Of a stretch of DNA of 64,000 nt, positions 1 through 64,000 are shown one piece after another. A program made the translations under genes and the position numbers. The stretch's first letter is position 1, and each line of letters opens with the position of its first letter. The notes beneath the pieces are model-generated. The model saw nothing but the letters and a program-made list of their open reading frames with translations, ran no database searches and was not told the DNA's origin. The stretch is from Bacteroidota bacterium (GTDB taxonomy: Bacteria > Bacteroidota > Bacteroidia > Flavobacteriales_E > Vicingaceae), in contig JABFGJ010000003.1 of NCBI GenBank assembly GCA_013112545.1, forward strand, positions 186,001 through 250,000, in the 5' to 3' direction.

Positions 1-1177
1 GATTGCCGTTAATCGTTCCGCTATTCACTTTATCGTTTTCACTTTTATTTACTGGAATTGGCTCACCGGTAATCATCGATTCATCCACCGTAGTGCTGCC
101 TTCGGTAATCACACCATCCACCGGGATTTTATCACCAGGCTTCACTCGTAGTATGTCGTTTAGCCCAATCTCATCTATGGAAACTTTTTCTTCCACACCA
201 TCTTTCACTCGAATGGCTTTATTGGGAGCTAGTTTCAATAATTCTTTTATGGCAGAATTGGTTTTACTGTGAGCTCTAGCTTCCAGTAGCTGCCCCAATA
301 GTACTAGCGTAAGAATAACAGTTGCTGCCTCAAAATAAACGTGAACTGCTCCCGATTCTGTTTTAAACTGATCGGGGAAAAAATCAGGAAATAACATTCC
401 AAATATACTAAATAACCAGGCTGCACCTGCGCCAATACCAATTAAGGTAAACATATTAAGGTTCCATGTTTTGATGCTTTTGTAGGCACGTTCAAAGAAC
501 ATCCAAGTCGCATAAAATACCACAGGGATGGAAAGTCCAAATTGAATCCAGTTCCAATACTTCTGCTCCAACAAGGAATAGAGTGGATTATTGTGAATCA
601 TTTCACTCATAGCAACCAAGAATATGGGTAAGGTAAACGCAACAGCAATCCAAAACTTTCGCAGCAGTTTTTTGTAGGTTTTTTCTTCAGAGGAAAGGTC
701 CGCTTTTATGGGCACTAAGTCCATTCCACAGATTGGACAAGCTCCTGATTTGTCTTTAACAATTTCAGGATGCATGGGGCAAGTCCATTTCTCTTGATGG
801 ATGGAATTGAGGTTTTGCTCTTCTACTAAATCCATTCCGCAAACTGGACAGTCACCAGCTTTGTCGTATGTTTTGTCGCCTTCGCAGTGCATGGGGCAAT
901 AGAAGGTTCCATTTCCATTAACTTTCGGTTTGTCTTTTTTCTTTTCAGTAGAGTGGGGCTGTTCACCATGATTGTGAATGCTATAATTGCCACCATCATT
1001 TTTTAAAGCTTCTTGAAACTTTTCAATGGGAATATGTACATCCATTTCAATGCTAGCTTCGGCTTTTTCTAAATTTACAGCAGCAGAAGAAACTCCTTCT
1101 ACATTTGAAAGTATGCTTTCTACATGACTTCTACAACCATTGCAGGTCATTCCGTGTATGCTATATGTGTGTATCAT
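1..1177 (-). CDS. Copper/heavy-metal P-type ATPase, N-terminal part (cut by window edge)
   Basis: About 392 residues are visible; the rest lies beyond base 1. The protein begins with a heavy-metal-associated domain carrying GMTCNGC (residues 9-15). Two short CPMH...CPxCGMDL modules follow (about residues 75-140), the heavy-metal-binding type found in front of copper ATPases. Then come several membrane segments and the start of the actuator domain with the TGEP motif. In this family such proteins use ATP to export Cu(I) across the inner membrane; copper specificity is inferred from the CxxC domain, the CPMH modules and the MbnP/MbnH neighbours. The catalytic DKTG and the intramembrane CPC motif are outside the window. 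The ATG at 1177 was chosen because the HMA domain starts directly after it. It is the last visible gene of a leftward cluster, 117 bp after the AraC-type regulator. Confidence 0.93.
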   Translation of the reverse strand, partial: MIHTYSIHGMTCNGCRSHVESILSNVEGVSSAAVNLEKAEASIEMDVHIPIEKFQEALKNDGGNYSIHNHGEQPHSTEKKKDKPKVNGNGTFYCPMHCEGDKTYDKAGDCPVCGMDLVEEQNLNSIHQEKWTCPMHPEIVKDKSGACPICGMDLVPIKADLSSEEKTYKKLLRKFWIAVAFTLPIFLVAMSEMIHNNPLYSLLEQKYWNWIQFGLSIPVVFYATWMFFERAYKSIKTWNLNMFTLIGIGAGAAWLFSIFGMLFPDFFPDQFKTESGAVHVYFEAATVILTLVLLGQLLEARAHSKTNSAIKELLKLAPNKAIRVKDGVEEKVSIDEIGLNDILRVKPGDKIPVDGVITEGSTTVDESMITGEPIPVNKSENDKVNSGTINGN

Positions 1178-1294
1178 GCTGCTAAGTTCGGTTTAAGAAA
1201 TTACAAACTACTTATACTATTTTGATAAGAGTTTATAAGATTATATAAGATAGCTTAATTTTTATTATGAAACATCAGCTTTATCTAAGAAGTC

Positions 1295-1861
1295 TTATAT
1301 GTTGTCAAGGTGTTGAAAATTATAATGCTCTAATTTTTTAAACTCTGATGGGGTCATTCCTGTCTCTTTTTTAAACTGGGTAGAGAGATAGGCAGAGCTG
1401 CTGTATTTCATTTCAAAAGCAATTTCTTCTATTGTTTTTTCATCGTTGAATAGCAGTTTTTTAATTTTTTCTATCTTTTGTTTGGTGATGTATCGTTCAA
1501 TAGTGTTTTTTTCAATTTCCGAAAACAAACGACTCAAATAATTATATGGGTGTTTTGTTTTTTCTGCTAGATAATCAGAATAGTTAATCTTTAAATCATC
1601 TTTATTGTAATGAATTTGCTGAATGATTAAGTTTTTTATCTGTGCGATTAATACAGCATTATCCGATTCAAGTAATTCAAAACCCACTTTGTTTAAAGCC
1701 AATTCCAGTTCTCTTTTTTTAGTTGGAGATAGTTCACCGTTCATGCTAACTTTTCCTAATTCTACCGATGAAAATGGAATGTTTAAGTCTTCTAAAATAG
1801 TTTGCACCGACATAATACATCGAGGACAAACCATACTTTTTATGTGAATTTGATGTTTCAT
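1295..1861 (-). CDS. AraC-family regulator with N-terminal HMA-like metal-binding segment
   Basis: The C-terminal half (about residues 85-185) is an AraC/XylS double helix-turn-helix domain, with the typical ending SSAYLSTQFKKETGMTPSEFK. The first 70 residues resemble a heavy-metal-associated ferredoxin fold with CPRC at residues 12-15. This suggests a regulator that senses a thiophilic metal, most likely copper, through its own CxxC. I start it at the ATG giving MKHQIHIKSMVC; a longer frame would run into the upstream di-haem gene, whose stop codon ends only 1 bp before this ATG. It sits between the MbnP/MbnH genes and the copper ATPase, so control of this cluster is the natural inference. 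The effector and operator are not visible. Confidence 0.88.
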   Translation of the reverse strand: MKHQIHIKSMVCPRCIMSVQTILEDLNIPFSSVELGKVSMNGELSPTKKRELELALNKVGFELLESDNAVLIAQIKNLIIQQIHYNKDDLKINYSDYLAEKTKHPYNYLSRLFSEIEKNTIERYITKQKIEKIKKLLFNDEKTIEEIAFEMKYSSSAYLSTQFKKETGMTPSEFKKLEHYNFQHLDNI

Positions 1862-1862
1862 A

Positions 1863-2894
1863 CTAATCTTTCTTTTTCCATCTATGGTCATTCACAAACT
1901 CATGGTCTGTTAAACTAATTAAAAAGGCTCTTAGTTCACTTTTCTCGGCTTCAGTTAGGTTTAAAGGCTTTACTAAATTGCTTTTATTGCGGTGGTTCTC
2001 GCCACCATCATTGTAATGTTCTATGACTTCTTCCAAAGTAGTAAAGCGGCCATCGTGCATGTATGGAGCAGTTAAGCTAACATTGCGCAGTGAAGGAACT
2101 TTAAAGAGTGATTCGTCAGCAGGATCATTGGTGAAGCGCTGCCGCCCATTGTCTGCATATACTGAATCTAAGCCATTGTTCTCAAAGCTGTAATTGGTGA
2201 AATTAAACCCTCCATGACAAGAAGAGCAATTCGTTTTGCTGCTAAAAAATAAATTCATTCCATTTTTTTCTAAACCGTCTAAAGCAGAATGATTACCTTG
2301 AAACGAATATTGATCGTACTTACTATTTCCGCTAATTATGGTTCTTTGGAAATTTGCCAAAGCTCTTGTTATTACAAATCCATCTGGCGCTCGATTATAT
2401 GCTTCCCAACTCATGGCTACATAGCTAGTATCTAATTGTAATTCAGCAGCAATATCCACAATGTTGTGGTTAAACTCATTGTGTTCTTGTATGGGAACTA
2501 AAACCTGCATTTCTAGGGATGGTACACTTCCTTCCCTTAATAAATAAGGATGATAACCAACGTTTGCCAATGAAGGTGCATTGCGTACTCCTGGTCGATT
2601 AAATGCTCCGGGGCTCAATGCGCGATTGTCAGCAAAGGATAAAGTGGGTTTGTGGCAGCTAGCACAACTAATGCTTTTATCAATGGCTAAAACTTTATCA
2701 TAAAAAAGTCTTTTGCCTAATTCCCATCGAGCTTTGGTCAATTCATTTCCAGCTGGCATAATCATGTCAGGAAATCCTACTGGGATTTGTAATAGTTCTT
2801 CTTCTTGTGATGTAACTGGGATTAAATCTCCATATTTTTCTTTTTTACAAGCAACAAATCCAAAAATCAACAAGATATAGATAAGGCTTTTCAC
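1863..2894 (-). CDS. Di-haem cytochrome c peroxidase / MauG-MbnH family lipoprotein (second of two)
   Basis: 343 residues with a lipoprotein signal (GFVAC, Cys16) and two haem c motifs, CASCH at 77-81 and CSSCH at 223-227. This is the layout of bacterial cytochrome c peroxidase, MauG and MbnH. A conserved PYMHDGRFTTLEEV stretch near the C-terminus is typical of the family. Members either reduce peroxide or, as MauG and MbnH, use a high-valent di-haem state to modify tryptophan on a partner protein. It overlaps the upstream paralogue by 4 bp, and both follow an MbnP-like gene, so MbnH-type action on that protein is favoured over simple peroxide removal. It would act in the periplasm, anchored by lipid. 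Confidence 0.9.
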   Translation of the reverse strand: MKSLIYILLIFGFVACKKEKYGDLIPVTSQEEELLQIPVGFPDMIMPAGNELTKARWELGKRLFYDKVLAIDKSISCASCHKPTLSFADNRALSPGAFNRPGVRNAPSLANVGYHPYLLREGSVPSLEMQVLVPIQEHNEFNHNIVDIAAELQLDTSYVAMSWEAYNRAPDGFVITRALANFQRTIISGNSKYDQYSFQGNHSALDGLEKNGMNLFFSSKTNCSSCHGGFNFTNYSFENNGLDSVYADNGRQRFTNDPADESLFKVPSLRNVSLTAPYMHDGRFTTLEEVIEHYNDGGENHRNKSNLVKPLNLTEAEKSELRAFLISLTDHEFVNDHRWKKKD

Positions 2895-4003
2895 GGCTTA
2901 AATGGGTCACTAAATTCAGGGTTTGTTAACATTACTTCATCCGTTAAGGTTTTAAGAAACGCGACTAAATCTCTCTTGTCTTCATTCGATAACAAAAGTC
3001 CTCCATTATTTAAAGGATAAACCAAAGTTGGGTCAATGGTAGATGAGTTTTTTAGACCAGTATTGTAATGATCAACCACTTCTTCTAAGGTGTTAAATCT
3101 TCCGTCGTGCATGTATGGCTGAGTTACTTCAACATTTCGAAGTGAAGGAACTTTGAACTTACCTTTATCAGAAGCATTGTTTGTAACAGCCATTCTACCA
3201 TTGTCTTGCATTTCTGCATCGCTGTCTAGCGCATTGTTTAGGTATTTATCATTTTCAAAGTTTCTACCAGAGTGGCAATGCTGACAGTCGGCTCCAGATA
3301 GATTTGGAAAACTGGGATTGTATTCAGCAATAAACAAATAAAGACCTCTTTCCTCATTGCTATCTAGCGTTGCTGTACCTCTTAAATAGCGATCGTATTT
3401 ACTTTCAACAGAAACTATGGTATTCATAAACTGTTCCATGGCTAATGCCATTTTCGCTGGATTAATTTCAGATGAACCAAAAGCCCTCATAAATTGATCT
3501 TTATACATTGGGTCAGCATTGAGTTTAGCAACGACGTTCTCAAGACTTTCATCCATTTCTAAAGAATCTTGTATCGGTTTTAATGATTGATCTCTTAGTA
3601 AATGAGCTCTTCCATCCCAAAAGAATTCATTTGTATTCCAAGCCATGTTGAAAACTGCCATTGCTTGACGATTTCCTGTTTTTCCTCGAACTCCTATAGA
3701 CAATAAACTAGTGTCTGAAAATGCGTGTTCTTGTCGGTGGCAGCTGGCACAAGACATACTTCCATCTTTAGATAAGCGCTTTTCGTAAAACAACATACGT
3801 CCTAATTTGACCCCTTGTACAGTTAGTTGGTTGTCAAGCGCAATTTGAGGTTGCTCAAAATCTCCCACGTTTAAGTGATATGCAGTACCGTCGTATTGTA
3901 CACCGTTTACATTTGTTTCAGCTTCTTCATCTTTATTACATGCCTGAAAAGCTACGCAAGCCAAAACAAACAATGCTGAAATTTTTATTTTTTTATAGTT
4001 CAT
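2891..4003 (-). CDS. Di-haem MbnH/MauG-type lipoprotein (first of two)
   Basis: 370 residues with a lipobox (FQAC, Cys22) and haem motifs CASCH at 85-89 and CQHCH at 240-244, plus the family ending PYMHDGRFNTLEEVVDHYN. It lies 11 bp downstream of the MbnP-like gene and overlaps the next di-haem gene by 4 bp, so all three are almost certainly co-translated. MbnH is known to oxidise a tryptophan of MbnP to kynurenine to complete a copper site; this gene is the better candidate for that role because it directly follows mbnP. Cytochrome c peroxidase activity cannot be ruled out from sequence alone. The two paralogues differ clearly, for example in the spacer between the haem motifs, so this is not a recent duplication. 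Confidence 0.9.
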   Translation of the reverse strand: MNYKKIKISALFVLACVAFQACNKDEEAETNVNGVQYDGTAYHLNVGDFEQPQIALDNQLTVQGVKLGRMLFYEKRLSKDGSMSCASCHRQEHAFSDTSLLSIGVRGKTGNRQAMAVFNMAWNTNEFFWDGRAHLLRDQSLKPIQDSLEMDESLENVVAKLNADPMYKDQFMRAFGSSEINPAKMALAMEQFMNTIVSVESKYDRYLRGTATLDSNEERGLYLFIAEYNPSFPNLSGADCQHCHSGRNFENDKYLNNALDSDAEMQDNGRMAVTNNASDKGKFKVPSLRNVEVTQPYMHDGRFNTLEEVVDHYNTGLKNSSTIDPTLVYPLNNGGLLLSNEDKRDLVAFLKTLTDEVMLTNPEFSDPFKP

Positions 4004-4014
4004 AATAGTTGAAT

Positions 4015-4968
4015 TTAGTGAATGATTACTTTCTCGCTCGAAACTAAAACGCTATTATTATAAATGTTTAGAAAAAAGATGCCTTTATCTTTGATTATTA
4101 ACTGCTTGTTGTTTGCCGTTAATTCACCTTGTTGAATTTCTTTTCCAACAAGATCAAGAATGGTATATGTCATGTCTTCATTTACCTTATTTAAAAGGAT
4201 GTTGATTTCTCCATTGCTTGGATTTGGATAAATTGCCATTGAAGTTAATTTATCATTTTCGTGAATTCCTATAGTTGAAAGTGAGAAAACACCTGTTTGG
4301 AAATTTGAAAGTAAGGTTGCAGCTTCTCCAGTTTCTCCATGATTTAGCAAATTGCTATTAACGGTAATTCCTGCCAATGCTTGAGTATAATCTGCATTCA
4401 GTTCTACGATTAAAATACCATTTTGTAATGAGCCTGTGGTTGAGATATTTTGAGTGAAATAATTTCGATTGCCTAAAGCATGAATTTGAAACATTTCATT
4501 CAGGCTAGCTCCAGTATTTCCTTCTAAAGCTACAAAGCGATAACCAGCAGACCAACCCCAATGCATAGAAGGTGACTTTGGTCCTAGTGGATGAGTTGCT
4601 GGATATAAATTTGGGTCTTCATTATTTTTTGGACTTTCAACTCCAATGCCAAAAGATATACTTTCTAAGTTAGTAATGTTATAAGAGCCTAAATTTACGC
4701 TTGTTGGGGAAGATGCGTCAACCAAAATATACGAATCTGGAACGCTTGTAACAGTTCCGCCATCATGTATAAGCTTGATTTCAGAAATGTAGTATTCAAG
4801 CCGAGTAACAGTAAATGAATTATCAAGATTATTTGTTGTAGCTTGGTTAAAAGCAAAAGCTGAAGTCCCAAGTTTGTGATTGATTTTGAATGTAACATGC
4901 TGTTGTGAAAACAAAGAAGTTGATATAAGAATACAGCAAGTGATAAAAAATGAATATAAATTTTTCAT
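4015..4968 (-). CDS. MbnP-family copper-binding protein with T9SS sorting tail
   Basis: 317 residues. A signal peptide (to about residue 21, ending SLFSQQ) is followed by an MbnP-type beta domain starting VTFKINHKLG. It carries the family hallmark MHWGWSAGYRFVALEG at 135-150, with His136, Trp137 and Trp139. In characterised MbnP a tryptophan is converted by MbnH to kynurenine and helps bind Cu(I). The last 80 or so residues (YPNPSNGEINI ... ending VSSEKVIIH) are a type IX secretion C-terminal sorting domain, so the protein is expected on the cell surface or outside the cell rather than in the periplasm. That is notable, because both di-haem partners have lipoprotein signals. It heads the copper cluster; a promoter should lie between 4969 and 5049 but no clear TAnnTTTG was found. 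Confidence 0.9.
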   Translation of the reverse strand: MKNLYSFFITCCILISTSLFSQQHVTFKINHKLGTSAFAFNQATTNNLDNSFTVTRLEYYISEIKLIHDGGTVTSVPDSYILVDASSPTSVNLGSYNITNLESISFGIGVESPKNNEDPNLYPATHPLGPKSPSMHWGWSAGYRFVALEGNTGASLNEMFQIHALGNRNYFTQNISTTGSLQNGILIVELNADYTQALAGITVNSNLLNHGETGEAATLLSNFQTGVFSLSTIGIHENDKLTSMAIYPNPSNGEINILLNKVNEDMTYTILDLVGKEIQQGELTANNKQLIIKDKGIFFLNIYNNSVLVSSEKVIIH

Positions 4969-5049
4969 AATTTTTAATTTAATGAGTTAGAAGAATATAT
5001 AGATGCCAAATGTTTTACCTATTGAATTTTAGGTAAATATAATGAAAGT

Positions 5050-5442
5050 CTAAAGTAAAAAAGATTGATTGAGAATGGGTATCTCATAATCAATCAGAGG
5101 GGGAGAGTAGATTTCTAATTGAATTAATGGTCTGTTGCTAGAGAAAATAAGTTTGATTGGAAAACTCAATTTTGCAACTAGAACATCTATTTTTTTAACT
5201 ACTAAAGTTTTTATATTCTTAGAAAAATGATAGTCCTCACCATCAATGAGTAAACTAGAATCAGCACAACAGGGCATAACATCTAGTTCACAATTGCTCT
5301 CTAAAGCCATTGAGCAAGACTCTGCTTTTCCAAAAAGCACTAAGTCGATTAACTGAGAACCACAGTAATGTGCACTTAAGCTATAGTTAATTGAGCTAAT
5401 CAGAACAAGTAAAGACAACAAAAAGGCAATAAGCTTATTCAT
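5050..5442 (-). CDS. Small cysteine-rich HYC/CC protein (HYC_CC_PP-type)
   Basis: 130 residues from the ATG at 5442. A hydrophobic N-terminus (residues 3-20) is followed by HYC at 25-27, then SC at 42-43, Cys51 and the pair CC at 58-59. The C-terminal half is beta-rich with a double proline (SPPLIDYE). The pattern HYC ... C ... CC ... PP fits a family widespread in Bacteroidota, often near metal or TonB genes; its function is not established as far as I know. The cysteine and histidine pattern and the position directly upstream of the MbnP cluster suggest copper handling, but that is inference. A longer frame from 5469 exists, but the signal-like segment starts at 5442. Confidence 0.75.
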   Translation of the reverse strand: MNKLIAFLLSLLVLISSINYSLSAHYCGSQLIDLVLFGKAESCSMALESNCELDVMPCCADSSLLIDGEDYHFSKNIKTLVVKKIDVLVAKLSFPIKLIFSSNRPLIQLEIYSPPLIDYEIPILNQSFLL

Positions 5443-5507
5443 ATTATCAAAGATAATGCTTTTAATCAATTCTCAAAAAATACAAAGAATTTTTAAATGA
5501 GCATTAA

Positions 5508-6314
5508 TTAACAATTTTGACTTTCAATACTTACTTTAAACGAATGTTTAGGTTGAATGGGGCTTTGGAATGCTGTTGTATCGAATTTACCTCGAATAAA
5601 AACTGCGCACATGGTATTTGAAACATGGTAGAGGTTGCCCTTAAACTTAGTAGGAATCCCATCTAGAATTCCCGCAAACACTTCTGGTCTTATCTTTTCT
5701 GGGGAATATGCATAGTCATGCCATACAACGATAGAGTTTTCGTGAATTAAATGTTCAAACACTTTTTTAGTGTCGTTTTTAACATAGTCATAATGGTGAT
5801 TACCATCAATGAAAATTAAATCAAACTTTTTATTAATCGCCTCAAAATCATAATGTAATGAGTTGCCATGCAAATGCCTTATGTTTTTCTTGCCTTTTGA
5901 AAAGAAACCATGCAAATCGGCATAGCTTTCACTTAAGCCAAGTGCTAAAATTTCTTCTTTTGGCAAGTTTAGTGTATAACATTCTTCTGCGGTTTCGGAT
6001 ACATTTACAACACTTTCACCTCTCCAAGTACCAATCTCAAAATAGCTACATTTCTCAAATCGTCTGCTTAAAATTTTTAAAAGGGCAATGTCTGTTGGCA
6101 GGGAACCCCCATCTAAAAAAGCAAAGGAATGAAGGGTTTCATCAAAGCCATTGTTTAAGCTATTGATGTTTAAGACAGCCAATTCACTTTGATTTTTGTG
6201 ATTTTTAGCAATGTATTTGCGCCAAATGGAATCGTCATTTAGCACATGGTTTAACAGCCATGGATTTTTGAGCAAGGCTAATATCCCCTTAATTGTTTTT
6301 ACAATCTTTTTCAT
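5508..6314 (-). CDS. Class I SAM-dependent methyltransferase (Methyltransf_24-like)
   Basis: 268 residues. The central part shows a Rossmann methyltransferase pattern: YFEIGTWRGES (motif I, about residues 91-101), then KFDLIFIDGNHHYDYVKND, where the FIDGNH motif is characteristic of Methyltransf_24/TylF-like enzymes with an acidic metal or SAM-contact residue. The N-terminal 60 residues carry no domain I recognise. The substrate is unknown; such enzymes act on sugars, lipids or small molecules. It stands alone, between the HYC protein and tRNA-Lys, on the same strand as the copper genes but 65 bp from them, so a shared function is not implied. Confidence 0.8.
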   Translation of the reverse strand: MKKIVKTIKGILALLKNPWLLNHVLNDDSIWRKYIAKNHKNQSELAVLNINSLNNGFDETLHSFAFLDGGSLPTDIALLKILSRRFEKCSYFEIGTWRGESVVNVSETAEECYTLNLPKEEILALGLSESYADLHGFFSKGKKNIRHLHGNSLHYDFEAINKKFDLIFIDGNHHYDYVKNDTKKVFEHLIHENSIVVWHDYAYSPEKIRPEVFAGILDGIPTKFKGNLYHVSNTMCAVFIRGKFDTTAFQSPIQPKHSFKVSIESQNC

Positions 6315-6430
6315 TTGATGTGATAGTTGCTATAACTCATTTTGTTCTCGTTCTAAGTATTTAAAATGCTTTAATTTTCGATTTAGAAATAGGTAAAACA
6401 AGGCTGTAAGATAATTAATGTTTTTAAACA

Positions 6431-6463
6431 AAAAATCCCCACTTAAAAAGTGAGGATTTTTTT
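6431..6463 (-). terminator. Rho-independent terminator after tRNA-Lys, usable in both directions
   Basis: The arms AATCCCCACTT (6434-6444) and AAGTGAGGATT (6448-6458) pair with one mismatch around an AAA loop. A-tracts and T-tracts lie on either side. It sits 1 bp beyond the tRNA 3' end on the minus strand. Confidence 0.8.
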
Positions 6464-6464
6464 G

Positions 6465-6537
6465 TGACTTGTCTGGGGTTCGAACCCAGGACCCCATCCT
6501 TAAAAGGGATGTGCTCTGCCAGCTGAGCTAACAAGTC
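6465..6537 (-). tRNA. tRNA-Lys (anticodon TTT)
   Basis: On the minus strand the acceptor arm GACTTGT pairs perfectly with ACAAGTC. The D arm is GCTC...GAGC. The anticodon arm CATCC-CTTTTAA-GGATG gives anticodon TTT, and the T arm is CTGGG-TTCGAAC-CCCAG. The discriminator is A (complement of 6465). CCA is not encoded. Lysine specificity follows from the anticodon and the A73 discriminator. Confidence 0.97.
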
Positions 6538-6647
6538 GTCCGTAAAATTCGGACTGCAAATATAGAAGAACTCCTGACAATGACAAGGCAATTTTTTTAC
6601 TTTTTTTCTATTTTTTTTCGAGGGTAAATAAGTTATTGAAAACCAAT

Positions 6648-7808
6648 TTATTTTATGATTTTAGAGCGTTCAAATTTGGCATTTCTATCAAACAAATACC
6701 GGTAAGTAACCAATGTTCTCAATCTTTTTGCACCTAAATTTTCGATAACATGAAGCATCTTGGGATTAAAATCTCCAATCCAAGTGATCACTACATCTTC
6801 ATATTTGTTTTTTCGATTGACGATTGTTTTGCATTCATCGAAAATGGCTCCCTCTAATCCCTTGCCCTGAAAGTCTGGGTCAATTCCGAAAGCCAAACCA
6901 AAAAATGTGGTGCATGTTCCTTTCCATTTATGATACACAAATTTCAATTTTCCCCACCAATTCAGATTCCCTTTTACATATTTAAAGATTTGATTGATTT
7001 CTGGCAATGCAATAAAGAATCCTACTGGACGTCCATCGTGATAGGCAAATAATATCAAATCTTCATCGAGTATGGGTTTTATGGTTTTCAAAATAGTCAT
7101 GGCTTGTCTTTGCTCCATGCCTGCAAATCCTTCGTGTTTTACCCAAGCTCGATTATAAACTGTTCTAAAATCCTCAGCGTATTTTTCTAAGTTGTTCTTT
7201 TTAATGGTTTCAAAAGAAAATCGTTTGTCTTTTCTAATTCTTTCCGATTTTTCTTTTAATAAAGGAATCAACTCGTCAGTGGTGCTACGATGATAAATGT
7301 ATTGTTCGTAGAAAATTTTGAAACCATAATTTTCAAAAAAAGGAACGTAATATTCCGGATTGTAATTTTGATTGTAATAAGGAGGATATTTAAAATTTTG
7401 AGTTATTAGCCCCCAAAATTTATCTTTTTCACCAAAGTTAATTGGGCCATCCATACCTTGCATTCCTTTGTCTGCAAGCCATTTTTTAGCAAAATCAAAT
7501 AATTCAAAAGCAGCTTTTTCATTGTTTATACATTCAAAAAAACCAATGCCACCCATGGGAGTGTTCGTTTTTTTATTGGCCTTTGTGTTGATAAAAGCTG
7601 CTATTCGGCCAATAATTTTTCCATCTTTTTCTAAAATCCAACGAATGGCCTCACCATGCCTGAAGTATTTATTTTTATTAGGATTAAAAACCTTTTCAAC
7701 ATCTTGTTTTAAATGAGGCACCCAATGCGGATCATTCTTATAAATGTCAAATGGTAATTGATGAAATTGCTCTATCCTTTTTTGACTATCAACTGCTACA
7801 ATTGGCAT
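6648..7808 (-). CDS. GNAT-superfamily acetyltransferase-like protein
   Basis: 386 residues, conserved-looking and soluble, with no signal peptide. The N-terminal half contains a GNAT-like stretch (about residues 55-125: EAIRWILEKDGKIIGRIAAFINTK). The C-terminal half has a second one with FGIDPDFQGKGLEGAIFDEC (about residues 308-327), resembling the acetyl-CoA loop Q/RxxGxG. Two degenerate GNAT folds in one chain is therefore likely. Related proteins in Bacteroidota are usually annotated only as N-acetyltransferase; I do not know the substrate. The gene is divergent from the SDR gene with a 72-bp shared upstream region. Confidence 0.72.
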   Translation of the reverse strand: MPIVAVDSQKRIEQFHQLPFDIYKNDPHWVPHLKQDVEKVFNPNKNKYFRHGEAIRWILEKDGKIIGRIAAFINTKANKKTNTPMGGIGFFECINNEKAAFELFDFAKKWLADKGMQGMDGPINFGEKDKFWGLITQNFKYPPYYNQNYNPEYYVPFFENYGFKIFYEQYIYHRSTTDELIPLLKEKSERIRKDKRFSFETIKKNNLEKYAEDFRTVYNRAWVKHEGFAGMEQRQAMTILKTIKPILDEDLILFAYHDGRPVGFFIALPEINQIFKYVKGNLNWWGKLKFVYHKWKGTCTTFFGLAFGIDPDFQGKGLEGAIFDECKTIVNRKNKYEDVVITWIGDFNPKMLHVIENLGAKRLRTLVTYRYLFDRNAKFERSKIIK

Positions 7809-7880
7809 GCTTCTATTAATTTTGGAAATCTAATACACAAAACTAACAATTACCCTTTATCTTTGACATGAGTTTTATAA

Positions 7881-8687
7881 ATGAAAAATAAGGTTATCGT
7901 CATTACAGGTGCTTCATCCGGAATCGGAAAAGCAACCGCACTTCAGTTTGCTAAAGAAGGGTCTAAAATAATTATAGCTGCCCGCACTTTAGATAAGTTG
8001 GATGAAACTAAGCAAGAGATTATCAATCTTGGAGCTGAGGTATTTTCAATTAAAGCAGATGTAGCTATTGAAGAAGATTGCAAGCGATTAATTGATCAAA
8101 CAATTGTTCACTTCGGAAAAATTGATGTTTTAATTAACAATGCCGGTATATCAATGCGTGCATTATTTAATGAAACTGATTTGTCGGTTATTAAGAATGT
8201 GATGGATGTAAATTTTTGGGGTACAGTTTATTGTACTAAATACGCCTTGCCATCTATACTTGAAAATAAAGGTTCTGTTGTTGGAGTTTCTTCCATTGCA
8301 GGCTTTGTTGGTCTGCCAGCTAGAACAGGTTATTCTGCTTCTAAATTTGCCATGCACGGATTTTTAAATGCTTTGAGAAATGAAAACTTGGAGAATGATT
8401 TACATGTGTTGATTGCCTGTCCTGGATTTACTGCATCTAATATTCGGAATACGGCTCTAAAAGCCGATGGAAGTAAGCAAGGTGAATCACCAAGGGAAGA
8501 AGAAAAAATGATGAGTGCCAATGAGGTTTCTGAGCATATTTATTCAGCAGTAGTTCATCGTAAAGAACAAATAGTGCTGAGCAGCGAAGGAAAATTAGCT
8601 CATTTACTAAGCAAGTTTATGCCAAAAACTATAAACAAAGCTATATTTTACAAATTAAAAAAAGAACCCAATTCACCAATAAAGTAA
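7881..8687 (+). CDS. Short-chain dehydrogenase/reductase (SDR)
   Basis: 268 residues with the classical SDR plan: TGASSGIG (9-16) for NAD(P) binding, an NNAG motif (86-89), catalytic Ser in VGVSSIAG (137/138), Tyr151 and Lys155 in YSASK. An acid or arginine-type cofactor choice cannot be fixed with confidence, although AART at 33-36 favours NADPH. The substrate is unknown. A TAnnTTTG element (TATCTTTG, 7858-7865) lies 15 bp before the start. The stop codon directly abuts the aroK start, so the two genes are co-transcribed; that says nothing certain about a common pathway. Confidence 0.9.
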   Translation: MKNKVIVITGASSGIGKATALQFAKEGSKIIIAARTLDKLDETKQEIINLGAEVFSIKADVAIEEDCKRLIDQTIVHFGKIDVLINNAGISMRALFNETDLSVIKNVMDVNFWGTVYCTKYALPSILENKGSVVGVSSIAGFVGLPARTGYSASKFAMHGFLNALRNENLENDLHVLIACPGFTASNIRNTALKADGSKQGESPREEEKMMSANEVSEHIYSAVVHRKEQIVLSSEGKLAHLLSKFMPKTINKAIFYKLKKEPNSPIK

Positions 8688-9197
8688 ATGAGAAAAGCAA
8701 TTTTTTTGATGGGCTTTATGGGAAGTGGTAAAACCACAATAGGAAAGAAATTAGCCCGAAAAATCAAGTTCGATTTTTTTGATTTAGATGAAGTTATAGA
8801 ATTATCTCAACAAAAAACTATTGCTCAATTATTTGAAGAGATAGGAGAGGAACGGTTTAGAGAAATTGAACGCGAAGCCTTAATAGATATAGGTAAGAAT
8901 CAAAATTGTGTCATTTCATTAGGAGGAGGCACACCTTGTTTTTACAATAACATGGATCTTATAAAAGAACTTGGAACTAGTGTATATTTAAAATTAGATA
9001 TGCCAATCTTAGTTGGACGATTGAGAAATACCAAGGGGAATAGACCTTTGCTTGCGAAATTAAATCACAAAGGAATTTCAAAATTTGTACGAGAAAAATT
9101 AATAGAAAGAGAGCCTTATTACAGTCAAGCAGATTTTATTTTAAGAAGCAATCACCCTAAAGTTGGCCCAATAATGGACATGCTTAACTTAGCGTAA
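8688..9197 (+). CDS. aroK: Shikimate kinase
   Basis: 169 residues, the normal AroK length. P-loop GFMGSGKTT (9-17), substrate and Mg2+ aspartates in FDLDEVIE (Asp32, Asp34), shikimate-binding GGGTP (79-83), and the lid arginine in GNRPLL. It phosphorylates shikimate at the 3-hydroxyl with ATP in the route to chorismate. The later and earlier pathway genes aroB and aroA are found 30 kb downstream in this window. The gene starts immediately after the SDR stop codon. Its 3' end overlaps the convergent phosphoribosyltransferase gene by 14 bp. Confidence 0.95.
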   Translation: MRKAIFLMGFMGSGKTTIGKKLARKIKFDFFDLDEVIELSQQKTIAQLFEEIGEERFREIEREALIDIGKNQNCVISLGGGTPCFYNNMDLIKELGTSVYLKLDMPILVGRLRNTKGNRPLLAKLNHKGISKFVREKLIEREPYYSQADFILRSNHPKVGPIMDMLNLA

Positions 9198-9690
9198 CAG
9201 TATAATTGTTTGGTTTCTCGAATGAAACTTCAATGTGTTCTTTTAGTGTTGTTGCTAAAGACATTCCTACATAGTTTGCATTTACTGGGTATCTTTTGTG
9301 GCTTCTATTGACCAAAACAGCAATTGATAAACTTTTTAATGGTGCGTTTAAAAAAGCTTGTAAACCATACATCATAGTTTTACCAGAGTTTAAGACATCA
9401 TCCACCACAACAATCGATTTATTTTTAATTTCTTCGCCTTGCATTTTTACTTCAGCTTTCGATTTAATTGGATTCTTTTTGTCAATGGTCAATTCTTTTA
9501 GAATGACCTTAATGTTTGAAATTGTTTCTAAGCGTTCTTTCAAAATCGAGGCAAATACAAATCCATTTTTAGCAATGCCAGCCATTATTATCTCATCTTG
9601 ATTGTAATTGTCTTCATAGATTTGATAAGCAATACGATTGATTTTCTGATCTATTTTATGATGGTCAAGAATGAGTGTGCTATTTTGCAT
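9184..9690 (-). CDS. Phosphoribosyltransferase, PyrR-like
   Basis: 168 residues from the ATG at 9690 (MQNSTL...); a frame six codons longer exists. It shows a type I PRTase fold with the PRPP-binding loop VVVDDVLNSGKT at about 94-105, closely matching PyrR and hypoxanthine/uracil PRTases. Because a second, more complete pyrR lies next to pyrB at 29.1 kb, this copy is probably a salvage enzyme or divergent paralogue rather than the pyr regulator. The base it uses cannot be told from sequence. Its end overlaps aroK on the other strand. Confidence 0.8.
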   Translation of the reverse strand: MQNSTLILDHHKIDQKINRIAYQIYEDNYNQDEIIMAGIAKNGFVFASILKERLETISNIKVILKELTIDKKNPIKSKAEVKMQGEEIKNKSIVVVDDVLNSGKTMMYGLQAFLNAPLKSLSIAVLVNRSHKRYPVNANYVGMSLATTLKEHIEVSFEKPNNYTVTLS

Positions 9691-9722
9691 TGAATTATTT
9701 TTTATCAAAAATAGAGATTAAT

Positions 9723-10292
9723 TTATTTTTTTTTAGCCAATAGAAATAGCTCAGTATCTTTTCTTGGTTTTATGGAGTTGTAAGCTTGGTCAAAATGCAC
9801 ATAGTCAAAATATTCATCAAAATATTCGCGATATTCTGTTTTGCATCCACCGAAAGGAGGTTGGTCAGTATTTAATTCAATAGACCAAAATAAACCCATT
9901 AATTTTCCATTTGGCTTTAAGAGTTGATACACTTTTTTGGCATAAGCAGCCCTTAATTCAAGGCTAATAGCACAAAAGAAAGTTTGTTCAACAATTAAAT
10001 CATAAGCGCCTTCATGAGAGAAAAAATCTCCTTCGATAAGATGAGATTTTGGAAAACTCGGGTTTCTTTTTGCAAAAGCTATTAATGGGCTAGGTGCAAT
10101 GTCCAAAATAAACACATTGGTAAAGCCTTGTTGATGCAGGTATTCCGCCTCGTGAGCATTACCAGCACCTGGAATTAAAATTTTTAAATCTTTGTTTTTT
10201 ATTTGGTCAAAATATTCTTTTAATGGTGTACTTGGATAACCAATATCCCAACCAGTATTATTTTGCTGATAGCGTTCTTCCCAGTTTATCAT
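9723..10292 (-). CDS. Thiopurine S-methyltransferase-family SAM methyltransferase
   Basis: 189 residues. It begins WEERYQQNNTGWDIGYPSTPL, the typical opening of TPMT-family enzymes (WxxRY...tgWdxG.ps..l). Motif I is LIPGAGNAHEAEYL (about 39-52), and the ending KPRKDTELFLLAKKK also fits. Members methylate thiols or, in plants and algae, halide/thiocyanate ions. The natural substrate here is unknown. It overlaps the upstream hypothetical gene by 4 bp, so the two are likely translated together. Confidence 0.85.
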   Translation of the reverse strand: MINWEERYQQNNTGWDIGYPSTPLKEYFDQIKNKDLKILIPGAGNAHEAEYLHQQGFTNVFILDIAPSPLIAFAKRNPSFPKSHLIEGDFFSHEGAYDLIVEQTFFCAISLELRAAYAKKVYQLLKPNGKLMGLFWSIELNTDQPPFGGCKTEYREYFDEYFDYVHFDQAYNSIKPRKDTELFLLAKKK

Positions 10293-10702
10293 TTTTTATC
10301 TTTTAATGCTTCAATATCACTTACACAGGATTTTAAAATTTTTAACATCAAATCTCTAAATAGTGCTTTGTTTTTGTGATTAGCTAAAATTTTTTCGTCA
10401 TTGACTACCTTGGTTAAAAATAGCTTTATTTTATCGAGAACAGCTAAGTATAATTTAAGTTTAGGGCGTTTTTCAAGAAATGCTGAATTATTTAGCACTT
10501 CTAAAGGCACCATGTCTTCGTCGGTTCGGTTAAAAGCCATCATGTAAATTCCAAAAGAAAGTTTAACAATCCCGTCCGGAATTAGGTTTGGATTTCCTAT
10601 AGCATAACCTTTGCAAATGTTTTGTAATAATGCAGCTGCCTCAACTTCGTCGTCCTTTAAAAAGTCCGAATTCTTATTTGAAAAAAACTTAAAAAATCCC
10701 AT
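10289..10702 (-). CDS. Conserved-looking hypothetical protein
   Basis: 137 residues, no signal peptide and no membrane segment. It is probably all helical, rich in Leu and Lys in the last 60 residues, and starts MGFFKFFSNKNSDFLKDDE. I do not recognise a domain. Its start is preceded by AAATATAAATGGG, and its stop overlaps the TPMT-family methyltransferase by 4 bp. It follows rlmD on the same strand after 56 bp, so a three-gene transcript is possible. Confidence 0.65.
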   Translation of the reverse strand: MGFFKFFSNKNSDFLKDDEVEAAALLQNICKGYAIGNPNLIPDGIVKLSFGIYMMAFNRTDEDMVPLEVLNNSAFLEKRPKLKLYLAVLDKIKLFLTKVVNDEKILANHKNKALFRDLMLKILKSCVSDIEALKDKK

Positions 10703-10758
10703 TTATATTTCTTCTAATTTTAAGACTGCTACTCTAGGCTGTTATAATTCTTATCATT

Positions 10759-12183
10759 TTACTTTCTTTTCAATAAAACCACATTTTCCACATGATGTGT
10801 TTGTGGAAACATATCAACTGGTTGCACTTTCATAACTTTGTACTTCGCATCTAAAAAGTGAATGTCTCTAGCTTGAGTTCCAGGATTACAGCTGACATAA
10901 ACGATTCTATCTGCTTCTAACTTTAAAAGCATTTGTATGACATCTTCATGCATTCCTGCTCTTGGTGGATCAGTAATGATGACATCTGGTTTTCCATTTT
11001 TAGCAATAAAATCATCATTCAATACATCTTTCATATCACCAGCATAAAAACTCGTGTTTTCAATTTCATTGATTGCGGCATTTACTTTGGCGTCTATAAT
11101 GGCATCTTCTACATATTCTACACCAACCACATGTTTTGCTTGCGAAGCTACATAATTGGCAATAGTTCCAGTTCCTGTATATAAATCATAAACCAATTCA
11201 TCTTTTTGTATTTGAGCAAACTCAGCTGCAATGCGATACAATTCTGCTGCTTGTTTTGAATTGGTTTGATAAAACGATTTTGGCCCTATTTTAAATTTTA
11301 ATAATTTTTGGCCATCGAAAGATTTCATTTCCTCAAAAATATGGTCACGATCATTAAAAGCGATAATTTCTTGATCAGCAATGGTATCGTTACGCTTTTC
11401 GTTGATGACATACATTAAGGATGTTACTTCGGGAAATTGTTTTTGAAAAGCCTCGAGAATCTTAATTCTTGCTTCTTGATCTTCTTTGGCAAAAACAAAA
11501 ATGACCATGATTTCTCCATTGCTCGACGTTCGGATAATAATATTTCGCATCAAGCCATTTTGCTCACGTAAATCGAAAAATGGAAACTTATGTGCAATAC
11601 AAAAATTGTAAATCCAATTTCGAATAGCATTAGAAGGATCAGCTTGTAGCCAACATTTAGTAATGTTCAAAACCTTGTCAAACATACCTGGAACATGAAA
11701 TCCTAAGGCGTTTCGCTCGCCAAATTCAACATCAGAATTAATTTGTTCTAATGTCAACCATTCTTTGTTAGAGAAGGTGTATTCCATTTTATTGCGATAA
11801 AATTGAGTCTCAGTCGATGGAAAAATTCGATTGATCTCTGGTAATTCCACTTTAGCCATTCTGGTTAAGCAATCAATCACAGTACGGTGTTTGTTGTCCA
11901 ACTGGTCTTGATACGAAATAAACTGCCATTTGCAACCTCCACATACGCCGAAATGTTCGCAAAACGGAGTAACTCGTTTTTCTGAGTATTTATGGAATTT
12001 AGTCACTCGACCTTCCATAAATTTTTTACGCTTTCTAAAAACTTGCACATCAACGATGTCACCAGGTACAGTGCCAGCAATAAAAATGACTTTTTCGTCA
12101 ATTTTTGCCAATGACTTTCCTTCAGCAGCTGTGTCTAAAATTTCAACTTGCTCATAAAATGGTTTTCTGCTTTTTCTTCCCAT
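10759..12183 (-). CDS. rlmD: 23S rRNA (uracil-C5)-methyltransferase, RlmD/RumA family
   Basis: 474 residues. An N-terminal TRAM (OB-fold RNA-binding) domain covers about 10-65. A [4Fe-4S] cysteine cluster CEHFGVCGGCKWQ sits at about 75-87. The C-terminal SAM methyltransferase carries YDLYTGTGTIANYVA and the catalytic loop YVSCNPGTQARD, with the active-site cysteine in SCNPG. The family makes 5-methyluridine in 23S rRNA; in Bacteroidota the exact position (747 or 1939) is not certain from sequence, so RlmCD-type specificity is possible. Its start lies at the edge of the 720-bp gene-free stretch. Confidence 0.92.
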   Translation of the reverse strand: MGRKSRKPFYEQVEILDTAAEGKSLAKIDEKVIFIAGTVPGDIVDVQVFRKRKKFMEGRVTKFHKYSEKRVTPFCEHFGVCGGCKWQFISYQDQLDNKHRTVIDCLTRMAKVELPEINRIFPSTETQFYRNKMEYTFSNKEWLTLEQINSDVEFGERNALGFHVPGMFDKVLNITKCWLQADPSNAIRNWIYNFCIAHKFPFFDLREQNGLMRNIIIRTSSNGEIMVIFVFAKEDQEARIKILEAFQKQFPEVTSLMYVINEKRNDTIADQEIIAFNDRDHIFEEMKSFDGQKLLKFKIGPKSFYQTNSKQAAELYRIAAEFAQIQKDELVYDLYTGTGTIANYVASQAKHVVGVEYVEDAIIDAKVNAAINEIENTSFYAGDMKDVLNDDFIAKNGKPDVIITDPPRAGMHEDVIQMLLKLEADRIVYVSCNPGTQARDIHFLDAKYKVMKVQPVDMFPQTHHVENVVLLKRK

Positions 12184-12479
12184 TATACAAAGGTATCTAA
12201 GTTTTTAGGATGTTTAGATTTGGTTTTTATACTTTTTGTAGGATATTCTCAATGAAGAGTTTGACCCATTTAGGCCGTTTTCAAATTGGTTTGTTTTTAT
12301 AGTATTGTTTGATGTGAACGAGTTACTTTGGAGGATGGAGTTGTGATTCAAAGGGTATCTCGACTTCCACCGCTACGAAGGATTTGTAATCCCGCGATGT
12401 TATTGTACTCAACGCTTTCAATGTATTTAATTATAGTTTCAAAGATTGAAAATTATAATTAATTCGATACAATTATATT

Positions 12480-12504
12480 GCCGCAGGGTTGCAAACGACT
12501 GCGG
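12480..12504. repeat. REP-like intergenic hairpin, copy A
   Basis: Arms CCGCAG (12481-12486) and CTGCGG (12499-12504) enclose GTTGCAAAC, itself a near palindrome. A 25-base copy with two differences occurs at 38286-38310. This resembles REP/RAYT-type dispersed hairpins, but no transposase is present in the window. Confidence 0.65.
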
Positions 12505-12574
12505 AATTCATGATATTTTAAGGCTCTTCGGAGCTCAAGGACATCCCTCGATGAAAAGGCGTTTTTTTATTAAA

Positions 12575-12605
12575 GACCTTGAAGGTTTTCAAAACCTTCA
12601 AGGTC
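12575..12605. repeat. Perfect 31-bp palindrome, terminator-like
   Basis: GACCTTGAAGGTTTT and its exact reverse complement flank a single C. A TAGTTG and T7 tract follows on the plus strand. It could act as a terminator for plus-strand transcripts, but no plus-strand gene precedes it for over 3 kb, so a dispersed repeat is the more likely explanation. Confidence 0.7.
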
Positions 12606-12832
12606 TAGTTGTTTTTTTCCGATGCCTTAGGATTAGTGTCGTTTCGCTTTTCCGTTCATTACCATTTGATACAAATTATGCAGTGGTATTATTCACTGAG
12701 AGCGCATGAACGTTCAACCCTTAGAGCCTTTCAAAGGCTAAAGAGAGAAGTCTATTAATTCAATCTTCGCTATAATATTTAGGGCGATTAAAAATCGAAT
12801 TAATCGCTCATGCCTCTTCTATTTATGAATTA

Positions 12833-12861
12833 TTGGAATCGCACAATTTTAGATAACTTTG
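12833..12861 (+). promoter_or_regulatory. Bacteroidota-type promoter of rocD
   Basis: TTG at 12833-12835 (-33 element) and TAACTTTG at 12854-12861 (-7 consensus TAnnTTTG) have an 18-bp spacer. The rocD ATG is 41 bp downstream, preceded by AAAAAGAAGCATT. Confidence 0.7.
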
Positions 12862-12902
12862 CCAAGCGAAAAAAATATTGAATAGCATTAAAAAGAAGCA
12901 TT

Positions 12903-14141
12903 ATGGTAGAACAGAAAACAGCTACAGAAGAAATCATAGCATTAGAAGAGAAATATGGAGCTCATAATTATCATCCACTTCCTGTGGTTTTGAGTAAAGG
13001 AGAAGGAGTCTATGTTTGGGATGTCGAAGGTAAAAAATATTTTGACTTTTTGTCAGCTTATTCTGCTGTTAATCAAGGCCATTGTCACCCAAAAATTATT
13101 GGAGCAATGGTAGAGCAAGCTAAAACATTGACTTTAACATCGCGTGCATTTTATAATGATGTGTTAGGAGAATATGAGAAATACGTTTGTGAGTTTTTTG
13201 GATTCGACAAAGTATTACCCATGAATACTGGAGCAGAAGCTGTTGAGACGGCTATAAAACTATGTAGAAAATGGGCTTATGAGAAGAAAGGAATAGCTGA
13301 AGATCAAGCAAAAATTATAGTATGCGATGGTAACTTCCACGGAAGAACAACCACCATTGTCTCTTTTTCTAACGATCAAGTTGCTAGAAAGAATTTTGGT
13401 CCATTTACCTCTGGTTTTATTAACATTCCTTACAATGATATAGATGCTTTAGAAGAAGCATTAAAACAAGACAATATTGCGGGTATGTTGGTAGAGCCTA
13501 TTCAAGGTGAAGCTGGAGTTTACGTTCCCGACGAAGGCTATTTGAAAGCTGCCGATAAATTGTGCAAAGCAAACGGTGTGCTTTTTATTGCCGATGAAGT
13601 TCAAACAGGTGTTGCAAGAACTGGCCGTTTATTGGCTGTTGATCATGAAAATGTAAAACCTGATATATTAATTTTAGGTAAAGCATTATCAGGTGGAGCA
13701 TATCCTGTTTCTGCAGTTTTGGCAAACGATGAAGTGATGATGGTGATAAAGCCAGGTCAACATGGTTCTACTTTTGGTGGAAATCCTATTGCTGCTAAAG
13801 TGGCAATTGCTGCTTTAGAAGTAGTTAAAGAAGAAAAATTAGCTGAAAAATCTGAATATTTAGGTCAACTTTTTAGAAGTGAAATGCAAAAACTAGTTGA
13901 TTCTAACGACTTGATTAGCAAAGTAAGGGGTAAGGGATTATTGAATGCAGTAGTAATTAACGACACAGAAGACAGTTCTACAGCTTGGGACATTTGCTTA
14001 AAGTTAAGAGACAATGGTTTGCTAGCAAAACCGACTCATGGAAATATTATTCGTTTCGCACCTCCATTGGTCATGACTGAAAAAGAATTGATGGAATGTG
14101 TAGTGATTATTAAGAAAACCATCGAAGAGTTTAAAAAGTAA
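12903..14141 (+). CDS. rocD: Ornithine aminotransferase (ornithine-oxo-acid transaminase)
   Basis: 412 residues, the usual length. A fold-type I class III aminotransferase with the OAT opening [23 protein letters not shown] split by the YHPLP element. The PLP lysine is in [16 protein letters not shown] (about 255-270), preceded by the aspartate of FIADEVQTG. It transfers the delta-amino group of ornithine to 2-oxoglutarate, giving glutamate semialdehyde, which links arginine and proline metabolism. It is a single gene with its own promoter, ended by a shared terminator at 14161-14192. Confidence 0.95.
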
Positions 14142-14160
14142 TTTATAAAAATGAATAGAT

Positions 14161-14192
14161 GCCCGTTTGGTGAAAACTGAACGGGCTTTTTT
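14161..14192. terminator. Bidirectional terminator between rocD and the ABC transporter
   Basis: GCCCGTT (14161-14167) pairs with AACGGGC (14180-14186), followed by T6. The hairpin touches the stop codon of the convergent ABC gene. Confidence 0.88.
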
Positions 14193-16029
14193 ATGCTTCT
14201 GTGCTTTGTTCTTCTTCCAATAACTGCTTTTGAAAGGTTTCAAAATAAGACCCTTGCAGTTCTATTAAATCATTGTGCTTTCCTTGTTCTATAATTTCAC
14301 CGTCTTCCAAAACCAAAATATGATCAGCATGTTTAATGGATGAAATACGATGGCTGATAATAATGGCTGTTTTATTCAGTAATATTTTTTTCAGGTTATT
14401 TAAGATTATTTCTTCTGTCTCTGTATCAACAGCTGATAAGCAATCGTCAAAAATTAAAATATTGGGTTTATTGATTATGGCTCTTGCTATAGAAATACGC
14501 TGTTTTTGTCCTCCTGAAAGCGTAATTCCTCTTTCGCCAAGCTCTGTATCAAATTTCTTTGGAAAAGATTCTATGTTAGAATATATGGCAGCATCTTTAG
14601 CAGCTTGTTCTATTGCCGTTTGCTCAACTTTACCTGATTTACTTCCAAAGGAAATGTTATTTTTAATGGAATCAGAGAATAAAAAAACTTCTTGAGGAAC
14701 ATAGCCGATTTGACTCCTTAAGCTATTTAAATTAAGTGTTTTAATTGCTTTGTTGTCAATAAGTATGTCGCCTTCTGTTGTGTCAAACAAACGACAGATT
14801 AAATCGGCAATGGTCGATTTTCCTGAGCCTGTTTTTCCGATAATAGCTAAGGTTTGTCCAGGCTTTACTTCAAACGAAACATTGTTTAAAGCTAAGGTTC
14901 CAGATTCTGGATATTTAAAGCTGACATTTTCAAATCGAATATGTCCGTTTACAACGGATTCTTGATTGTTATCGTTTTGAATTTCAGGTATCGTTTCTAG
15001 AAAATGATTAATCCTTTTTTGTGAAGCAGCAGCTCGTTGAATAATAGAAGTTACCCAACCCAAAGCAGTTACAGGCCAGGTTAGCATGTTGACATAAATA
15101 ATAAACTCTGCCACATTTCCAGTTGTTATTTCACCGTTTATGGTTTTAATACCGCCAATATAAATGGTCAAAATAGTACTTAAACCAATTAGCATCATCA
15201 TAATGGGAGAGAAGTAAGCTTCTAACTTAACTAAATCCAAGTTTTTGTCCATATAGGTTTCAGCTTCAGCTTTCAATGTTTTGTTCATGTATTTCTCTTT
15301 CACAAAAGATTTAATGATTCGAATACCCGAAAAACTTTCTTGAGAAAAAGTAGAAAGAAATGACAGTTGCTCTTGAACACGCTCACTTTTCTTATTGATT
15401 TTATTGCTTACGTAATAAATCAGAACGGATAGAATAGGCAAAGGCGCTAAGGCATATAAAGTCAATTCTACATCGATGCTCAACATCACTGATATAACCA
15501 TTACAAAAAGGGCTATTAAATTGATGGTGTACATAATTCCAGGCCCAAGGTACATACGAACACGGCTGACATCTTCGCTTATGCGATTCATAATATCACC
15601 GGTATTATTTTGCTTGTAAAAAGACATGCTCAATTCCTGATAATGATTATAAATTTCATTTTTTAAATCAAATTCGATTAAACGAGACATAATGATAATG
15701 GTTTGACGCATAAAAAAAGTAAAGATGCCTTTAATTAAAGCCATGGCTAAAACCAAAATAGAAAAGAAAATAAGTAGTTGACTCAAAGACATATCTGTAG
15801 TAAATGAGTTGATAAAACTCATAGAAGTAGAAGAATTTCCTTGAATAATTTGCTCCGTATTATTCAGTGCAGCTAATTCATCAGATTGAGCAACAGCATC
15901 AAAAGCTTCTCTAATTATTTGAGCTGGATAAATTCCGAAAACATTAGATACTACAACGAATATAGTCCCAAGAATTAACCTAAATTTATATTTCCATAAG
16001 TATTTGTTAAGGTATTTCAGGGATTTCAT
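14191..16029 (-). CDS. ABC exporter, fused membrane and ATPase domains (MsbA/multidrug type)
   Basis: 612 residues. A six-helix type 1 exporter membrane domain covers residues 1-345, with a long hydrophilic insert between TM1 and TM2 (about 42-75). The ATPase domain has Walker A GKTGSGKST (about 396-404), signature LSGGQKQR (about 502), Walker B ILIFDD and the H-loop IIISHR. It works as a homodimer in the inner membrane, exporting lipids or drugs; the substrate is not readable. The ATPase motifs are intact. It is convergent with rocD and divergent from leucine dehydrogenase. Confidence 0.93.
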   Translation of the reverse strand: MKSLKYLNKYLWKYKFRLILGTIFVVVSNVFGIYPAQIIREAFDAVAQSDELAALNNTEQIIQGNSSTSMSFINSFTTDMSLSQLLIFFSILVLAMALIKGIFTFFMRQTIIIMSRLIEFDLKNEIYNHYQELSMSFYKQNNTGDIMNRISEDVSRVRMYLGPGIMYTINLIALFVMVISVMLSIDVELTLYALAPLPILSVLIYYVSNKINKKSERVQEQLSFLSTFSQESFSGIRIIKSFVKEKYMNKTLKAEAETYMDKNLDLVKLEAYFSPIMMMLIGLSTILTIYIGGIKTINGEITTGNVAEFIIYVNMLTWPVTALGWVTSIIQRAAASQKRINHFLETIPEIQNDNNQESVVNGHIRFENVSFKYPESGTLALNNVSFEVKPGQTLAIIGKTGSGKSTIADLICRLFDTTEGDILIDNKAIKTLNLNSLRSQIGYVPQEVFLFSDSIKNNISFGSKSGKVEQTAIEQAAKDAAIYSNIESFPKKFDTELGERGITLSGGQKQRISIARAIINKPNILIFDDCLSAVDTETEEIILNNLKKILLNKTAIIISHRISSIKHADHILVLEDGEIIEQGKHNDLIELQGSYFETFQKQLLEEEQSTEA

Positions 16030-16068
16030 TTAGCTCTTTTTCTTCTTTTAAAACTTAATATTTATAGA

Positions 16069-16076
16069 TACTTTTG
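16069..16076 (+). promoter_or_regulatory. Probable -7 element for leucine dehydrogenase
   Basis: TACTTTTG matches TAnnTTTG, 78 bp before the start. The -33 region shows no clear TTTG, so the call rests on the -7 box only. Confidence 0.45.
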
Positions 16077-16153
16077 CACTCCAATTTAAGAGCATTTTTA
16101 ATGCTTTGCAAAAATAGGATAAAAGATACTTGTAATAACTCTAAATAATAAGA

Positions 16154-17260
16154 ATGGAATCGGTAATCGATGTAAAAGAAATGACTGTAGATAACAATCC
16201 TGTCATTGAAAAAATGGCGATTAATGACCACGAACAAGTGGTGTTTTGCCAAGATCAAGCAACTGGTCTAAAAGCTATCATTGCTATTCACAATACGACA
16301 TTAGGGCCAGCTTTGGGTGGAACTAGAATGTGGATGTATAACAATGAATTAGAAGCTTTAAATGATGTGTTGAGGTTGTCGAGAGGGATGACCTTTAAAG
16401 CATCTATAACTGGCTTAAATCTAGGTGGTGGTAAAGCTGTTATCATTGGAGATTCTTATACACAAAAATCTGAAGCACTTTTTAGAAGATTTGGAAAATT
16501 TGTTGAAAGTTTAAGTGGTAAATACATTACTGCTGAGGATGTTGGAATTAGCCCACAAGACATGGAGTATGTTAAAATGGAAACAAATCATGTTTCTGGC
16601 TTACCAGTTTCTTTAGGAGGTAGTGGAGATCCTTCTCCAGTTACTGCATATGGTGTGTATATGGGAATGAAGGCTGCTGCTAAAGAAATGTTTGGTAGTG
16701 ATAGCTTAGGGGGCAAAAAAGTGACTGTTCAAGGCGTAGGTCACGTTGGAGAAACTTTAGTAAAGCATTTATCAAAAGAAGGTGCAATCATTACGCTTGC
16801 TGATATTAACGTAGATCGTGCGAATGTTGTTGCTAAAAACTACGGAGCTAATGTTGTTGATGGAAATTCAGTTTATGATGTTGACATGGACATTTATGCT
16901 CCATGTGCTTTAGGTTCTACACTAAATGATGAGACCATTTCCAAATTAAATTGTTCCATAATTGCTGGTGCAGCTAATAATCAATTAAAAGATGAAGTAG
17001 TTCACGGTAAAATGCTGAAAGATAAAGGTATATTGTATGCTCCTGACTTTTTAATAAATGCGGGTGGTTTAGTAAATGTATATCGTGAAGTAGAGCACTT
17101 TTCGCAAGAAAGAGCAATGGAAATAACAGAAAATATTTACAATACAACTTTGGCTATTTTTAAAACGGCAAATGAAGAGAATATAACAACTCATCAAGCT
17201 GCTTTAGAAGTTGCTAAACGTAGAATAGAATCAGTTGGACGCTTAAAAATGTCTTTATAA
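16154..17260 (+). CDS. Leucine/valine dehydrogenase (Glu/Leu/Phe/Val dehydrogenase family)
   Basis: 368 residues. The N-terminal domain has GPALGGTRMW (substrate Gly-Gly) and the catalytic lysine in LNLGGGKAVIIGD (about Lys94), and the ITAEDVG element follows. The NAD domain has VTVQGVGHVGETL (about 190-203) and AGAANNQL. These match leucine dehydrogenases rather than glutamate dehydrogenases. It deaminates branched-chain amino acids to 2-oxo acids with NAD+. This is the start of a compact plus-strand run: the nusB gene follows after 3 bp. Confidence 0.93.
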   Translation: MESVIDVKEMTVDNNPVIEKMAINDHEQVVFCQDQATGLKAIIAIHNTTLGPALGGTRMWMYNNELEALNDVLRLSRGMTFKASITGLNLGGGKAVIIGDSYTQKSEALFRRFGKFVESLSGKYITAEDVGISPQDMEYVKMETNHVSGLPVSLGGSGDPSPVTAYGVYMGMKAAAKEMFGSDSLGGKKVTVQGVGHVGETLVKHLSKEGAIITLADINVDRANVVAKNYGANVVDGNSVYDVDMDIYAPCALGSTLNDETISKLNCSIIAGAANNQLKDEVVHGKMLKDKGILYAPDFLINAGGLVNVYREVEHFSQERAMEITENIYNTTLAIFKTANEENITTHQAALEVAKRRIESVGRLKMSL

Positions 17261-17263
17261 AAG

Positions 17264-18214
17264 ATGCTAAATAGACGATTACTTCGAGTAAAAGTAATGC
17301 AAGCCTTATATGGTCATTTCCAATCTGGAAGCGACGATATGGTTAAAAACGAAAAAAGTTTAATACTAAGCCTGAATCGGGTTTATGATTTATACTTATA
17401 CTTTCTTATTTTACCAATTGAACTAGCTGATATTGCTGAAGTTCAGTTTGAAGAAGCAAGGAATAAAGCGTTGCCAAGTTCTGAAGACATGAATCCAAAC
17501 AGACGTTTTGTGGATAATTATGTTATTGCTTCTTTAAGGCAAAATGCTGCTTTACAACGCTTGATTCAAGATCGTAAAATAGCTTGGTCTATTGAAGAAG
17601 ACCGTGACACCTTGAAGAAAATTTGGAAACAAATTAAATCAAGTGACTTATATCTTGAATATCTCGAAGCTGAAGATAAACCTTCGACTCATCGTAAGTT
17701 TATTGAAAACATGATGAATAAGTTTTGTTTAGATAACGATGACATTTATTCTTCTTTTCAAGAACGTAGCATATACTGGGATTATGATGATTGCGATTAT
17801 GCTATGCACATGGCAATTCGATATTTTGGTAAAATAAAATCGCTAAGTTCTTTTAAATCACTTCCTGGAATGTGGAAAGATGAAGAAGAGGATGAACGAT
17901 TTGTAAAAAATCTATTTCGTAGAACCATAACTTACGAAGCTGAAAACAGTAAATTAATAGAATCTAAAACAAAAAATTGGGATGTTGACCGAATAGCCTC
18001 TTTAGATATATTATTTATGAAAATGGCAATCACAGAGTTTCAACATTTCTCATCTATTCCTGTTAAAGTAACATTAAATGAATACATAGAAATAGCAAAA
18101 TTATTTAGTTCTCCTAGAAGTAAAATGTTTATTAATGGAGTTTTAGATAAGTTGTTAATTGAATTTAGGAATGAAAATAAATTAAAAAAATCCGGAAGAG
18201 GATTAATGCAATAA
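17264..18214 (+). CDS. nusB: Transcription antitermination factor NusB (long Bacteroidota form)
   Basis: 316 residues, about twice the E. coli length. The N-terminus LNRRLLRVKVMQALYG and the C-terminal block WDVDRIASLDILFMKMAITEF..IPVKVTLNEYIEIAKLFSSPRSKMFINGVLD are the NusB RNA/NusE-binding core. The middle part is an insert typical of this phylum. It supports antitermination in rRNA operons together with NusE. The order nusB - DUF1573 - yajC - ybbR - coaE is well kept in Bacteroidota, which supports the call. Confidence 0.94.
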   Translation: MLNRRLLRVKVMQALYGHFQSGSDDMVKNEKSLILSLNRVYDLYLYFLILPIELADIAEVQFEEARNKALPSSEDMNPNRRFVDNYVIASLRQNAALQRLIQDRKIAWSIEEDRDTLKKIWKQIKSSDLYLEYLEAEDKPSTHRKFIENMMNKFCLDNDDIYSSFQERSIYWDYDDCDYAMHMAIRYFGKIKSLSSFKSLPGMWKDEEEDERFVKNLFRRTITYEAENSKLIESKTKNWDVDRIASLDILFMKMAITEFQHFSSIPVKVTLNEYIEIAKLFSSPRSKMFINGVLDKLLIEFRNENKLKKSGRGLMQ

Positions 18215-18230
18215 TTTAATATTTTAAACA

Positions 18231-18719
18231 ATGAGAAAAGTAATCTTATTTGCAAGTGGATTGTTAATTTTAACTGCCGTTGCTTGCAATCAGTCAGCTA
18301 AGGAAAGTTCAGCTGAAGAAATTACAACAGATATCATAAACAATCCTGCCTCTGCTTCGGATGATGCAGTGGACACTGAAAACTTACCTGCTTTTGATTT
18401 TGAAGAAGAAGTTATGGATTTTGGCGAAATAGCCCAAGGTGAAAAAGTGAAAAGAGTTTTCCGCTTTATGAATTCTGGAAAGTCAGATTTAATTATTTCT
18501 GATGCAAAAGGAAGTTGCGGATGTACTGTGCCAGTTTGGCCTAAAAACCCCATTGCACCAGGAGAAAAAGGAGAAATTGAAGTTGTTTTTGATAGCAATG
18601 GTAAACAAGGAAGACAACATAAAACAATTACATTAGTAGCGAATACAATTCCAAATACAAAAGTAATAGCAATTAAAGGAGATATTAAAACCCCAGAAAA
18701 CTCAACAAATGCAAAGTAA
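18231..18719 (+). CDS. DUF1573 lipoprotein
   Basis: 162 residues with a lipobox (TAVAC, Cys19), a low-complexity acidic linker (about 20-55), then a DUF1573 Ig-like domain with [28 protein letters not shown] and the marker KGSCGCTVP. Members are secreted or outer-envelope beta-sandwich proteins of unknown job. Its 3' end overlaps yajC by 11 bp. Confidence 0.9.
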
Positions 18720-19041
18720 TTTATTAAACATATTATTAATGTCTCCTGCTCAAGGTAGTGGAGGTGTTATGGATTATTTACCCCTAATTCTAATTGTAGT
18801 GGTGTTTTATTTTTTTATGATAAGACCACAACTCAAAAAACAAAAAGAACAAAAGAAGTTTAGAGAGAATTTAGCAAAAGGAGATAAAGTAATAACTATA
18901 GGTGGAATTCACGGAAAAATCACTGAAGTGAAAGACGATTCTACGCTAATCGAAATTGCTCCAAATGTTATTGTTAAAGTAGAAAAGTCTGCAATCTCAG
19001 CAGATTTTACCAGCAATAATATTAGCCAAGAGAAAAAATAA
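18709..19041 (+). CDS. yajC: Preprotein translocase accessory subunit YajC
   Basis: 110 residues: one membrane helix ([18 protein letters not shown], about 24-41) followed by the YajC cytosolic domain with KKQKEQKKF and [14 protein letters not shown]. It associates with SecDF in the inner membrane. It overlaps the DUF1573 gene and is 32 bp before the ybbR gene. Confidence 0.95.
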
Positions 19042-19073
19042 ATAATTCTTAAATTCACGAAAAAATAATTTTC

Positions 19074-20063
19074 GTGTTTGAATCATTTAAGAAGCTATTT
19101 TTAGAGTCAAAAGAAGGGAAGATAAAGCTGAATCAAAAGGCTATTATCTTCTTTTTTTGTTTATTACTGTCCACGTTCTTTTGGTTTCTATCATCGCTTT
19201 CAAAGAATTATACTACGGATTTAAGTTTTCCTGTAAAATATACTGGATATTCTGAGAACTTTATTTTAATTGAAGCCCCTTCATCAACCATTACCGGACG
19301 TGTATTTGGAAGTGGTTATGAATTATTGGGTGAACAATTTTCATTAAATCGTTCTTCAATTGAAATAGACCTAAATTCTGCTAGACCTGGAAAAAGTAGA
19401 AACACCTATTATATTGAAACAAAGCGACAAAGAGATAAATTAATAGAAAAGTTAGACAAAGACATTCAGCTACAATTCTTGAGGCCAGATACTTTGTATT
19501 TTAAAACTCAAGCTCGTACATCAAAAATAGTTCATGTAATTCCCAAGCTGAATTATGAATTTGAGGCAGGCTTTCAGCTTAGAGGAGATCTAATCGTAAA
19601 CCCTAAAAAAATTAAGGTTTCTGGACCAAAGTCATACATTGATACTTTAAAGCAGGTATATACTGAAATAAAACATGTAAAAGATTTAAAAGATTCCACT
19701 CAGGTTAATCTCAAACTAATAAAGGATCAGACTATTAATGGACTTCAATTTGAAAAAGAGCAGGTAGATATATTAATTCCAGTTGAAAAATACACTGAAA
19801 AGGAAATATCTTTGGATATAAATGTAAATGCAAGTTCCCACCTAATGTTAAGGGTTTTTCCAGCTAAAGTTAATGTTAAAGTGTTGGTTCCAATGAGTTT
19901 ATATGAAAATTTAGATGAAACTTTATTGATGGCAAGTGTAAAGTATGTAGAATCAAGGGATAAAGGTGCAGAGAAGCTCCAAGTTAATTTAAAAGGCATT
20001 CCCAAGTATGCAAAATTAATACGAATTGAACCAGAACGGGTTGAATATATAATTAGAAAGTAA
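19074..20063 (+). CDS. YbbR-like (CdaR-type) domain protein
   Basis: 329 residues starting with GTG at 19074; no ATG is available before the membrane segment at about 23-43 (IIFFFCLLLSTFFWFLSSL). The remainder is a periplasmic part with YbbR-type beta repeats (about residues 50-325), including INPKKIKVSGPKSYID-like strand patterns. Its role in Bacteroidota is unclear; in Firmicutes the related CdaR regulates c-di-AMP synthase, but no cdaA is adjacent here. It ends 1 bp before coaE. Confidence 0.82.
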   Translation: MFESFKKLFLESKEGKIKLNQKAIIFFFCLLLSTFFWFLSSLSKNYTTDLSFPVKYTGYSENFILIEAPSSTITGRVFGSGYELLGEQFSLNRSSIEIDLNSARPGKSRNTYYIETKRQRDKLIEKLDKDIQLQFLRPDTLYFKTQARTSKIVHVIPKLNYEFEAGFQLRGDLIVNPKKIKVSGPKSYIDTLKQVYTEIKHVKDLKDSTQVNLKLIKDQTINGLQFEKEQVDILIPVEKYTEKEISLDINVNASSHLMLRVFPAKVNVKVLVPMSLYENLDETLLMASVKYVESRDKGAEKLQVNLKGIPKYAKLIRIEPERVEYIIRK

Positions 20064-20064
20064 T

Positions 20065-20664
20065 ATGTTGAAAATTGGTATCACAGGAGGAATAGGAAGT
20101 GGAAAAACGACTGTTTGTAATCTATTTAGAAACTTAGGTGTTCCTATTTTTTCCTCAGATGACGTGGGGCGAAAAATCTTAAATGAAGATCTTTCCTTAA
20201 AAAAGGAAATCATAAATGCATTTGGCCGAGATATGTATTGCAATGATGGCACTATTGATAGAGCTCGATTAGCGAAATTTATTTTTAATGATCCAAGGGC
20301 ATTAGAGCAGGTTTCTTCATGGGTTCACCCTCGAGTTCAAAGAGAGTTTGACAAATGGTGCTTAAATTTTGAATCAAGACCTTATGTTATGAAAGAAGCA
20401 GCCATTTTATTTGAATCTGGACATTATCACGATTTAGATAAAATAATAACTGTTTTTGCCCCTAAAGAAACTCGGATAAGCCGAGTAATGAAAAGAGATA
20501 ATGTAATCATTGAAGACGTTATGAAACGTATGCGTTTTCAATTCACCGATGAAGAAAGAAACAAGATGGCTGATTTCATTATCATGAATGAAGATTTAAA
20601 TGAATTGTTGCCACAAGTGATGGAGTTGCATGAGATTTTTATTAACGAAACAAAACATGTTTAA
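20065..20664 (+). CDS. coaE: Dephospho-CoA kinase
   Basis: 199 residues with P-loop GGIGSGKTT (8-16), the DDVGR substrate element (about 32-36), and the lid region RDNVIIEDVMKRMRFQ. It phosphorylates the 3'-hydroxyl of dephospho-CoA, the last step of coenzyme A synthesis. Its end overlaps the next gene's start by 8 bp. Confidence 0.95.
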   Translation: MLKIGITGGIGSGKTTVCNLFRNLGVPIFSSDDVGRKILNEDLSLKKEIINAFGRDMYCNDGTIDRARLAKFIFNDPRALEQVSSWVHPRVQREFDKWCLNFESRPYVMKEAAILFESGHYHDLDKIITVFAPKETRISRVMKRDNVIIEDVMKRMRFQFTDEERNKMADFIIMNEDLNELLPQVMELHEIFINETKHV

Positions 20665-22165
20665 AATATTAAATGCCAATCAGGTTAAGGAAGCAGATGG
20701 TTTTACCATAGAATCTGAACCTATTTCATCTTTTGATTTAATGGAGCGTGCTGCTACTAAGGCTTATAAGCGAATTATAAAAATCACTTCATCGTTTAAA
20801 AAACCTACTTATGCTGTTTTTTGTGGGGCAGGCAATAATGGAGGAGACGGGCTAGTCATTGCTAGAAAACTACTTGCTGATAAGAAGAAAGTTTGTGTTT
20901 TTACATTTAAGTTAGGGAATACTCCTTCAGCCGATTATTTAAGCAATTTAGATTTGTATAAAGGAGATATCGTAGAGTTATCTGAAGAAAATCAAGTAAT
21001 TGAATTAAATCAAAATACGATAATCATTGATGCAATTTTTGGAAATGGTTTGTCAAGACCAATTGAAGGTTACATTAAAAATGTGATTAATCAGATTAAT
21101 GCTGCTAGAAAATACTGCATCGCCATTGATATTCCCTCTGGGCTTTTTGTGGAGGATAATTCTACAAATGAATATACCGCAGTAATTAAAGCAAATTATA
21201 CGCTCAGTTTTGAATTTCCAAAACTATCATTCCTTTTACCTGAAAATGAGCAATATGTAGGCGATTGGGAAATTGTTCCCATTGGTTTGAGTAAGGATTT
21301 TATTCAGCAAGTTGAATGCAAGAATTATTTAATTACTAGGCATGATGTTCAATTGATAAAAAAACACAGAGCGCATTTTTCGCATAAAGGAAGTTTTGGA
21401 CATGCCTTATTATTGGCTGGGTGCACAGGAAAAATTGGAGCAGCCGTTTTAGCTGCTAAAGCGGCTATGCGTTCTGGATTAGGCTTATTGACTGTTCAGA
21501 TTCCAAAATCAGCCAATGATATTTTACAAATAAGTATTCCTGAAGCTATGGTTTTGTTAGATGAGTCTGATGATTTTTTGAGTTCAACAATGCCTCAATA
21601 TAATTATTCTGCGATAGGAATAGGTCCTGGGATAGGCATGCAAGAGGAGACGCAAAACTTATTGAAGCACATTATTCAAGAAGTTAAAACTCCAATGGTG
21701 ATTGATGCAGATGCTTTAAATATCTTAGCCCAAAATAAAACATGGCTTGCTTTTCTACCTAAAGGAAGCATTTTAACACCACATCCGGGAGAATTTAAAC
21801 GATTAGCAGGGGAATGGAGTTCGGACTTTGAGCGTTTGAATTTACAAATAGAGTTTGCTAACAAATATCAGATCTATCTTGTTTTGAAAGGCAATTTTAC
21901 TTCCATTGCAACTCCAGACGGGCGTGTATTTTTTAATCCTACAGGCAATTCAGGAATGGCTACTGCTGGAAGTGGAGATACTTTAACAGGAATAATTACA
22001 GGGCTATTGGCTCAGCAATATGGAGCTGAACAGGCTGCAATACTCGGTGTATATTTACATGGTTTGTCGGGAGATATGGCAGCCAAAAAGAAAGGGAAAG
22101 AGTCATTAATTGCTTCTGATTTAATTCAGTATTTGCCAAAAGCATTTAAAAAACTAGTTACTTAA
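20657..22165 (+). CDS. nnr: Bifunctional NAD(P)HX epimerase / ADP-dependent dehydratase
   Basis: 503 residues from the ATG at 20657, chosen because MFKILNANQVKEADGFTI is the family start. The N-terminal YjeF_N epimerase domain (about 1-215) has GAGNNGGDGLVIARKL. The C-terminal YjeF_C dehydratase/kinase-like domain (about 225-500) has GSFGHALLLAG, DADALNIL, LTPHPGEF and NPTGNSGMATAGSGDTLTG broken by GSGD. It repairs hydrated NADH and NADPH. It is convergent with the Sua5/YciO gene, overlapping by 4 bp. Confidence 0.94.
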   Translation: MFKILNANQVKEADGFTIESEPISSFDLMERAATKAYKRIIKITSSFKKPTYAVFCGAGNNGGDGLVIARKLLADKKKVCVFTFKLGNTPSADYLSNLDLYKGDIVELSEENQVIELNQNTIIIDAIFGNGLSRPIEGYIKNVINQINAARKYCIAIDIPSGLFVEDNSTNEYTAVIKANYTLSFEFPKLSFLLPENEQYVGDWEIVPIGLSKDFIQQVECKNYLITRHDVQLIKKHRAHFSHKGSFGHALLLAGCTGKIGAAVLAAKAAMRSGLGLLTVQIPKSANDILQISIPEAMVLLDESDDFLSSTMPQYNYSAIGIGPGIGMQEETQNLLKHIIQEVKTPMVIDADALNILAQNKTWLAFLPKGSILTPHPGEFKRLAGEWSSDFERLNLQIEFANKYQIYLVLKGNFTSIATPDGRVFFNPTGNSGMATAGSGDTLTGIITGLLAQQYGAEQAAILGVYLHGLSGDMAAKKKGKESLIASDLIQYLPKAFKKLVT

Positions 22166-22776
22166 TCGAGTAATTCTCCAATTCCTTGTCGAATTATTTC
22201 TGGATACCCTTCACTTAAATCAACAACTGTTGAAGCTTCGTTATTTCCAAAACCACCATCAATTACGATGTCAACTAAGTTTTCATACTTTTCGTGAATC
22301 AACTCTGGATCAGTGGTATATTCTATGACATCATCTTCATCATGAATAGAAGTAGATATAATTGGGCTGCCTAATAATTTGACTATTTCCCTACAAATAT
22401 TGTTGTCTGGAACTCTAATCCCCAAGGTCTTTTTATTATTTTTAAAGAGCTTAGCAATTGTTTTATTAGCAGGTAAAATAAATGTAAATGGACCAGGGAG
22501 GTTTCTTTTAAGTAGTTTAAAAATACTGCTATCAAATTGTTGAGTGTATTCAGAAATATGACTTAAATCGTAAAAAACAAAGGAAAAATCAGCTTTTTCG
22601 GCCTTAATTCCCTTTATTCTTGCCACTTTATCAATAGCCGCTTTATTATGAATATCGCAACCTAAAGCGTAAACTGTATCGGTTGGATATATTACCAATC
22701 CACCTTTGTTAAGGCAATCTACTACTTGTTTTAAAATAGCAGGATTCGGATTTTCATTATAAAGCTTTACTAACAC
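22162..22776 (-). CDS. Sua5/YciO/YrdC-family protein, YciO-like
   Basis: 204 residues with a YrdC-fold opening VIYPTDTVYALGCD and LGIRVPDN in the core. The loop that in true TsaC reads S-x-N is here STSIHDEDD, without the asparagine, so this copy is closer to YciO than to threonylcarbamoyl-AMP synthase. A second family member at 35.2 kb keeps STSPNFSG and is the better TsaC candidate. It immediately follows the transaldolase-like gene with no gap. Confidence 0.85.
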   Translation of the reverse strand: MLVKLYNENPNPAILKQVVDCLNKGGLVIYPTDTVYALGCDIHNKAAIDKVARIKGIKAEKADFSFVFYDLSHISEYTQQFDSSIFKLLKRNLPGPFTFILPANKTIAKLFKNNKKTLGIRVPDNNICREIVKLLGSPIISTSIHDEDDVIEYTTDPELIHEKYENLVDIVIDGGFGNNEASTVVDLSEGYPEIIRQGIGELLD

Positions 22777-23430
22777 TTATTTGTTTTTTGCATGATCAGC
22801 TAAAAATTGAGCTAATCCAATATCAGTTAATGGGTGTTTAATTAGCGCAGTAATTGCACTTAATGGCCCTGTCATTACATCAGCTCCAATTTTTGCACAA
22901 TTTATAATATGCATAGGATGGCGAATAGAGGCCGCTAAAATTTCGGTATCGAAAAGGTAATTGTCAAAAATAATTCTGATTTCTTCTATAAGATTTAAAC
23001 CATCAGTAGAAACGTCATCAAGTCTTCCTAAGAATGGAGAAATATAGGTGGCTCCAGCTTTTGCAGCCAACAGTGCTTGACCAGCACTAAAGATTAATGT
23101 GCAATTGGTTCTAATGCCTTTTGATGAAAAATATCGAATTGCTTTAATACCATCTTTAATCATCGGCACTTTTACAACGATTTGTTCATGCAAGGCAGCT
23201 AAAGCCAAGCCTTCTTTTATAATTCCGTCATAGTCAGTAGAGATAACTTCAGCGCTAACATCACCGTCAACGATGTTGCAAATATCAATGTAATGTTGTT
23301 TTACATTTTTTGCTCCTTTAATTCCTTCTTTGGCCATTAAAGAGGGGTTCGTAGTTACACCATCTAATATTCCAAGGTCTTGGGCTTCTTTAATTTGTTC
23401 TAGGTTTGCAGTGTCTATGAAGAATTTCAT
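22777..23430 (-). CDS. fsa: Fructose-6-phosphate aldolase / transaldolase-like protein
   Basis: 217 residues from the ATG at 23430 ([13 protein letters not shown]). The frame continues upstream but that part is not family-like. The hallmark DGVTTNPSL (about 27-35) and the Schiff-base lysine in VVKVPMI (about Lys86) are present. Short TalC/Fsa proteins of this length act either as transaldolase or as fructose-6-phosphate aldolase. The two cannot be told apart with confidence here, and transaldolase is equally possible. The ffs RNA lies 93 bp upstream on the same strand. Confidence 0.88.
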
Positions 23431-23523
23431 TGTTGTCTTTTTAGTTTCAGCAAAAGTAAGTAGCAAAGCTAGTTTACGCAAAAAAAGAAATGAACAATAT
23501 CTTTTAAAAAAAGGCATAAAAAA

Positions 23524-23620
23524 TGGGTAAGCTACTTGTATCGCACCGCTACGACCACCTACCCTTGCTACCTTCCGGTCCTGGGGGATTCAGCAGGAGC
23601 TGGTCGTACAAGACTTACCC
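23524..23620 (-). ncRNA. ffs: Signal recognition particle RNA, small bacterial (4.5S) type
   Basis: Minus-strand RNA of about 97 nt. The ends GGGTAAG/CTTACCC pair, then CGACCA pairs with its complement near the loop. The apex contains the SRP signature CCAGGACCGGAAGGTAGCA with the GGAA tetraloop. It binds Ffh to target membrane proteins. A T6 tract directly follows the hairpin end on the minus strand and probably terminates it. Confidence 0.94.
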
Positions 23621-23701
23621 GCCGCAAAAGTACGTAAAGACTATTCATAGAGCAAGTATTTTATTTTTAATTTTTACATGGCTTTAGACCTTTAGAATTA
23701 A

Positions 23702-23709
23702 TATATTTG
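23702..23709 (+). promoter_or_regulatory. -7 promoter element of the DUF4199-glycosyltransferase pair
   Basis: TATATTTG fits TAnnTTTG, 24 bp before the start codon at 23733. Confidence 0.5.
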
Positions 23710-23732
23710 TTTGATATCAATTTTTAAAAAAT

Positions 23733-24260
23733 ATGGAAAATAATACACCAACAACTTCTAAGTCTGCAATGAATTTTGGAGCTATGCTTGGCTTAGTTTT
23801 AATGATTTTTTCATTAATTATTTATGTGACAGAAATGTATGGTTCTCAATGGATAAATTGGATTTCTACCATTATTTTGATCGCTGGAATCGTAATTGGA
23901 ATAAAAAAGAGAAGAGACAATGAATTGGGTGGTCATATTTCTTATGGCAGTGCTTTAGGTTATGGAACTCTTATCGCTTTATTTGCATCCATCATTACTT
24001 CTGTTGGCTCATTTCTCTATTTATCTTATGTAGATGATGGATTTATTCAGTTTACTTTGAATACTCAAGAAACTCAATTATATGAAAATGGATTAGCTGA
24101 CGAACAAATTGAAATGGCAATGAGCATGACCAAAAAGTTTATGACTCCAGGTTGGATAGCCTTCATGGCTGTGCTTATAACTGTTATTACAGGTTTTATA
24201 GTGTCCCTAATTGCTTCTGCATTTTTGAAAAAAGAAGCTTCAACTTTTGACGAAATTTAA
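23733..24260 (+). CDS. DUF4199 membrane protein
   Basis: 175 residues, four predicted membrane helices (about 15-35, 38-55, 73-98, 137-165). It fits DUF4199, a Bacteroidota inner-membrane family often placed before a family 2 glycosyltransferase, as here. Function unknown. The next gene starts 8 bp after its stop. Confidence 0.85.
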   Translation: MENNTPTTSKSAMNFGAMLGLVLMIFSLIIYVTEMYGSQWINWISTIILIAGIVIGIKKRRDNELGGHISYGSALGYGTLIALFASIITSVGSFLYLSYVDDGFIQFTLNTQETQLYENGLADEQIEMAMSMTKKFMTPGWIAFMAVLITVITGFIVSLIASAFLKKEASTFDEI

Positions 24261-24268
24261 ACGCTCTT

Positions 24269-25219
24269 TTGAAGAATATATCTATAGTAATACCGCTTTT
24301 TAACGAAGCAGAATCACTTCCAGAATTACATCAGTGGATTGTGAACGTGATGCATGCAAATGAGTTTAGCTATGAAATTGTTTTTGTAGATGACGGCTCT
24401 ACGGATAATTCTTGGCAAATTGTAGAAGAGTTAAAAGCAAAGGATTCGAATGTTAAAGGAATTAAATTTAGGAGAAATTATGGCAAATCTGCTGGATTAA
24501 ATACTGGCTTTGCTGCCGCCGAAGGAACAGTTGTTTTTACCATGGATGCTGATTTGCAAGACAGCCCCGAAGAATTACCGGCTTTGTATAAAATGATTAC
24601 AGAAGAAGGCTATGATTTGGTATCAGGTTGGAAGAAAAAACGCTATGATCCTATATCTAAGACTGTTCCAACAAAATTATTTAATTGGGCAACACGTAAA
24701 ATGACCGGTATTTATTTAAACGATTTTAATTGTGGTTTAAAAGCATATAAATACGATGTTGTTAAAAATATTGAAGTGTATGGAGAAATGCACCGATATA
24801 TTCCAGCCATTGCAAAATGGGCAGGTTTCACAAAAATAGGAGAGAAGGTTGTACAGCATCAAGAGCGAAAATATGGGGTTACTAAGTTTGGATTAGAGCG
24901 ATTTATCAATGGTTTTTTAGATTTACTATCCATTACTTTTGTTGGCAAATTTGGTAAAAAACCCATGCACCTTTTTGGTTTGTTTGGAACACTAGTCTTT
25001 ATTATTGGCTTTCTTATGGCAGCATTTATTGGTGCTGAGAAATTGTATTTCCTAAGCCGTGGAATCAGTGCTAGATTGGTAACCGATACCCCTCATTTTT
25101 ATATCGGATTAGTTTCTATGATTATTGGTGTTCAGTTGTTTTTAGCGGGTTTTTTAGCAGAAATGATTGCTCGAAATTCTCCTAATCGAAACAATTATAA
25201 AATTGAAAAGGAGATTTAG
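24269..25219 (+). CDS. Family 2 glycosyltransferase with C-terminal membrane helices
   Basis: 316 residues. It starts at TTG (24269): an in-frame stop at 24248-24250 excludes an earlier start, and the first residues MKNISIVIPLFNEAESL already belong to the domain. Motifs DDGSTDNSW, MDADLQD and a QHQERKYG region match DPM1/GtrB/ArnC-type enzymes. Two membrane helices (about 228-255, 272-297) finish the protein. It is expected to move a sugar from a nucleotide donor to undecaprenyl phosphate. The sugar is unknown. Confidence 0.9.
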   Translation: MKNISIVIPLFNEAESLPELHQWIVNVMHANEFSYEIVFVDDGSTDNSWQIVEELKAKDSNVKGIKFRRNYGKSAGLNTGFAAAEGTVVFTMDADLQDSPEELPALYKMITEEGYDLVSGWKKKRYDPISKTVPTKLFNWATRKMTGIYLNDFNCGLKAYKYDVVKNIEVYGEMHRYIPAIAKWAGFTKIGEKVVQHQERKYGVTKFGLERFINGFLDLLSITFVGKFGKKPMHLFGLFGTLVFIIGFLMAAFIGAEKLYFLSRGISARLVTDTPHFYIGLVSMIIGVQLFLAGFLAEMIARNSPNRNNYKIEKEI

Positions 25220-25255
25220 GGCTAAGATCTTGAATTAGCTAATTCTTTACTTAAA

Positions 25256-25750
25256 CTACTTTTGAGTTTCTTCAACAAAATCTAAACTCACCGAGTTGAT
25301 ACAATAACGTAAGCCAGTGGGAGCAGGACCATCTTCAAAAACATGCCCTAAATGAGATCCGCATTTTTGACACTCAATCTCTACTCGATCCCAACCGTAT
25401 TTACTGTCTTTTTTGTCAACGATGCTTTTGTCATTCAATACATCGTAAAAACTTGGCCAACCAGTACCTGATTTAAATTTTGTTTCCGATGCAAATAAAG
25501 GGTTTTTACAAGCGTTACAAACAAATGTGCCCTTCTTATTCCATGTTACATATTTTCCAGTGAAAGGTTTCTCTGTTCCTTCCTCTCTTAAAACATTGTA
25601 CTCTAAATCATTTAATTGTGCTCTCCATTCGGCTTCTGTTTTTACCACTTCAAACTTCAAGTTGCTGTCTAAATTCTTAACCTTATTCTGGGCACAGGAG
25701 TTCATAAAAAAAGATAAATTTAATATGACTATTAAGAAGGTATATTTCAT
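25256..25750 (-). CDS. msrB: Peptide-methionine (R)-S-oxide reductase, lipoprotein form
   Basis: 164 residues. A lipobox (MNSC, Cys19) suggests an envelope location. The MsrB domain (about 38-160) has zinc CxxC pairs at 78-81 and 127-130, GTGWPSF (95-101), and the catalytic Cys150 in RYCINS. It reduces oxidised methionine-R in proteins. It is a single gene, convergent with the glycosyltransferase. Confidence 0.94.
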   Translation of the reverse strand: MKYTFLIVILNLSFFMNSCAQNKVKNLDSNLKFEVVKTEAEWRAQLNDLEYNVLREEGTEKPFTGKYVTWNKKGTFVCNACKNPLFASETKFKSGTGWPSFYDVLNDKSIVDKKDSKYGWDRVEIECQKCGSHLGHVFEDGPAPTGLRYCINSVSLDFVEETQK

Positions 25751-25870
25751 GATAAATAGTATTTTGGAATGTTAAAAATAAATCTTTCAGTTAAAGAAAA
25801 CATAAAGTGTTTATAATGCATTTATATTTTGTAAATGTGATATTAAAACGAAAAACAAGCATAATAGTTT

Positions 25871-28021
25871 ATGATTAATAAGCAAATAGGTCAAATGAAG
25901 CAGGCAATTGAATTTATATCCAAACGGGTGAAAAGCTCGGAGCAACAAATTGCCAACACGGTAAAGCTTATTGAGGAGGGTGCAACTATTCCCTTTATCG
26001 CTCGATACAGAAAAGAAACTACTGGTAATTTAGATGAAGTTGAGATTGCTGAGATTTTAAAATTGAATTCTCTTTTTCAAGATATAGAAAAACGAAAAGA
26101 GAGTATTTTGAAAACGATAACAGAGCAAGGGAAACTAACTAAAGAACTTGAAACTAGTATAGTTACTTGTTTTGATTTAACACAGCTGGAAGATATTTAC
26201 TTGCCCTATAAACCCAGAAAAGAAACCAAAGCAGACCAAGCTAGAAAGTTGGGTTTAGAACCTTTAGCAAAATTAATCATGTCGCAAAACAGCGTTGATT
26301 TTCAAGCAATGGTTCAACGTTTTGTAAACGATAAGGTTGAGACTGAAGAGCTAGCATTGGAAGGAGCAAGGCACATTATATCTGAGTGGATGAACGAAAG
26401 GCAATCATTAAGGGATTTGTTGCGAAGGATGATGGAGCGAAAATCAAAAGTGAGCACCAAGTTAGTGAAAGGAAAAGAAGAAGAAGCTGAAAAGTTTAAA
26501 GATTATTTTAGTTGGGAAGAGGACTTATATCGAATTCCAGCCCACCGATTTTTAGCAATCTCTCGCGCAGAAAAACTGGGTTTCATCAGGTTTAAGCTAG
26601 AATTGTCAAAAAGCGAAGTGGAGAAAACAATTGCTCAGTTTTTTATCAAAGGAAATAACCCACAAATCAATAATCAGATTGAACTAGCAGCAAAAGATGC
26701 ATGGAAAAGATTACTGCATCCAGCTTTAGAAAATGAGTTTAAAAAAATACACAAAGAGAAAGCTGACGAAGTGTCTATTCGAGTTTTTGGAGAAAACTTA
26801 AGGCAACTGTTATTAGCCGCCCCTTTGGGAGAAAAACGAATTATGGCCATTGATCCAGGGTTTAGAACTGGCTGTAAATTGGTTTGTTTGGATGAAACTG
26901 GTGCTCTGTTATACAATGAAACCATTTATCCGCATCCGCCAAAAAATGAATTGAAACAAGCCATGAAAAAGGTTTCGACGCTGGCAAGTGCTTATAAAAT
27001 AGATGCCATTGCCATTGGAGATGGAACAGCCGGAAGAGAAACAGATCAATTTATCCAACGCATTATTTTTGATCGAAAGATTCACTCATACATGGTTAAT
27101 GAAAGCGGCGCATCAATTTATTCTGCATCTAAAATTGCCAGAGATGAATTTCCCGATTATGATATTACCGTTAGGGGTGCAGTTTCTATAGGTAGGCGGT
27201 TGATGGATCCACTTGCAGAGTTGGTTAAAATAGACCCTAAATCCATTGGTGTTGGACAGTATCAGCATGATGTTGATCAAAATCTATTGAAAGAATCATT
27301 GGATCGGGTAGTAGAAAGCGCAGTAAATCAAGTGGGAGTCAATTTAAATACGGCAAGTCAACATTTATTGCAACATATTTCAGGGCTTGGTCCAAAACTA
27401 GCTGAACGAATTATAGCGTATAGAGATGAGCATGGAGCCTTTAAATCTAGAGCAGAACTTAAAAAAGTGAAAGGTTTAGGAGCAATGGCTTTTCAGCAAT
27501 CATCAGGGTTTTTACGAATTTTTAAAGATGATTTTAGTTTAGATGAAACTGGAATTCACCCAGAGATGTATGCTTTAATTAAGCAAGTATTAAAAACGAA
27601 TAAGATTGAATTAGCTAAGCTTAAAGCGTCTAGGGCTCAAGTAGAATCCATTGATTTTGATAAATATATTTGTGAGGAATTTGGTAGCATCAGTTTAAAC
27701 GATGCCAAGCAAGAATTGCTAAATGCAGGCATAGATAAACGTAAAAAACGCAAACAATTTGAATTTGACCCTTATATCCGAACCATGGAAGACTTAAAAG
27801 CAGGAATGCTTGTGTCGGGTTTGGTCTCTAACATTACCAATTTTGGTGCTTTTGTAAACATTGGTATCAAACAAGATGGACTAATTCACTTATCGAATAT
27901 GGCAAATGAATTTGTGAAAGACCCAAATGAATTTGTACATTTAGGCAAAGAAGTTCGAGTGAAAGTTTTAGAAATTGACACGAAAAGAAACCGAATTCAA
28001 CTGTCATTAAAAGATGTTTAA
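25871..28021 (+). CDS. tex: Tex-family RNA-binding protein
   Basis: 716 residues with the Tex plan: N-terminal helical domain with ATIPFIARYRKETTG, a YqgF/RNase H-like domain (IMAIDPGFRTGCK, about 324-336), helix-hairpin-helix repeats (LGPKLAERIIAYRDEHG), and a C-terminal S1 RNA-binding domain (LVSGLVSNITNFGAFVNIG). Tex affects transcription and RNA turnover. The exact start may be the second methionine (residue 9). A small hypothetical gene follows 10 bp later. Confidence 0.93.
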   Translation: MINKQIGQMKQAIEFISKRVKSSEQQIANTVKLIEEGATIPFIARYRKETTGNLDEVEIAEILKLNSLFQDIEKRKESILKTITEQGKLTKELETSIVTCFDLTQLEDIYLPYKPRKETKADQARKLGLEPLAKLIMSQNSVDFQAMVQRFVNDKVETEELALEGARHIISEWMNERQSLRDLLRRMMERKSKVSTKLVKGKEEEAEKFKDYFSWEEDLYRIPAHRFLAISRAEKLGFIRFKLELSKSEVEKTIAQFFIKGNNPQINNQIELAAKDAWKRLLHPALENEFKKIHKEKADEVSIRVFGENLRQLLLAAPLGEKRIMAIDPGFRTGCKLVCLDETGALLYNETIYPHPPKNELKQAMKKVSTLASAYKIDAIAIGDGTAGRETDQFIQRIIFDRKIHSYMVNESGASIYSASKIARDEFPDYDITVRGAVSIGRRLMDPLAELVKIDPKSIGVGQYQHDVDQNLLKESLDRVVESAVNQVGVNLNTASQHLLQHISGLGPKLAERIIAYRDEHGAFKSRAELKKVKGLGAMAFQQSSGFLRIFKDDFSLDETGIHPEMYALIKQVLKTNKIELAKLKASRAQVESIDFDKYICEEFGSISLNDAKQELLNAGIDKRKKRKQFEFDPYIRTMEDLKAGMLVSGLVSNITNFGAFVNIGIKQDGLIHLSNMANEFVKDPNEFVHLGKEVRVKVLEIDTKRNRIQLSLKDV

Positions 28022-28031
28022 AACACAATAA

Positions 28032-28634
28032 ATGCTAAAAAAGATATTATTTATTTTTTGTGCTTCTTTTATAGTCATTGCTTTAAAAGCTCAGGCTAAT
28101 GAGCAAGATATGAAAGAATACTACCCAGGCTTTTCTTTTGTAAAAGGAATTTATATGTCTTTTGATGAATTTAAAAACAACAATCCTACTTATAAAATTG
28201 AATTTCAGAAACGGGGCGAAAACATATACATATATGATGATTCGTTGAAAAAAGATGTTGCTGTTAACCCAAACAAAGTGTGGGGCTATTCCGATGGATC
28301 GAATATCTATATCTCTCAAGAAGAAGCTTTTTGGAAATTGATTACAATTGGCAAACTAAATCAATTTACGGCCATTGTTATTACTCGGTTTTCTACGGTA
28401 GATGCATTTGGTTTTCCTATTGATCGCTACTCAAAAATGTTAAGTCAGTTGTTTTTTGATTTTCAAGATGGGGAAGTAAAACGCCTTGAAAAATCTAACC
28501 TTAAACCATATCTCGAAGCAGAACCTCTATTGTACAATAAAATAAAAAAGAAATTAAAAAATGACGCAGGATTGGTTTTAGCTATAAAATCCATTAATCA
28601 ATTATATCCCATTTATTTTCCGACTCATGAATAA
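28032..28634 (+). CDS. Secreted hypothetical protein
   Basis: 200 residues with a clear signal peptide (LKKILFIFCASFIVIALKAQA, cut into hydrophobic core 4-18). No domain is recognised; the mature part is mixed alpha/beta, with MSFDEFKNNNP and SDGSNIYISQEEAF resembling small Bacteroidota proteins of unknown function. Its last 8 bases overlap the next gene, and the two probably work in the same compartment. Confidence 0.7.
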   Translation: MLKKILFIFCASFIVIALKAQANEQDMKEYYPGFSFVKGIYMSFDEFKNNNPTYKIEFQKRGENIYIYDDSLKKDVAVNPNKVWGYSDGSNIYISQEEAFWKLITIGKLNQFTAIVITRFSTVDAFGFPIDRYSKMLSQLFFDFQDGEVKRLEKSNLKPYLEAEPLLYNKIKKKLKNDAGLVLAIKSINQLYPIYFPTHE

Positions 28635-29067
28635 ACTTATAGTTATTGCCTCACTCATGTTGTTTCCTTTTTTTGGATTAACACAAAGCAGGGATTTTTT
28701 AGCTACTGAACAAATAAAATTAGCCATGTCTATGCAAGAACAACAATGGAACATGGGAAACATTCCAGGATTTATGGCTAGCTATTGGAAATCAGATTCA
28801 TTGCTTTTTGTTGGAAAGAGTGGACCCAATTACGGATGGACTAAAACCTTGACAAATTACCTTAAATCTTATCCCGATACACAAGCCATGGGTAAATTAA
28901 CTTTCAACAATATTAAAATTGAAGTTTTAAGCAATGAAAGTGCTTTTGTTGTGGGAGAATGGCATTTAAAAAGAGAAATTGATGATTTAGGAGGGTATTA
29001 TACTTTACTTTGGAAAAAGATTGACGGTATGTGGAAAATTGTAGCGGATCACTCTTCTTCAAAATAG
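28627..29067 (+). CDS. DUF4440/SnoaL-like secreted protein
   Basis: 146 residues. A signal peptide (about 1-19, ending FGLTQS) is followed by an NTF2/SnoaL-type fold: KLAMSMQEQQWNMGNIPGFMASYWKSDSLLFVG at the start and GGYYTLLWKKIDGMWKIVADHSSS at the end, typical of DUF4440. Such folds bind small ligands or act as accessory domains; no activity can be assigned. Confidence 0.78.
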   Translation: MNKLIVIASLMLFPFFGLTQSRDFLATEQIKLAMSMQEQQWNMGNIPGFMASYWKSDSLLFVGKSGPNYGWTKTLTNYLKSYPDTQAMGKLTFNNIKIEVLSNESAFVVGEWHLKREIDDLGGYYTLLWKKIDGMWKIVADHSSSK

Positions 29068-29100
29068 TTAATAAATAGAAAAAATTAACATTCGAAAACT

Positions 29101-29108
29101 TATATTTG
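29101..29108 (+). promoter_or_regulatory. -7 promoter element of pyrR-pyrB
   Basis: TATATTTG matches TAnnTTTG and lies 11 bp before the pyrR ATG. The leader is too short for a PyrR-type attenuator, so control by RNA binding is unlikely here. Confidence 0.5.
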
Positions 29109-29118
29109 CAAACGATTC

Positions 29119-29670
29119 ATGAAAAATAACAGGCTAATACTTAATCAAACACAGATTGACTTAACCATTCAACGCCTCTGTTATCAATTAATAGAAAATC
29201 ACGATTTTTTTCAAAACTCCGTAATACTAGGTTTACAACCAAGAGGTGTTTTTGTAGCTGAACGAATAGTAGCTCAATTAAAAACTATTTTTCCTGAAAT
29301 TAATATTCCATACGGAACTTTAGACGCTACTTTTTTTAGAGATGATTTTAGAAGACGGAGTAACCCGCTTATTCCGAACAAGACAAAAATCGAGTTCATC
29401 ATTGAAAACAAAAAAGTTATATTAATAGATGATGTGCTTTATACCGGACGTACGATTCGAGCAGGCTTAGATGCCATGTTGGCTTATGGTCGTCCCGATT
29501 TGGTTGAATTATTGGTTTTAATAGATCGAAGATACAGCCGACACTTGCCCATAGAGCCCAATTATGTTGGCGTTACAGTTGACTCGGTGACTAGCGAAAG
29601 GGTGGAGGTGAACTGGGAAAATGCCGAAGGTAAAAATCAAGTTATTTTAAAAGCTAACACAAAAATTTAA
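29119..29670 (+). CDS. pyrR: PyrR-type phosphoribosyltransferase (uracil PRTase / pyr regulator family)
   Basis: 183 residues. The PRPP loop VILIDDVLYTGRT (100-112) and the PyrR marker FFRDDFRRR are present. It immediately precedes pyrB with a 1-bp overlap (stop/start). In Firmicutes PyrR binds pyr mRNA; the missing long leader suggests the enzyme or another mode of action here. The gene pair is a standard order in Bacteroidota. Confidence 0.93.
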   Translation: MKNNRLILNQTQIDLTIQRLCYQLIENHDFFQNSVILGLQPRGVFVAERIVAQLKTIFPEINIPYGTLDATFFRDDFRRRSNPLIPNKTKIEFIIENKKVILIDDVLYTGRTIRAGLDAMLAYGRPDLVELLVLIDRRYSRHLPIEPNYVGVTVDSVTSERVEVNWENAEGKNQVILKANTKI

Positions 29671-30620
29671 TGGAAAGTTTATCTACAAAACATTTATTAG
29701 GGATTAAACAACTAAATCCGAACGACATTAACCTAATTTTTGAAACTGCAGATAATTTTAAAGAAGTTATAAATCGACCGATTAAAAAAGTTCCTTCACT
29801 AAGAGACATTACCATTGCCAATTTATTTTTTGAAAACTCAACCCGAACGAAACTTTCTTTCGAATTAGCTGAAAAGCGGCTTTCTGCAGATGTGATTAAT
29901 TTTTCTGCTTCTGCTTCTTCAGTCACAAAAGGGGAAACTTTAATTGATACCGTCAATAATATATTAGCCATGAAAGTTGACATGGTTGTTATGCGACATC
30001 CCAACCCAGGTGCGGGTATCTTTCTTTCAAAACACATCAATGCAAACATCATCAATGCAGGAGATGGTGCTCATGAGCACCCAACACAAGCTTTGTTAGA
30101 TGCCTATAGTATTCGAGAAAAACTAGGAGGTGTAAACGGCAAAAACATTCTAATTGTTGGAGATATTTTACACTCGAGAGTGGCATTATCTAATATATAT
30201 TGCTTACAAAAATTAGGTGCTAAAGTAAAAGTTTGCGGACCGCCAACTTTAATTCCAAAATACATTAAATCTTTGGGTGTTGACGTTAGTTATAAACTAG
30301 ATGAAGCTCTTGCTTGGTGTGACATTGCTATGATGTTGAGAATACAATTGGAGCGACAAAATGGCGGAGAGTTTGACGTGAAATATTTCCCCACTTTACG
30401 AGAATATTCGAACATGTATGGCTTAAACATGCAGCGTTTAAATAAGCTAAAAAAGAACATTGTTATCATGCACCCTGGTCCAATTAATCGGGGTGTAGAA
30501 ATTTCTTCAGAAGTTGCAGATTCTTCTAATTCAATCATTCTCAATCAAGTTGAAAATGGGGTGGCCATCCGAATGGCAGTTTTATACTTATTAGCTTCTA
30601 CACCTAGTTTTTCTAATTAA
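29670..30620 (+). CDS. pyrB: Aspartate carbamoyltransferase, catalytic subunit
   Basis: 316 residues, normal size. Carbamoyl-phosphate motif FFENSTRTKLSFE (53-65), MRHPNPGA, DGAHEHPTQALLDAYSI and MHPGPINRGVEI are all present. It makes N-carbamoyl-aspartate, the first committed step of pyrimidine synthesis. Co-translated with pyrR. Confidence 0.96.
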   Translation: MESLSTKHLLGIKQLNPNDINLIFETADNFKEVINRPIKKVPSLRDITIANLFFENSTRTKLSFELAEKRLSADVINFSASASSVTKGETLIDTVNNILAMKVDMVVMRHPNPGAGIFLSKHINANIINAGDGAHEHPTQALLDAYSIREKLGGVNGKNILIVGDILHSRVALSNIYCLQKLGAKVKVCGPPTLIPKYIKSLGVDVSYKLDEALAWCDIAMMLRIQLERQNGGEFDVKYFPTLREYSNMYGLNMQRLNKLKKNIVIMHPGPINRGVEISSEVADSSNSIILNQVENGVAIRMAVLYLLASTPSFSN

Positions 30621-30647
30621 TTTTCTACATTTGAAAAAATCAATCTC

Positions 30648-31043
30648 ATGAATCAAGAATCGTTTAAAATAGAGCAACAAGAAAAATTTACCCTGATTAC
30701 AATTAAGGAAGATAAGTTTACTGCTAAATTTTCTCCAGACTTAAAGGCGGAGTTGGTCATTTTAAATAGCATAGGAACAAAATACATCATTATTGATTTG
30801 GCATTAAGTTCTTATTGCGATTCGTCGGGTTTGAGTGCTATTTTAGTAGCTAATCGAATTTGCAAAGACAATGACGGCTTATTGGTTATTTGTAACTTAA
30901 AACCTGCTGTCGCAAAATTGATTGATATTTCCCAATTAAATTCAGTGCTAAACATAACACCAACGTTAAATGAGGCCATCGATTTTATTTTCATGGATGA
31001 GTTGGAAAAAAGCTTGGGCGATTTAGATGAAAATCTAAATTAA
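30648..31043 (+). CDS. STAS-domain protein (anti-sigma factor antagonist-like)
   Basis: 131 residues. STAS fold with IIIDLALSSYCDSSGLSAI (about 48-66), where the serine of DSSGL would be the phosphorylation site in SpoIIAA-type proteins. The acidic tail extends 20 residues beyond the fold. No anti-sigma kinase is nearby. The stop overlaps the rnz start by 1 bp, a pairing seen in related bacteria. Confidence 0.85.
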   Translation: MNQESFKIEQQEKFTLITIKEDKFTAKFSPDLKAELVILNSIGTKYIIIDLALSSYCDSSGLSAILVANRICKDNDGLLVICNLKPAVAKLIDISQLNSVLNITPTLNEAIDFIFMDELEKSLGDLDENLN

Positions 31044-31951
31044 TGTCATTTAAAGTACTCATACTAGGCAACGGATCAGCATTGCCAACTATTTCATCGA
31101 ATCAGAGCTCTCAAGTTGTAGAAGTAGGAAACTCGCTTTTTTTAATTGATTGTGGCGAAGGCACTCAAATTGAATTAAGGCGAAATAAAGTTAAGATTCA
31201 GAACCTCGATCACATCTTTATTTCTCATTTACATGGCGATCACTTTTTTGGTTTGGTTGGATTGATGTCAACCATGCACCTGCTCGGTAGAAAAAACGAA
31301 TTGCACATTCACGGACCAAAAGGACTGGATGAAATAATCCAAATTCAATTTAGAAATGCTGGAAGCCATTTGTCGTATAACATGATATTTCATGAAGTTT
31401 ATGAAGCAGGGCAATTGTTGTATGAAAACAAAGAGGTTAAAATTACTACCATTCCACTTATGCATCGAATACCTTGCTTTGGGTTTTTAATTCAAGAAAA
31501 AATAAAACTTAGAAAAATTAAAGTGGAAGCTTTGGCAAGGTATAAAATTCCTATTCACGCTAGAAAAAGTATAACTGAAGGGAGCGATTACACGAATGAA
31601 GAAGGCCAGGTCATTCCAAATCAATTAATGACCATAGACCCAGAGCAACCCAAATCTTATGCTTATTGCTCTGACACTGCATACGCGGAAAGAATTATAG
31701 AATTTATTGAAGGAGTTGATTTATTATACCATGAATCAACTTTTTTGGAAAGCGAAAGAGCGAGGGCTAAAAAAACATTTCATTCAACTGCTGCAGATGC
31801 TGCTCGTATTGCGAAACAAGCACATGTGGGCAAACTTATCCTCGGTCATTTTTCTAATCGATACAAAGATAAAACAGCTTTTTTGGCTGAAGCAAAACCT
31901 ATTTTCAGTTTAACTGAAATTGCCGAAGAAGGGAAGGAGTATTTAGTTTAA
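31043..31951 (+). CDS. rnz: Ribonuclease Z
   Basis: 302 residues. Metallo-beta-lactamase fold with HLHGDH (62-67), GNGSALPT at the N-terminus, and later zinc ligands in YCSDTAY and LGHFSNRY. It cuts the 3' trailer of tRNA precursors, which matters because the tRNA genes here mostly lack CCA. The last bases overlap the remnant of the miaA 3' end lying on the opposite strand. Confidence 0.95.
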   Translation: MSFKVLILGNGSALPTISSNQSSQVVEVGNSLFLIDCGEGTQIELRRNKVKIQNLDHIFISHLHGDHFFGLVGLMSTMHLLGRKNELHIHGPKGLDEIIQIQFRNAGSHLSYNMIFHEVYEAGQLLYENKEVKITTIPLMHRIPCFGFLIQEKIKLRKIKVEALARYKIPIHARKSITEGSDYTNEEGQVIPNQLMTIDPEQPKSYAYCSDTAYAERIIEFIEGVDLLYHESTFLESERARAKKTFHSTAADAARIAKQAHVGKLILGHFSNRYKDKTAFLAEAKPIFSLTEIAEEGKEYLV

Positions 31952-32050
31952 TTGCTTTTCAATAAAAAGTGAAACTTCTTTTAGTTGATTAGCTTGAAAC
32001 CAGTTAATCTCAGCATCTTTTTTAAACCAAGTCATCTGACGTTTAGCATA
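31952..32050 (-). repeat. Duplicated 3' end of miaA (copy next to rnz)
   Basis: 99 bp, 98 identical to 32316-32414 inside the 3' end of miaA. The only internal difference is a synonymous serine codon. The copy keeps the reading frame and its own stop codon at 31943-31945, giving a C-terminus ending EKQLN. It is separated from the intact gene by a 265-bp insert. Confidence 0.92.
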
Positions 32051-32315
32051 ATCTAATTAAAACTTGATATTTTGATTTTGAGACTGCCTTTTAGCAAAAG
32101 GTAAGTAAATCTGATGAATTGCCTTAGAGAAACCGGAAAGCTTCGAAGGTTGACCTAGAAGATCATCCGGCTGAACTTAGGTAATTCGAATATTTACTTT
32201 CTTTTTGATAAAGGCTGAGCTTTTTGTTACTTTTTGCTCACCAAAAAGTATGAGAAATCTCAATTAGGCATCAGAATTAAGTTTTGCCGAAAAGCAAAGA
32301 AAACATTTAACTAAG
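32051..32315. mobile_element. 265-bp insert between the miaA-end duplicates
   Basis: Non-coding by eye. It includes CTTTTTG-CTCAC-CAAAAAG, a hairpin at about 32233-32250, within a GAGCTTTTTGTTAC context also seen in part near 51442. Its right end supplies the last two codons and stop of intact miaA (LS). It may be a small non-autonomous element; no terminal inverted repeat is evident. Confidence 0.45.
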
Positions 32316-33215
32316 TTGCTTTTCAATAAAAAGAGAAACTTCTTTTAGTTGATTAGCTTGAAACCAGTTAATCTCAGCATCTTTTTTAAACCAAGTCATC
32401 TGACGTTTAGCATACCTTCTACTATTTACTTTTATTTTTTCAATGGCGAATTCTAAAGAAGTATTTCCATCAAAACAATCGAATAGCTCTTTATAACCTA
32501 CCGTTTTTAAGGCGTTTTTTTCACGATACTTTATCACAGACTTAGCTTCATCTTCTAATCCTGTATGCATCATCAAATCAACTCGTTTGTTAATACGATC
32601 ATACAGTTTTTTTCGATCCATTCCCAAGCCAACTTTTAGAATATTAAAAGGGCGCTTTTTCTTTTCCCCTTTTCGGATTTCAGTGTATGTTTTGCCTGTC
32701 ATTAAACAAACTTCAATGGCTCGCATTAGTCGCTTACTGTTGTTTATATCAACTTCTTGATAAAAAAGGGGGTCTAATTCCAACAGTTGCTTTTGCAATG
32801 ATACTATGCCTTCTTGCTCAAATCTCTCATTTAATGCTTCTCTAATTTTAGGGTCGGCTGTTGGCACCTCAGAGTCAAAACCTTGGCAAACAGCATTGAT
32901 GTACATGCCAGAGCCTCCACACAATATCGCAATTGGATTTTTTTGGAAATAGCCTTTTAGAAAATCCAAGACCTCAAATTCATAATCACTGGCATTGTAT
33001 TCCTCTACAATGGACTTGTTGTCAATAAAATGGTGTTTTACTTCGCTTAATTCTTGTGCATTTGGCTTAGCCGTACCAATGCTTAGTTCTTGAAAAAACT
33101 GCCGAGAATCAGCTGAAACAATATCGCATGATAAACTTTTGGCCAAGTCAATTGCAAAGGCTGTTTTGCCAACAGCGGTTGGCCCACAAATTACAATGAG
33201 TGTTGGAGATTGCAA
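32307..33215 (-). CDS. miaA: tRNA dimethylallyltransferase
   Basis: 302 residues. P-loop GPTAVGKT (11-18), DSRQFF, and RRYAKRQMTWF near the end. It adds a dimethylallyl group to A37 of tRNAs reading U-starting codons. The gene is intact although its last codons come from an insert that duplicated 99 bp of its 3' end. It ends a minus-strand block with the IS1096-passenger-like gene (2 bp upstream) and cca. Confidence 0.95.
   Translation of the reverse strand: MQSPTLIVICGPTAVGKTAFAIDLAKSLSCDIVSADSRQFFQELSIGTAKPNAQELSEVKHHFIDNKSIVEEYNASDYEFEVLDFLKGYFQKNPIAILCGGSGMYINAVCQGFDSEVPTADPKIREALNERFEQEGIVSLQKQLLELDPLFYQEVDINNSKRLMRAIEVCLMTGKTYTEIRKGEKKKRPFNILKVGLGMDRKKLYDRINKRVDLMMHTGLEDEAKSVIKYREKNALKTVGYKELFDCFDGNTSLEFAIEKIKVNSRRYAKRQMTWFKKDAEINWFQANQLKEVSLFIEKQLS
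32316..32414 (-). repeat. Duplicated 3' end of miaA (copy inside the intact gene)
   Basis: The partner of 31952-32050. Homology starts exactly two codons before the miaA stop and ends within RRYAKR, consistent with a ~99-bp target duplication. Confidence 0.92.
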
Positions 33216-33217
33216 GG

Positions 33218-33760
33218 TTATAGGTATTCTTCGTAATCGTCAATGGAGTCAAAATTATCGGAACCAAACAAATCGTCCTCGTCATCTTCTTCAAATTCAT
33301 CTCCTAAGATGGCATTCATTAAAATGTTTTCAGCGTCTATACCACTTATATCTTTATCATGTTCATTGGGTATTTTCCCAAATCGCTTTGTAAGTAAAGG
33401 CGTTTTCTTGGCAGATTTTTCAGGATTTATTTCGATGCACTCTATAAAAAACTTCCACTCATTGAGGTAATCATAAAGGTACATGAGCTGATTTCCCACA
33501 TTTTCAAAAAACTGAAAACACAAGATGTCTTTCATAAGCAATCCATCGTAATTCGGGTCTATAGCAACAAAGGGAAATTCGTTCAAGATGTCCCAGTCTT
33601 CATTTACCTCATAAAATGAGGCCATTTGCTCGCCACTAAATTGATAAGCTTGAAGAATAGCAAAATGCAAATCTTCTAAATTGTCGTTTTCTGAAATAAC
33701 AAAGTCACAATAGCTTGGCTTATCAAGCTCTAACAATACTTTGATTTTTACTTGTTTCAT
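33218..33760 (-). CDS. IS1096-passenger (TnpR/pRiA4b ORF3)-like domain protein
   Basis: 180 residues. The first 150 match the fold called plasmid pRiA4b ORF-3 or IS1096 passenger TnpR: KVLLELDKPSYCDFVISENDNLEDLHFAILQAYQFSGEQMASFYEV, seen in pieces. The tail is highly acidic (EEDDEDDLFGSDNFD). No transposase or inverted repeat is near, so this is a stably held cellular gene rather than an insertion element. Its place between miaA and cca is recurrent in Bacteroidota and hints at tRNA-related work, unproven. Confidence 0.8.
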   Translation of the reverse strand: MKQVKIKVLLELDKPSYCDFVISENDNLEDLHFAILQAYQFSGEQMASFYEVNEDWDILNEFPFVAIDPNYDGLLMKDILCFQFFENVGNQLMYLYDYLNEWKFFIECIEINPEKSAKKTPLLTKRFGKIPNEHDKDISGIDAENILMNAILGDEFEEDDEDDLFGSDNFDSIDDYEEYL

Positions 33761-33763
33761 CTT

Positions 33764-35176
33764 TTAATTTTCTTTTGCGCTTAAGCCCAATTTATTTCCC
33801 TCTGCGATTAAATACTGAAATGCCTCTTCTTTATTATTCTGAATTTCACCCTCTAAAATTGCTTCTTTTATTTTGTTCTTCAAAATTCCTACTTCTTTAG
33901 ATGGATTTAAATTAAATGTTTCCATGATTTCTTCACCAGAAACTGGTGGTTGCCAATTTCTAAGATGGTCTTTTTCTTCTACTTCTTTTAGTTTTTCTTC
34001 TACCAATTTAAAGTTGTCTAAATAGCGTTTTTGCTTCTTAGAATTTTTAGTTGTAATATCGGCAGAACAAAGTTTCATTAGGTCTTCTATGTCGTCACCG
34101 GCTTCAAACAATAACCTTCTAATGGCAGAATCAGTAACTACTTCTTTTACTAAGGCAATTGGTCTCAAATGCAGACGAACCAATTTTTGAACATACTTCA
34201 TTTTATGATCAAGAGGAAGTTTTAGGCGCTTGAAAATTTCTGGCACCATGCGAGCTCCTTTATCTTCATGTCCATGAAAAGTCCACCCTTGTTTTAAGTC
34301 AAATCGCTTGGTTGCAGGTTTAGCTATATCGTGCAAAATAGCTGCCCACCTTAACCACAAATCATTTGTATTTTCCGAGAGGTTATCCAAAACTTGTAAG
34401 GTATGATAAAAATTGTCTTTATGGCCCTTTCCATTGATATACTCCACACCATATAAATCGGTCATTTCTGGGAAAATGTATTTCAATAGGCCAGTGTCAA
34501 ATAGAATGTTAAACCCAATAGACGGCTTTTCAGATAGTATGATTTTATTCAGCTCATCTATAATTCTTTCTTTAGAAACTATCTCAATTCGGTGACTTTC
34601 CTTTTTAATGGCTGCTAAAGAATTTTCTTCAATCTCAAATTTCAATTGACTTGCAAAACGTATGGCTCGCATCATCCTCAGCGGGTCATCAGAATAAGTA
34701 ATAGAAGGTTCTAAAGGAGTTCTGAGGATTTGATTATTCAAATCATCTATGCCATTAAAAGGGTCAATTAAATTTCCGAAGCTAGCTTCGTTTAAAGAAA
34801 TTGCCATGGCATTAATCGTAAAGTCTCTACGATTTTGATCGTCGGATAAACTTCCGTTTTCAACGATAGGTTTTCTAGAATTACGACTGTAAGACTCTTT
34901 CCTAGCACCAACAAATTCGACTTCCCAATCTTGATAGATTAGCATGGCTGTCCCAAAATTTTTAAAAATGTTAATGGATGATTTGATATTTAATTCTTTA
35001 GCTACCGCTTTGGCTAAATCAATTCCGCTGCCAACACAAACAATATCAATGTCTTTGCTTTCTCTTTTTAATAATAAATCGCGCACAAAACCACCAACGA
35101 CATATGTTTCTACATTAAGTTTTTGAGCTGCATTTGAAATGGCTTTAAAAATGGGATGTTTTAGGTGTTCTTTCAA
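33764..35176 (-). CDS. cca: CCA-adding tRNA nucleotidyltransferase with HD domain
   Basis: 470 residues. The nucleotidyltransferase head has GGFVRDLLL (28-36) and DIDIV (42-46, catalytic Asp pair), RRDFTINAMA and the ERxxxE-like region. The C-terminal part carries an HD domain with LHDIAKP and FHGHEDKGA. It restores or adds the CCA end of tRNAs, consistent with tRNA-Lys here lacking encoded CCA. Confidence 0.94.
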   Translation of the reverse strand: MKEHLKHPIFKAISNAAQKLNVETYVVGGFVRDLLLKRESKDIDIVCVGSGIDLAKAVAKELNIKSSINIFKNFGTAMLIYQDWEVEFVGARKESYSRNSRKPIVENGSLSDDQNRRDFTINAMAISLNEASFGNLIDPFNGIDDLNNQILRTPLEPSITYSDDPLRMMRAIRFASQLKFEIEENSLAAIKKESHRIEIVSKERIIDELNKIILSEKPSIGFNILFDTGLLKYIFPEMTDLYGVEYINGKGHKDNFYHTLQVLDNLSENTNDLWLRWAAILHDIAKPATKRFDLKQGWTFHGHEDKGARMVPEIFKRLKLPLDHKMKYVQKLVRLHLRPIALVKEVVTDSAIRRLLFEAGDDIEDLMKLCSADITTKNSKKQKRYLDNFKLVEEKLKEVEEKDHLRNWQPPVSGEEIMETFNLNPSKEVGILKNKIKEAILEGEIQNNKEEAFQYLIAEGNKLGLSAKEN

Positions 35177-35209
35177 ATCGGGATTTTGTCAAAAGTACAA
35201 TTAATCAAT

Positions 35210-35779
35210 TTATTTCCGGATAATGGTGACTTCGCCATTGGGTTTAATTTTTAAAATCTTAGAAGGTTTTCCGCTCATCTCGCCAGCAAATTCTTCAGGT
35301 ATTTGATAAGCTACTTTAGCTTTTATTTCAGCATTGATGTCATTTAAGCGCAGTGGGGTTTTTTCTCCTGAAAAATTTGGAGAAGTAGAAATAATGGGTT
35401 TCCTAAATTTAGTCAATAAATCGAAGCAAAACCCTGATTTTATCATTCTAAAAGCAATAGAGCCGTCTTTGTGTATGGCATTTTCTGCCACAAAAAGAGC
35501 TCCATCCATAATTAAACTAATGGGTTCATTGCTTAAGTCAATGATATCCCAAGCAACACTTGGCATATCTTTGATGCAATTGTTAATCATGGCATCAGAA
35601 TTTAAAAGAATGATAAAACTTTTATTCGGATCTCGTTTTTTTAAATCCAATAATTTTTGAACTGCTACTTTGTTTGTTGCATCACAACTTAAACCCCAAA
35701 TAGTATCGGTAGGGCAAAGTATAATTGAACCATTTTTTAAATGCTCAACAGCTTGGTCAATCACTTCTTTTTTATTCAT
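35210..35779 (-). CDS. Threonylcarbamoyl-AMP synthase (Sua5/YrdC/TsaC family)
   Basis: 189 residues from the ATG at 35779 (MNKKEVIDQ). YrdC fold with ILCPTDTIWGLSCDATNK, DLKKRDPNKSFIIL (basic substrate residues) and STSPNFSGEKTP with the S-x-N element. It joins bicarbonate, threonine and ATP to make threonylcarbamoyl-AMP for t6A37 of tRNA. It is the TsaC candidate of the two paralogues in the window. It is divergent from the DUF4294 gene. Confidence 0.88.
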   Translation of the reverse strand: MNKKEVIDQAVEHLKNGSIILCPTDTIWGLSCDATNKVAVQKLLDLKKRDPNKSFIILLNSDAMINNCIKDMPSVAWDIIDLSNEPISLIMDGALFVAENAIHKDGSIAFRMIKSGFCFDLLTKFRKPIISTSPNFSGEKTPLRLNDINAEIKAKVAYQIPEEFAGEMSGKPSKILKIKPNGEVTIIRK

Positions 35780-35846
35780 TTTGCAAAAGTAAGCAAGCAA
35801 AATAAGTGCAGCCTATTTTTTTGTGAAATCTTCGTAATTTTTGACC

Positions 35847-36470
35847 GTGAATACAAGTCGTATTGTTTTTTTAGTCTTATTCTTTTTTACTGTTCATTTA
35901 CTTGTTGCTCAAAAGGTAAATGATTCGACATACACCACTAGAACTGTTGTTTTTGAAGGAGACACCATTCCTTATTTTGCTTTTGAACCCATTCCGATTT
36001 TTACGCCAAAAGTTTTTAAAAACAAACGGGAAGAAAGAAAATATGGAAGGTTAAAACGATATGTGGTTAAAGTTTATCCTTATGCAGAAGTAGCGGGAGA
36101 AATGCTGCGCTATTTTGACGATACTTTAAAAACAATAAAATCAGAAGCAAGACGCAAAAAATACCTAAAAAAAGTAGAGGAGGAGCTCAAGCAAGAATTT
36201 ACAGGAGAATTAAAAAAGCTGACAATTTTACAAGGAATAATCTTGGTTAAATTAATCGATCGTGAAACTGGAAATACTTCTTATGATTTAATCAAACAAT
36301 TGCGAGGGTCATTTTCTGCATTTTTATGGCAGTCCTTAGCCCGCTTGTTTGGTTCTAACCTAAAACTTGAATACGACCCAACAGGCGAAGATCGACTGAT
36401 TGAAGAAATCGTTCAAAAAATTGAATTAGGCTTAATTCCTTATGAGAAGAGAGAGCGGAAGAAGAAGTGA
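35847..36470 (+). CDS. DUF4294 protein
   Basis: 207 residues. The start is uncertain: GTG at 35847 (MNTSRIVFLVL) or TTG at 35841. A signal peptide ends near LVAQ. The body has KVYPYAEVAGEMLRYFDDTL and FTGELKKLTILQGIILVKLIDRETGNTSYDLI, the pattern of DUF4294, an envelope-directed family of Bacteroidota with no known function. The last residues are basic (EKRERKKK). Confidence 0.8.
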   Translation: MNTSRIVFLVLFFFTVHLLVAQKVNDSTYTTRTVVFEGDTIPYFAFEPIPIFTPKVFKNKREERKYGRLKRYVVKVYPYAEVAGEMLRYFDDTLKTIKSEARRKKYLKKVEEELKQEFTGELKKLTILQGIILVKLIDRETGNTSYDLIKQLRGSFSAFLWQSLARLFGSNLKLEYDPTGEDRLIEEIVQKIELGLIPYEKRERKKK

Positions 36471-36593
36471 GAGGTGAGAAGAAAAATTTTAATGTTTGGA
36501 AATTCATTTAGTTTTAAAACTTAGTTAATCTTTTATACAAGGCTCATTATTTTTTAAGAATGGCTTAACTTGGTCACTTTATTTAGAAACCCT

Positions 36594-37172
36594 ATGGCCT
36601 TATTGGAAGAACTTAAAAACCGAAGCAACAATCAATGTGAATTGTGTGCTGCTACTGAAAACTTAAAAAGTTATTTAGTGGCTCCAAAAACTGACGAAAC
36701 GATAGACAATACAGCATTTTTATGTGAAACCTGCATTTCACAGATAGATGAAAGCAGCCCAGTTAATGTAAGTCATTGGCGATGCTTAAATGAAAGCATG
36801 TGGAATGAAAACCCTGCCGTTCAGGTATTAGCCTGGCGTATGTTAAACAGATTGAAAGGAGAATCATGGCCAATCGATTTGTTGGACATGATGTATCTGG
36901 AAGATGAAACTTTAAAGTGGGCTAGAGCAACTGGAGAAGACCTTGACGAAAGCGAAAAGATTATACATAAAGACAGTAATGGAGTGATTTTAAATGCAGG
37001 AGATACCGTAGTTTTAATCAAAGATTTGAATGTAAAAGGAGGAGGTTTTACAGCCAAAAGAGGAACTGCTGTACGAAACATCACCTTAGTACATGACAAT
37101 GCTGAGCATATAGAAGGAAGAGTAAACGGACAACACATTGTGATTTTAACACAATACACTAAAAAGAGTTAA
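36594..37172 (+). CDS. PhnA-domain protein
   Basis: 192 residues from the ATG at 36594 (MALLEELKNRSNNQCELC). A zinc-ribbon-like CELC...CETC pair in the N-terminal 60 residues is followed by a C-terminal PhnA/YjdM domain with VILNAGDTVVLIKDLNVKGGG and RGTAVRNITLV. Despite its old name, the PhnA domain is not known to act in phosphonate use. The role is unknown. The next gene begins directly after its stop. Confidence 0.85.
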   Translation: MALLEELKNRSNNQCELCAATENLKSYLVAPKTDETIDNTAFLCETCISQIDESSPVNVSHWRCLNESMWNENPAVQVLAWRMLNRLKGESWPIDLLDMMYLEDETLKWARATGEDLDESEKIIHKDSNGVILNAGDTVVLIKDLNVKGGGFTAKRGTAVRNITLVHDNAEHIEGRVNGQHIVILTQYTKKS

Positions 37173-37718
37173 ATGAGCGATCAATTGAGTGTTCGAGAAA
37201 TGCAATTATACGACATCCATTATGTGGTTGATTATTGGTTAAATGCTGACCAAACCTATCTTGTAGGAATGGGTGTTGACTTAAATAAAATGCCCGAAAG
37301 AGAAGATTTAGTAGCCTATTTGACCGAACAAATATCTTTGCCATATCTCAACAAATCGAGTTATGCTTTGATTTGGGAATTAAACCAAATTCCTGTAGGG
37401 CATTGCAATGTGGACAAAATAGATTATGGAAATTCAGCTGCTTTGCATTTGCACTTTTGGAACATTGAAAACAGAAGGATGCGACAAGGAACTCCATTCT
37501 TAAAATTAAGCCTGCCTTATTTTTTTAAAAACTTAAAATTAAAATCCATATACAGCGAACCCTTTTTTCAGAATGTTGCGCCACATTCTGTTTTGGCTCA
37601 GGCTGGGTTTGAATGCGAGCAAGAATACATAACTACACCAGGCAGTTTAAACTTCGAACAAAAAGTAAAACGCTGGGTGATTGAATCTGAGAAAAATAGG
37701 GTGAATTTGGCTTACTAA
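37173..37718 (+). CDS. GNAT-family N-acetyltransferase
   Basis: 181 residues of RimJ/RimL type: an N-terminal VREMQLYDIHYVVDYW, a central ALIWELNQIPVGHCNV strand pair, and a C-terminal KSIYSEPFFQNVAPHSVLAQAGFE (the usual 'N-x-x-S-x-x-x-x-x-k-x-G-F' ending). The substrate is unknown. It abuts the PhnA-domain gene. Confidence 0.82.
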   Translation: MSDQLSVREMQLYDIHYVVDYWLNADQTYLVGMGVDLNKMPEREDLVAYLTEQISLPYLNKSSYALIWELNQIPVGHCNVDKIDYGNSAALHLHFWNIENRRMRQGTPFLKLSLPYFFKNLKLKSIYSEPFFQNVAPHSVLAQAGFECEQEYITTPGSLNFEQKVKRWVIESEKNRVNLAY

Positions 37719-37844
37719 TTACCACTTGGGAATAAATTATCTTTATTTAAGTGTTTGTTAATTACTTGAATATGAGTTAGTATTGGGTGAGTCAAAAAAA
37801 ACAATATTTTTTCAAAGCATAGATATCAAAGTCTTAAAAATAAT

Positions 37845-37852
37845 TATATTTG
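37845..37852 (+). promoter_or_regulatory. -7 promoter element of tRNA-His
   Basis: TATATTTG, 22 bp upstream of the mature tRNA 5' end. Confidence 0.5.
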
Positions 37853-37874
37853 CACTCCTCTTTTGAGGAAAAAT

Positions 37875-37949
37875 GGTGGATGTAGCTCAGTTGGTTAGAG
37901 CGCTGGTTTGTGGTGCCGGAAGTCGTGGGTTCGAGTCCCATCTTCCACC
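37875..37949 (+). tRNA. tRNA-His (anticodon GTG)
   Basis: G-1 (37875) opposite C73, the histidine identity pair. The acceptor GTGGATG/CTTCCAC pairs with one T-T mismatch at 6:67. The anticodon loop TTTGTGG, within CTGGT...GCCGG, gives GTG. The T arm is GTGGG-TTCGAGT-CCCAT. CCA follows at 37950-37952, so the end may be encoded; chance is possible. The 3' part is duplicated downstream. Confidence 0.95.
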
Positions 37950-38031
37950 CCAGAAAGGATTATCAGAAATGGTAATCCTTTTTTTGTTGCTGATATTTTT
38001 AGAAACGAATTGGATGGGACGAGAAGTTTAT
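37934..38031 (+). repeat. 98-bp direct repeat: tRNA-His 3' end and terminator, copy 1
   Basis: Covers the T-arm 3' side, acceptor 3' strand, terminator and about 45 bp downstream. Identical to 38051-38148; the 19-bp spacer is GCCGAGCAAAGTCGAGGTA. Confidence 0.95.
37954..37985 (+). terminator. Terminator of tRNA-His
   Basis: AAAGGATTA pairs with TAATCCTTT and a T7 tract follows. It is repeated exactly at 38071-38102 within the duplicated segment. Confidence 0.88.
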
Positions 38032-38050
38032 GCCGAGCAAAGTCGAGGTA

Positions 38051-38148
38051 AGTCCCATCTTCCACCCCAGAAAGGATTATCAGAAATGGTAATCCTTTTT
38101 TTGTTGCTGATATTTTTAGAAACGAATTGGATGGGACGAGAAGTTTAT
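38051..38148 (+). repeat. 98-bp direct repeat: tRNA-His 3' end and terminator, copy 2
   Basis: A perfect copy of 37934-38031, 117 bp downstream. It makes no complete tRNA, only the 3' fragment. Confidence 0.95.
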
Positions 38149-38173
38149 AAGTGATTCGCAGGGTTGTACCATT

Positions 38174-38203
38174 CTCGCCGCTAGGTGGAAACCAATGTGG
38201 AGG
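38174..38203 (+). repeat. Dispersed intergenic repeat (CTCGCCGCTAGGTGG type)
   Basis: About 29 bp, nearly identical to the reverse complement of 54543-54571. The surrounding bases (TACCATT / TGCAAACCAT) also partly match. No open frame. Confidence 0.7.
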
Positions 38204-38285
38204 GTGGATTATAAATAAATAGATTATTGGATTGCATTTTTCTACTGCTAGAAGGAAATCTAGTCTATAAATTAATATGAAATGT

Positions 38286-38310
38286 GCCACAGGGTTGCAA
38301 ACCACTGCGG
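38286..38310 (+). repeat. REP-like intergenic hairpin, copy B
   Basis: Matches 12480-12504 at 23 of 25 bases, with the same GTTGCAAAC core. The two differences weaken the outer stem. Confidence 0.65.
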
Positions 38311-38403
38311 AGCGGAGACTCAATTCTGCTTCAATTTCCCATACTTCTTTTTGTTCATTTGTAACACATAGGTAAATAAGCCGGCCATCTAAATCATAAA
38401 ACT

Positions 38404-38604
38404 TTAAATTTTACAATCACTTAGGTTAAGTTGAATTAATATAGAATCGGTATTAAGATTTGAAACCATTATTCTGAAATTATCTTCTTTTAAAAATTTA
38501 ATATTTAAATCATGAAATGTAAATTCTTGATTATTAGTTTCAAGCTCACAAGAAAAGTATAGAGGAGTAAGCGATATAATAATTACAAATAGTAAGGCTC
38601 TCAT
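38404..38604 (-). CDS. Small lipoprotein, hypothetical
   Basis: 66 residues with a convincing lipobox (YFSC, Cys19) after a hydrophobic start. The mature part is 47 residues and matches no family I know. Its start overlaps the stop of the small membrane protein by 4 bp, which supports both genes being real. Confidence 0.6.
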   Translation of the reverse strand: MRALLFVIIISLTPLYFSCELETNNQEFTFHDLNIKFLKEDNFRIMVSNLNTDSILIQLNLSDCKI

Positions 38605-38864
38605 AATCTTTTTTTAATGGTCACAAATGTTAAAGCCCCAAAAATAGAAATTCCTGCAATCAATAACCCGTATTGTAATATTCCAACTAATGCATAAAAT
38701 TTAAACCCTGTCGATGTGCTATGGTTGTCTACCTTTTTTAATGTCTCCTTCAATTCAGCTGATCCATCCAAATAAAGAAAGCCAAAAATCATCAAGGCAC
38801 TTAAAAGATAAAGTGCAACAATTAAAATTATCCGATAAGAGGATTCAGAAAGGTCATACTTCAT
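38601..38864 (-). CDS. Small membrane protein, hypothetical
   Basis: 87 residues with two membrane helices (about 10-30 and 56-80) separated by a hydrophilic loop containing KKVDNHSTSTG. No family recognised. Probably translated with the lipoprotein gene that follows, which overlaps by 4 bp. Confidence 0.6.
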   Translation of the reverse strand: MKYDLSESSYRIILIVALYLLSALMIFGFLYLDGSAELKETLKKVDNHSTSTGFKFYALVGILQYGLLIAGISIFGALTFVTIKKRL

Positions 38865-39118
38865 TTTGTTCTATTATGATTCAATTACACACAACAACCA
38901 AACAAACGCACCATCACGTTTATTCCAATTTTACATTGACCAAATTAATGAAATCAGCCTTATCGTTAGCGTTAATAAGTTTTAGCAAGGGTATTTATTC
39001 AGCTCTTTTAATTTGCAAGATAATATTGTGACACTGCTCAGAACACCATACCTTAATTTATTTTCAATCCTCAATTTCATTAACAAGCAAAGCTTAGATT
39101 TAATTTTAATTTCTTCCG

Positions 39119-39126
39119 TAGCTTTG
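39119..39126 (+). promoter_or_regulatory. -7 promoter element of aroB-aroA
   Basis: TAGCTTTG matches TAnnTTTG, 17 bp before the aroB ATG. Confidence 0.5.
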
Positions 39127-39142
39127 AAAGCTATTATAAACG

Positions 39143-40189
39143 ATGTCAAATAACATACATTTTATCGATAAGGACTGGTCAGTGCTGAATAAGCTTGTCG
39201 CTGAAAACAACTATTCTAAACTCATAGTTTTAGTGGATTCCAATACGCTTCAACATTGTTTGCCGCTATTCAATCCTGTCTTAGAACGAGAATTTCAAGT
39301 CATTGAAGTAGAAGCAGGAGAAGCGAGTAAAGACCTAGAAATTTGTGCACACATTTGGCAAGAATTCAGCGAAGAAGCTGCTGACCGACATGCCTTGTTA
39401 ATCAACCTTGGAGGTGGTGTAGTTAGTGATTTAGGTGGTTTTATTGCTTCCATTTATAAAAGAGGAATTTCATTCATTCACATTCCTACAAGTTTGTTGG
39501 CCATGGTCGATGCATCGATTGGCGGTAAATGTGGGATTGACTTTTTGGGCTTCAAAAACCAGTTAGGTAGTTTTAGTCAAGCAAAGGCCATCTTAATTCA
39601 TCCTCCTTTTTTAGCAACTTTAGCAAATGATGAAATGTTGAGCGGCATGGCTGAAATGCTGAAACACGGTCTAATAGCCGACAAAAAACATTGGCAAAGC
39701 CTAGTGGATTTAGATCATATAGATTTATTGAATCATTCTGAAATTATAAAAGCATCCATTAACATAAAAAGCATAATAGTAGAAGCTGACCCTTTTGAAA
39801 AAGGGGAGCGTAAAAAATTAAATTTCGGCCACACGATTGGACATGCTATTGAAAGCTATTTTATGGCAAAAGATAAAGCAATTAAGCATGGCTTTGCTAT
39901 TGCAGCAGGCATCATGTGCGAATCATTTCTTTCGTTTAAATTGGGTTTGCTGCAGCAAAATGAGTTTGAAGAAATCAATAAGGTGTTGCGAGCTAAGTAC
40001 CAACAATTGGTTTTTTCTAAAGCAGAATTCTCTTCAATTTTAATATACATGCAACAAGACAAAAAGAATGCGAAAGGTAAAAACCAATTTACTTTACTGC
40101 ATGGTATTGGAAATGCGGTTATTAATCAGCAAGTTGATGAAGATTTGATTGTTGAATCCCTGGTTTATTATTGTGATAGTGAATATTAA
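39143..40189 (+). CDS. aroB: 3-dehydroquinate synthase
   Basis: 348 residues. NAD-binding GGGVVSDLGGFIASIYKRG broken by the IP(T)SLLAMVDASIGGK block, metal-binding residues in EMLKHGLIAD and LNFGHTIGHAIES. It closes the ring from DAHP to dehydroquinate, step 2 of the shikimate pathway. aroA follows 9 bp later, so they form an operon. The family is normally about 350-360 residues, so this copy is complete. Confidence 0.95.
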   Translation: MSNNIHFIDKDWSVLNKLVAENNYSKLIVLVDSNTLQHCLPLFNPVLEREFQVIEVEAGEASKDLEICAHIWQEFSEEAADRHALLINLGGGVVSDLGGFIASIYKRGISFIHIPTSLLAMVDASIGGKCGIDFLGFKNQLGSFSQAKAILIHPPFLATLANDEMLSGMAEMLKHGLIADKKHWQSLVDLDHIDLLNHSEIIKASINIKSIIVEADPFEKGERKKLNFGHTIGHAIESYFMAKDKAIKHGFAIAAGIMCESFLSFKLGLLQQNEFEEINKVLRAKYQQLVFSKAEFSSILIYMQQDKKNAKGKNQFTLLHGIGNAVINQQVDEDLIVESLVYYCDSEY

Positions 40190-40198
40190 ATTTGAATC

Positions 40199-41386
40199 AT
40201 GATGATACAATTGCCAAGTTCTAAAAGTATTTCGAACCGCTTGTTAATCATGCAGGCTTTGGCTGAATCAAAATTTGAGATAGAAAACCTTTCTACTGCC
40301 GACGATACAACGATTTTGCATGCTGCTTTAAAGTCTAAAAGCCAAGTGTTAGACTTGGGAATGGCGGGAACTGCTTTTCGATTTTTAACGGCTTATTGCT
40401 CCATTCAAAATGAAACCAGAGTTTTAACGGGTCATCAGCGCATGAAAGAAAGGCCAATTGCACCACTAGTATTAGCCTTAAAAGAACTGGGTTGTGAAAT
40501 TAATTATCTTGAAAAAGAAGGATTTCCGCCACTAGAAATAAGAGGAACTAAACTGCTGCATAAACAAATAAGTTTAGAAGCTAGCATAAGCAGCCAATTT
40601 GTTTCGGCCTTGTTGATGATAGCTCCATACTGTCAGGGTGGCTTAGAAATCACCATGCAAGGCGAGTTGGTGTCTGAGCCTTATATCACTATGACTTTAA
40701 ATTTGATGTCGCAATTATCAATTTCTACAATAAGGAAAAACAATGGAATTAAAGTGTTCGAAGGGGCTTATCAACGTTCTAAACCAATGCGTGTGGAAGC
40801 AGATTGGTCTTCAGCTGCATTTTTCTATCAATACTTTGCCTGTTCAAATTTAAAAACACTGCAGATTGCAGGTTTGCAAGTAAACTCCATACAAGGAGAT
40901 AGTAAGTTGAGTTCAATATTCGAATTATTAGGCCTTAGAACCAGTCAAACAGAATGGGGGGTGAGTTTGAGTAAGGTGGAATGCAATACGAAAGCAATAA
41001 CATTTGACCTGATTGAAACACCAGACTTAGTTCCCTCGGTGGCTATTGCAGCTGCTTTACTAAAGGAAACTTGTATTATTAGTGGTGTTAAAACCCTGAG
41101 AATAAAAGAATCGAATCGGGTGTTGGCCTTAAAAAATGAATTGGCAAAAATTAACATCGAAGTTTTGGACTTGGATGAAAATAGAATTCAATTAACCAAG
41201 CTAGGAACTTTGCCCAATAGTGTCTATTTCAAGACCTATAACGACCATCGAATGGCGATGTCTTTAGCTATGTTAAAAGCAAGAATTCCTGAAATAGAGC
41301 TCGAACAAAAAGAAGTTGTTTCTAAAAGCTTTCCCAATTTTTGGGAGGAACTAGAAAATTGTTTGAAGGCCGATAAAGTGAATTAG
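40199..41386 (+). CDS. aroA: 3-phosphoshikimate 1-carboxyvinyltransferase (EPSP synthase)
   Basis: 395 residues, slightly short of the usual ~420. It has LPSSKSISNRLLIMQAL at the start, GMAGTAFRFLTAY (the phosphate/glyphosate-site loop, with G-T-A-x-R), and IKESNRVLALKNEL and YNDHRMAMSLAML near the end. It transfers enolpyruvate to shikimate-3-phosphate. The ATG pair at 40199/40202 leaves the start uncertain by one codon. Confidence 0.95.
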   Translation: MMIQLPSSKSISNRLLIMQALAESKFEIENLSTADDTTILHAALKSKSQVLDLGMAGTAFRFLTAYCSIQNETRVLTGHQRMKERPIAPLVLALKELGCEINYLEKEGFPPLEIRGTKLLHKQISLEASISSQFVSALLMIAPYCQGGLEITMQGELVSEPYITMTLNLMSQLSISTIRKNNGIKVFEGAYQRSKPMRVEADWSSAAFFYQYFACSNLKTLQIAGLQVNSIQGDSKLSSIFELLGLRTSQTEWGVSLSKVECNTKAITFDLIETPDLVPSVAIAAALLKETCIISGVKTLRIKESNRVLALKNELAKINIEVLDLDENRIQLTKLGTLPNSVYFKTYNDHRMAMSLAMLKARIPEIELEQKEVVSKSFPNFWEELENCLKADKVN

Positions 41387-41387
41387 A

Positions 41388-41759
41388 TTATTGGAATCTT
41401 TTTTTAATACGCTTACGCTTTTTAATGGAAGCTATCTTGGTTCTTATTTGCAAAACAATTACAACCAAATAAAATAAGACAATAAACAGCCAAATAAAGT
41501 AAAGGGTTTTGTAATTTATTGTGCCGTAGCCATCTGAAATTAAATAACTTAATATACCATTAAAGAAATTAAGTAATATGTAAACAACGCTTCTTTTTCG
41601 AGTAGAGCTTTGATAAGCTACTAAATTTAGCAATCCGTTAAAGATAACTACAGAACCAAAAAAGTAGTCGTGCCTAATAAAAAATTCAAATGAAAACCCG
41701 ATAAATAAGACGGTATTAAACAAAAATACATTTGAAAAAAACTGATAATTACTTCTCAT
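41388..41759 (-). CDS. Hypothetical membrane protein
   Basis: 123 residues with about four hydrophobic helices (9-28, 31-49, 60-75, 85-105) and a strongly basic C-terminus (KKRKRIKKRFQ). No family recognised. It starts 4 bp downstream of the large outer-membrane gene stop and is convergent with aroA by 1 bp. Confidence 0.68.
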   Translation of the reverse strand: MRSNYQFFSNVFLFNTVLFIGFSFEFFIRHDYFFGSVVIFNGLLNLVAYQSSTRKRSVVYILLNFFNGILSYLISDGYGTINYKTLYFIWLFIVLFYLVVIVLQIRTKIASIKKRKRIKKRFQ

Positions 41760-41763
41760 AAAT

Positions 41764-43854
41764 TTAGAACTTGAGTCTTAATTGTGCTTTTATTTCACTT
41801 TTTAAATTTCCGTTAATTTGATCTTTTCCACTTCCAATGACGAATCTATCTGCATAGTAAGTTTGTGAGTACCTTAACCATAAATCAACTCCTCTTCTAA
41901 TGTGATACTTTGCAACAGCATAGAACCTTGAACCTCTTCCACTGAATGCAGGAATTGAAAAAGCATATAAAACATCGTTCTCATAAGCATAGATTCGACT
42001 ATTGTATGAGTCGGTTTCAAATATAGCATATCTTATTGAAAAAGAGACAGGGAAACTCAGTTGTTTGTAGTTTAGGTCTTGGTAGATTAAAAATCCATGT
42101 TCGTCGCTATTATTTCCAAGTTTATACTTAGAAAACTCAACTCGGCTTTTTATATGTATGCTTTTTGTGACTTTATAAGAAAAGTGAAATCGATAATTTC
42201 TCAATGTTTCGGTCACTAATTCATTCAAACCAACAGTTTCCTCATCGGTATTTCTACCCCTTGTCCGTTGACGATATCTGAAATAGGTTTCTAGTTTTTT
42301 GGAAGGTTTATAATTGACCTCTAGCAAATACCTATTTCCTTGGGTTGGCGCATCAGTTTGGAAACGTAGCCAGCCAAAACTAAAGCGATCTGCAAAAGCT
42401 GAAATATTAAAGTGTTTGTGTGGAGTTGCGTTGATGCCCATAAATGTTCCGTCTTCATTAGAGTTGGTAGAGCTTTCGCCAATGGCATTGCTTTGTATGG
42501 GTTTAAAATCTTTTTCAAATCTACGGTGCTGAACGGCTAAAGACAATTTGGGGTCTAATACAACAAGAACGCCGTTAGTAAAAGCTGTTCCTCCGTCTTC
42601 ACTTTTAGAAAACTCACCAAAAAAGTTGACGTTTTTAAACAAGTAGTTATAGTCTATTCCAAAATTGCTGTTGTCGTTGTCGAGTGCGCTAAACTGATTA
42701 TAAACCCTTGATTGTGGCCTAAATGAGCCATCTATTTTATTGTTGACAGCAGTTGCACCCAAAAATAGATTTCTATGCTTGAATTGCAAATGTGCGCCAG
42801 TATTTATATTTCTTATAACATTTTTATCTTCTAACTCTCCAGGAGTACGGTGAAATCCATCTTCTGAAAGTGAAGAAATAATGACTTCATTGCTTAAAGA
42901 GTCTATACCAACTATGTTAGCATCAACTTTATGGTCGGAATGAAAAATCGTTAAATCTATTTTCTTAAAATTTAAAGTAACACCAGCTCCTCTTAAAAAT
43001 AAATCTTCTTGAACTGAAGTATAGGGTCTTAAACCAGGTGCATTTCGTTTTAAAGTGAAAATATTAGGAGAGCGTCCAAAGGCCAAACCAGACCAAAATG
43101 TTAATCCTTGCCCAAATTGGGCTTGAAAGTCTCCAATGGCCAATTGTTTTATAGTTCCAAAGCCTTGAACAAATAAGTGCGCTGAATAAAAATCAAAGCC
43201 ATTTTTTTGACTTCCTTGAAAAAACTCTTCCCCAGCATCTTTTTCTCCTGTGAATCCGAAACTAACATTATTAGCATAGCTAAATCGGTAGCGGGTAAAT
43301 AGCTTATCGGGGCTTCCTAAATAACGAGCATTGGGGTTATCTTCCAATTCACTTGGACTAATAGAGCTAAAACCTTCTTGCTCTTCCAATATGCGAGTGT
43401 AACGCATAAACAGGCTGGAAGAACCTTCAGAAAGTATATTTTTTATGCTAATGCTTGGCTGATCTAAACTGCCAGAAACTTTTACAAATGGTGCGATAAG
43501 TTGAATAAACTCTAAGTCAAAACCATCGATGGATTGTAGTTCTTCAAATCGAATTAAATTTCCGTGTTTCTCTATATGTATTAAGAGGTTATTGATTTGA
43601 ATGTCAGAAAATACACCTATGTCAATTAAATCTTCTCTTGAAGCTCTGTTTAAATTAATTGGGTTTTCAAAAAAGTATTCAAGTTGCTCAAATAAACTCG
43701 TATAATCGTTTTCGCCACCTTCATTTGCATCCAATAAAAAATCTACTCGTTGTTCTATTATCCTGTTCTTTTCATCCTCGTTTACACCTTGTGCCATGAG
43801 CAAAAAAGGAGAGAATAAACCTAAAAGAATAAAAACGTAGTGGTTTAGATTCAT
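41764..43854 (-). CDS. Helix-hairpin-helix outer-membrane barrel protein
   Basis: 696 residues. A signal peptide (ends LMAQG, about 22) and an N-terminal helix-hairpin-helix segment (ENPINLNRASREDLIDIGVF, about 53-72, and further IQLIAPFVKV) precede a long C-terminal part rich in alternating strands and ending KAQLRLKF, an outer-membrane-type terminus. This unusual joining of an HhH region, normally DNA-binding, to a barrel is a known Bacteroidota family of unknown function. The upstream PorV/Q-like gene overlaps by 4 bp. Confidence 0.85.
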   Translation of the reverse strand: MNLNHYVFILLGLFSPFLLMAQGVNEDEKNRIIEQRVDFLLDANEGGENDYTSLFEQLEYFFENPINLNRASREDLIDIGVFSDIQINNLLIHIEKHGNLIRFEELQSIDGFDLEFIQLIAPFVKVSGSLDQPSISIKNILSEGSSSLFMRYTRILEEQEGFSSISPSELEDNPNARYLGSPDKLFTRYRFSYANNVSFGFTGEKDAGEEFFQGSQKNGFDFYSAHLFVQGFGTIKQLAIGDFQAQFGQGLTFWSGLAFGRSPNIFTLKRNAPGLRPYTSVQEDLFLRGAGVTLNFKKIDLTIFHSDHKVDANIVGIDSLSNEVIISSLSEDGFHRTPGELEDKNVIRNINTGAHLQFKHRNLFLGATAVNNKIDGSFRPQSRVYNQFSALDNDNSNFGIDYNYLFKNVNFFGEFSKSEDGGTAFTNGVLVVLDPKLSLAVQHRRFEKDFKPIQSNAIGESSTNSNEDGTFMGINATPHKHFNISAFADRFSFGWLRFQTDAPTQGNRYLLEVNYKPSKKLETYFRYRQRTRGRNTDEETVGLNELVTETLRNYRFHFSYKVTKSIHIKSRVEFSKYKLGNNSDEHGFLIYQDLNYKQLSFPVSFSIRYAIFETDSYNSRIYAYENDVLYAFSIPAFSGRGSRFYAVAKYHIRRGVDLWLRYSQTYYADRFVIGSGKDQINGNLKSEIKAQLRLKF

Positions 43855-44681
43855 TTCTTGCCTTGCTTAGAATTAGGAGTATAGGATAAGGATATTTGAG
43901 GAGTAAATCCTAAAGTAGAATGGAATCCTGAGGCTATATCAATATCAAAGTCTTTTAGCTTTACGCCAAACCCAAAAGTAGAAGTGGAGGGATTTGTTCC
44001 GTATCCGGCTCTTAAATAAAAATAGTCAGTAGCTAAATATTCTAAAGCGAGTATGGCATTGTAATCAAAGTCAATGTCTTTTTGAATTTCTGACATCAAG
44101 ATGACCTTTTCTGAAAACTCATAAGAAACAGCAAGTTTAAGGATGGTTGGGATTCTTTCGTTTTGGTATTCTGCTAGTTTAACTCGATTTGGGTTGATGA
44201 TAATAGCCGCTACCTTAACTTGATCTGAAACTTCTGCTAATAAACCTAGGTTTCCGCTAAAAGCCGATTTAGAACCATAACCTTCACCAATTTGAGTGTT
44301 TAAATAGTTGAGTTGAATACCAAGTGAGAAATGATCACTCAAACGTTGACCGTATGAAAGACCAATTTTGTTTTCATTGTATAAACTATAGCCAAATTGT
44401 CCTACACTAAGCCCAAAAGCACCCATTTTGGAAGGATAGGCTAGAACCATGGATTTATATCCAAACTCTTTAATAATAAAATGATTAGAGTAAGAAATTC
44501 CTGCGCCAAAGTGTTTTACAAAGCCGAGTCCAGCCGGATTGTTTTCGGCTGACCAAAAATCGGTGAACAAGGTTGAAGTATTGGCTAAGCCAGCAGATCT
44601 TGCACCAACGGAATTGTCTCCTTTTCCTGCAAAAGCATTGATAACAAATAGATTAAACAATATAATAAAACCAAGTCGCAT
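43851..44681 (-). CDS. PorV/PorQ-like outer-membrane protein
   Basis: 276 residues. Signal peptide to about 18, then GARSAGLANTSTLFTDFWSAENNPAGLG, the characteristic start of the PorV/PorQ FadL-like barrels linked with T9SS. The rest consists of paired strands ending ISLSYTPN. The C-terminal KQGKK is unusual. It may help attach or shuttle T9SS cargo such as the MbnP and CHU_C proteins; that is inference, as PorV and PorQ proper are longer. Confidence 0.8.
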   Translation of the reverse strand: MRLGFIILFNLFVINAFAGKGDNSVGARSAGLANTSTLFTDFWSAENNPAGLGFVKHFGAGISYSNHFIIKEFGYKSMVLAYPSKMGAFGLSVGQFGYSLYNENKIGLSYGQRLSDHFSLGIQLNYLNTQIGEGYGSKSAFSGNLGLLAEVSDQVKVAAIIINPNRVKLAEYQNERIPTILKLAVSYEFSEKVILMSEIQKDIDFDYNAILALEYLATDYFYLRAGYGTNPSTSTFGFGVKLKDFDIDIASGFHSTLGFTPQISLSYTPNSKQGKK

Positions 44682-44790
44682 TTTGAAAGTTTAGAATCCG
44701 AATGTACCAATCTTTTTTTTCAAAATCGAAAAATGAAAACATTAAGGCGATAAAGTAGAATCAAATGCTGCAATATGATATATTTGTCCT

Positions 44791-45330
44791 ATGCGCTTAT
44801 TGTCTCAGTTTGTTCTTTGGATTACCGGCTGGAAAATTGTTGGTGAAGCTCCTAAAGAAAAGAAATTCATAATGATTGCTGCTCCCCATACAAGTAATTG
44901 GGATTTGTTATATGCTAGAGCTGCTTTTTATATTTTACGAATCCGATTAAAATATACCATCAAAAAAGAGTTGTTTTTCTTTCCATTGGGCATTTTGTTG
45001 AAAGGAATTGGTGGAATTCCTATTGATAGAAAAGCCAAAGGCAAAATGGTTGATAAAATGGTTGCACTTTATGATGAGTATGATAGCCTTACCATAATGA
45101 TAACGCCAGAAGGTACTCGCAGTTATTCGCCAAGATGGAAAAAGGGTTTTTATTACATCGCCAATGAGGCAAAAATCCCGATTTCTTTAGGTTTTTTAGA
45201 TTATAAGAAGAAGCATGCGGGCATAGGACCTTTAATTTATCCTACAGGTAATTACGAAGAAGATTTAGAAAAAATACTTACATTTTATCGTGGAGTTACT
45301 CCCAAGTACCCTGAACAAGGGGTGTTGTAA
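44791..45330 (+). CDS. 1-acylglycerol-3-phosphate acyltransferase-like protein (PlsC family)
   Basis: 179 residues. The HX4D motif HTSNWD (about 33-38) and TPEGTRS (about 107-113), with GGIPIDR between, match PlsC acyltransferases. It is shorter than PlsC proper and lacks an N-terminal helix bundle, like small acyltransferase relatives in Bacteroidota. It would acylate a lipid head group in the inner membrane. Confidence 0.87.
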   Translation: MRLLSQFVLWITGWKIVGEAPKEKKFIMIAAPHTSNWDLLYARAAFYILRIRLKYTIKKELFFFPLGILLKGIGGIPIDRKAKGKMVDKMVALYDEYDSLTIMITPEGTRSYSPRWKKGFYYIANEAKIPISLGFLDYKKKHAGIGPLIYPTGNYEEDLEKILTFYRGVTPKYPEQGVL

Positions 45331-45347
45331 TGTCAAGTACTTTGCTT

Positions 45348-46034
45348 TTACTTCACTGCCATTTTAAAACCAACTCCATGAATGTTGATGATTTGAATGT
45401 TAGGATCGTCTTTTAAGTATTTTCGAATTCTTGAGATAAAAACATCCATGCTTCTTCCATTAAAATAATCGTTGTTTCCCCATATTTTTCGAAGCGCATC
45501 TTCTCGATTCATCACTTGATTGACATTGATAGCTAATTGCTTCAAAACGTCTGCTTCTCGCTTTGTTAATTTTTGAGTTTCGCCATCTTTAGTTAAGTAT
45601 TGATTGATGTAATCAAATTCATATAAGCCTATTGTAAAATCATTTAAATCGTCAGGTTGTGAAACATTGGCACGGCTTAAGATTTTTTCTACCCGAATTT
45701 TAAGTTCTTCAAATGCAAAAGGCTTGGTGATATAATCTTCTCCTAATTTTAATCCCCTCAATTTATCTTCAATCATTGCTTTTGCTGTTACAAACAAAAA
45801 TGGCAGCTCTGGTTTTGTTTCAATAATCTCTTCAGCAATTTCAAAACCGCTAATATGCGGAAGCATTACATCTAATATCGCAATATGATATTCATTGTTT
45901 AAGATTAATTTTAAGCCTTCTTGACCTGTTTTTGCCCAATCCACTTCGTAGTTGTGCGCTCTAAGGCTGTCTTGAATTACAAAACCTAAATTCTGGTCAT
46001 CTTCAACTAATACTATTCTCTTTTTATTTTGCAT
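45348..46034 (-). CDS. OmpR-family response regulator
   Basis: 228 residues. Receiver domain with Asp55 in LDVMLP, acidic pair EDD (11-13) and Lys in ITKPF; C-terminal winged-helix DNA-binding domain with GRSMDVFISRIRKYL. Starts inside the kinase gene's end (11-bp overlap). Related to RprY of Bacteroides. Target genes are not shown by the sequence. Confidence 0.93.
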   Translation of the reverse strand: MQNKKRIVLVEDDQNLGFVIQDSLRAHNYEVDWAKTGQEGLKLILNNEYHIAILDVMLPHISGFEIAEEIIETKPELPFLFVTAKAMIEDKLRGLKLGEDYITKPFAFEELKIRVEKILSRANVSQPDDLNDFTIGLYEFDYINQYLTKDGETQKLTKREADVLKQLAINVNQVMNREDALRKIWGNNDYFNGRSMDVFISRIRKYLKDDPNIQIINIHGVGFKMAVK

Positions 46035-47307
46035 TTTTATAAGATGGGAAGTAAATTCTAAAAGTAGAACCTGATTTTAATTGACTTTTTAACTGGATTT
46101 TTCCATGGTGTTGTTTTACCATGCGATGCACATAGTTTAATCCAATTCCAAAACCTTTAACATCATGACGATCGCCAGTTGGAACTCGATAAAACTTTTC
46201 AAAAACATGTTTTTGTTCTTCTCTACTCATCCCAATTCCGTTGTCTCTTACCCTGATGTAAATTCCATTTTTATGATTTTCGGTGCTGATTTCTATAATG
46301 GGATTGCCTTGTGCATATTTGATGGCATTGTCAATTAAGTTAAAAAGGATGTTGGTGAGGTGTGTGCTGTCTCCTTTAATAAAAGGATTGCTTGCACTTA
46401 AGCTTTTTTCTATTTTTCCTTCATTGGCATCTAAAATAATTTCAAAACCAGTAACAGTTTTTTCAATGATTTCGTGAATGTTTACTTTTTCTTTCTCAAG
46501 TTCAACTTTCTTTTTATCCAGAGTTGCCATTTGCAATACCTTGTCAACTTGGTTTTTTAATCGTTCGGCTTCTTCTCTTATGATATTAGCATACGATTTT
46601 AGTCTTTCAGGATCTTTGGAAATGTTTGGATTAGAAAGCACTTCAGTTGAAAGCGAAATAGTGGAAATTGGTGTTTTTAATTCATGAGTCATGTTGTTGA
46701 TGAAATCAGTTCTAATTTCTGATAATTTCTTTTGTTGTAAAATTACCCAAATGGTGTAGCCAAAAAAGATAACTACCAACAATAGGAATATGGTAGAAAC
46801 TATCCAAATGCCCAATTCATCTATGATGTAAAAATCTTTATCGGGAAAATAAACCCCAAAATAATGTGAAACTTTAGTCCAGCTATTTCCTTTTGTTGCT
46901 TTTATTACGGTGTTTTTAGCTTCGGACTCTAAGCCCACAAAATTTCCAAAAACGATAGAGTCGTTAAAACAATCGTAGAGTATGTATTCGAAATCATAAT
47001 CTAAGTTTTTGTTTTTGAATTCATTAATTAATAAATTTTCTAAAACATAAGGGTGTAATGTATCGTTAGTAAAAGCGAGGTAATAGTTTGAAGTAATTTG
47101 TTTGACAGGTTCATAAATTGCGGCGCTGTCATTATTCATTTTTTGAACTTCATGTACGACATTTGTCAAAGCAACATGAACGCGTTCGTTAAATTGTTTT
47201 TCTTGAAGATTAAACGCTTTATTTACCCAAAAAAGTTGAAAACTAAATATCCCAACTACTGTAAATAGTGCTAAGAATATTATAATACGTATCGTTTTTC
47301 TGTTCAT
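46024..47307 (-). CDS. Membrane sensor histidine kinase
   Basis: 427 residues: a TM helix at about 8-28, a periplasmic sensor to about 165, a second TM at about 167-187, HisKA with NNMTHELKTPISTI (His about 208) and HATPase_c with FNLIDNAIKYA, RVRDNGIGM and KGFGIGLNYVH. It phosphorylates the response regulator that overlaps it. RprX is the nearest family name. The signal is unknown. Confidence 0.93.
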   Translation of the reverse strand: MNRKTIRIIIFLALFTVVGIFSFQLFWVNKAFNLQEKQFNERVHVALTNVVHEVQKMNNDSAAIYEPVKQITSNYYLAFTNDTLHPYVLENLLINEFKNKNLDYDFEYILYDCFNDSIVFGNFVGLESEAKNTVIKATKGNSWTKVSHYFGVYFPDKDFYIIDELGIWIVSTIFLLLVVIFFGYTIWVILQQKKLSEIRTDFINNMTHELKTPISTISLSTEVLSNPNISKDPERLKSYANIIREEAERLKNQVDKVLQMATLDKKKVELEKEKVNIHEIIEKTVTGFEIILDANEGKIEKSLSASNPFIKGDSTHLTNILFNLIDNAIKYAQGNPIIEISTENHKNGIYIRVRDNGIGMSREEQKHVFEKFYRVPTGDRHDVKGFGIGLNYVHRMVKQHHGKIQLKSQLKSGSTFRIYFPSYKNAK

Positions 47308-47374
47308 AGAGGCTACTAAAATAAGTTGTTTTACAGTTTAAGTGAAAATGTTAACGATACATTAACAAAAGTTT

Positions 47375-47614
47375 ATGAAGATTAAATTTCCGCAATTTCG
47401 AAGATACAGTAATGAACTGAGTTATTTTAAAATTTGGAGCGAAAAAAAATTTGACGAATACAAAATAACTGGAAAAAAACTAGAGAAGTATGAATTTGAA
47501 GCTAAAATATTACCTGATAGGAATTATATACATGACATGCTTTATCAATATGAACCATATTGGGACTTAATTAATGAAGAAGAATTCAATGCATTTATAG
47601 CAAAACACAATTGA
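47375..47614 (+). CDS. Small hypothetical protein
   Basis: 79 residues with no signal or membrane segment and many charged and aromatic residues (FRRYSNELSYFKIWSEKKF). The reading frame is well-behaved and 60 bp upstream of the DPP III gene. No family recognised; it lies divergent to the kinase. Confidence 0.5.
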   Translation: MKIKFPQFRRYSNELSYFKIWSEKKFDEYKITGKKLEKYEFEAKILPDRNYIHDMLYQYEPYWDLINEEEFNAFIAKHN

Positions 47615-47674
47615 ATTAAGTATTTGGAATTAGGATTGAAAGAACTATTTTTGACAGCTTAACAAAACAATATC

Positions 47675-49741
47675 ATGAAATTATACAGAAACACCTTGTT
47701 TGGCTTAGTTGCTTTTGGATTTGTTGCCTGTGGCACTCCAGAAAAAAAGCCAGAAATTACCGTAGAGGAAGAAGTGGTTGAAACACCAGATTTTACCTAT
47801 ACTGCAGATCAGTTTGCCGATTTAAAATTGATTCGATATCAAGTTCCAGGATTTGAAGAATTGGATGCCAATAAGAAAGAGCTCTTGTATTATTTATACG
47901 AAGCCGCTTTGTCTGGTAGAGATATGATGTACGATCAGAATTATCAACATAATTTACAAATCAGAAAAACCTTAGAAGCTGTGGTGTCAAATGGTGGAGA
48001 AGGAAAGGATTTTGAAAAACTTGAAGAATATTTAAAAAGAGTGTGGTTTTCCAATGGAATTCACCATCATTATTCAAATCAAAAGTTTGAACCTGAGTTT
48101 ACTAAAGAATATTTTGCAAATGCTGTTGCTGCTATAGCAGAAGAAGCCTTACCTATAAAAGAAGGACAAACGAAAGAGGACTTAATAGCCAATTTATCGG
48201 AAGTAATTTTTAACCCTGCTATTGCTCCTAAGAAAGTGAGTTTAGATCCAAATACAGACATGGTGCAAGCATCAGCTGTAAACTTTTATGGAGAGGGCTT
48301 GACTCAAAAAGAAGTGGAAGCATATTATGCTGGTTTAAAGAAAGTAGAAGGCAACCAGCCAGAGTATGGCTTAAATACGAGGTTGGTAAAAGAAAACGGC
48401 AAAGTGCTTGCGAAAACCTATAAAGTTGGTGGTTTATACACCGAAGCTATTGAGAAAATTGTTTTTTGGTTAGAGAAAGCCATACCATTAGCCGAAAATG
48501 CCGAACAAAAATTGACCTTAGAGCGATTGGTGACTTATTATAAAACTGGAAATGTGACTGATTGGGATTTATACAACATTGCTTGGGTAAATGACACCAA
48601 TTCTAGAACTGATGTCGTAAATGGATTTATAGAAGTATATAACGACCCTTTGGGTTATAAAGGATCATTTGAGTCTGTTGTTTCATTCAAAGATATGGAA
48701 GCAACCAAACGCATTGAAGCAGTTAGTAAAGAAGCTCAATGGTTTGAAGACAATTCTTCAATCATGGCGGAGCATAAAAAGAAAAATGTAAAAGGCATTA
48801 CAGGTAAAGTAATTACGGTAGTGGTAGAGTCAGGAGATGCATCTCCATCAACACCTATTGGAATTAATTTGCCCAATAACAATTGGATAAGAGCAGAGCA
48901 TGGCTCTAAAAGTGTAAGCTTAGGAAATATTGTACATGCGTATGGAATGTCATCTAAAGAAGGGAAAAGCTCTTTAACTGAATTTGCCTATTCTCAAGAA
49001 GAAATAGACCGTTCGAAAAAATATGGAGAAATAGCAGATTTATTGCATACCGATTTACATGAAGTAATCGGACATGCTTCAGGAATTATCAATGAAGGCA
49101 TTGGAACACCCAAAGAAACATTAAAAAGCTATGCTTCTACACTAGAAGAAGGGAGAGCTGATTTAGTAGCATTGTACTTTTTGTATGATCAAAAATTGGT
49201 TGATATGGGCTTAATTGAGTCTTTGGATGCAGGAAAAACCGCTTATGATGATTACATTAAAAATGGCTTGATGCTACAATTAAAACGATTAAAAGTAGGT
49301 GATGAGATAGAAGAAGCTCACATGAGAAATCGTCAATTAGTTGCTAAATGGGCCTATGAAAAAGGGAAAGCAGAAAATGTAATTGAAAAAATTACGAAAG
49401 AGGGAAAAACCTATTTTGTTATTCAAGACTACGACAAATTGAGAACTTTATTTGGTGACTTATTAAGGGAATTACAGCGAATTAAATCTGAAGGAGATTA
49501 TGAGGCTGGAAAATCATTGGTAGAGACTTATGCTGTTAAAGTTGACCCTGTATTGCATCAAGAAGTTTTAGACCGATACAGTGAGTTGCACATTGCACCT
49601 TATGGCGGTTTTATTAATCCTAAATTGGTTCCAGTGATGGAGGGCGAAAAAATTGTAGATGTTAAAATTGAATACCCAGAATCATTTAAAGAGCAAATGA
49701 TGTATTATGGTAAAAACTATTCATTTTTACCTGTAAAGTAA
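47675..49741 (+). CDS. Dipeptidyl peptidase III (M49 zinc peptidase) lipoprotein
   Basis: 688 residues. Lipobox GFVAC (Cys19). The M49 zinc motifs appear as HEVIGH (462-467) and EEGRAD (491-496), instead of the textbook HELLGH and EECRAD; the two zinc histidines and the glutamates are kept. The enzyme removes dipeptides from peptide N-termini. The lipoprotein signal implies a periplasmic or surface task in peptide use. A terminator follows at 49758. Confidence 0.92.
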   Translation: MKLYRNTLFGLVAFGFVACGTPEKKPEITVEEEVVETPDFTYTADQFADLKLIRYQVPGFEELDANKKELLYYLYEAALSGRDMMYDQNYQHNLQIRKTLEAVVSNGGEGKDFEKLEEYLKRVWFSNGIHHHYSNQKFEPEFTKEYFANAVAAIAEEALPIKEGQTKEDLIANLSEVIFNPAIAPKKVSLDPNTDMVQASAVNFYGEGLTQKEVEAYYAGLKKVEGNQPEYGLNTRLVKENGKVLAKTYKVGGLYTEAIEKIVFWLEKAIPLAENAEQKLTLERLVTYYKTGNVTDWDLYNIAWVNDTNSRTDVVNGFIEVYNDPLGYKGSFESVVSFKDMEATKRIEAVSKEAQWFEDNSSIMAEHKKKNVKGITGKVITVVVESGDASPSTPIGINLPNNNWIRAEHGSKSVSLGNIVHAYGMSSKEGKSSLTEFAYSQEEIDRSKKYGEIADLLHTDLHEVIGHASGIINEGIGTPKETLKSYASTLEEGRADLVALYFLYDQKLVDMGLIESLDAGKTAYDDYIKNGLMLQLKRLKVGDEIEEAHMRNRQLVAKWAYEKGKAENVIEKITKEGKTYFVIQDYDKLRTLFGDLLRELQRIKSEGDYEAGKSLVETYAVKVDPVLHQEVLDRYSELHIAPYGGFINPKLVPVMEGEKIVDVKIEYPESFKEQMMYYGKNYSFLPVK

Positions 49742-49757
49742 AAAAGCTTAAAAATTT

Positions 49758-49792
49758 AAAAGCCTCCATTTAATTCAATTGGAGGCTTTTTT
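49758..49792. terminator. Bidirectional terminator after the DPP III gene
   Basis: AAAGCCTCCA pairs with TGGAGGCTTT and is followed by a T tract. It is shared with the convergent lipoate-ligase gene. Confidence 0.85.
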
Positions 49793-49812
49793 ATGGATTA
49801 AACTGAAATAAC

Positions 49813-50793
49813 TTAAAACAACACAGACATTAAATCCTCTTGGGTCATTTTATGAAAATAGGACTCTATTTCAAACTTACTCAGCGTTTCTTTTATTGAT
49901 TCAGCATCGTGTTTGGTTCCAATCAATGCATTTTCTATGTCTTTAATGTCTTTGGTTCCAAAAAAATCACCATAAATTTTAACTGCAGTTATGAAACCTT
50001 TTTTTACATTTAAATTCATCTCTATGGTTCCACCATTGGTTCTAATGCCTTGCTGAAAATCATAAGTAGGAGAGTTGCCATAATTCCATTCCCAGGTGGC
50101 GTATTTTTCATCTCGAATCTGTTGAATCGCTTTCAGGTCTTCTGCAGTAAATTCATACAATTTGGCATCATCAAATTTGCTTAAAACGTGATCCATGATC
50201 CTTTTTGTAAAGTCATCAAGCGACATGGGTTTTTTCAGGTGGTTTGCCACATTGGTTACACGTTTAGGAATCGATTTTACAGCGCGGTCTTTATACTTTA
50301 AAGGATTAATTTTCAAGGCGCCGCTTACATCTTTCATTTCAGATGAATACAAAATAGTGCCATGATGAAGCACTTTATTTTTAAAAACATGCTCAGCATT
50401 TCCAGAGAATTTTTTTCCCTCTATGGTTAAGTCATTTCTCCCTTCGAATTTAGCATCAACTCCTAAGTTTTGCAACACTTCAATAATTGGCAATGTATAT
50501 CGTTCAAAATCGACCATTTCAGTGTTTTCGCCAGTTCTGGTAAAAGAAAAATTGAGATTTCCCAAATCGTGATAAACCGCGCCGCCACCAGATAGCCTTC
50601 TGACGACTTTTATGCCTTTTTCTTTAACATAATCCACATTGATTTCAGCTAAAGTGTTTTGGTGTTTTCCAACTATTATGGCATTGTCATTTCTCCAAAG
50701 CATAAAGCAATCTTCTTTGATATGTTTGAAGATGTATTCGTCGGTTGCTATATTAAAATAAGGGTCTGTTGACTGATGTAAAATGCAAAGCAT
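49813..50793 (-). CDS. lplA: Lipoate-protein ligase A family
   Basis: 326 residues from the ATG at 50793 (MLCILHQSTDPYFNIATDEYIF); a TTG 15 bp earlier gives five more residues. The BPL/LPL fold has RRLSGGGAVYHDLGNLNFSF, the lipoyl-AMP pocket, and KFSGNAEHVFKNKVLHHGTILYS in pieces. The C-terminal LPL extension (about 240-326) is present, so it is a complete LplA type. It attaches lipoate to 2-oxo-acid dehydrogenases and GcvH. Confidence 0.93.
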   Translation of the reverse strand: MLCILHQSTDPYFNIATDEYIFKHIKEDCFMLWRNDNAIIVGKHQNTLAEINVDYVKEKGIKVVRRLSGGGAVYHDLGNLNFSFTRTGENTEMVDFERYTLPIIEVLQNLGVDAKFEGRNDLTIEGKKFSGNAEHVFKNKVLHHGTILYSSEMKDVSGALKINPLKYKDRAVKSIPKRVTNVANHLKKPMSLDDFTKRIMDHVLSKFDDAKLYEFTAEDLKAIQQIRDEKYATWEWNYGNSPTYDFQQGIRTNGGTIEMNLNVKKGFITAVKIYGDFFGTKDIKDIENALIGTKHDAESIKETLSKFEIESYFHKMTQEDLMSVLF

Positions 50794-50861
50794 AATTTTT
50801 TTTTGCAAAACTAATTATTAAGTCATGCTTAAAGTAGCTTATTCAGGATATAAATTGAAGC

Positions 50862-51377
50862 TTATTGCTGTAATTCTTTCCAAGAATCTCGAAAAAAGGT
50901 TTTTAATATTTCAATTTGTTCAGCTCCTAATTTTTCTCCAGATTTACTAGCCACATAAGCCGTGCTCATGGCCAATAGAGCAATAGGAAATCCCCAAACC
51001 ATCAGTGAGGACTGGCCAAGTGTCGATTTGGACAAACCATAAATTGAAGCAAATACGCCAAGTATTCCTATGGCAAAATAAATAAAAACAAACATGGTCC
51101 AGACGTTAGGTTTTGGACCAATTAAACCTCTTACGGTGCTTTTACTTGGATCTTCTTCGTTTACTTCGATTTCGAAACTTACCCGAGGCGACCAAAAATG
51201 AGCGATGTGTTGAGGTACATCTAAGGTGAAGTAATTGCCGACAACAGAGGTAGGAAACTTATGGTCTTTGGATTTAAATTTCTTTTTTAAATGTGCTACA
51301 AGTGCTATCGTTTCGTAGGGGACAGTAAATTTAAATCGAGGTCGAATGTGTAATTGTTCAAAGTCAAAGTGTTCCAT
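50862..51377 (-). CDS. Hypothetical membrane protein
   Basis: 171 residues. An N-terminal soluble part (about 1-88) ends with FEIEVNEEDPSKSTVRGLIGPKP, then two helices (about 92-113 and 125-144). The starting MEHFDFEQLHIRPRFKF hints at a conserved sequence, but I know no name. The strand and position match lplA, separated by 68 bp. Confidence 0.68.
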   Translation of the reverse strand: MEHFDFEQLHIRPRFKFTVPYETIALVAHLKKKFKSKDHKFPTSVVGNYFTLDVPQHIAHFWSPRVSFEIEVNEEDPSKSTVRGLIGPKPNVWTMFVFIYFAIGILGVFASIYGLSKSTLGQSSLMVWGFPIALLAMSTAYVASKSGEKLGAEQIEILKTFFRDSWKELQQ

Positions 51378-51618
51378 GGCTTCAAATATATAGACAAATT
51401 TGAATTTGACTAATTAAAGCTTTCAAGATTTTTTTCAAAGGACGAGCTTTTTTTGCTTCATTTATTTGCGGCAAAAAATGAAGAAAGACTAATGATACCC
51501 ATAAACTTATACTTAAAACGAATTTTAACACTTATGGCTTATCGTAAAATTGAAATGGAAATGGTTGTTTAAGTCAATTTGAATAGGAGAATAGTGCAAA
51601 ATCTAGAATTAGATATTT
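51378..51618. other. Intergenic, no gene seen
   Basis: About 240 bp with a GAGCTTTTTTT-CTTCATTT-AAAATGAAG hairpin at about 51442-51480, similar in style to the insert near miaA. No credible coding frame. Confidence 0.4.
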
Positions 51619-54444
51619 CTAACGGGTAATAACCACACTTCCTTTCAGCGTTTCTCTGAAATCATTATGTAATTCAATTTCAACCTGATAAAAATAGACC
51701 CCCTCACTTAATTTATTACTTGATAAATCTCGACCTGACCAAGGCACATTTTTGTTATCGAAAACAACTTCACCCCATCGATTATTTATTACTATCGAAT
51801 AGTTTTTTATATCATCGCCTATAGGGAAAAACAAATCATTTATGCCATCGTTATTCGGACTAAAAATATTGGGAACGAAATATTCTGTTGGCTCTATGAT
51901 TATGAAAACAGTTTGACTAAATAAACAGCCTTCGCTGCTCGTTAAGCTTAAGCTGACCGTATAGTTGCCAGCTTTTTTATATACATGCTCCACCGTATCG
52001 CCAAGTGCAATCTCCCCATCTCCAAAATTCCAAATGGGGTTAAACCCATTTAATGTTAAGTTTTTGAATATTAAAGTGTCTTTAGAAATAGTTCTGGTTT
52101 TCGAGCTATGAATTATTGGACTGATTTCGGGGAAATACTCGATTAATATGCTGTCTCTAATTGTATCACACTGGTTCAAATATTCTAGCCAATACCAGCC
52201 ATTTTTAGCGTAAATGGTAGTTGTTGTTTCTCCTGTTGACCATTTAATTTGAGCAGAATTACTCTGCAATTCTAGGGTTTCGCCAAAACATAGACTAGTG
52301 TCATTTCCTAAATTTGGAGCTGATATTTTTGGAATAAAATCAACTCTAATACTATCTCTTACAGCTCCGCAATTGGTTTGTGTTTCAAGCCAATAAAGCC
52401 CAGGAACTGAAACCACGATGGATGGTGTAGTTTGTCCTGTTGACCATAAATAATTTGGTAACACTTTTGAAATACCTAATGCAGTGGCTCCTCCATGGCA
52501 AATGGTTTTATCAGGGCCTAAGTCTAATCCAATGTCAGGATAGTAATTGATTTTGATGGTGTCGGATGAGCTATTGCAAAAGCCACTTGCTTCAAGCCAA
52601 TACGTGCCAGCAGTAAATACGTTTAATACTTTATTTTGAGAACCATCTGACCATAAAAATTGATCGTAAGGAGAATTAATATCACCTAAAGTCAAACCTT
52701 GCTTGGGACATAAAATAGTGTCTTTTCCTAGATTAATCGCAGGGTGAACTGTTTCGAAAAACACTTGAATACTATCTTTATGCGTATGGCATTTATTGGA
52801 ATGTTCTACCCAATATACACCAGGGTTTTTTACACTTATCGTTTGGCTGGTTTCTCCTGTGGACCATAAATAACTAAGGGATGGACTTAAGTTAGCTCCT
52901 AACACGATAGAGTCTTTGCAGGAAGTAGTGTCAGGTCCAAGGTTAAATAATATGCCAGGCGTATAAGAAACCTGTATGCTGTCTCTAAGTGTATCGCAGG
53001 CAGAAACGACTTGCAACCAATAGGTTCCTTGTTGATTTACGCCAATGGTTTTATTTGTTGAACCAGTTGACCATAAATACGCATCAAAATCTGAATTGAT
53101 ATTTCCCAAAATAATGGACTGGCCAATGCACAAACTGGTATCCTTACCGAGTTTATAATTTCCTCTTGCTTTGGTGTAAGAACATGAAGGAAAACTCGTT
53201 GCCAAGGCAATTTGTTGAATGTTTATATTGATAGTTGAAGAACTTAGATCCGTGTTGTTGATATCGCTAACAGGATTGTCTCCAATAATTTGAAGAAAAT
53301 AGGGGTCAGTTGGGCTGCCGGAAAGGGGATCGCTACAGGTAGAAACAGATAAAGTATCATCTAGTTTTCCACTAGTTAATTGTTGTACAACGCCACGATA
53401 ATCTGCTCCAGTAAAGTAAATCTCAGCTTTCTTGTTTTCTGCTAAATCTGATGCAGAAATACCATCTAATTGAGGGCTTTGAAATTGGCTTCGCCTCAAG
53501 ATATTTCCATTTTTATAGTCCAACTCTAAAAATGAAACACGGTTGTTGCTAAAATGATTACTTCCCACAAACAAGACATTTCCGCTTTTTCTGGTAATTC
53601 CGCTATGAGGGAAAAAAGTAAAAAAGTTATTGGTAAACCATTTTAAATTTCCATCGTGTTTGATAGAAAATGCAGCTCCACGGTCAATTCCTCCAATATA
53701 ATATCGCATAAAAACAAAACCAGTATCTGTTTCAATGGGAGTAAGTAAGCTGCCTAGATTATTAAAGTTTTTTGCCCATACAATGGCACCTAAACTATCT
53801 ACTTTAAAAATGGTATTTGATGTTTTGGCTAATGCGCCATTGTCTTTAGTAGCAATCATTCTGCCCCAAGAAAAAGAATTGAAATTGTAGTTTTTAGTCC
53901 ATTTGATATTGCCATTAGCATTTAATCGAATGATAGAAATTTGTTGATTGTTGGGAGGTGAAGCCGTATAATGATACAAACCATATAACAAATAATCGCC
54001 ATTAGCAGCAACGGCGCTAGAGTAGATTAAAGTGTTATAGTTAAGCGTAGAACTGATTAGTTTAGAAAAAATGAGGTTTCCATTGGTATTTAGTTTTACA
54101 AGATAGGGTCGAGGAGAAGCTGAAATTTGATCGTAAATACCAGAGATTAAAATGTGTTGATTTGAATCTATATTTAAGCCAACTAAGTTGATGTTGAAGT
54201 TGTTGTCAAAAATTTCTACAGACCAAACTTCTTCACCACAAGGATTGTATTTTCTAACAAACACTTTATTTAAACTCGAGGTAGAATTGCTAAAACCAGC
54301 AATCACATAATGGCCGTCTTGCAGCATTTCAATTTGAGTTTCTTGATTTTGAAAGGCAATGGCTTGATAAGACTTAATAAATAAATCTTGTGAAAAGGCA
54401 GTACTTGCTAAAAAGATAAGCAGCGAAGTTATGAGGTTTTTCAT
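51619..54444 (-). CDS. Large surface protein with five LGxDTxLC repeats and CHU_C/T9SS ending
   Basis: 941 residues from the ATG at 54444 (MKNLITSLLIFLAS); the frame extends upstream without a signal. Signal peptide about 1-18. The first 400 residues are a WD/kelch-like propeller with WxxxIxxx repeats. From about 425 to 775 come five repeats of about 68 residues opening LGxDTxLC and ending YWLExxxxCxxxxDSIxV. A PKD domain (NFGDGEIALGDTVEHVYKKAG) follows, then the gliding-type CHU_C domain (FVPNIFSPNNDGINDLF). It is expected to be secreted by T9SS. Ligand unknown. Confidence 0.88.
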   Translation of the reverse strand: MKNLITSLLIFLASTAFSQDLFIKSYQAIAFQNQETQIEMLQDGHYVIAGFSNSTSSLNKVFVRKYNPCGEEVWSVEIFDNNFNINLVGLNIDSNQHILISGIYDQISASPRPYLVKLNTNGNLIFSKLISSTLNYNTLIYSSAVAANGDYLLYGLYHYTASPPNNQQISIIRLNANGNIKWTKNYNFNSFSWGRMIATKDNGALAKTSNTIFKVDSLGAIVWAKNFNNLGSLLTPIETDTGFVFMRYYIGGIDRGAAFSIKHDGNLKWFTNNFFTFFPHSGITRKSGNVLFVGSNHFSNNRVSFLELDYKNGNILRRSQFQSPQLDGISASDLAENKKAEIYFTGADYRGVVQQLTSGKLDDTLSVSTCSDPLSGSPTDPYFLQIIGDNPVSDINNTDLSSSTININIQQIALATSFPSCSYTKARGNYKLGKDTSLCIGQSIILGNINSDFDAYLWSTGSTNKTIGVNQQGTYWLQVVSACDTLRDSIQVSYTPGILFNLGPDTTSCKDSIVLGANLSPSLSYLWSTGETSQTISVKNPGVYWVEHSNKCHTHKDSIQVFFETVHPAINLGKDTILCPKQGLTLGDINSPYDQFLWSDGSQNKVLNVFTAGTYWLEASGFCNSSSDTIKINYYPDIGLDLGPDKTICHGGATALGISKVLPNYLWSTGQTTPSIVVSVPGLYWLETQTNCGAVRDSIRVDFIPKISAPNLGNDTSLCFGETLELQSNSAQIKWSTGETTTTIYAKNGWYWLEYLNQCDTIRDSILIEYFPEISPIIHSSKTRTISKDTLIFKNLTLNGFNPIWNFGDGEIALGDTVEHVYKKAGNYTVSLSLTSSEGCLFSQTVFIIIEPTEYFVPNIFSPNNDGINDLFFPIGDDIKNYSIVINNRWGEVVFDNKNVPWSGRDLSSNKLSEGVYFYQVEIELHNDFRETLKGSVVITR

Positions 54445-54542
54445 ACCAAACAAAGACGTATAAATTATGAATATAGCTGCTTTTATTTTTTTAGACAAAA
54501 TACATAAATCTCATTTTTATTTTTGATTAGTTTATATTCCCG

Positions 54543-54571
54543 CTCCACATGGTTTTCCACCTAGCGGCGAG
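54543..54571 (-). repeat. Dispersed intergenic repeat (CTCGCCGCTAGGTGG type), second copy
   Basis: Reverse complement CTCGCCGCTAGGTGGAAA...GTGGAG, about 27 of 29 bases matching 38174-38203 with small indels. It marks the left side of the defence island. Confidence 0.7.
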
Positions 54572-54695
54572 GCAGGTGCAAACCATCAATTCGCAATACT
54601 ATGCAAAAACCATTCAATATGCACATTCAATAGATTTCACTAATTTTGTCTATATAAAATAGAAATAAACGTACTGGTGCGTTTATTCAATTGTT

Positions 54696-54766
54696 GGCAG
54701 CAAGGCTAACGGACGACTGTACTAAAATCAACGTACAGACAAAAACGAGCCGTTGGACTTGTTGCC
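54696..54766. repeat. Long imperfect hairpin at the left island border
   Basis: The left arm at 54696-54712 pairs with 54750-54766 at 14 of 17 positions. An inner CTGTAC (54717-54722) pairs perfectly with GTACAG (54733-54738). The shape resembles a folded cassette recombination site (attC). It could also be a terminator, though there is no T tract. Confidence 0.5.
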
Positions 54767-54781
54767 GTAAATCGGGCAACA

Positions 54782-55783
54782 ATGGCGGAAACGGCACAGA
54801 ACAAAAATTTACAAGAAGCAAAGAAAAATAAGAAAGACGAGTTTTACACGCAACTTTCGGACATAGAACGAGAGTTGAAGTATTACAAGCATCACTTCAA
54901 AGACAAAGTTGTTTACTGCAACTGCGATGACCCGCGAGTAAGCAATTTCTTTCACTACTTTTCCTACAACTTTGAAAAACTTGGGCTTAAAAAACTCATC
55001 ACGACTTGCTACAAAAACCAAAGTATGGACTTGTTTAGTCAAAACGACAGCGAACAAGCTATTTACTTGGAATACACAGGCGACAAAAACGGGAACTTCG
55101 TTCCCGACCCAAACGAAATCGGAATAAAACACTTAAAAAGTGATGGTGATTTTCGTAGCAAAGAAAGTATCAGCTTGCTGACGCAAGCTGATATTGTCGT
55201 TACTAATCCACCATTTTCTTTATTCCGTGAATATGTTGCCCAACTTATTGAACACGACAAAAAGTTTGTAATTGTCGGACATCAAAACGCAATTACTTAC
55301 AAAGAAATTTTTCCGTTAATTAAAGAAAACAAACTTTGGTTGGGATACGGATTTAAAGGTGGTGCAGGGCATTTTATCAACGAACACTATGAAGATTACG
55401 CAACGGCAACCGACCGAAAAGAAGGAATGATACGAGTTTCGGGAGTTCATTGGTTTACAAATCTTGACTTAAACAAACGACACGAAGATTTAATTCTTTA
55501 CAAAACATACAACAAAAAGGAATATCCGAAATATGATAATTACGATGCAATTGAAGTTTCTAAAACAAAGGATATTCCTATGGACTACGCAGGTGTAATG
55601 GGCGTTCCCATTACATTTATGGACAAATACAATCCTGACCAATTTGAAATAATTGGAGCAACTGAAAGCGAAGGGAAAGGATTTTCTAATGGACTTTGGG
55701 ACGGAAAAAGCAAAGTTGCACAACCTTTAATAAATCAAAATCGGGTTTACAAAAGAATTTTTATCAAGCACAAGAAATTATGA
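54782..55783 (+). CDS. EcoRI-type adenine-specific DNA methyltransferase
   Basis: 333 residues. The opening KKDEFYTQLSDIERELKYYKHHF (split over 18-40) and the motif IV TNPPF (141-145) match the EcoRI methylase family (Pfam EcoRI_methylase). The family makes N6-methyladenine. The recognition sequence cannot be read off. Its stop overlaps the ATG of the DUF262-HNH gene (ATGA), so the two are translated together, as in a modification-restriction pair. Codon use (AAC, GAC preferred) differs by eye from neighbouring housekeeping genes, fitting horizontal gain. Confidence 0.93.
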   Translation: MAETAQNKNLQEAKKNKKDEFYTQLSDIERELKYYKHHFKDKVVYCNCDDPRVSNFFHYFSYNFEKLGLKKLITTCYKNQSMDLFSQNDSEQAIYLEYTGDKNGNFVPDPNEIGIKHLKSDGDFRSKESISLLTQADIVVTNPPFSLFREYVAQLIEHDKKFVIVGHQNAITYKEIFPLIKENKLWLGYGFKGGAGHFINEHYEDYATATDRKEGMIRVSGVHWFTNLDLNKRHEDLILYKTYNKKEYPKYDNYDAIEVSKTKDIPMDYAGVMGVPITFMDKYNPDQFEIIGATESEGKGFSNGLWDGKSKVAQPLINQNRVYKRIFIKHKKL

Positions 55784-56862
55784 AAATAGAACTGAAAGAA
55801 ATTTCTATCCGTGAATTAACAAACGGCTATCAAGACAACGAAGAAAAAGGAGTTGTTGGTTTTGGCGGTAAGTTGGACATTCGTCCGCCTTACCAACGAG
55901 AATTTATTTACAAAGACAAACAGCGTGAAGCAGTAATAAACACAGTAACAAAAGACTTTCCGCTAAACGTAATGTATTGGGCTGTCCGTGAGGACGGAAA
56001 TTTTGAAGTTATTGACGGACAACAGCGAACAATCTCAATCAGCCAATTTGTTGAGGGCGATTTTGCTTACAACAACCGCTATTTTCACAACCTGCAACAA
56101 GATGAAAAAGAACAGATTTTAAACTATAAACTTATGGTTTATTTGTGTTCGGGAACGGACAGCGAAAAATTGGAATGGTTCAAAACAATCAACATTGCAG
56201 GCGAAAAATTAACCGAACAGGAATTGCGAAACGCAGTTTATTCAGGAAGTTGGGTAAGCGATGCAAAACGTTATTTTTCTAAAAACGGCTGTGCGGCTTA
56301 CAGTTTGGGAGGCGACTACTTAAACGGTTCGCCAATCCGACAAGACTTTTTGGAAACCACAATCAAATGGATAAGCAATGACGACATTGAAAATTATATG
56401 GCGACACATCAACACGACCCAATCGCAAATGAGTTGTGGTTGTATTTTCAAAACGTCATAAATTGGGTAAAAGTTGTTTTTCCGAAATACAGAAAAGAAA
56501 TGAAAGGCGTTGCTTGGGGCGTTCTTTACAACGAATTTCACAAACAAAGTTTTGACTCTAAAAAGTTGGAAAAACAAATTGCCGAACTTATGCAAGACGA
56601 AGACGTAACTAACAAAAAAGGAATTTACGAATACGTTTTGACAGGCAAAGAACGCTATTTAAACATTCGTGCTTTTACGGACAACCAAAAACGTGAAGCA
56701 TACGAACGACAAAAAGGAATTTGCCCTGTTTGCACCGAACACTACGAAATTGTAGAAATGGAAGGCGACCATATCACGCCTTGGCATTTAGGCGGAAAAA
56801 CTTCTGCTGACAACTGCCAAATGCTCTGCAAAGACGACAATAGAAGAAAATCGGGAAAATAA
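55780..56862 (+). CDS. DUF262 - HNH fusion, probable restriction component
   Basis: 360 residues from the ATG at 55780. A ParB/Srx-like DUF262 part (about 10-180) has PPYQREFIY and IDGQQR (78-83), the motif that in related enzymes hydrolyses nucleotide or cleaves DNA. The C-terminal HNH has CPVC (315-318), GDHITPWHLGG with Asp330-His331 and N345 CQMLC. Related two-domain proteins occur in type IV and other modification-dependent restriction (GmrSD-like). Tight coupling to an EcoRI-type methylase points instead to a cognate nuclease for unmodified DNA; that is inference. Confidence 0.88.
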   Translation: MKIELKEISIRELTNGYQDNEEKGVVGFGGKLDIRPPYQREFIYKDKQREAVINTVTKDFPLNVMYWAVREDGNFEVIDGQQRTISISQFVEGDFAYNNRYFHNLQQDEKEQILNYKLMVYLCSGTDSEKLEWFKTINIAGEKLTEQELRNAVYSGSWVSDAKRYFSKNGCAAYSLGGDYLNGSPIRQDFLETTIKWISNDDIENYMATHQHDPIANELWLYFQNVINWVKVVFPKYRKEMKGVAWGVLYNEFHKQSFDSKKLEKQIAELMQDEDVTNKKGIYEYVLTGKERYLNIRAFTDNQKREAYERQKGICPVCTEHYEIVEMEGDHITPWHLGGKTSADNCQMLCKDDNRRKSGK

Positions 56863-56865
56863 GAA

Positions 56866-57540
56866 TTAGGCAATTGGTAATTGAAAATTCGGATTTACCT
56901 TTAAAATTTCTAACAAATTCAATCCATCAGTTGCTACATAATTTTTTATTGTCTGCAATTCTCTAAAAGCATCACGATGACATCTTCTAAATTTTTCCTT
57001 ATAACAAAAAGGACAGATTGCCCTTCTGTCGGGGTTGTAATCTTTTATTATCAAGTCAAACATCTTAATAAGTTCAGCAGGATTTTTTGCTTTCAACTTG
57101 CTTTGATAAAATTCAAGTCGTCCCTTAATGCCGTGCGAGTATTCGCCATACAGATAATATCCTTCTCTAATTCTGTACGTTTGATTGGCAAAGTAGGGAA
57201 TAGCGTATTGCTTTATATAATCGGCAACTTTCAATCCGTTTTTGCAGATAATTTTTTCGCTCATTGGCACATCTACACAACAAGAAAAATCATTTTCATA
57301 AACGTGCCAATCAGCATTTTTAGGAAAAGCATTGTTTGTTTCGTACAGTCTTGGAAAAGCATAAGGATAGCTTTCGCTACCCTTAATTTCCACTTGAAAA
57401 GTTTCCCATACTTTACCTGTTCCGTCAATAATATCCAACGAACCTTTTAAAAATCGCTCTTCGTTTTCTTCAACAATACTCAATTTGTCAAATACTTCGG
57501 GAACAAGCAAAATATCTTCTTCAAACTGCACATTCTTCAT
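56866..57540 (-). CDS. E2-like (ubiquitin-conjugating fold) protein of a short type II CBASS
   Basis: 224 residues. The UBC-like core (about 30-115) has SYPYAFPRLYETN and DWHVYENDFSCCVDVP, with Cys87/Cys88 as the active-site candidates. C-terminally it carries CPFCYKEKFRRCH (176-188), a likely zinc element. In short type II CBASS an E2-only protein helps attach the CD-NTase C-terminus to targets, without the E1/JAB partners of the full type. Its start shares one base with the CD-NTase stop. It is convergent with the HNH gene 3 bp away. Confidence 0.87.
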   Translation of the reverse strand: MKNVQFEEDILLVPEVFDKLSIVEENEERFLKGSLDIIDGTGKVWETFQVEIKGSESYPYAFPRLYETNNAFPKNADWHVYENDFSCCVDVPMSEKIICKNGLKVADYIKQYAIPYFANQTYRIREGYYLYGEYSHGIKGRLEFYQSKLKAKNPAELIKMFDLIIKDYNPDRRAICPFCYKEKFRRCHRDAFRELQTIKNYVATDGLNLLEILKVNPNFQLPIA

Positions 57541-58538
57541 TATTCTGCATACGGTTTTGTTGTTGCAGGAATAATTGCCCCAAGTCCTGCAGAAGCATTT
57601 GAAGTTTCGTCTTTATCTTCGCCCAATGGAAACCTATCGCTTAAATGTTTTCGCCAAAGTTCGGTTGCTTTTTTGATATTCTTTTCCTGCAATGCTTTGG
57701 TAGCATCATCTATAAAATTGGCAAGACAATTCATAAAGTAATCCTTATGACCGTAATTAGCCAACAAGTTTTCGCCCTTTGGTGTTGTCGGACGATTGCA
57801 CTCAAACGATATTTTGAGTTTTCGTTGAACTTCAAGAAGAGTTTCTTTCAGAGCAATATCATCACGGTCTTTACGATAAACAGCATTTTCAGCAAAAAGT
57901 ATCGTAATGATTAAACCACTTGGCATTGGTTTACTGTCATTTTCAAATTCCCGTTTATCAGCCCAACCTTTCCCATAACGCACTAACTTTCTTAGCTGAG
58001 GCTCTTTTTTTACCTTTTCATCAAACCAATCCATAAATGCTTTTGGGTCGCTATCAATCCAACCTTTCCCCTTATGGGCGAGTTCGGGCGTATCTCCTTT
58101 TTTGTAGTAGATAGGTTGGTCTATGTTATGACCGTCAGCAAACAAAGTTCTGATACAAGTATTTTTATCAATCGGGTCTTTATCCGTATGACCTTTAACG
58201 GCTTCGTAAATCCAATTATGATAAGTAGTCGGGGTTGGTCTGTCCTTTTGTTCTTTGTCGCCAACAAAGTAAATCCCATCATCTACATCATAATAAAGAA
58301 CCGTTTTTTCTTCATCGCCTACTTTTATTTTCCGTGGTATGGGGTTAATGATTGTGTCCATAGACATTGAACCTTGTCCACTAAACTTTGGTTTTGTTTC
58401 ATTAGGTTTATTATCTTTAAACCATTTCCTAACCTTATTTCGTAATTCTTTACGAGAACCTTTTAGGCTTTTTCTACGAGCATCGGTCAGTCTTATTTTG
58501 CCGTTGTACTCTTCAAAATGTGTATTACAATTTGCCAT
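57540..58538 (-). CDS. CD-NTase (DncV/cGAS-like nucleotidyltransferase) of a CBASS system
   Basis: 332 residues. Nucleotide-binding GQGSM (54-58), then YYDVDDGIYF with Asp84 and Asp86 as the metal pair, and HNIDQPIYY with Asp140 as the third acid. This matches the DncV-type clade, which makes cyclic dinucleotides when phage infects. The C-terminal tail is flexible and ends ATTKPYAE, available for conjugation by the E2-like protein. The effector, a Cap15-like membrane protein, is 13 bp upstream in the same operon. The product nucleotide cannot be predicted confidently. Confidence 0.92.
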   Translation of the reverse strand: MANCNTHFEEYNGKIRLTDARRKSLKGSRKELRNKVRKWFKDNKPNETKPKFSGQGSMSMDTIINPIPRKIKVGDEEKTVLYYDVDDGIYFVGDKEQKDRPTPTTYHNWIYEAVKGHTDKDPIDKNTCIRTLFADGHNIDQPIYYKKGDTPELAHKGKGWIDSDPKAFMDWFDEKVKKEPQLRKLVRYGKGWADKREFENDSKPMPSGLIITILFAENAVYRKDRDDIALKETLLEVQRKLKISFECNRPTTPKGENLLANYGHKDYFMNCLANFIDDATKALQEKNIKKATELWRKHLSDRFPLGEDKDETSNASAGLGAIIPATTKPYAE

Positions 58539-58551
58539 AGTGTTATTTTTT

Positions 58552-59175
58552 TTATTTTTCGTGGTAGAGTGTTTTATTTGTGAATGTTAAGTCTATTTTA
58601 CCCTTAGTTTGATATGGTAAGCGTTCGGTATAATACTTACCAACTAAGTGTTTGCCATTTCCATTATTAATTAATTTCAAAACTTCTGTTCCGTAATGTG
58701 GACAAAATCCCAATTCAAAATTCCCTTCGTTTAAATAGTTGTAAATAAGAGAGTATGTGCCGTCCTTTTCTTTTACAATGCTTGCTTCTATGCTTGTAGA
58801 TTTTGACGACATAGTGCCGTCTTGTTTTTTAGTCCAAGAATTTATTACAATATCAGACCCATTTTGAACGATGACTTTTATGTGTTCCAGCTTATCAGAA
58901 ACAATTTCACATTTATCATTTCTAAACTCATACAATAATGTGCCCTCGTATCGTCCTGAAAAATCAGGAATAGAATACATCCAAGAGAATGGTTTAATAT
59001 TCCACAAATAGCTATTTATCAAGCTAAACAATGTACCTATTAAAGCAAAAACAGATATTGATATTCCCCAATGACTATTTATGTATTTATTTGCCGTCAT
59101 TAAAGAAACCCCTAAAACAACACAGATAAAGATAAAAGCACTTGGTTTTAAGTAGCGTAAGTTGAATTTTTCCAT
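58552..59175 (-). CDS. Cap15-like CBASS effector (2TM + beta-barrel)
   Basis: 207 residues. Two membrane helices (about 10-28, 36-55) are followed by a beta-rich soluble domain starting IPDFSGRYEGTLLYEF, matching the 2TM beta-strand-rich (S_2TMBeta/Cap15) effector family. On binding a cyclic dinucleotide, Cap15 oligomerises in the inner membrane and stops the infected cell. It is encoded directly before the CD-NTase, and its start follows the LRAT-like stop without any gap. Confidence 0.88.
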   Translation of the reverse strand: MEKFNLRYLKPSAFIFICVVLGVSLMTANKYINSHWGISISVFALIGTLFSLINSYLWNIKPFSWMYSIPDFSGRYEGTLLYEFRNDKCEIVSDKLEHIKVIVQNGSDIVINSWTKKQDGTMSSKSTSIEASIVKEKDGTYSLIYNYLNEGNFELGFCPHYGTEVLKLINNGNGKHLVGKYYTERLPYQTKGKIDLTFTNKTLYHEK

Positions 59176-59595
59176 TTATTCATTATATGTTATTAGCCCA
59201 ACAAACAAGGTTAATAGCCCTAATCCAAGCCCGACACCAACTTGATTGCTGTAACTTTTTCTGTGCTGTACAGTATTTGCATAATGCTCACAATTAAAAT
59301 TGAGTAAGTTGTAAGGCTTGCCAATTAGTTGCATTGCAAGTTGTACAGCAGAGTTTCGCTGATATTGACTTCCTGTAAATCGTTCAACTCTTGTTATTTC
59401 GTAACCACCTCTAAAAAGGTAGGCTTCGTTTACAACTTGTACACCTCTGCCAATAGCGTTTTCAATGTATATTCGGTTTCCGTTATTATCTTTACCAAGA
59501 TAAATAGCGTGGTGCTGTACCATATTTAAACCACTTTTAGGTATTACTAATCGGTCAGCAGGTTGTAACGTTTCTAAGTAAAATTTTCCTTCCAT
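59176..59595 (-). CDS. LRAT-like (NlpC/P60 superfamily) membrane-anchored protein
   Basis: 139 residues. PADRLVIPKSGLNMVQHHAIYLG (broken over 12-34) supplies the catalytic His28/29, and LNFNCEHYANTV gives the nucleophile Cys102 of the lecithin-retinol acyltransferase fold. A C-terminal helix (about 117-136) anchors it. Known LRAT relatives are acyltransferases or phospholipases working on membranes. It lies between the Cap15-like gene (0 bp) and the DUF2188 gene (3 bp), so it belongs to the CBASS operon; an additional membrane-damaging effector is plausible. Confidence 0.85.
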   Translation of the reverse strand: MEGKFYLETLQPADRLVIPKSGLNMVQHHAIYLGKDNNGNRIYIENAIGRGVQVVNEAYLFRGGYEITRVERFTGSQYQRNSAVQLAMQLIGKPYNLLNFNCEHYANTVQHRKSYSNQVGVGLGLGLLTLFVGLITYNE

Positions 59596-59598
59596 AAT

Positions 59599-59820
59599 TT
59601 ATCCTTTAATGTTTCGTGGGTCATTTCCAAAACTGTCCTTTTCCCTGATTTTTCCTTCTTTGTTATGAATTACTAATTCCGATTGCTGATTTTTGGCAAT
59701 CTCTCTTGCTATATCAATAGCCTGTTTTTGCGTAGGTACAATTTTTGTGTTCTTCTCATTGCCTGCACCTTTTACCGCCCAATCTTTTCCGTGCGGTACT
59801 ACGTGTTGATTTTTTTTCAT
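59599..59820 (-). CDS. DUF2188 small protein
   Basis: 73 residues: QHVVPHGKDWAVKGAGNEKNTK and AIDIAREIAKNQQSELVIHNKEGKIREKDSFGNDP (given in pieces) match DUF2188. Such proteins are widespread, small, soluble and of unknown role. It is the first gene of the leftward operon. Because it sits 3 bp before the LRAT-like gene, an inhibitor of that protein is a reasonable guess. Confidence 0.82.
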   Translation of the reverse strand: MKKNQHVVPHGKDWAVKGAGNEKNTKIVPTQKQAIDIAREIAKNQQSELVIHNKEGKIREKDSFGNDPRNIKG

Positions 59821-60107
59821 CGTTTTACATTATTTAAGTTATGGTTGCACCTATTTGCTTCCAAATGCAAAGGCACAAAAATTATTCCACTCCGTTACAA
59901 AAATAATAAAATACAGCATATCTGTCAATCAAATATGTCAACTGTCAGGTTTTGTAAAAAAATCGGTAAAAATGTCATTAAAATAGTGTCTTGTCAGTAT
60001 GTAATAATGTCATAGTTAACAAATGAGAGTTAAAAAATGGTATTATTATTGCTTATTTGTAAACTAAAAGTATTACCTTTGCACTATAATTTAAACATAC
60101 ATAAGAA
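59821..60107. promoter_or_regulatory. Divergent promoter region of CBASS operon and HTH-peptidase
   Basis: AT-rich 287 bp between divergent operons. TACCTTTG (60074-60081) is a -7 box for the rightward gene, 26 bp before its ATG, with TTG at 60049-60051 as a possible -33. No equally clear box was seen for the leftward operon. An XRE-type operator would be expected here. Confidence 0.5.
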
Positions 60108-61166
60108 ATGAAAGAGGTATTCGCAGAACGTTTTAAGTCAGCCCGTTTAATGAAAGGCTTTTCATTACAGGATTTGGCTGACGCCTTGGAAAACCAATTA
60201 TCTCGTCAAGCATTACATCGTTACGAGAAAGGGGAGGTTATTCCTGATGCCGAAAAAATAAACTTATTAAGTAGGGCTTTAAATGTAAATCCCGATTACT
60301 TTTTTAGAAGTACCAAAGTGGAGTTGGGCGAAGTAGAATTTCGTAAATTGAGTAAAATGCCACAAAAAGAGGCTACTGTTATTAAAGAAATCACTAAGGA
60401 AAAATTATCAAGATATTTAGAGTTAGAAGAAATCTTGGGCTTACCTAATGAGTTTGAAGATTACTTAAAAGATTTTGAAATTGTTACCGAGTACGAACAA
60501 GTAAACAGAGCAGCAGAACTTTTAAGAGAGAAATGGAGCTTGGGTAGTGGTCCTATTTTCAATATCGTTGAACTTTTGGAAGATAAAAACATTAAAGTTG
60601 TTGATTTAAGAGTTAATGATGATTTTGACGGATTGCAAACTCGTGTAAACGGTACTATTCCTGTTGTTGCCTATAATGCCAACAAGATAAATAAGCCTGA
60701 TAGAATTCGTTTTACCCTTTTGCACGAATTAGCTCACTTGCTTTTGAAATTTGGTAATATAACTGAAAGACAAAAAGAAACTTTGTGTCATCAGTTTGCA
60801 GGGGCAATGTTGTTGCCCGAAAAAACTCTTAAAGCAGAGTTAGGCGAACACAGAAATAAACTTTCCATAAATGAGTTGGGAAATATCAAAAAACAATACG
60901 GTATCTCTATGCAAGCAGTTGTGATGAGAGCAAAAGACTGTGGTATTATCAACGAACACTATACTAAACAATTCTTTTTCATAATTAGGCAGATGAATTG
61001 GAAAGTAGATGAACCTGTTGAATATAACGGAGCAGAAGAATCAAATCGTTTTGAACAACTTTTATTCCGTGCGTTAGTTGAAGACCAAATTTCAATGTCA
61101 AAGGCAGCTTCATTGAACAACCAAACTTTGGCTGATTTCAGAAAGGAACATCAAATGGCGTTTTAA
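60108..61166 (+). CDS. XRE-family regulator fused to ImmA/IrrE metallopeptidase
   Basis: 352 residues. An N-terminal helix-turn-helix (about 5-62: RLMKGFSLQDLADALENQLSRQ in pieces, then ALHRYEKGEVIPDAEKI) is joined to an ImmA/IrrE-type zinc peptidase with HELAH (206-210). In CBASS loci a separate HTH (CapH) and peptidase (CapP) control the operon; here the two would be one chain, divergent from the CBASS genes. In many genomes the same architecture pairs with a PIN protein as a toxin-antitoxin unit, which also follows here. Both readings remain open. Confidence 0.9.
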   Translation: MKEVFAERFKSARLMKGFSLQDLADALENQLSRQALHRYEKGEVIPDAEKINLLSRALNVNPDYFFRSTKVELGEVEFRKLSKMPQKEATVIKEITKEKLSRYLELEEILGLPNEFEDYLKDFEIVTEYEQVNRAAELLREKWSLGSGPIFNIVELLEDKNIKVVDLRVNDDFDGLQTRVNGTIPVVAYNANKINKPDRIRFTLLHELAHLLLKFGNITERQKETLCHQFAGAMLLPEKTLKAELGEHRNKLSINELGNIKKQYGISMQAVVMRAKDCGIINEHYTKQFFFIIRQMNWKVDEPVEYNGAEESNRFEQLLFRALVEDQISMSKAASLNNQTLADFRKEHQMAF

Positions 61167-61188
61167 TTTCAACCCCCAATGTTAAGTG

Positions 61189-61701
61189 ATGAAAGTAAAA
61201 ATTGCCATTACAGATGCTAACATCTTTATTGATTTGTACGATTTAGGATTGACAAAATCTTTTTTCAACCTTGAACTTGAAATACACACTACTTCCGCAG
61301 TTATATTTGAGTTGTATTCTGAACAACAAGAAATTCTTCAAGCCTATCAGTCTGTTGGTAGGCTTACTATTCACAACTTAAAGGAACAAGACTTCATTGA
61401 AATATACAATGAAAATTATCCCAAATCTTTATCCGAAGCCGATAAATCTGTTTTACACGTTGCCAACAAAATCAATGCTTGTGTATTGAGTAGTGATAAA
61501 ACACTTCGGAATTGTGCCAAAAACAAAGAAATTGAGTATCACGGTATGATTTGGATTTTTGACAAATTCGTTGAAACGGTAACTTTAACCCCGAAAGAAG
61601 CAAAGACAAAATTGAACCAACTTGTAGCTTCTAATTTTCTTTTTCGGAACAATCAAAAATTGGTTGAAGAAATTGAAAAACGATTGAAAATTTGGAAATA
61701 G
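61189..61701 (+). CDS. PIN-domain protein
   Basis: 170 residues from the ATG at 61189 (a GTG one codon earlier is possible). The PIN fold has IAITDANIFIDL (Asp9), IFELYSE (Glu about 43), SEADKSVLHVAN and SSDKTLRNCA, which give the acidic metal-binding set. Such proteins cut RNA. It follows the XRE-ImmA gene by 22 bp, so it is likely controlled by it, as toxin or as an extra nuclease of the island. Confidence 0.87.
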   Translation: MKVKIAITDANIFIDLYDLGLTKSFFNLELEIHTTSAVIFELYSEQQEILQAYQSVGRLTIHNLKEQDFIEIYNENYPKSLSEADKSVLHVANKINACVLSSDKTLRNCAKNKEIEYHGMIWIFDKFVETVTLTPKEAKTKLNQLVASNFLFRNNQKLVEEIEKRLKIWK

Positions 61702-61752
61702 CTATCAACAATTTAGACAATATACGGACACAGAAAAGCCCAGCTGCCAACA

Positions 61753-61866
61753 GCGGTTTTGCGTCAGGCGGGCGGACGTACTTCGATTGACAGTTTTTCG
61801 TAAATTTGAAGTTTCGGCTTCGTAAGGAAGTTTAGTGCTAAAAAGCCCGCCCGAACGCAAAGCCGC
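61753..61866. repeat. Long imperfect hairpin at the right island border
   Basis: The arm at 61753-61773 (starting GCGGTTTTGCGT) pairs with 61845-61866 at about 19 positions with one bulged base. The 71-nt loop is mostly unpaired. GCCAAC and CGTTGTGC lie just outside. Resembles a large attC, as at the left border. Confidence 0.55.
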
Positions 61867-62159
61867 GGCACGTTGTGCTTAATACAAAAAACACTCTCGT
61901 TATTTGAAACTTTATGAGGGAATTTTTTAACTTTGTACTCTAATTAAATTTTATGTCTATTACATCTGTAATATCATATTCGGATATTGTAAAATAGATA
62001 GCTTTTTTTCTTTGGCTATCACCATTCTTTACTTCAGGTAGCAATCTGAAGCATTTCTACTTATTTACATTTTACAAAAATCACGTTTTGTGAATGCTAT
62101 TGTATTTCAACAAACTTAAAAATACTGTAGTGTTTACAATATCTTAAAACACAAAGAAT
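61867..62159. promoter_or_regulatory. Gene-free leader before rsgA with a -7 box
   Basis: TAACTTTG at 61928-61935 fits TAnnTTTG, but it is 225 bp before the rsgA start. A 14-codon frame at 61953 exists but gives no support for a real peptide. Nothing else is recognisable. Confidence 0.35.
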
Positions 62160-63227
62160 ATGAAATTAGAAGATTTCGGATATAACAAAAAAATAGAAAA
62201 ACTAAAAATTCAACATAATCTTTTAGACTTTAAAATCGGAAGAGTTATTTCAGAACATAAGGAAAGATATATAGTTAAAACTGAAAAAGGAGAATTTGAT
62301 ACAGAGATTATTGGAAACTTACGATATACTGCAAATACTCGCGAAGATTTTCCTGCTGTAGGAGATTGGGTTGCAATTTCTGAATATGATGATAATAAAG
62401 CTCTCATACACTTTGTTTTTCCGAGAAAAACAATCATTAAAAGACAAGCAATTGGCAAAAAAGGAGAACAACAAGTCATTGCAACTAATATTGATTTTGC
62501 TTTTATAGTACAAGCAATCGACAGGGATTTTAATATCAATCGAGTGGAAAGGTATCTAACAATTTGCAATGCATCCAATGTAAAATCGATTATCATTCTA
62601 AACAAAATTGACTTGATAAATGATACTACTTTAACCGATTTAATATCCAAAGTTCAAGAAAGAGTGAAGCAAGTACCGATAATTGCTATTAGTAATAAAT
62701 CCAAAAAAGGGATTGAAAGATTAAAAGAGCATTTAGTAAAGGGCAAAACTTACTGTTTATTGGGCTCGTCAGGAGTAGGAAAATCAAGCCTTCTGAATAA
62801 TCTTTCAGAGATACAGCTGATGAAAACGAATACAATTAGCGCAAGTACGAATAAAGGACGACACGTTACAAGCCACCGAGAATTAATAGTTCTTGAAAAT
62901 GGTGGGGTTATAATTGACAATCCCGGAATAAGAGAAGTAGGTATCGCAGATTCAGTTGGAGGATTGGAAAAAACTTTTGAAAAAATAGTTGAGCTTTCCG
63001 AAAACTGTAAGTTTAAAGACTGTACCCATACAATAGAAATTGGTTGTGCTGTTATCTCAGCAGTTGAAAGTGAAAAAGTAGATAAATTGTTCTATGAAAA
63101 TTACCTGAAAATGAAACGGGAAAAAGAACATTTTGAATCAACTGTGGCTGAAAAACGCCAAAAGGATAAAAATTTTGGAAAAATGGTTAAGCAATTTAAG
63201 AACTTAAAGAAATCAAATAAGTACTAA
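62160..63227 (+). CDS. rsgA: Ribosome small-subunit-dependent GTPase A
   Basis: 355 residues. OB-fold N-terminal part with GDWVAISEYD, then a circularly permuted GTPase: NKIDLI (G4, about 148) comes before GSSGVGKSS (G1, about 202-210) and DNPGIREVG (G3, about 253). The zinc element CKFKDCTH...GC closes it. It helps mature the 30S subunit. This version differs in style from chromosomal rsgA of the phylum and lies at the island edge, so it may be a second copy; the usual one is not in this window. Confidence 0.92.
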   Translation: MKLEDFGYNKKIEKLKIQHNLLDFKIGRVISEHKERYIVKTEKGEFDTEIIGNLRYTANTREDFPAVGDWVAISEYDDNKALIHFVFPRKTIIKRQAIGKKGEQQVIATNIDFAFIVQAIDRDFNINRVERYLTICNASNVKSIIILNKIDLINDTTLTDLISKVQERVKQVPIIAISNKSKKGIERLKEHLVKGKTYCLLGSSGVGKSSLLNNLSEIQLMKTNTISASTNKGRHVTSHRELIVLENGGVIIDNPGIREVGIADSVGGLEKTFEKIVELSENCKFKDCTHTIEIGCAVISAVESEKVDKLFYENYLKMKREKEHFESTVAEKRQKDKNFGKMVKQFKNLKKSNKY

Positions 63228-63239
63228 GCCCAATAACTA

Positions 63240-63275
63240 AGTATTCGTTTTGCCGATAGGCCAAAAATGAATACT
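63240..63275. repeat. Inverted repeat after rsgA
   Basis: AGTATTC pairs with GAATACT, extended by TTTTG/CAAAA, around CCGATAGG. No T tract follows, so a terminator is uncertain. Confidence 0.4.
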
Positions 63276-63416
63276 GTGCCTGACCGCCGGCAGGAGGTTT
63301 GACGAAGTAAATACCTAGGGGGAAAACGATTTTCTAGATGAATAATTTGAGAGAATTATAATGAAAAATTAATAACATTTAATTTGGATACATTTAATTT
63401 TTTATAAAAACAATAA

Positions 63417-63764
63417 ATGAGCAACAAAGACAATCATATCAGTTACGTTGAATTTAAGGCTAAAGACCTTGAGCGAATTAAAGTGTTTTATTCAAAATCG
63501 TTTGGATGGTCATTTACAGATTACGGACCCACTTATGTCGCTTTTTCTGATAGTGGAATAGAGGGAGGTTTTGAAAAATGTGACGATGAAATCAACAATG
63601 GAGCTTTAGTGGTTTTATACCACAAGAACCTCGATTTAATAAAAAATAGAATCATCAAGTTTCAAGGCAAAATTTCAATAGACATTTTCACTTTTCCCGG
63701 TGGCCGCAGATTTCACTTCATTGATCCTGCGGGAAATGAATTAGCTGTTTGGTCGGATCAGTAA
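63417..63764 (+). CDS. VOC-superfamily (glyoxalase-like) protein
   Basis: 115 residues of one VOC domain: ISYVEFKAKDLERIKVFYSKSFGW at the start and RFHFIDPAGNELAVWSDQ at the end. The usual E of the metal site is present in GNELAVW. The function is unknown; many such proteins handle antibiotics or small electrophiles. Preceded by a 190-bp gap with a small inverted repeat. Confidence 0.88.
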   Translation: MSNKDNHISYVEFKAKDLERIKVFYSKSFGWSFTDYGPTYVAFSDSGIEGGFEKCDDEINNGALVVLYHKNLDLIKNRIIKFQGKISIDIFTFPGGRRFHFIDPAGNELAVWSDQ

Positions 63765-63945
63765 GACCGCTTTTTTTAAATGAAATAAAATAAACAATCA
63801 TCTAATATCTTCTTAAAAATAAAAATCCAGCTAAAAGGTGAGCTAAGTCATATTTTTTGCTAAAAACCAGTTGTATTTTCGTTACGAGCTTTTTGATTTC
63901 ATAGCAATCTTTTAAAGGCTAATTGTACTTTAAAACTTTTTAATT

Positions 63946-64000
63946 ATGCGTTTATCCATTTTACTTGTCGTAATTCTAGCGCTAAATAGTTGCATTACGG
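63946..64000 (+). CDS. Start of a lipoprotein gene (cut by window edge)
   Basis: Only 18 codons are visible: MRLSILLVVILALNSCIT, with a clear lipobox (LNSC). The rest lies beyond the window; nothing more can be said of its role. Confidence 0.6.
   Translation, partial: MRLSILLVVILALNSCIT

Follow-up and report, generated by a model that had tools for sequence, protein, structure and literature searches.

Anatomy of the miaA–rnz locus

Within the window, by which we mean the whole 64,000-nucleotide stretch of DNA analysed, the convergent genes rnz and miaA meet at a 99-bp direct repeat whose two copies enclose a 265-bp insert (Table 1). Pfam assigned miaA to PF01715 and gave the rnz-like protein a beta-lactamase fold. 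Sequence comparison bore out the claim of an earlier note that 98 of the 99 bases agree between the copies and that 265 bp lie between them, and the single mismatch is synonymous, falling in a Ser codon of miaA. Both copies encode YAKRQMTWFKKDAEINWFQANQLKEVSLFIEKQL, which is followed by N* in the rnz-side copy and by S* in intact miaA. The same note had read the intact gene as drawing its last two codons and stop from the insert, with the older end still overlapping the rnz stop; translation confirmed this, since miaA now ends in QLS* and the older, stranded end in QLN*. No coding capacity was found in the insert.

The repeat score at this locus was 96, compared with a maximum of 16 over 533 mispaired flanks, so the 99-bp repeat is not a product of chance. 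A gapped comparison found that weak similarity runs 32 bases further left, where the end of rnz resembles the right end of the insert. Because the similarity extends beyond the 99-bp repeat, the duplicated unit may be about 131 bp with a diverged edge, and not only 99 bp. From this comparison we infer that the right end of the insert is either such a diverged duplication edge or an annealing site.

Table 1 Features of the miaA–rnz locus in the window
Feature	Position	Strand	Remarks
rnz (ribonuclease Z, beta-lactamase fold)	31043..31951	+	Stop overlaps older miaA end
Similarity at rnz end	31920..31951	.	Counterpart of insert right end
Direct repeat copy 1, stranded miaA 3' end (...EKQLN*)	31952..32050	.	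Stop overlaps rnz end
Insert, 265 bp, dispersed structured repeat copy	32051..32315	+	90% over 228 bp to G000:C4:241065-241293
Structured core of repeat, long covarying hairpin and 3' hairpin	32097..32252	+	Covariance model R1, 154.8 bits
3' hairpin (32229-32249) and upstream pairing partner TGAG (32216-32219)	32216..32249	+	Loop CTCA (32237-32240); putative pseudoknot, covarying in family
Insert right end	32284..32315	.	Imperfect similarity to rnz end, shuffle P=0.004
Intact miaA (IPP transferase, PF01715)	32307..33215	-	Final two codons and stop within insert (EKQLS*)
Direct repeat copy 2, functional miaA 3' end	32316..32414	.	98/99 to copy 1

An ancient arrangement shared with relatives, which the earlier note had named as the finding that would count against such an insertion, did not appear: none of the 109 relatives' miaA loci compared, all from outside the genus, has its miaA end duplicated, and rnz adjoins miaA at none of them. 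Because these loci have neither the second miaA end nor the rnz neighbour, the rnz–miaA arrangement with its duplication appears to be special to the source lineage.

The insert belongs to a dispersed structured repeat family

A search of the source genome (G000) for the 265-bp sequence, which the note had proposed, returned one good copy, on contig C4 (Table 1), and weaker partial copies besides. We built a covariance model, R1, from 14 copies. Among 46 genomes of the same bacterial family, 20 contain matches to this model, 79 copies in total; a search at the level of the order returned the same 46 genomes, and two further families within the class also have copies (f5 and f32 genomes). No family in Rfam 15 matched the insert or its core above the gathering score.

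Several measures point to a conserved fold. Across the 79 aligned copies, 87.7% of cells are paired, and 757 cells have changed on both sides, compared with 254 +/- 13.5 in shuffles and 108–204 in slid-partner controls, a count that leans toward structure, since the copies were aligned by fitting them to the fold and related copies do not amount to independent observations. The insert itself folds far better than its shuffles (z -5.35). Covariation links the loop of the 3' hairpin to an upstream stretch (CTTGAC/GTCAAG, CTTGAT/ATCAAG, TGAG/CTCA and TGGG/CCCA), which indicates a predicted pseudoknot between the two; the mean run in the pseudoknot test was 4.80, compared with a null of 4.31 +/- 0.09. 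Among the copies that we looked at, an unsystematic sample, most are intergenic and their neighbours vary. The R1 family is thus a dispersed, non-coding and strongly covarying structured repeat, and it is a candidate for a new structured RNA or single-stranded DNA class of Bacteroidota that has no Rfam entry. In the open-access titles and opening parts of abstracts covered by our literature search, there was no paper on this family, or on bacterial duplications of this kind.

A second, degenerate family copy, scoring 31.2 bits, lies in the window at 51385-51482. On its right it is flanked by sequence similar to the right flank of the C10 copy in the source genome, which suggests that this subfamily has a longer unit. 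In another genome (G041; L147, L186 and L191), several element copies share a nested palindrome, GCCTGTCCGCGGCAGGCGGG, at an identical position in the hairpin.

The insert differs from MITE copies in the same genome

The copy on C4 sits in an element of about 335 bp with terminal inverted repeats (AATCACTGGTGT.../...GGACAATAGTGATT), and the copies on C2 and C8 are shorter relatives with the same termini and direct repeats of about 10 bp, such as GATTTAGAAT. These termini also occur at contig ends, beside a possible transposase start. Contigs C3 and C13 (L142, L143) both end about 110 bp inside one insertion sequence, presumably IS4-like, whose terminal repeat matches the MITE copies. The end of C13 (L283) also encodes a 420-amino-acid protein resembling the reverse transcriptase/maturase of a group II intron.

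The miaA insert aligns inside the C4 MITE, starting about 80 bp inward of its left terminus, so that the left terminus is absent, and the right one is degenerate at best. The insert is thus a truncated copy of the repeat family. In being small, non-coding, dispersed and AT-rich, with some family members that carry terminal inverted repeats and target duplications of about 10 bp, the family resembles the non-autonomous, insertion sequence-driven MITEs of bacteria. Unlike those, the insert at miaA lacks a recognisable left terminus and is flanked by a 99-bp duplication instead of the roughly 10 bp seen at the C2 and C8 copies. Neither terminal inverted repeats nor a short target repeat were found at its junctions or at those of a second insertion of the same kind, in genome G019 (below). 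Because the ends of the insert differ from the terminal inverted repeats of the ordinary MITE copies, classical transposition is unsupported.

It is conceivable that a resident insertion sequence moved the element as an ordinary MITE with a 10-bp target duplication, and that the left end was then lost and the site was remodelled by secondary duplication or gene conversion. The C4, C2 and C8 copies, the matching termini at contig ends and the alignment of the insert inside the C4 MITE all speak for such a history. However, it needs several steps, the left terminus is missing and the right one degenerate at best although the repeats stayed 98/99 identical, and the G019 insertion shows the identical architecture without termini. 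We regard this history as improbable.

A parallel insertion in a relative has empty sites in sister genomes

The G019 copy, on contig C20, is the top-scoring member of the family and lies in a 306-bp insert between 35-bp repeats that are identical at 34 of 35 positions. Its site is the stop/start overlap of two genes unrelated to miaA and rnz. When the flanks were joined at one repeat copy, they aligned in a single piece with the sister genome G009 (750 nt, 89–90%) and with G011 (~700 nt, ~70%); G009 has an empty site that holds one copy of the 35-bp stretch, and G011 is likewise empty. The two 35-bp copies in G019 agree where both differ from G009, which argues that the duplication is younger than the split between G019 and G009. 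Together, the two loci indicate that insertion with a long target duplication has occurred at least twice, independently.

Sister genomes also show empty sites for two further copies, G041:C25 and G011:C4, both of them insertions in short spacers, which argues that the R1 family is mobile. No clear long repeat flanks either of them; G041:C25 has at most a decayed repeat of about 50 nt, with a score of 15, where the 95% point of the null is 16.

The G019 locus bears on two other explanations of the miaA site. Restoration of a gene 3' end by the incoming copy is the classic look of site-specific integration, and the miaA 3' end is restored in this way, as if the locus were the remnant of an integrative element that had recombined there, with the repeats as attL/attR-like sites. 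Against this, the insert is only 265 bp long and has no integrase, family copies lie at unrelated sites, and viral contig, plasmid and phage collections gave no match to the element. Site-specific integration fails because the sequence duplicated in G019 belongs natively to the empty target in G009, and we consider it very improbable. An assembly artefact we take to be more improbable still. The locus was judged from assembled sequence, and repeats of the R1 family could mislead an assembler, but every other copy is at most 90% identical, the two 99-bp copies differ by a base, the flanks are unique, and G019 provides a parallel with independent empty sites.

These results uphold the proposal of the earlier note that the locus records an insertion with an unusually long target duplication, both through its anatomy and through the independent parallel; ordinary transposition is not supported. 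Whatever the mechanism, an insertion with target duplication very probably took place at miaA.

A possible dedicated mobilisation system

When bacterial transposable elements insert, they normally duplicate about 2–14 bp of the target. One explanation for the 35- and 99-bp duplications is that a trans-acting protein recognises the element as RNA or single-stranded DNA and inserts it through long, variable staggered cuts, as in target-primed reverse transcription or by an unusual transposase. The strongly conserved structure with its covarying pseudoknot, the repeated mobility with empty sites in sisters, and the rank of the two long-duplication cases (first and third by score among the 79 copies) would fit such a system, and the source genome has one reverse transcriptase gene, which resembles a group II intron maturase. 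However, no reverse transcriptase (PF00078) was found in G019, G041 or G011, and the ends of the insert are not fixed, as the non-core flanks measure 46/63 bp and 107/41 bp in the two long-duplication inserts. We judge dedicated mobilisation unlikely, if a serious contender.

Two known systems offer partial likenesses. Non-LTR retrotransposons and SINEs, which move by target-primed reverse transcription, share a structured RNA-like unit and variable long target duplications, but G019, the clearest parallel, has no detected reverse transcriptase, and movement of the element as RNA is not indicated. REP/BIME repeats with their RAYT transposases, and the hairpin ends of IS200/IS605 elements, are likewise intergenic, hairpin-forming and multicopy, but the R1 structure is longer and has several helices and a putative pseudoknot. 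Y1 transposases also count against a dedicated mover: they do not adjoin the copies, except for one about 1.8 kb away in G005, and the R1 match near one Y1 gene is weak at most. A Y1 transposase as mover was therefore rejected for the genomes searched.

Proposed template switching or repair of a staggered break

The explanation that we favour, and whose chances we judge to be evenly balanced, is that the element was copied in by template switching or by capture and repair at a break with a long stagger. A dispersed, non-coding structured repeat would have been copied into the overlap of rnz and miaA, and the same event would have duplicated 99 bp of the target, perhaps about 131 bp, leaving both genes whole. 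After copying the miaA end, a nascent strand could have jumped to an element copy elsewhere as its new template, been extended by 265 nt there, re-annealed to the end of rnz through the imperfect similarity and copied the miaA end a second time. The outcome would be equivalent if a break with long staggered ends had captured the element. Template switching fits because the ends are truncated, the length of the duplication varies and the end of rnz resembles the end of the insert over 32 bp (P=0.004). Plain tandem duplication of the element together with the miaA end was rejected, as it would have left an element on the rnz side of the older miaA end, where there is none.

Templated insertions at tandem duplications look similar, in that a duplication accompanies an ectopically copied insert with imperfect similarity at the junction; in the present cases, by contrast, no exact donor was found and the insert came from the same element family both times. 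Within the source assembly, no copy exceeds 90% identity or extends across the ends of the insert, which counts against template switching; the donor may since have disappeared, or assembly may have collapsed it. Similarity is significant at only one of the four junctions, the right side in the window; the corresponding value for G019 is 0.15, and the left junctions of both are not significant. Recurrence of the same element in two cases points to an element-specific factor, something not expected from plain template switching. Near-identity of the 99 bp beside a diverged 32-bp edge would require gene conversion or an edge made of donor sequence.

The insertions in G041 and G011, which have no clear long repeat, also count against template switching or break repair. 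One idea, drawn from two cases only, is that long duplications occur at gene overlaps, where nothing shorter would be tolerated; there, selection would retain an event only if the duplicated stretch was long enough for both genes to stay undamaged.

Two independent cases of 35 and 99 bp, with the same element and with empty sites for one of them, would mean either that a structured repeat promotes an unusual kind of insertion or that repeats spread through compact genomes by template switching. The more far-reaching proposal would make the repeat a bacterial mobile element of a new class, a structured RNA or single-stranded DNA with a conserved pseudoknotted fold, a trans-acting insertion machinery and long, variable target duplications; this is quite unlikely in our estimation. 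If true, such an element could enter overlapping genes without harm by means of its long target duplications.

Background control and other flanking repeats

In 567 kb plus 459 kb of control sequence, which we searched for pairs of repeats ~30 bp or longer and 50–650 bp apart, there was no other unique-sequence pair of this shape; the control is rough, as element neighbourhoods make up much of its first set and the rest was sorted by eye. The remaining pairs were low-complexity sequence, coding sequence, paralogous genes, other dispersed repeats, or an array beside a Y1 gene. On contig C2 of the source genome, around 31429 (L273), the only Y1 transposase match of that genome adjoins an array of ~261-bp palindrome-containing repeats.

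Several flanking repeats around family copies were set aside. Those in G045, G060:C71, G011:C23 and G014 proved to be other dispersed repeats or hairpins, and G076:C198, with a repeat pair of ~28 nt, was left out of the count of cases. The flanking repeat at G021:C35 (L221) is an old pair of ssb genes with a weak element. These diverged ssb genes are nearly identical in mid-gene, which looks like gene conversion.
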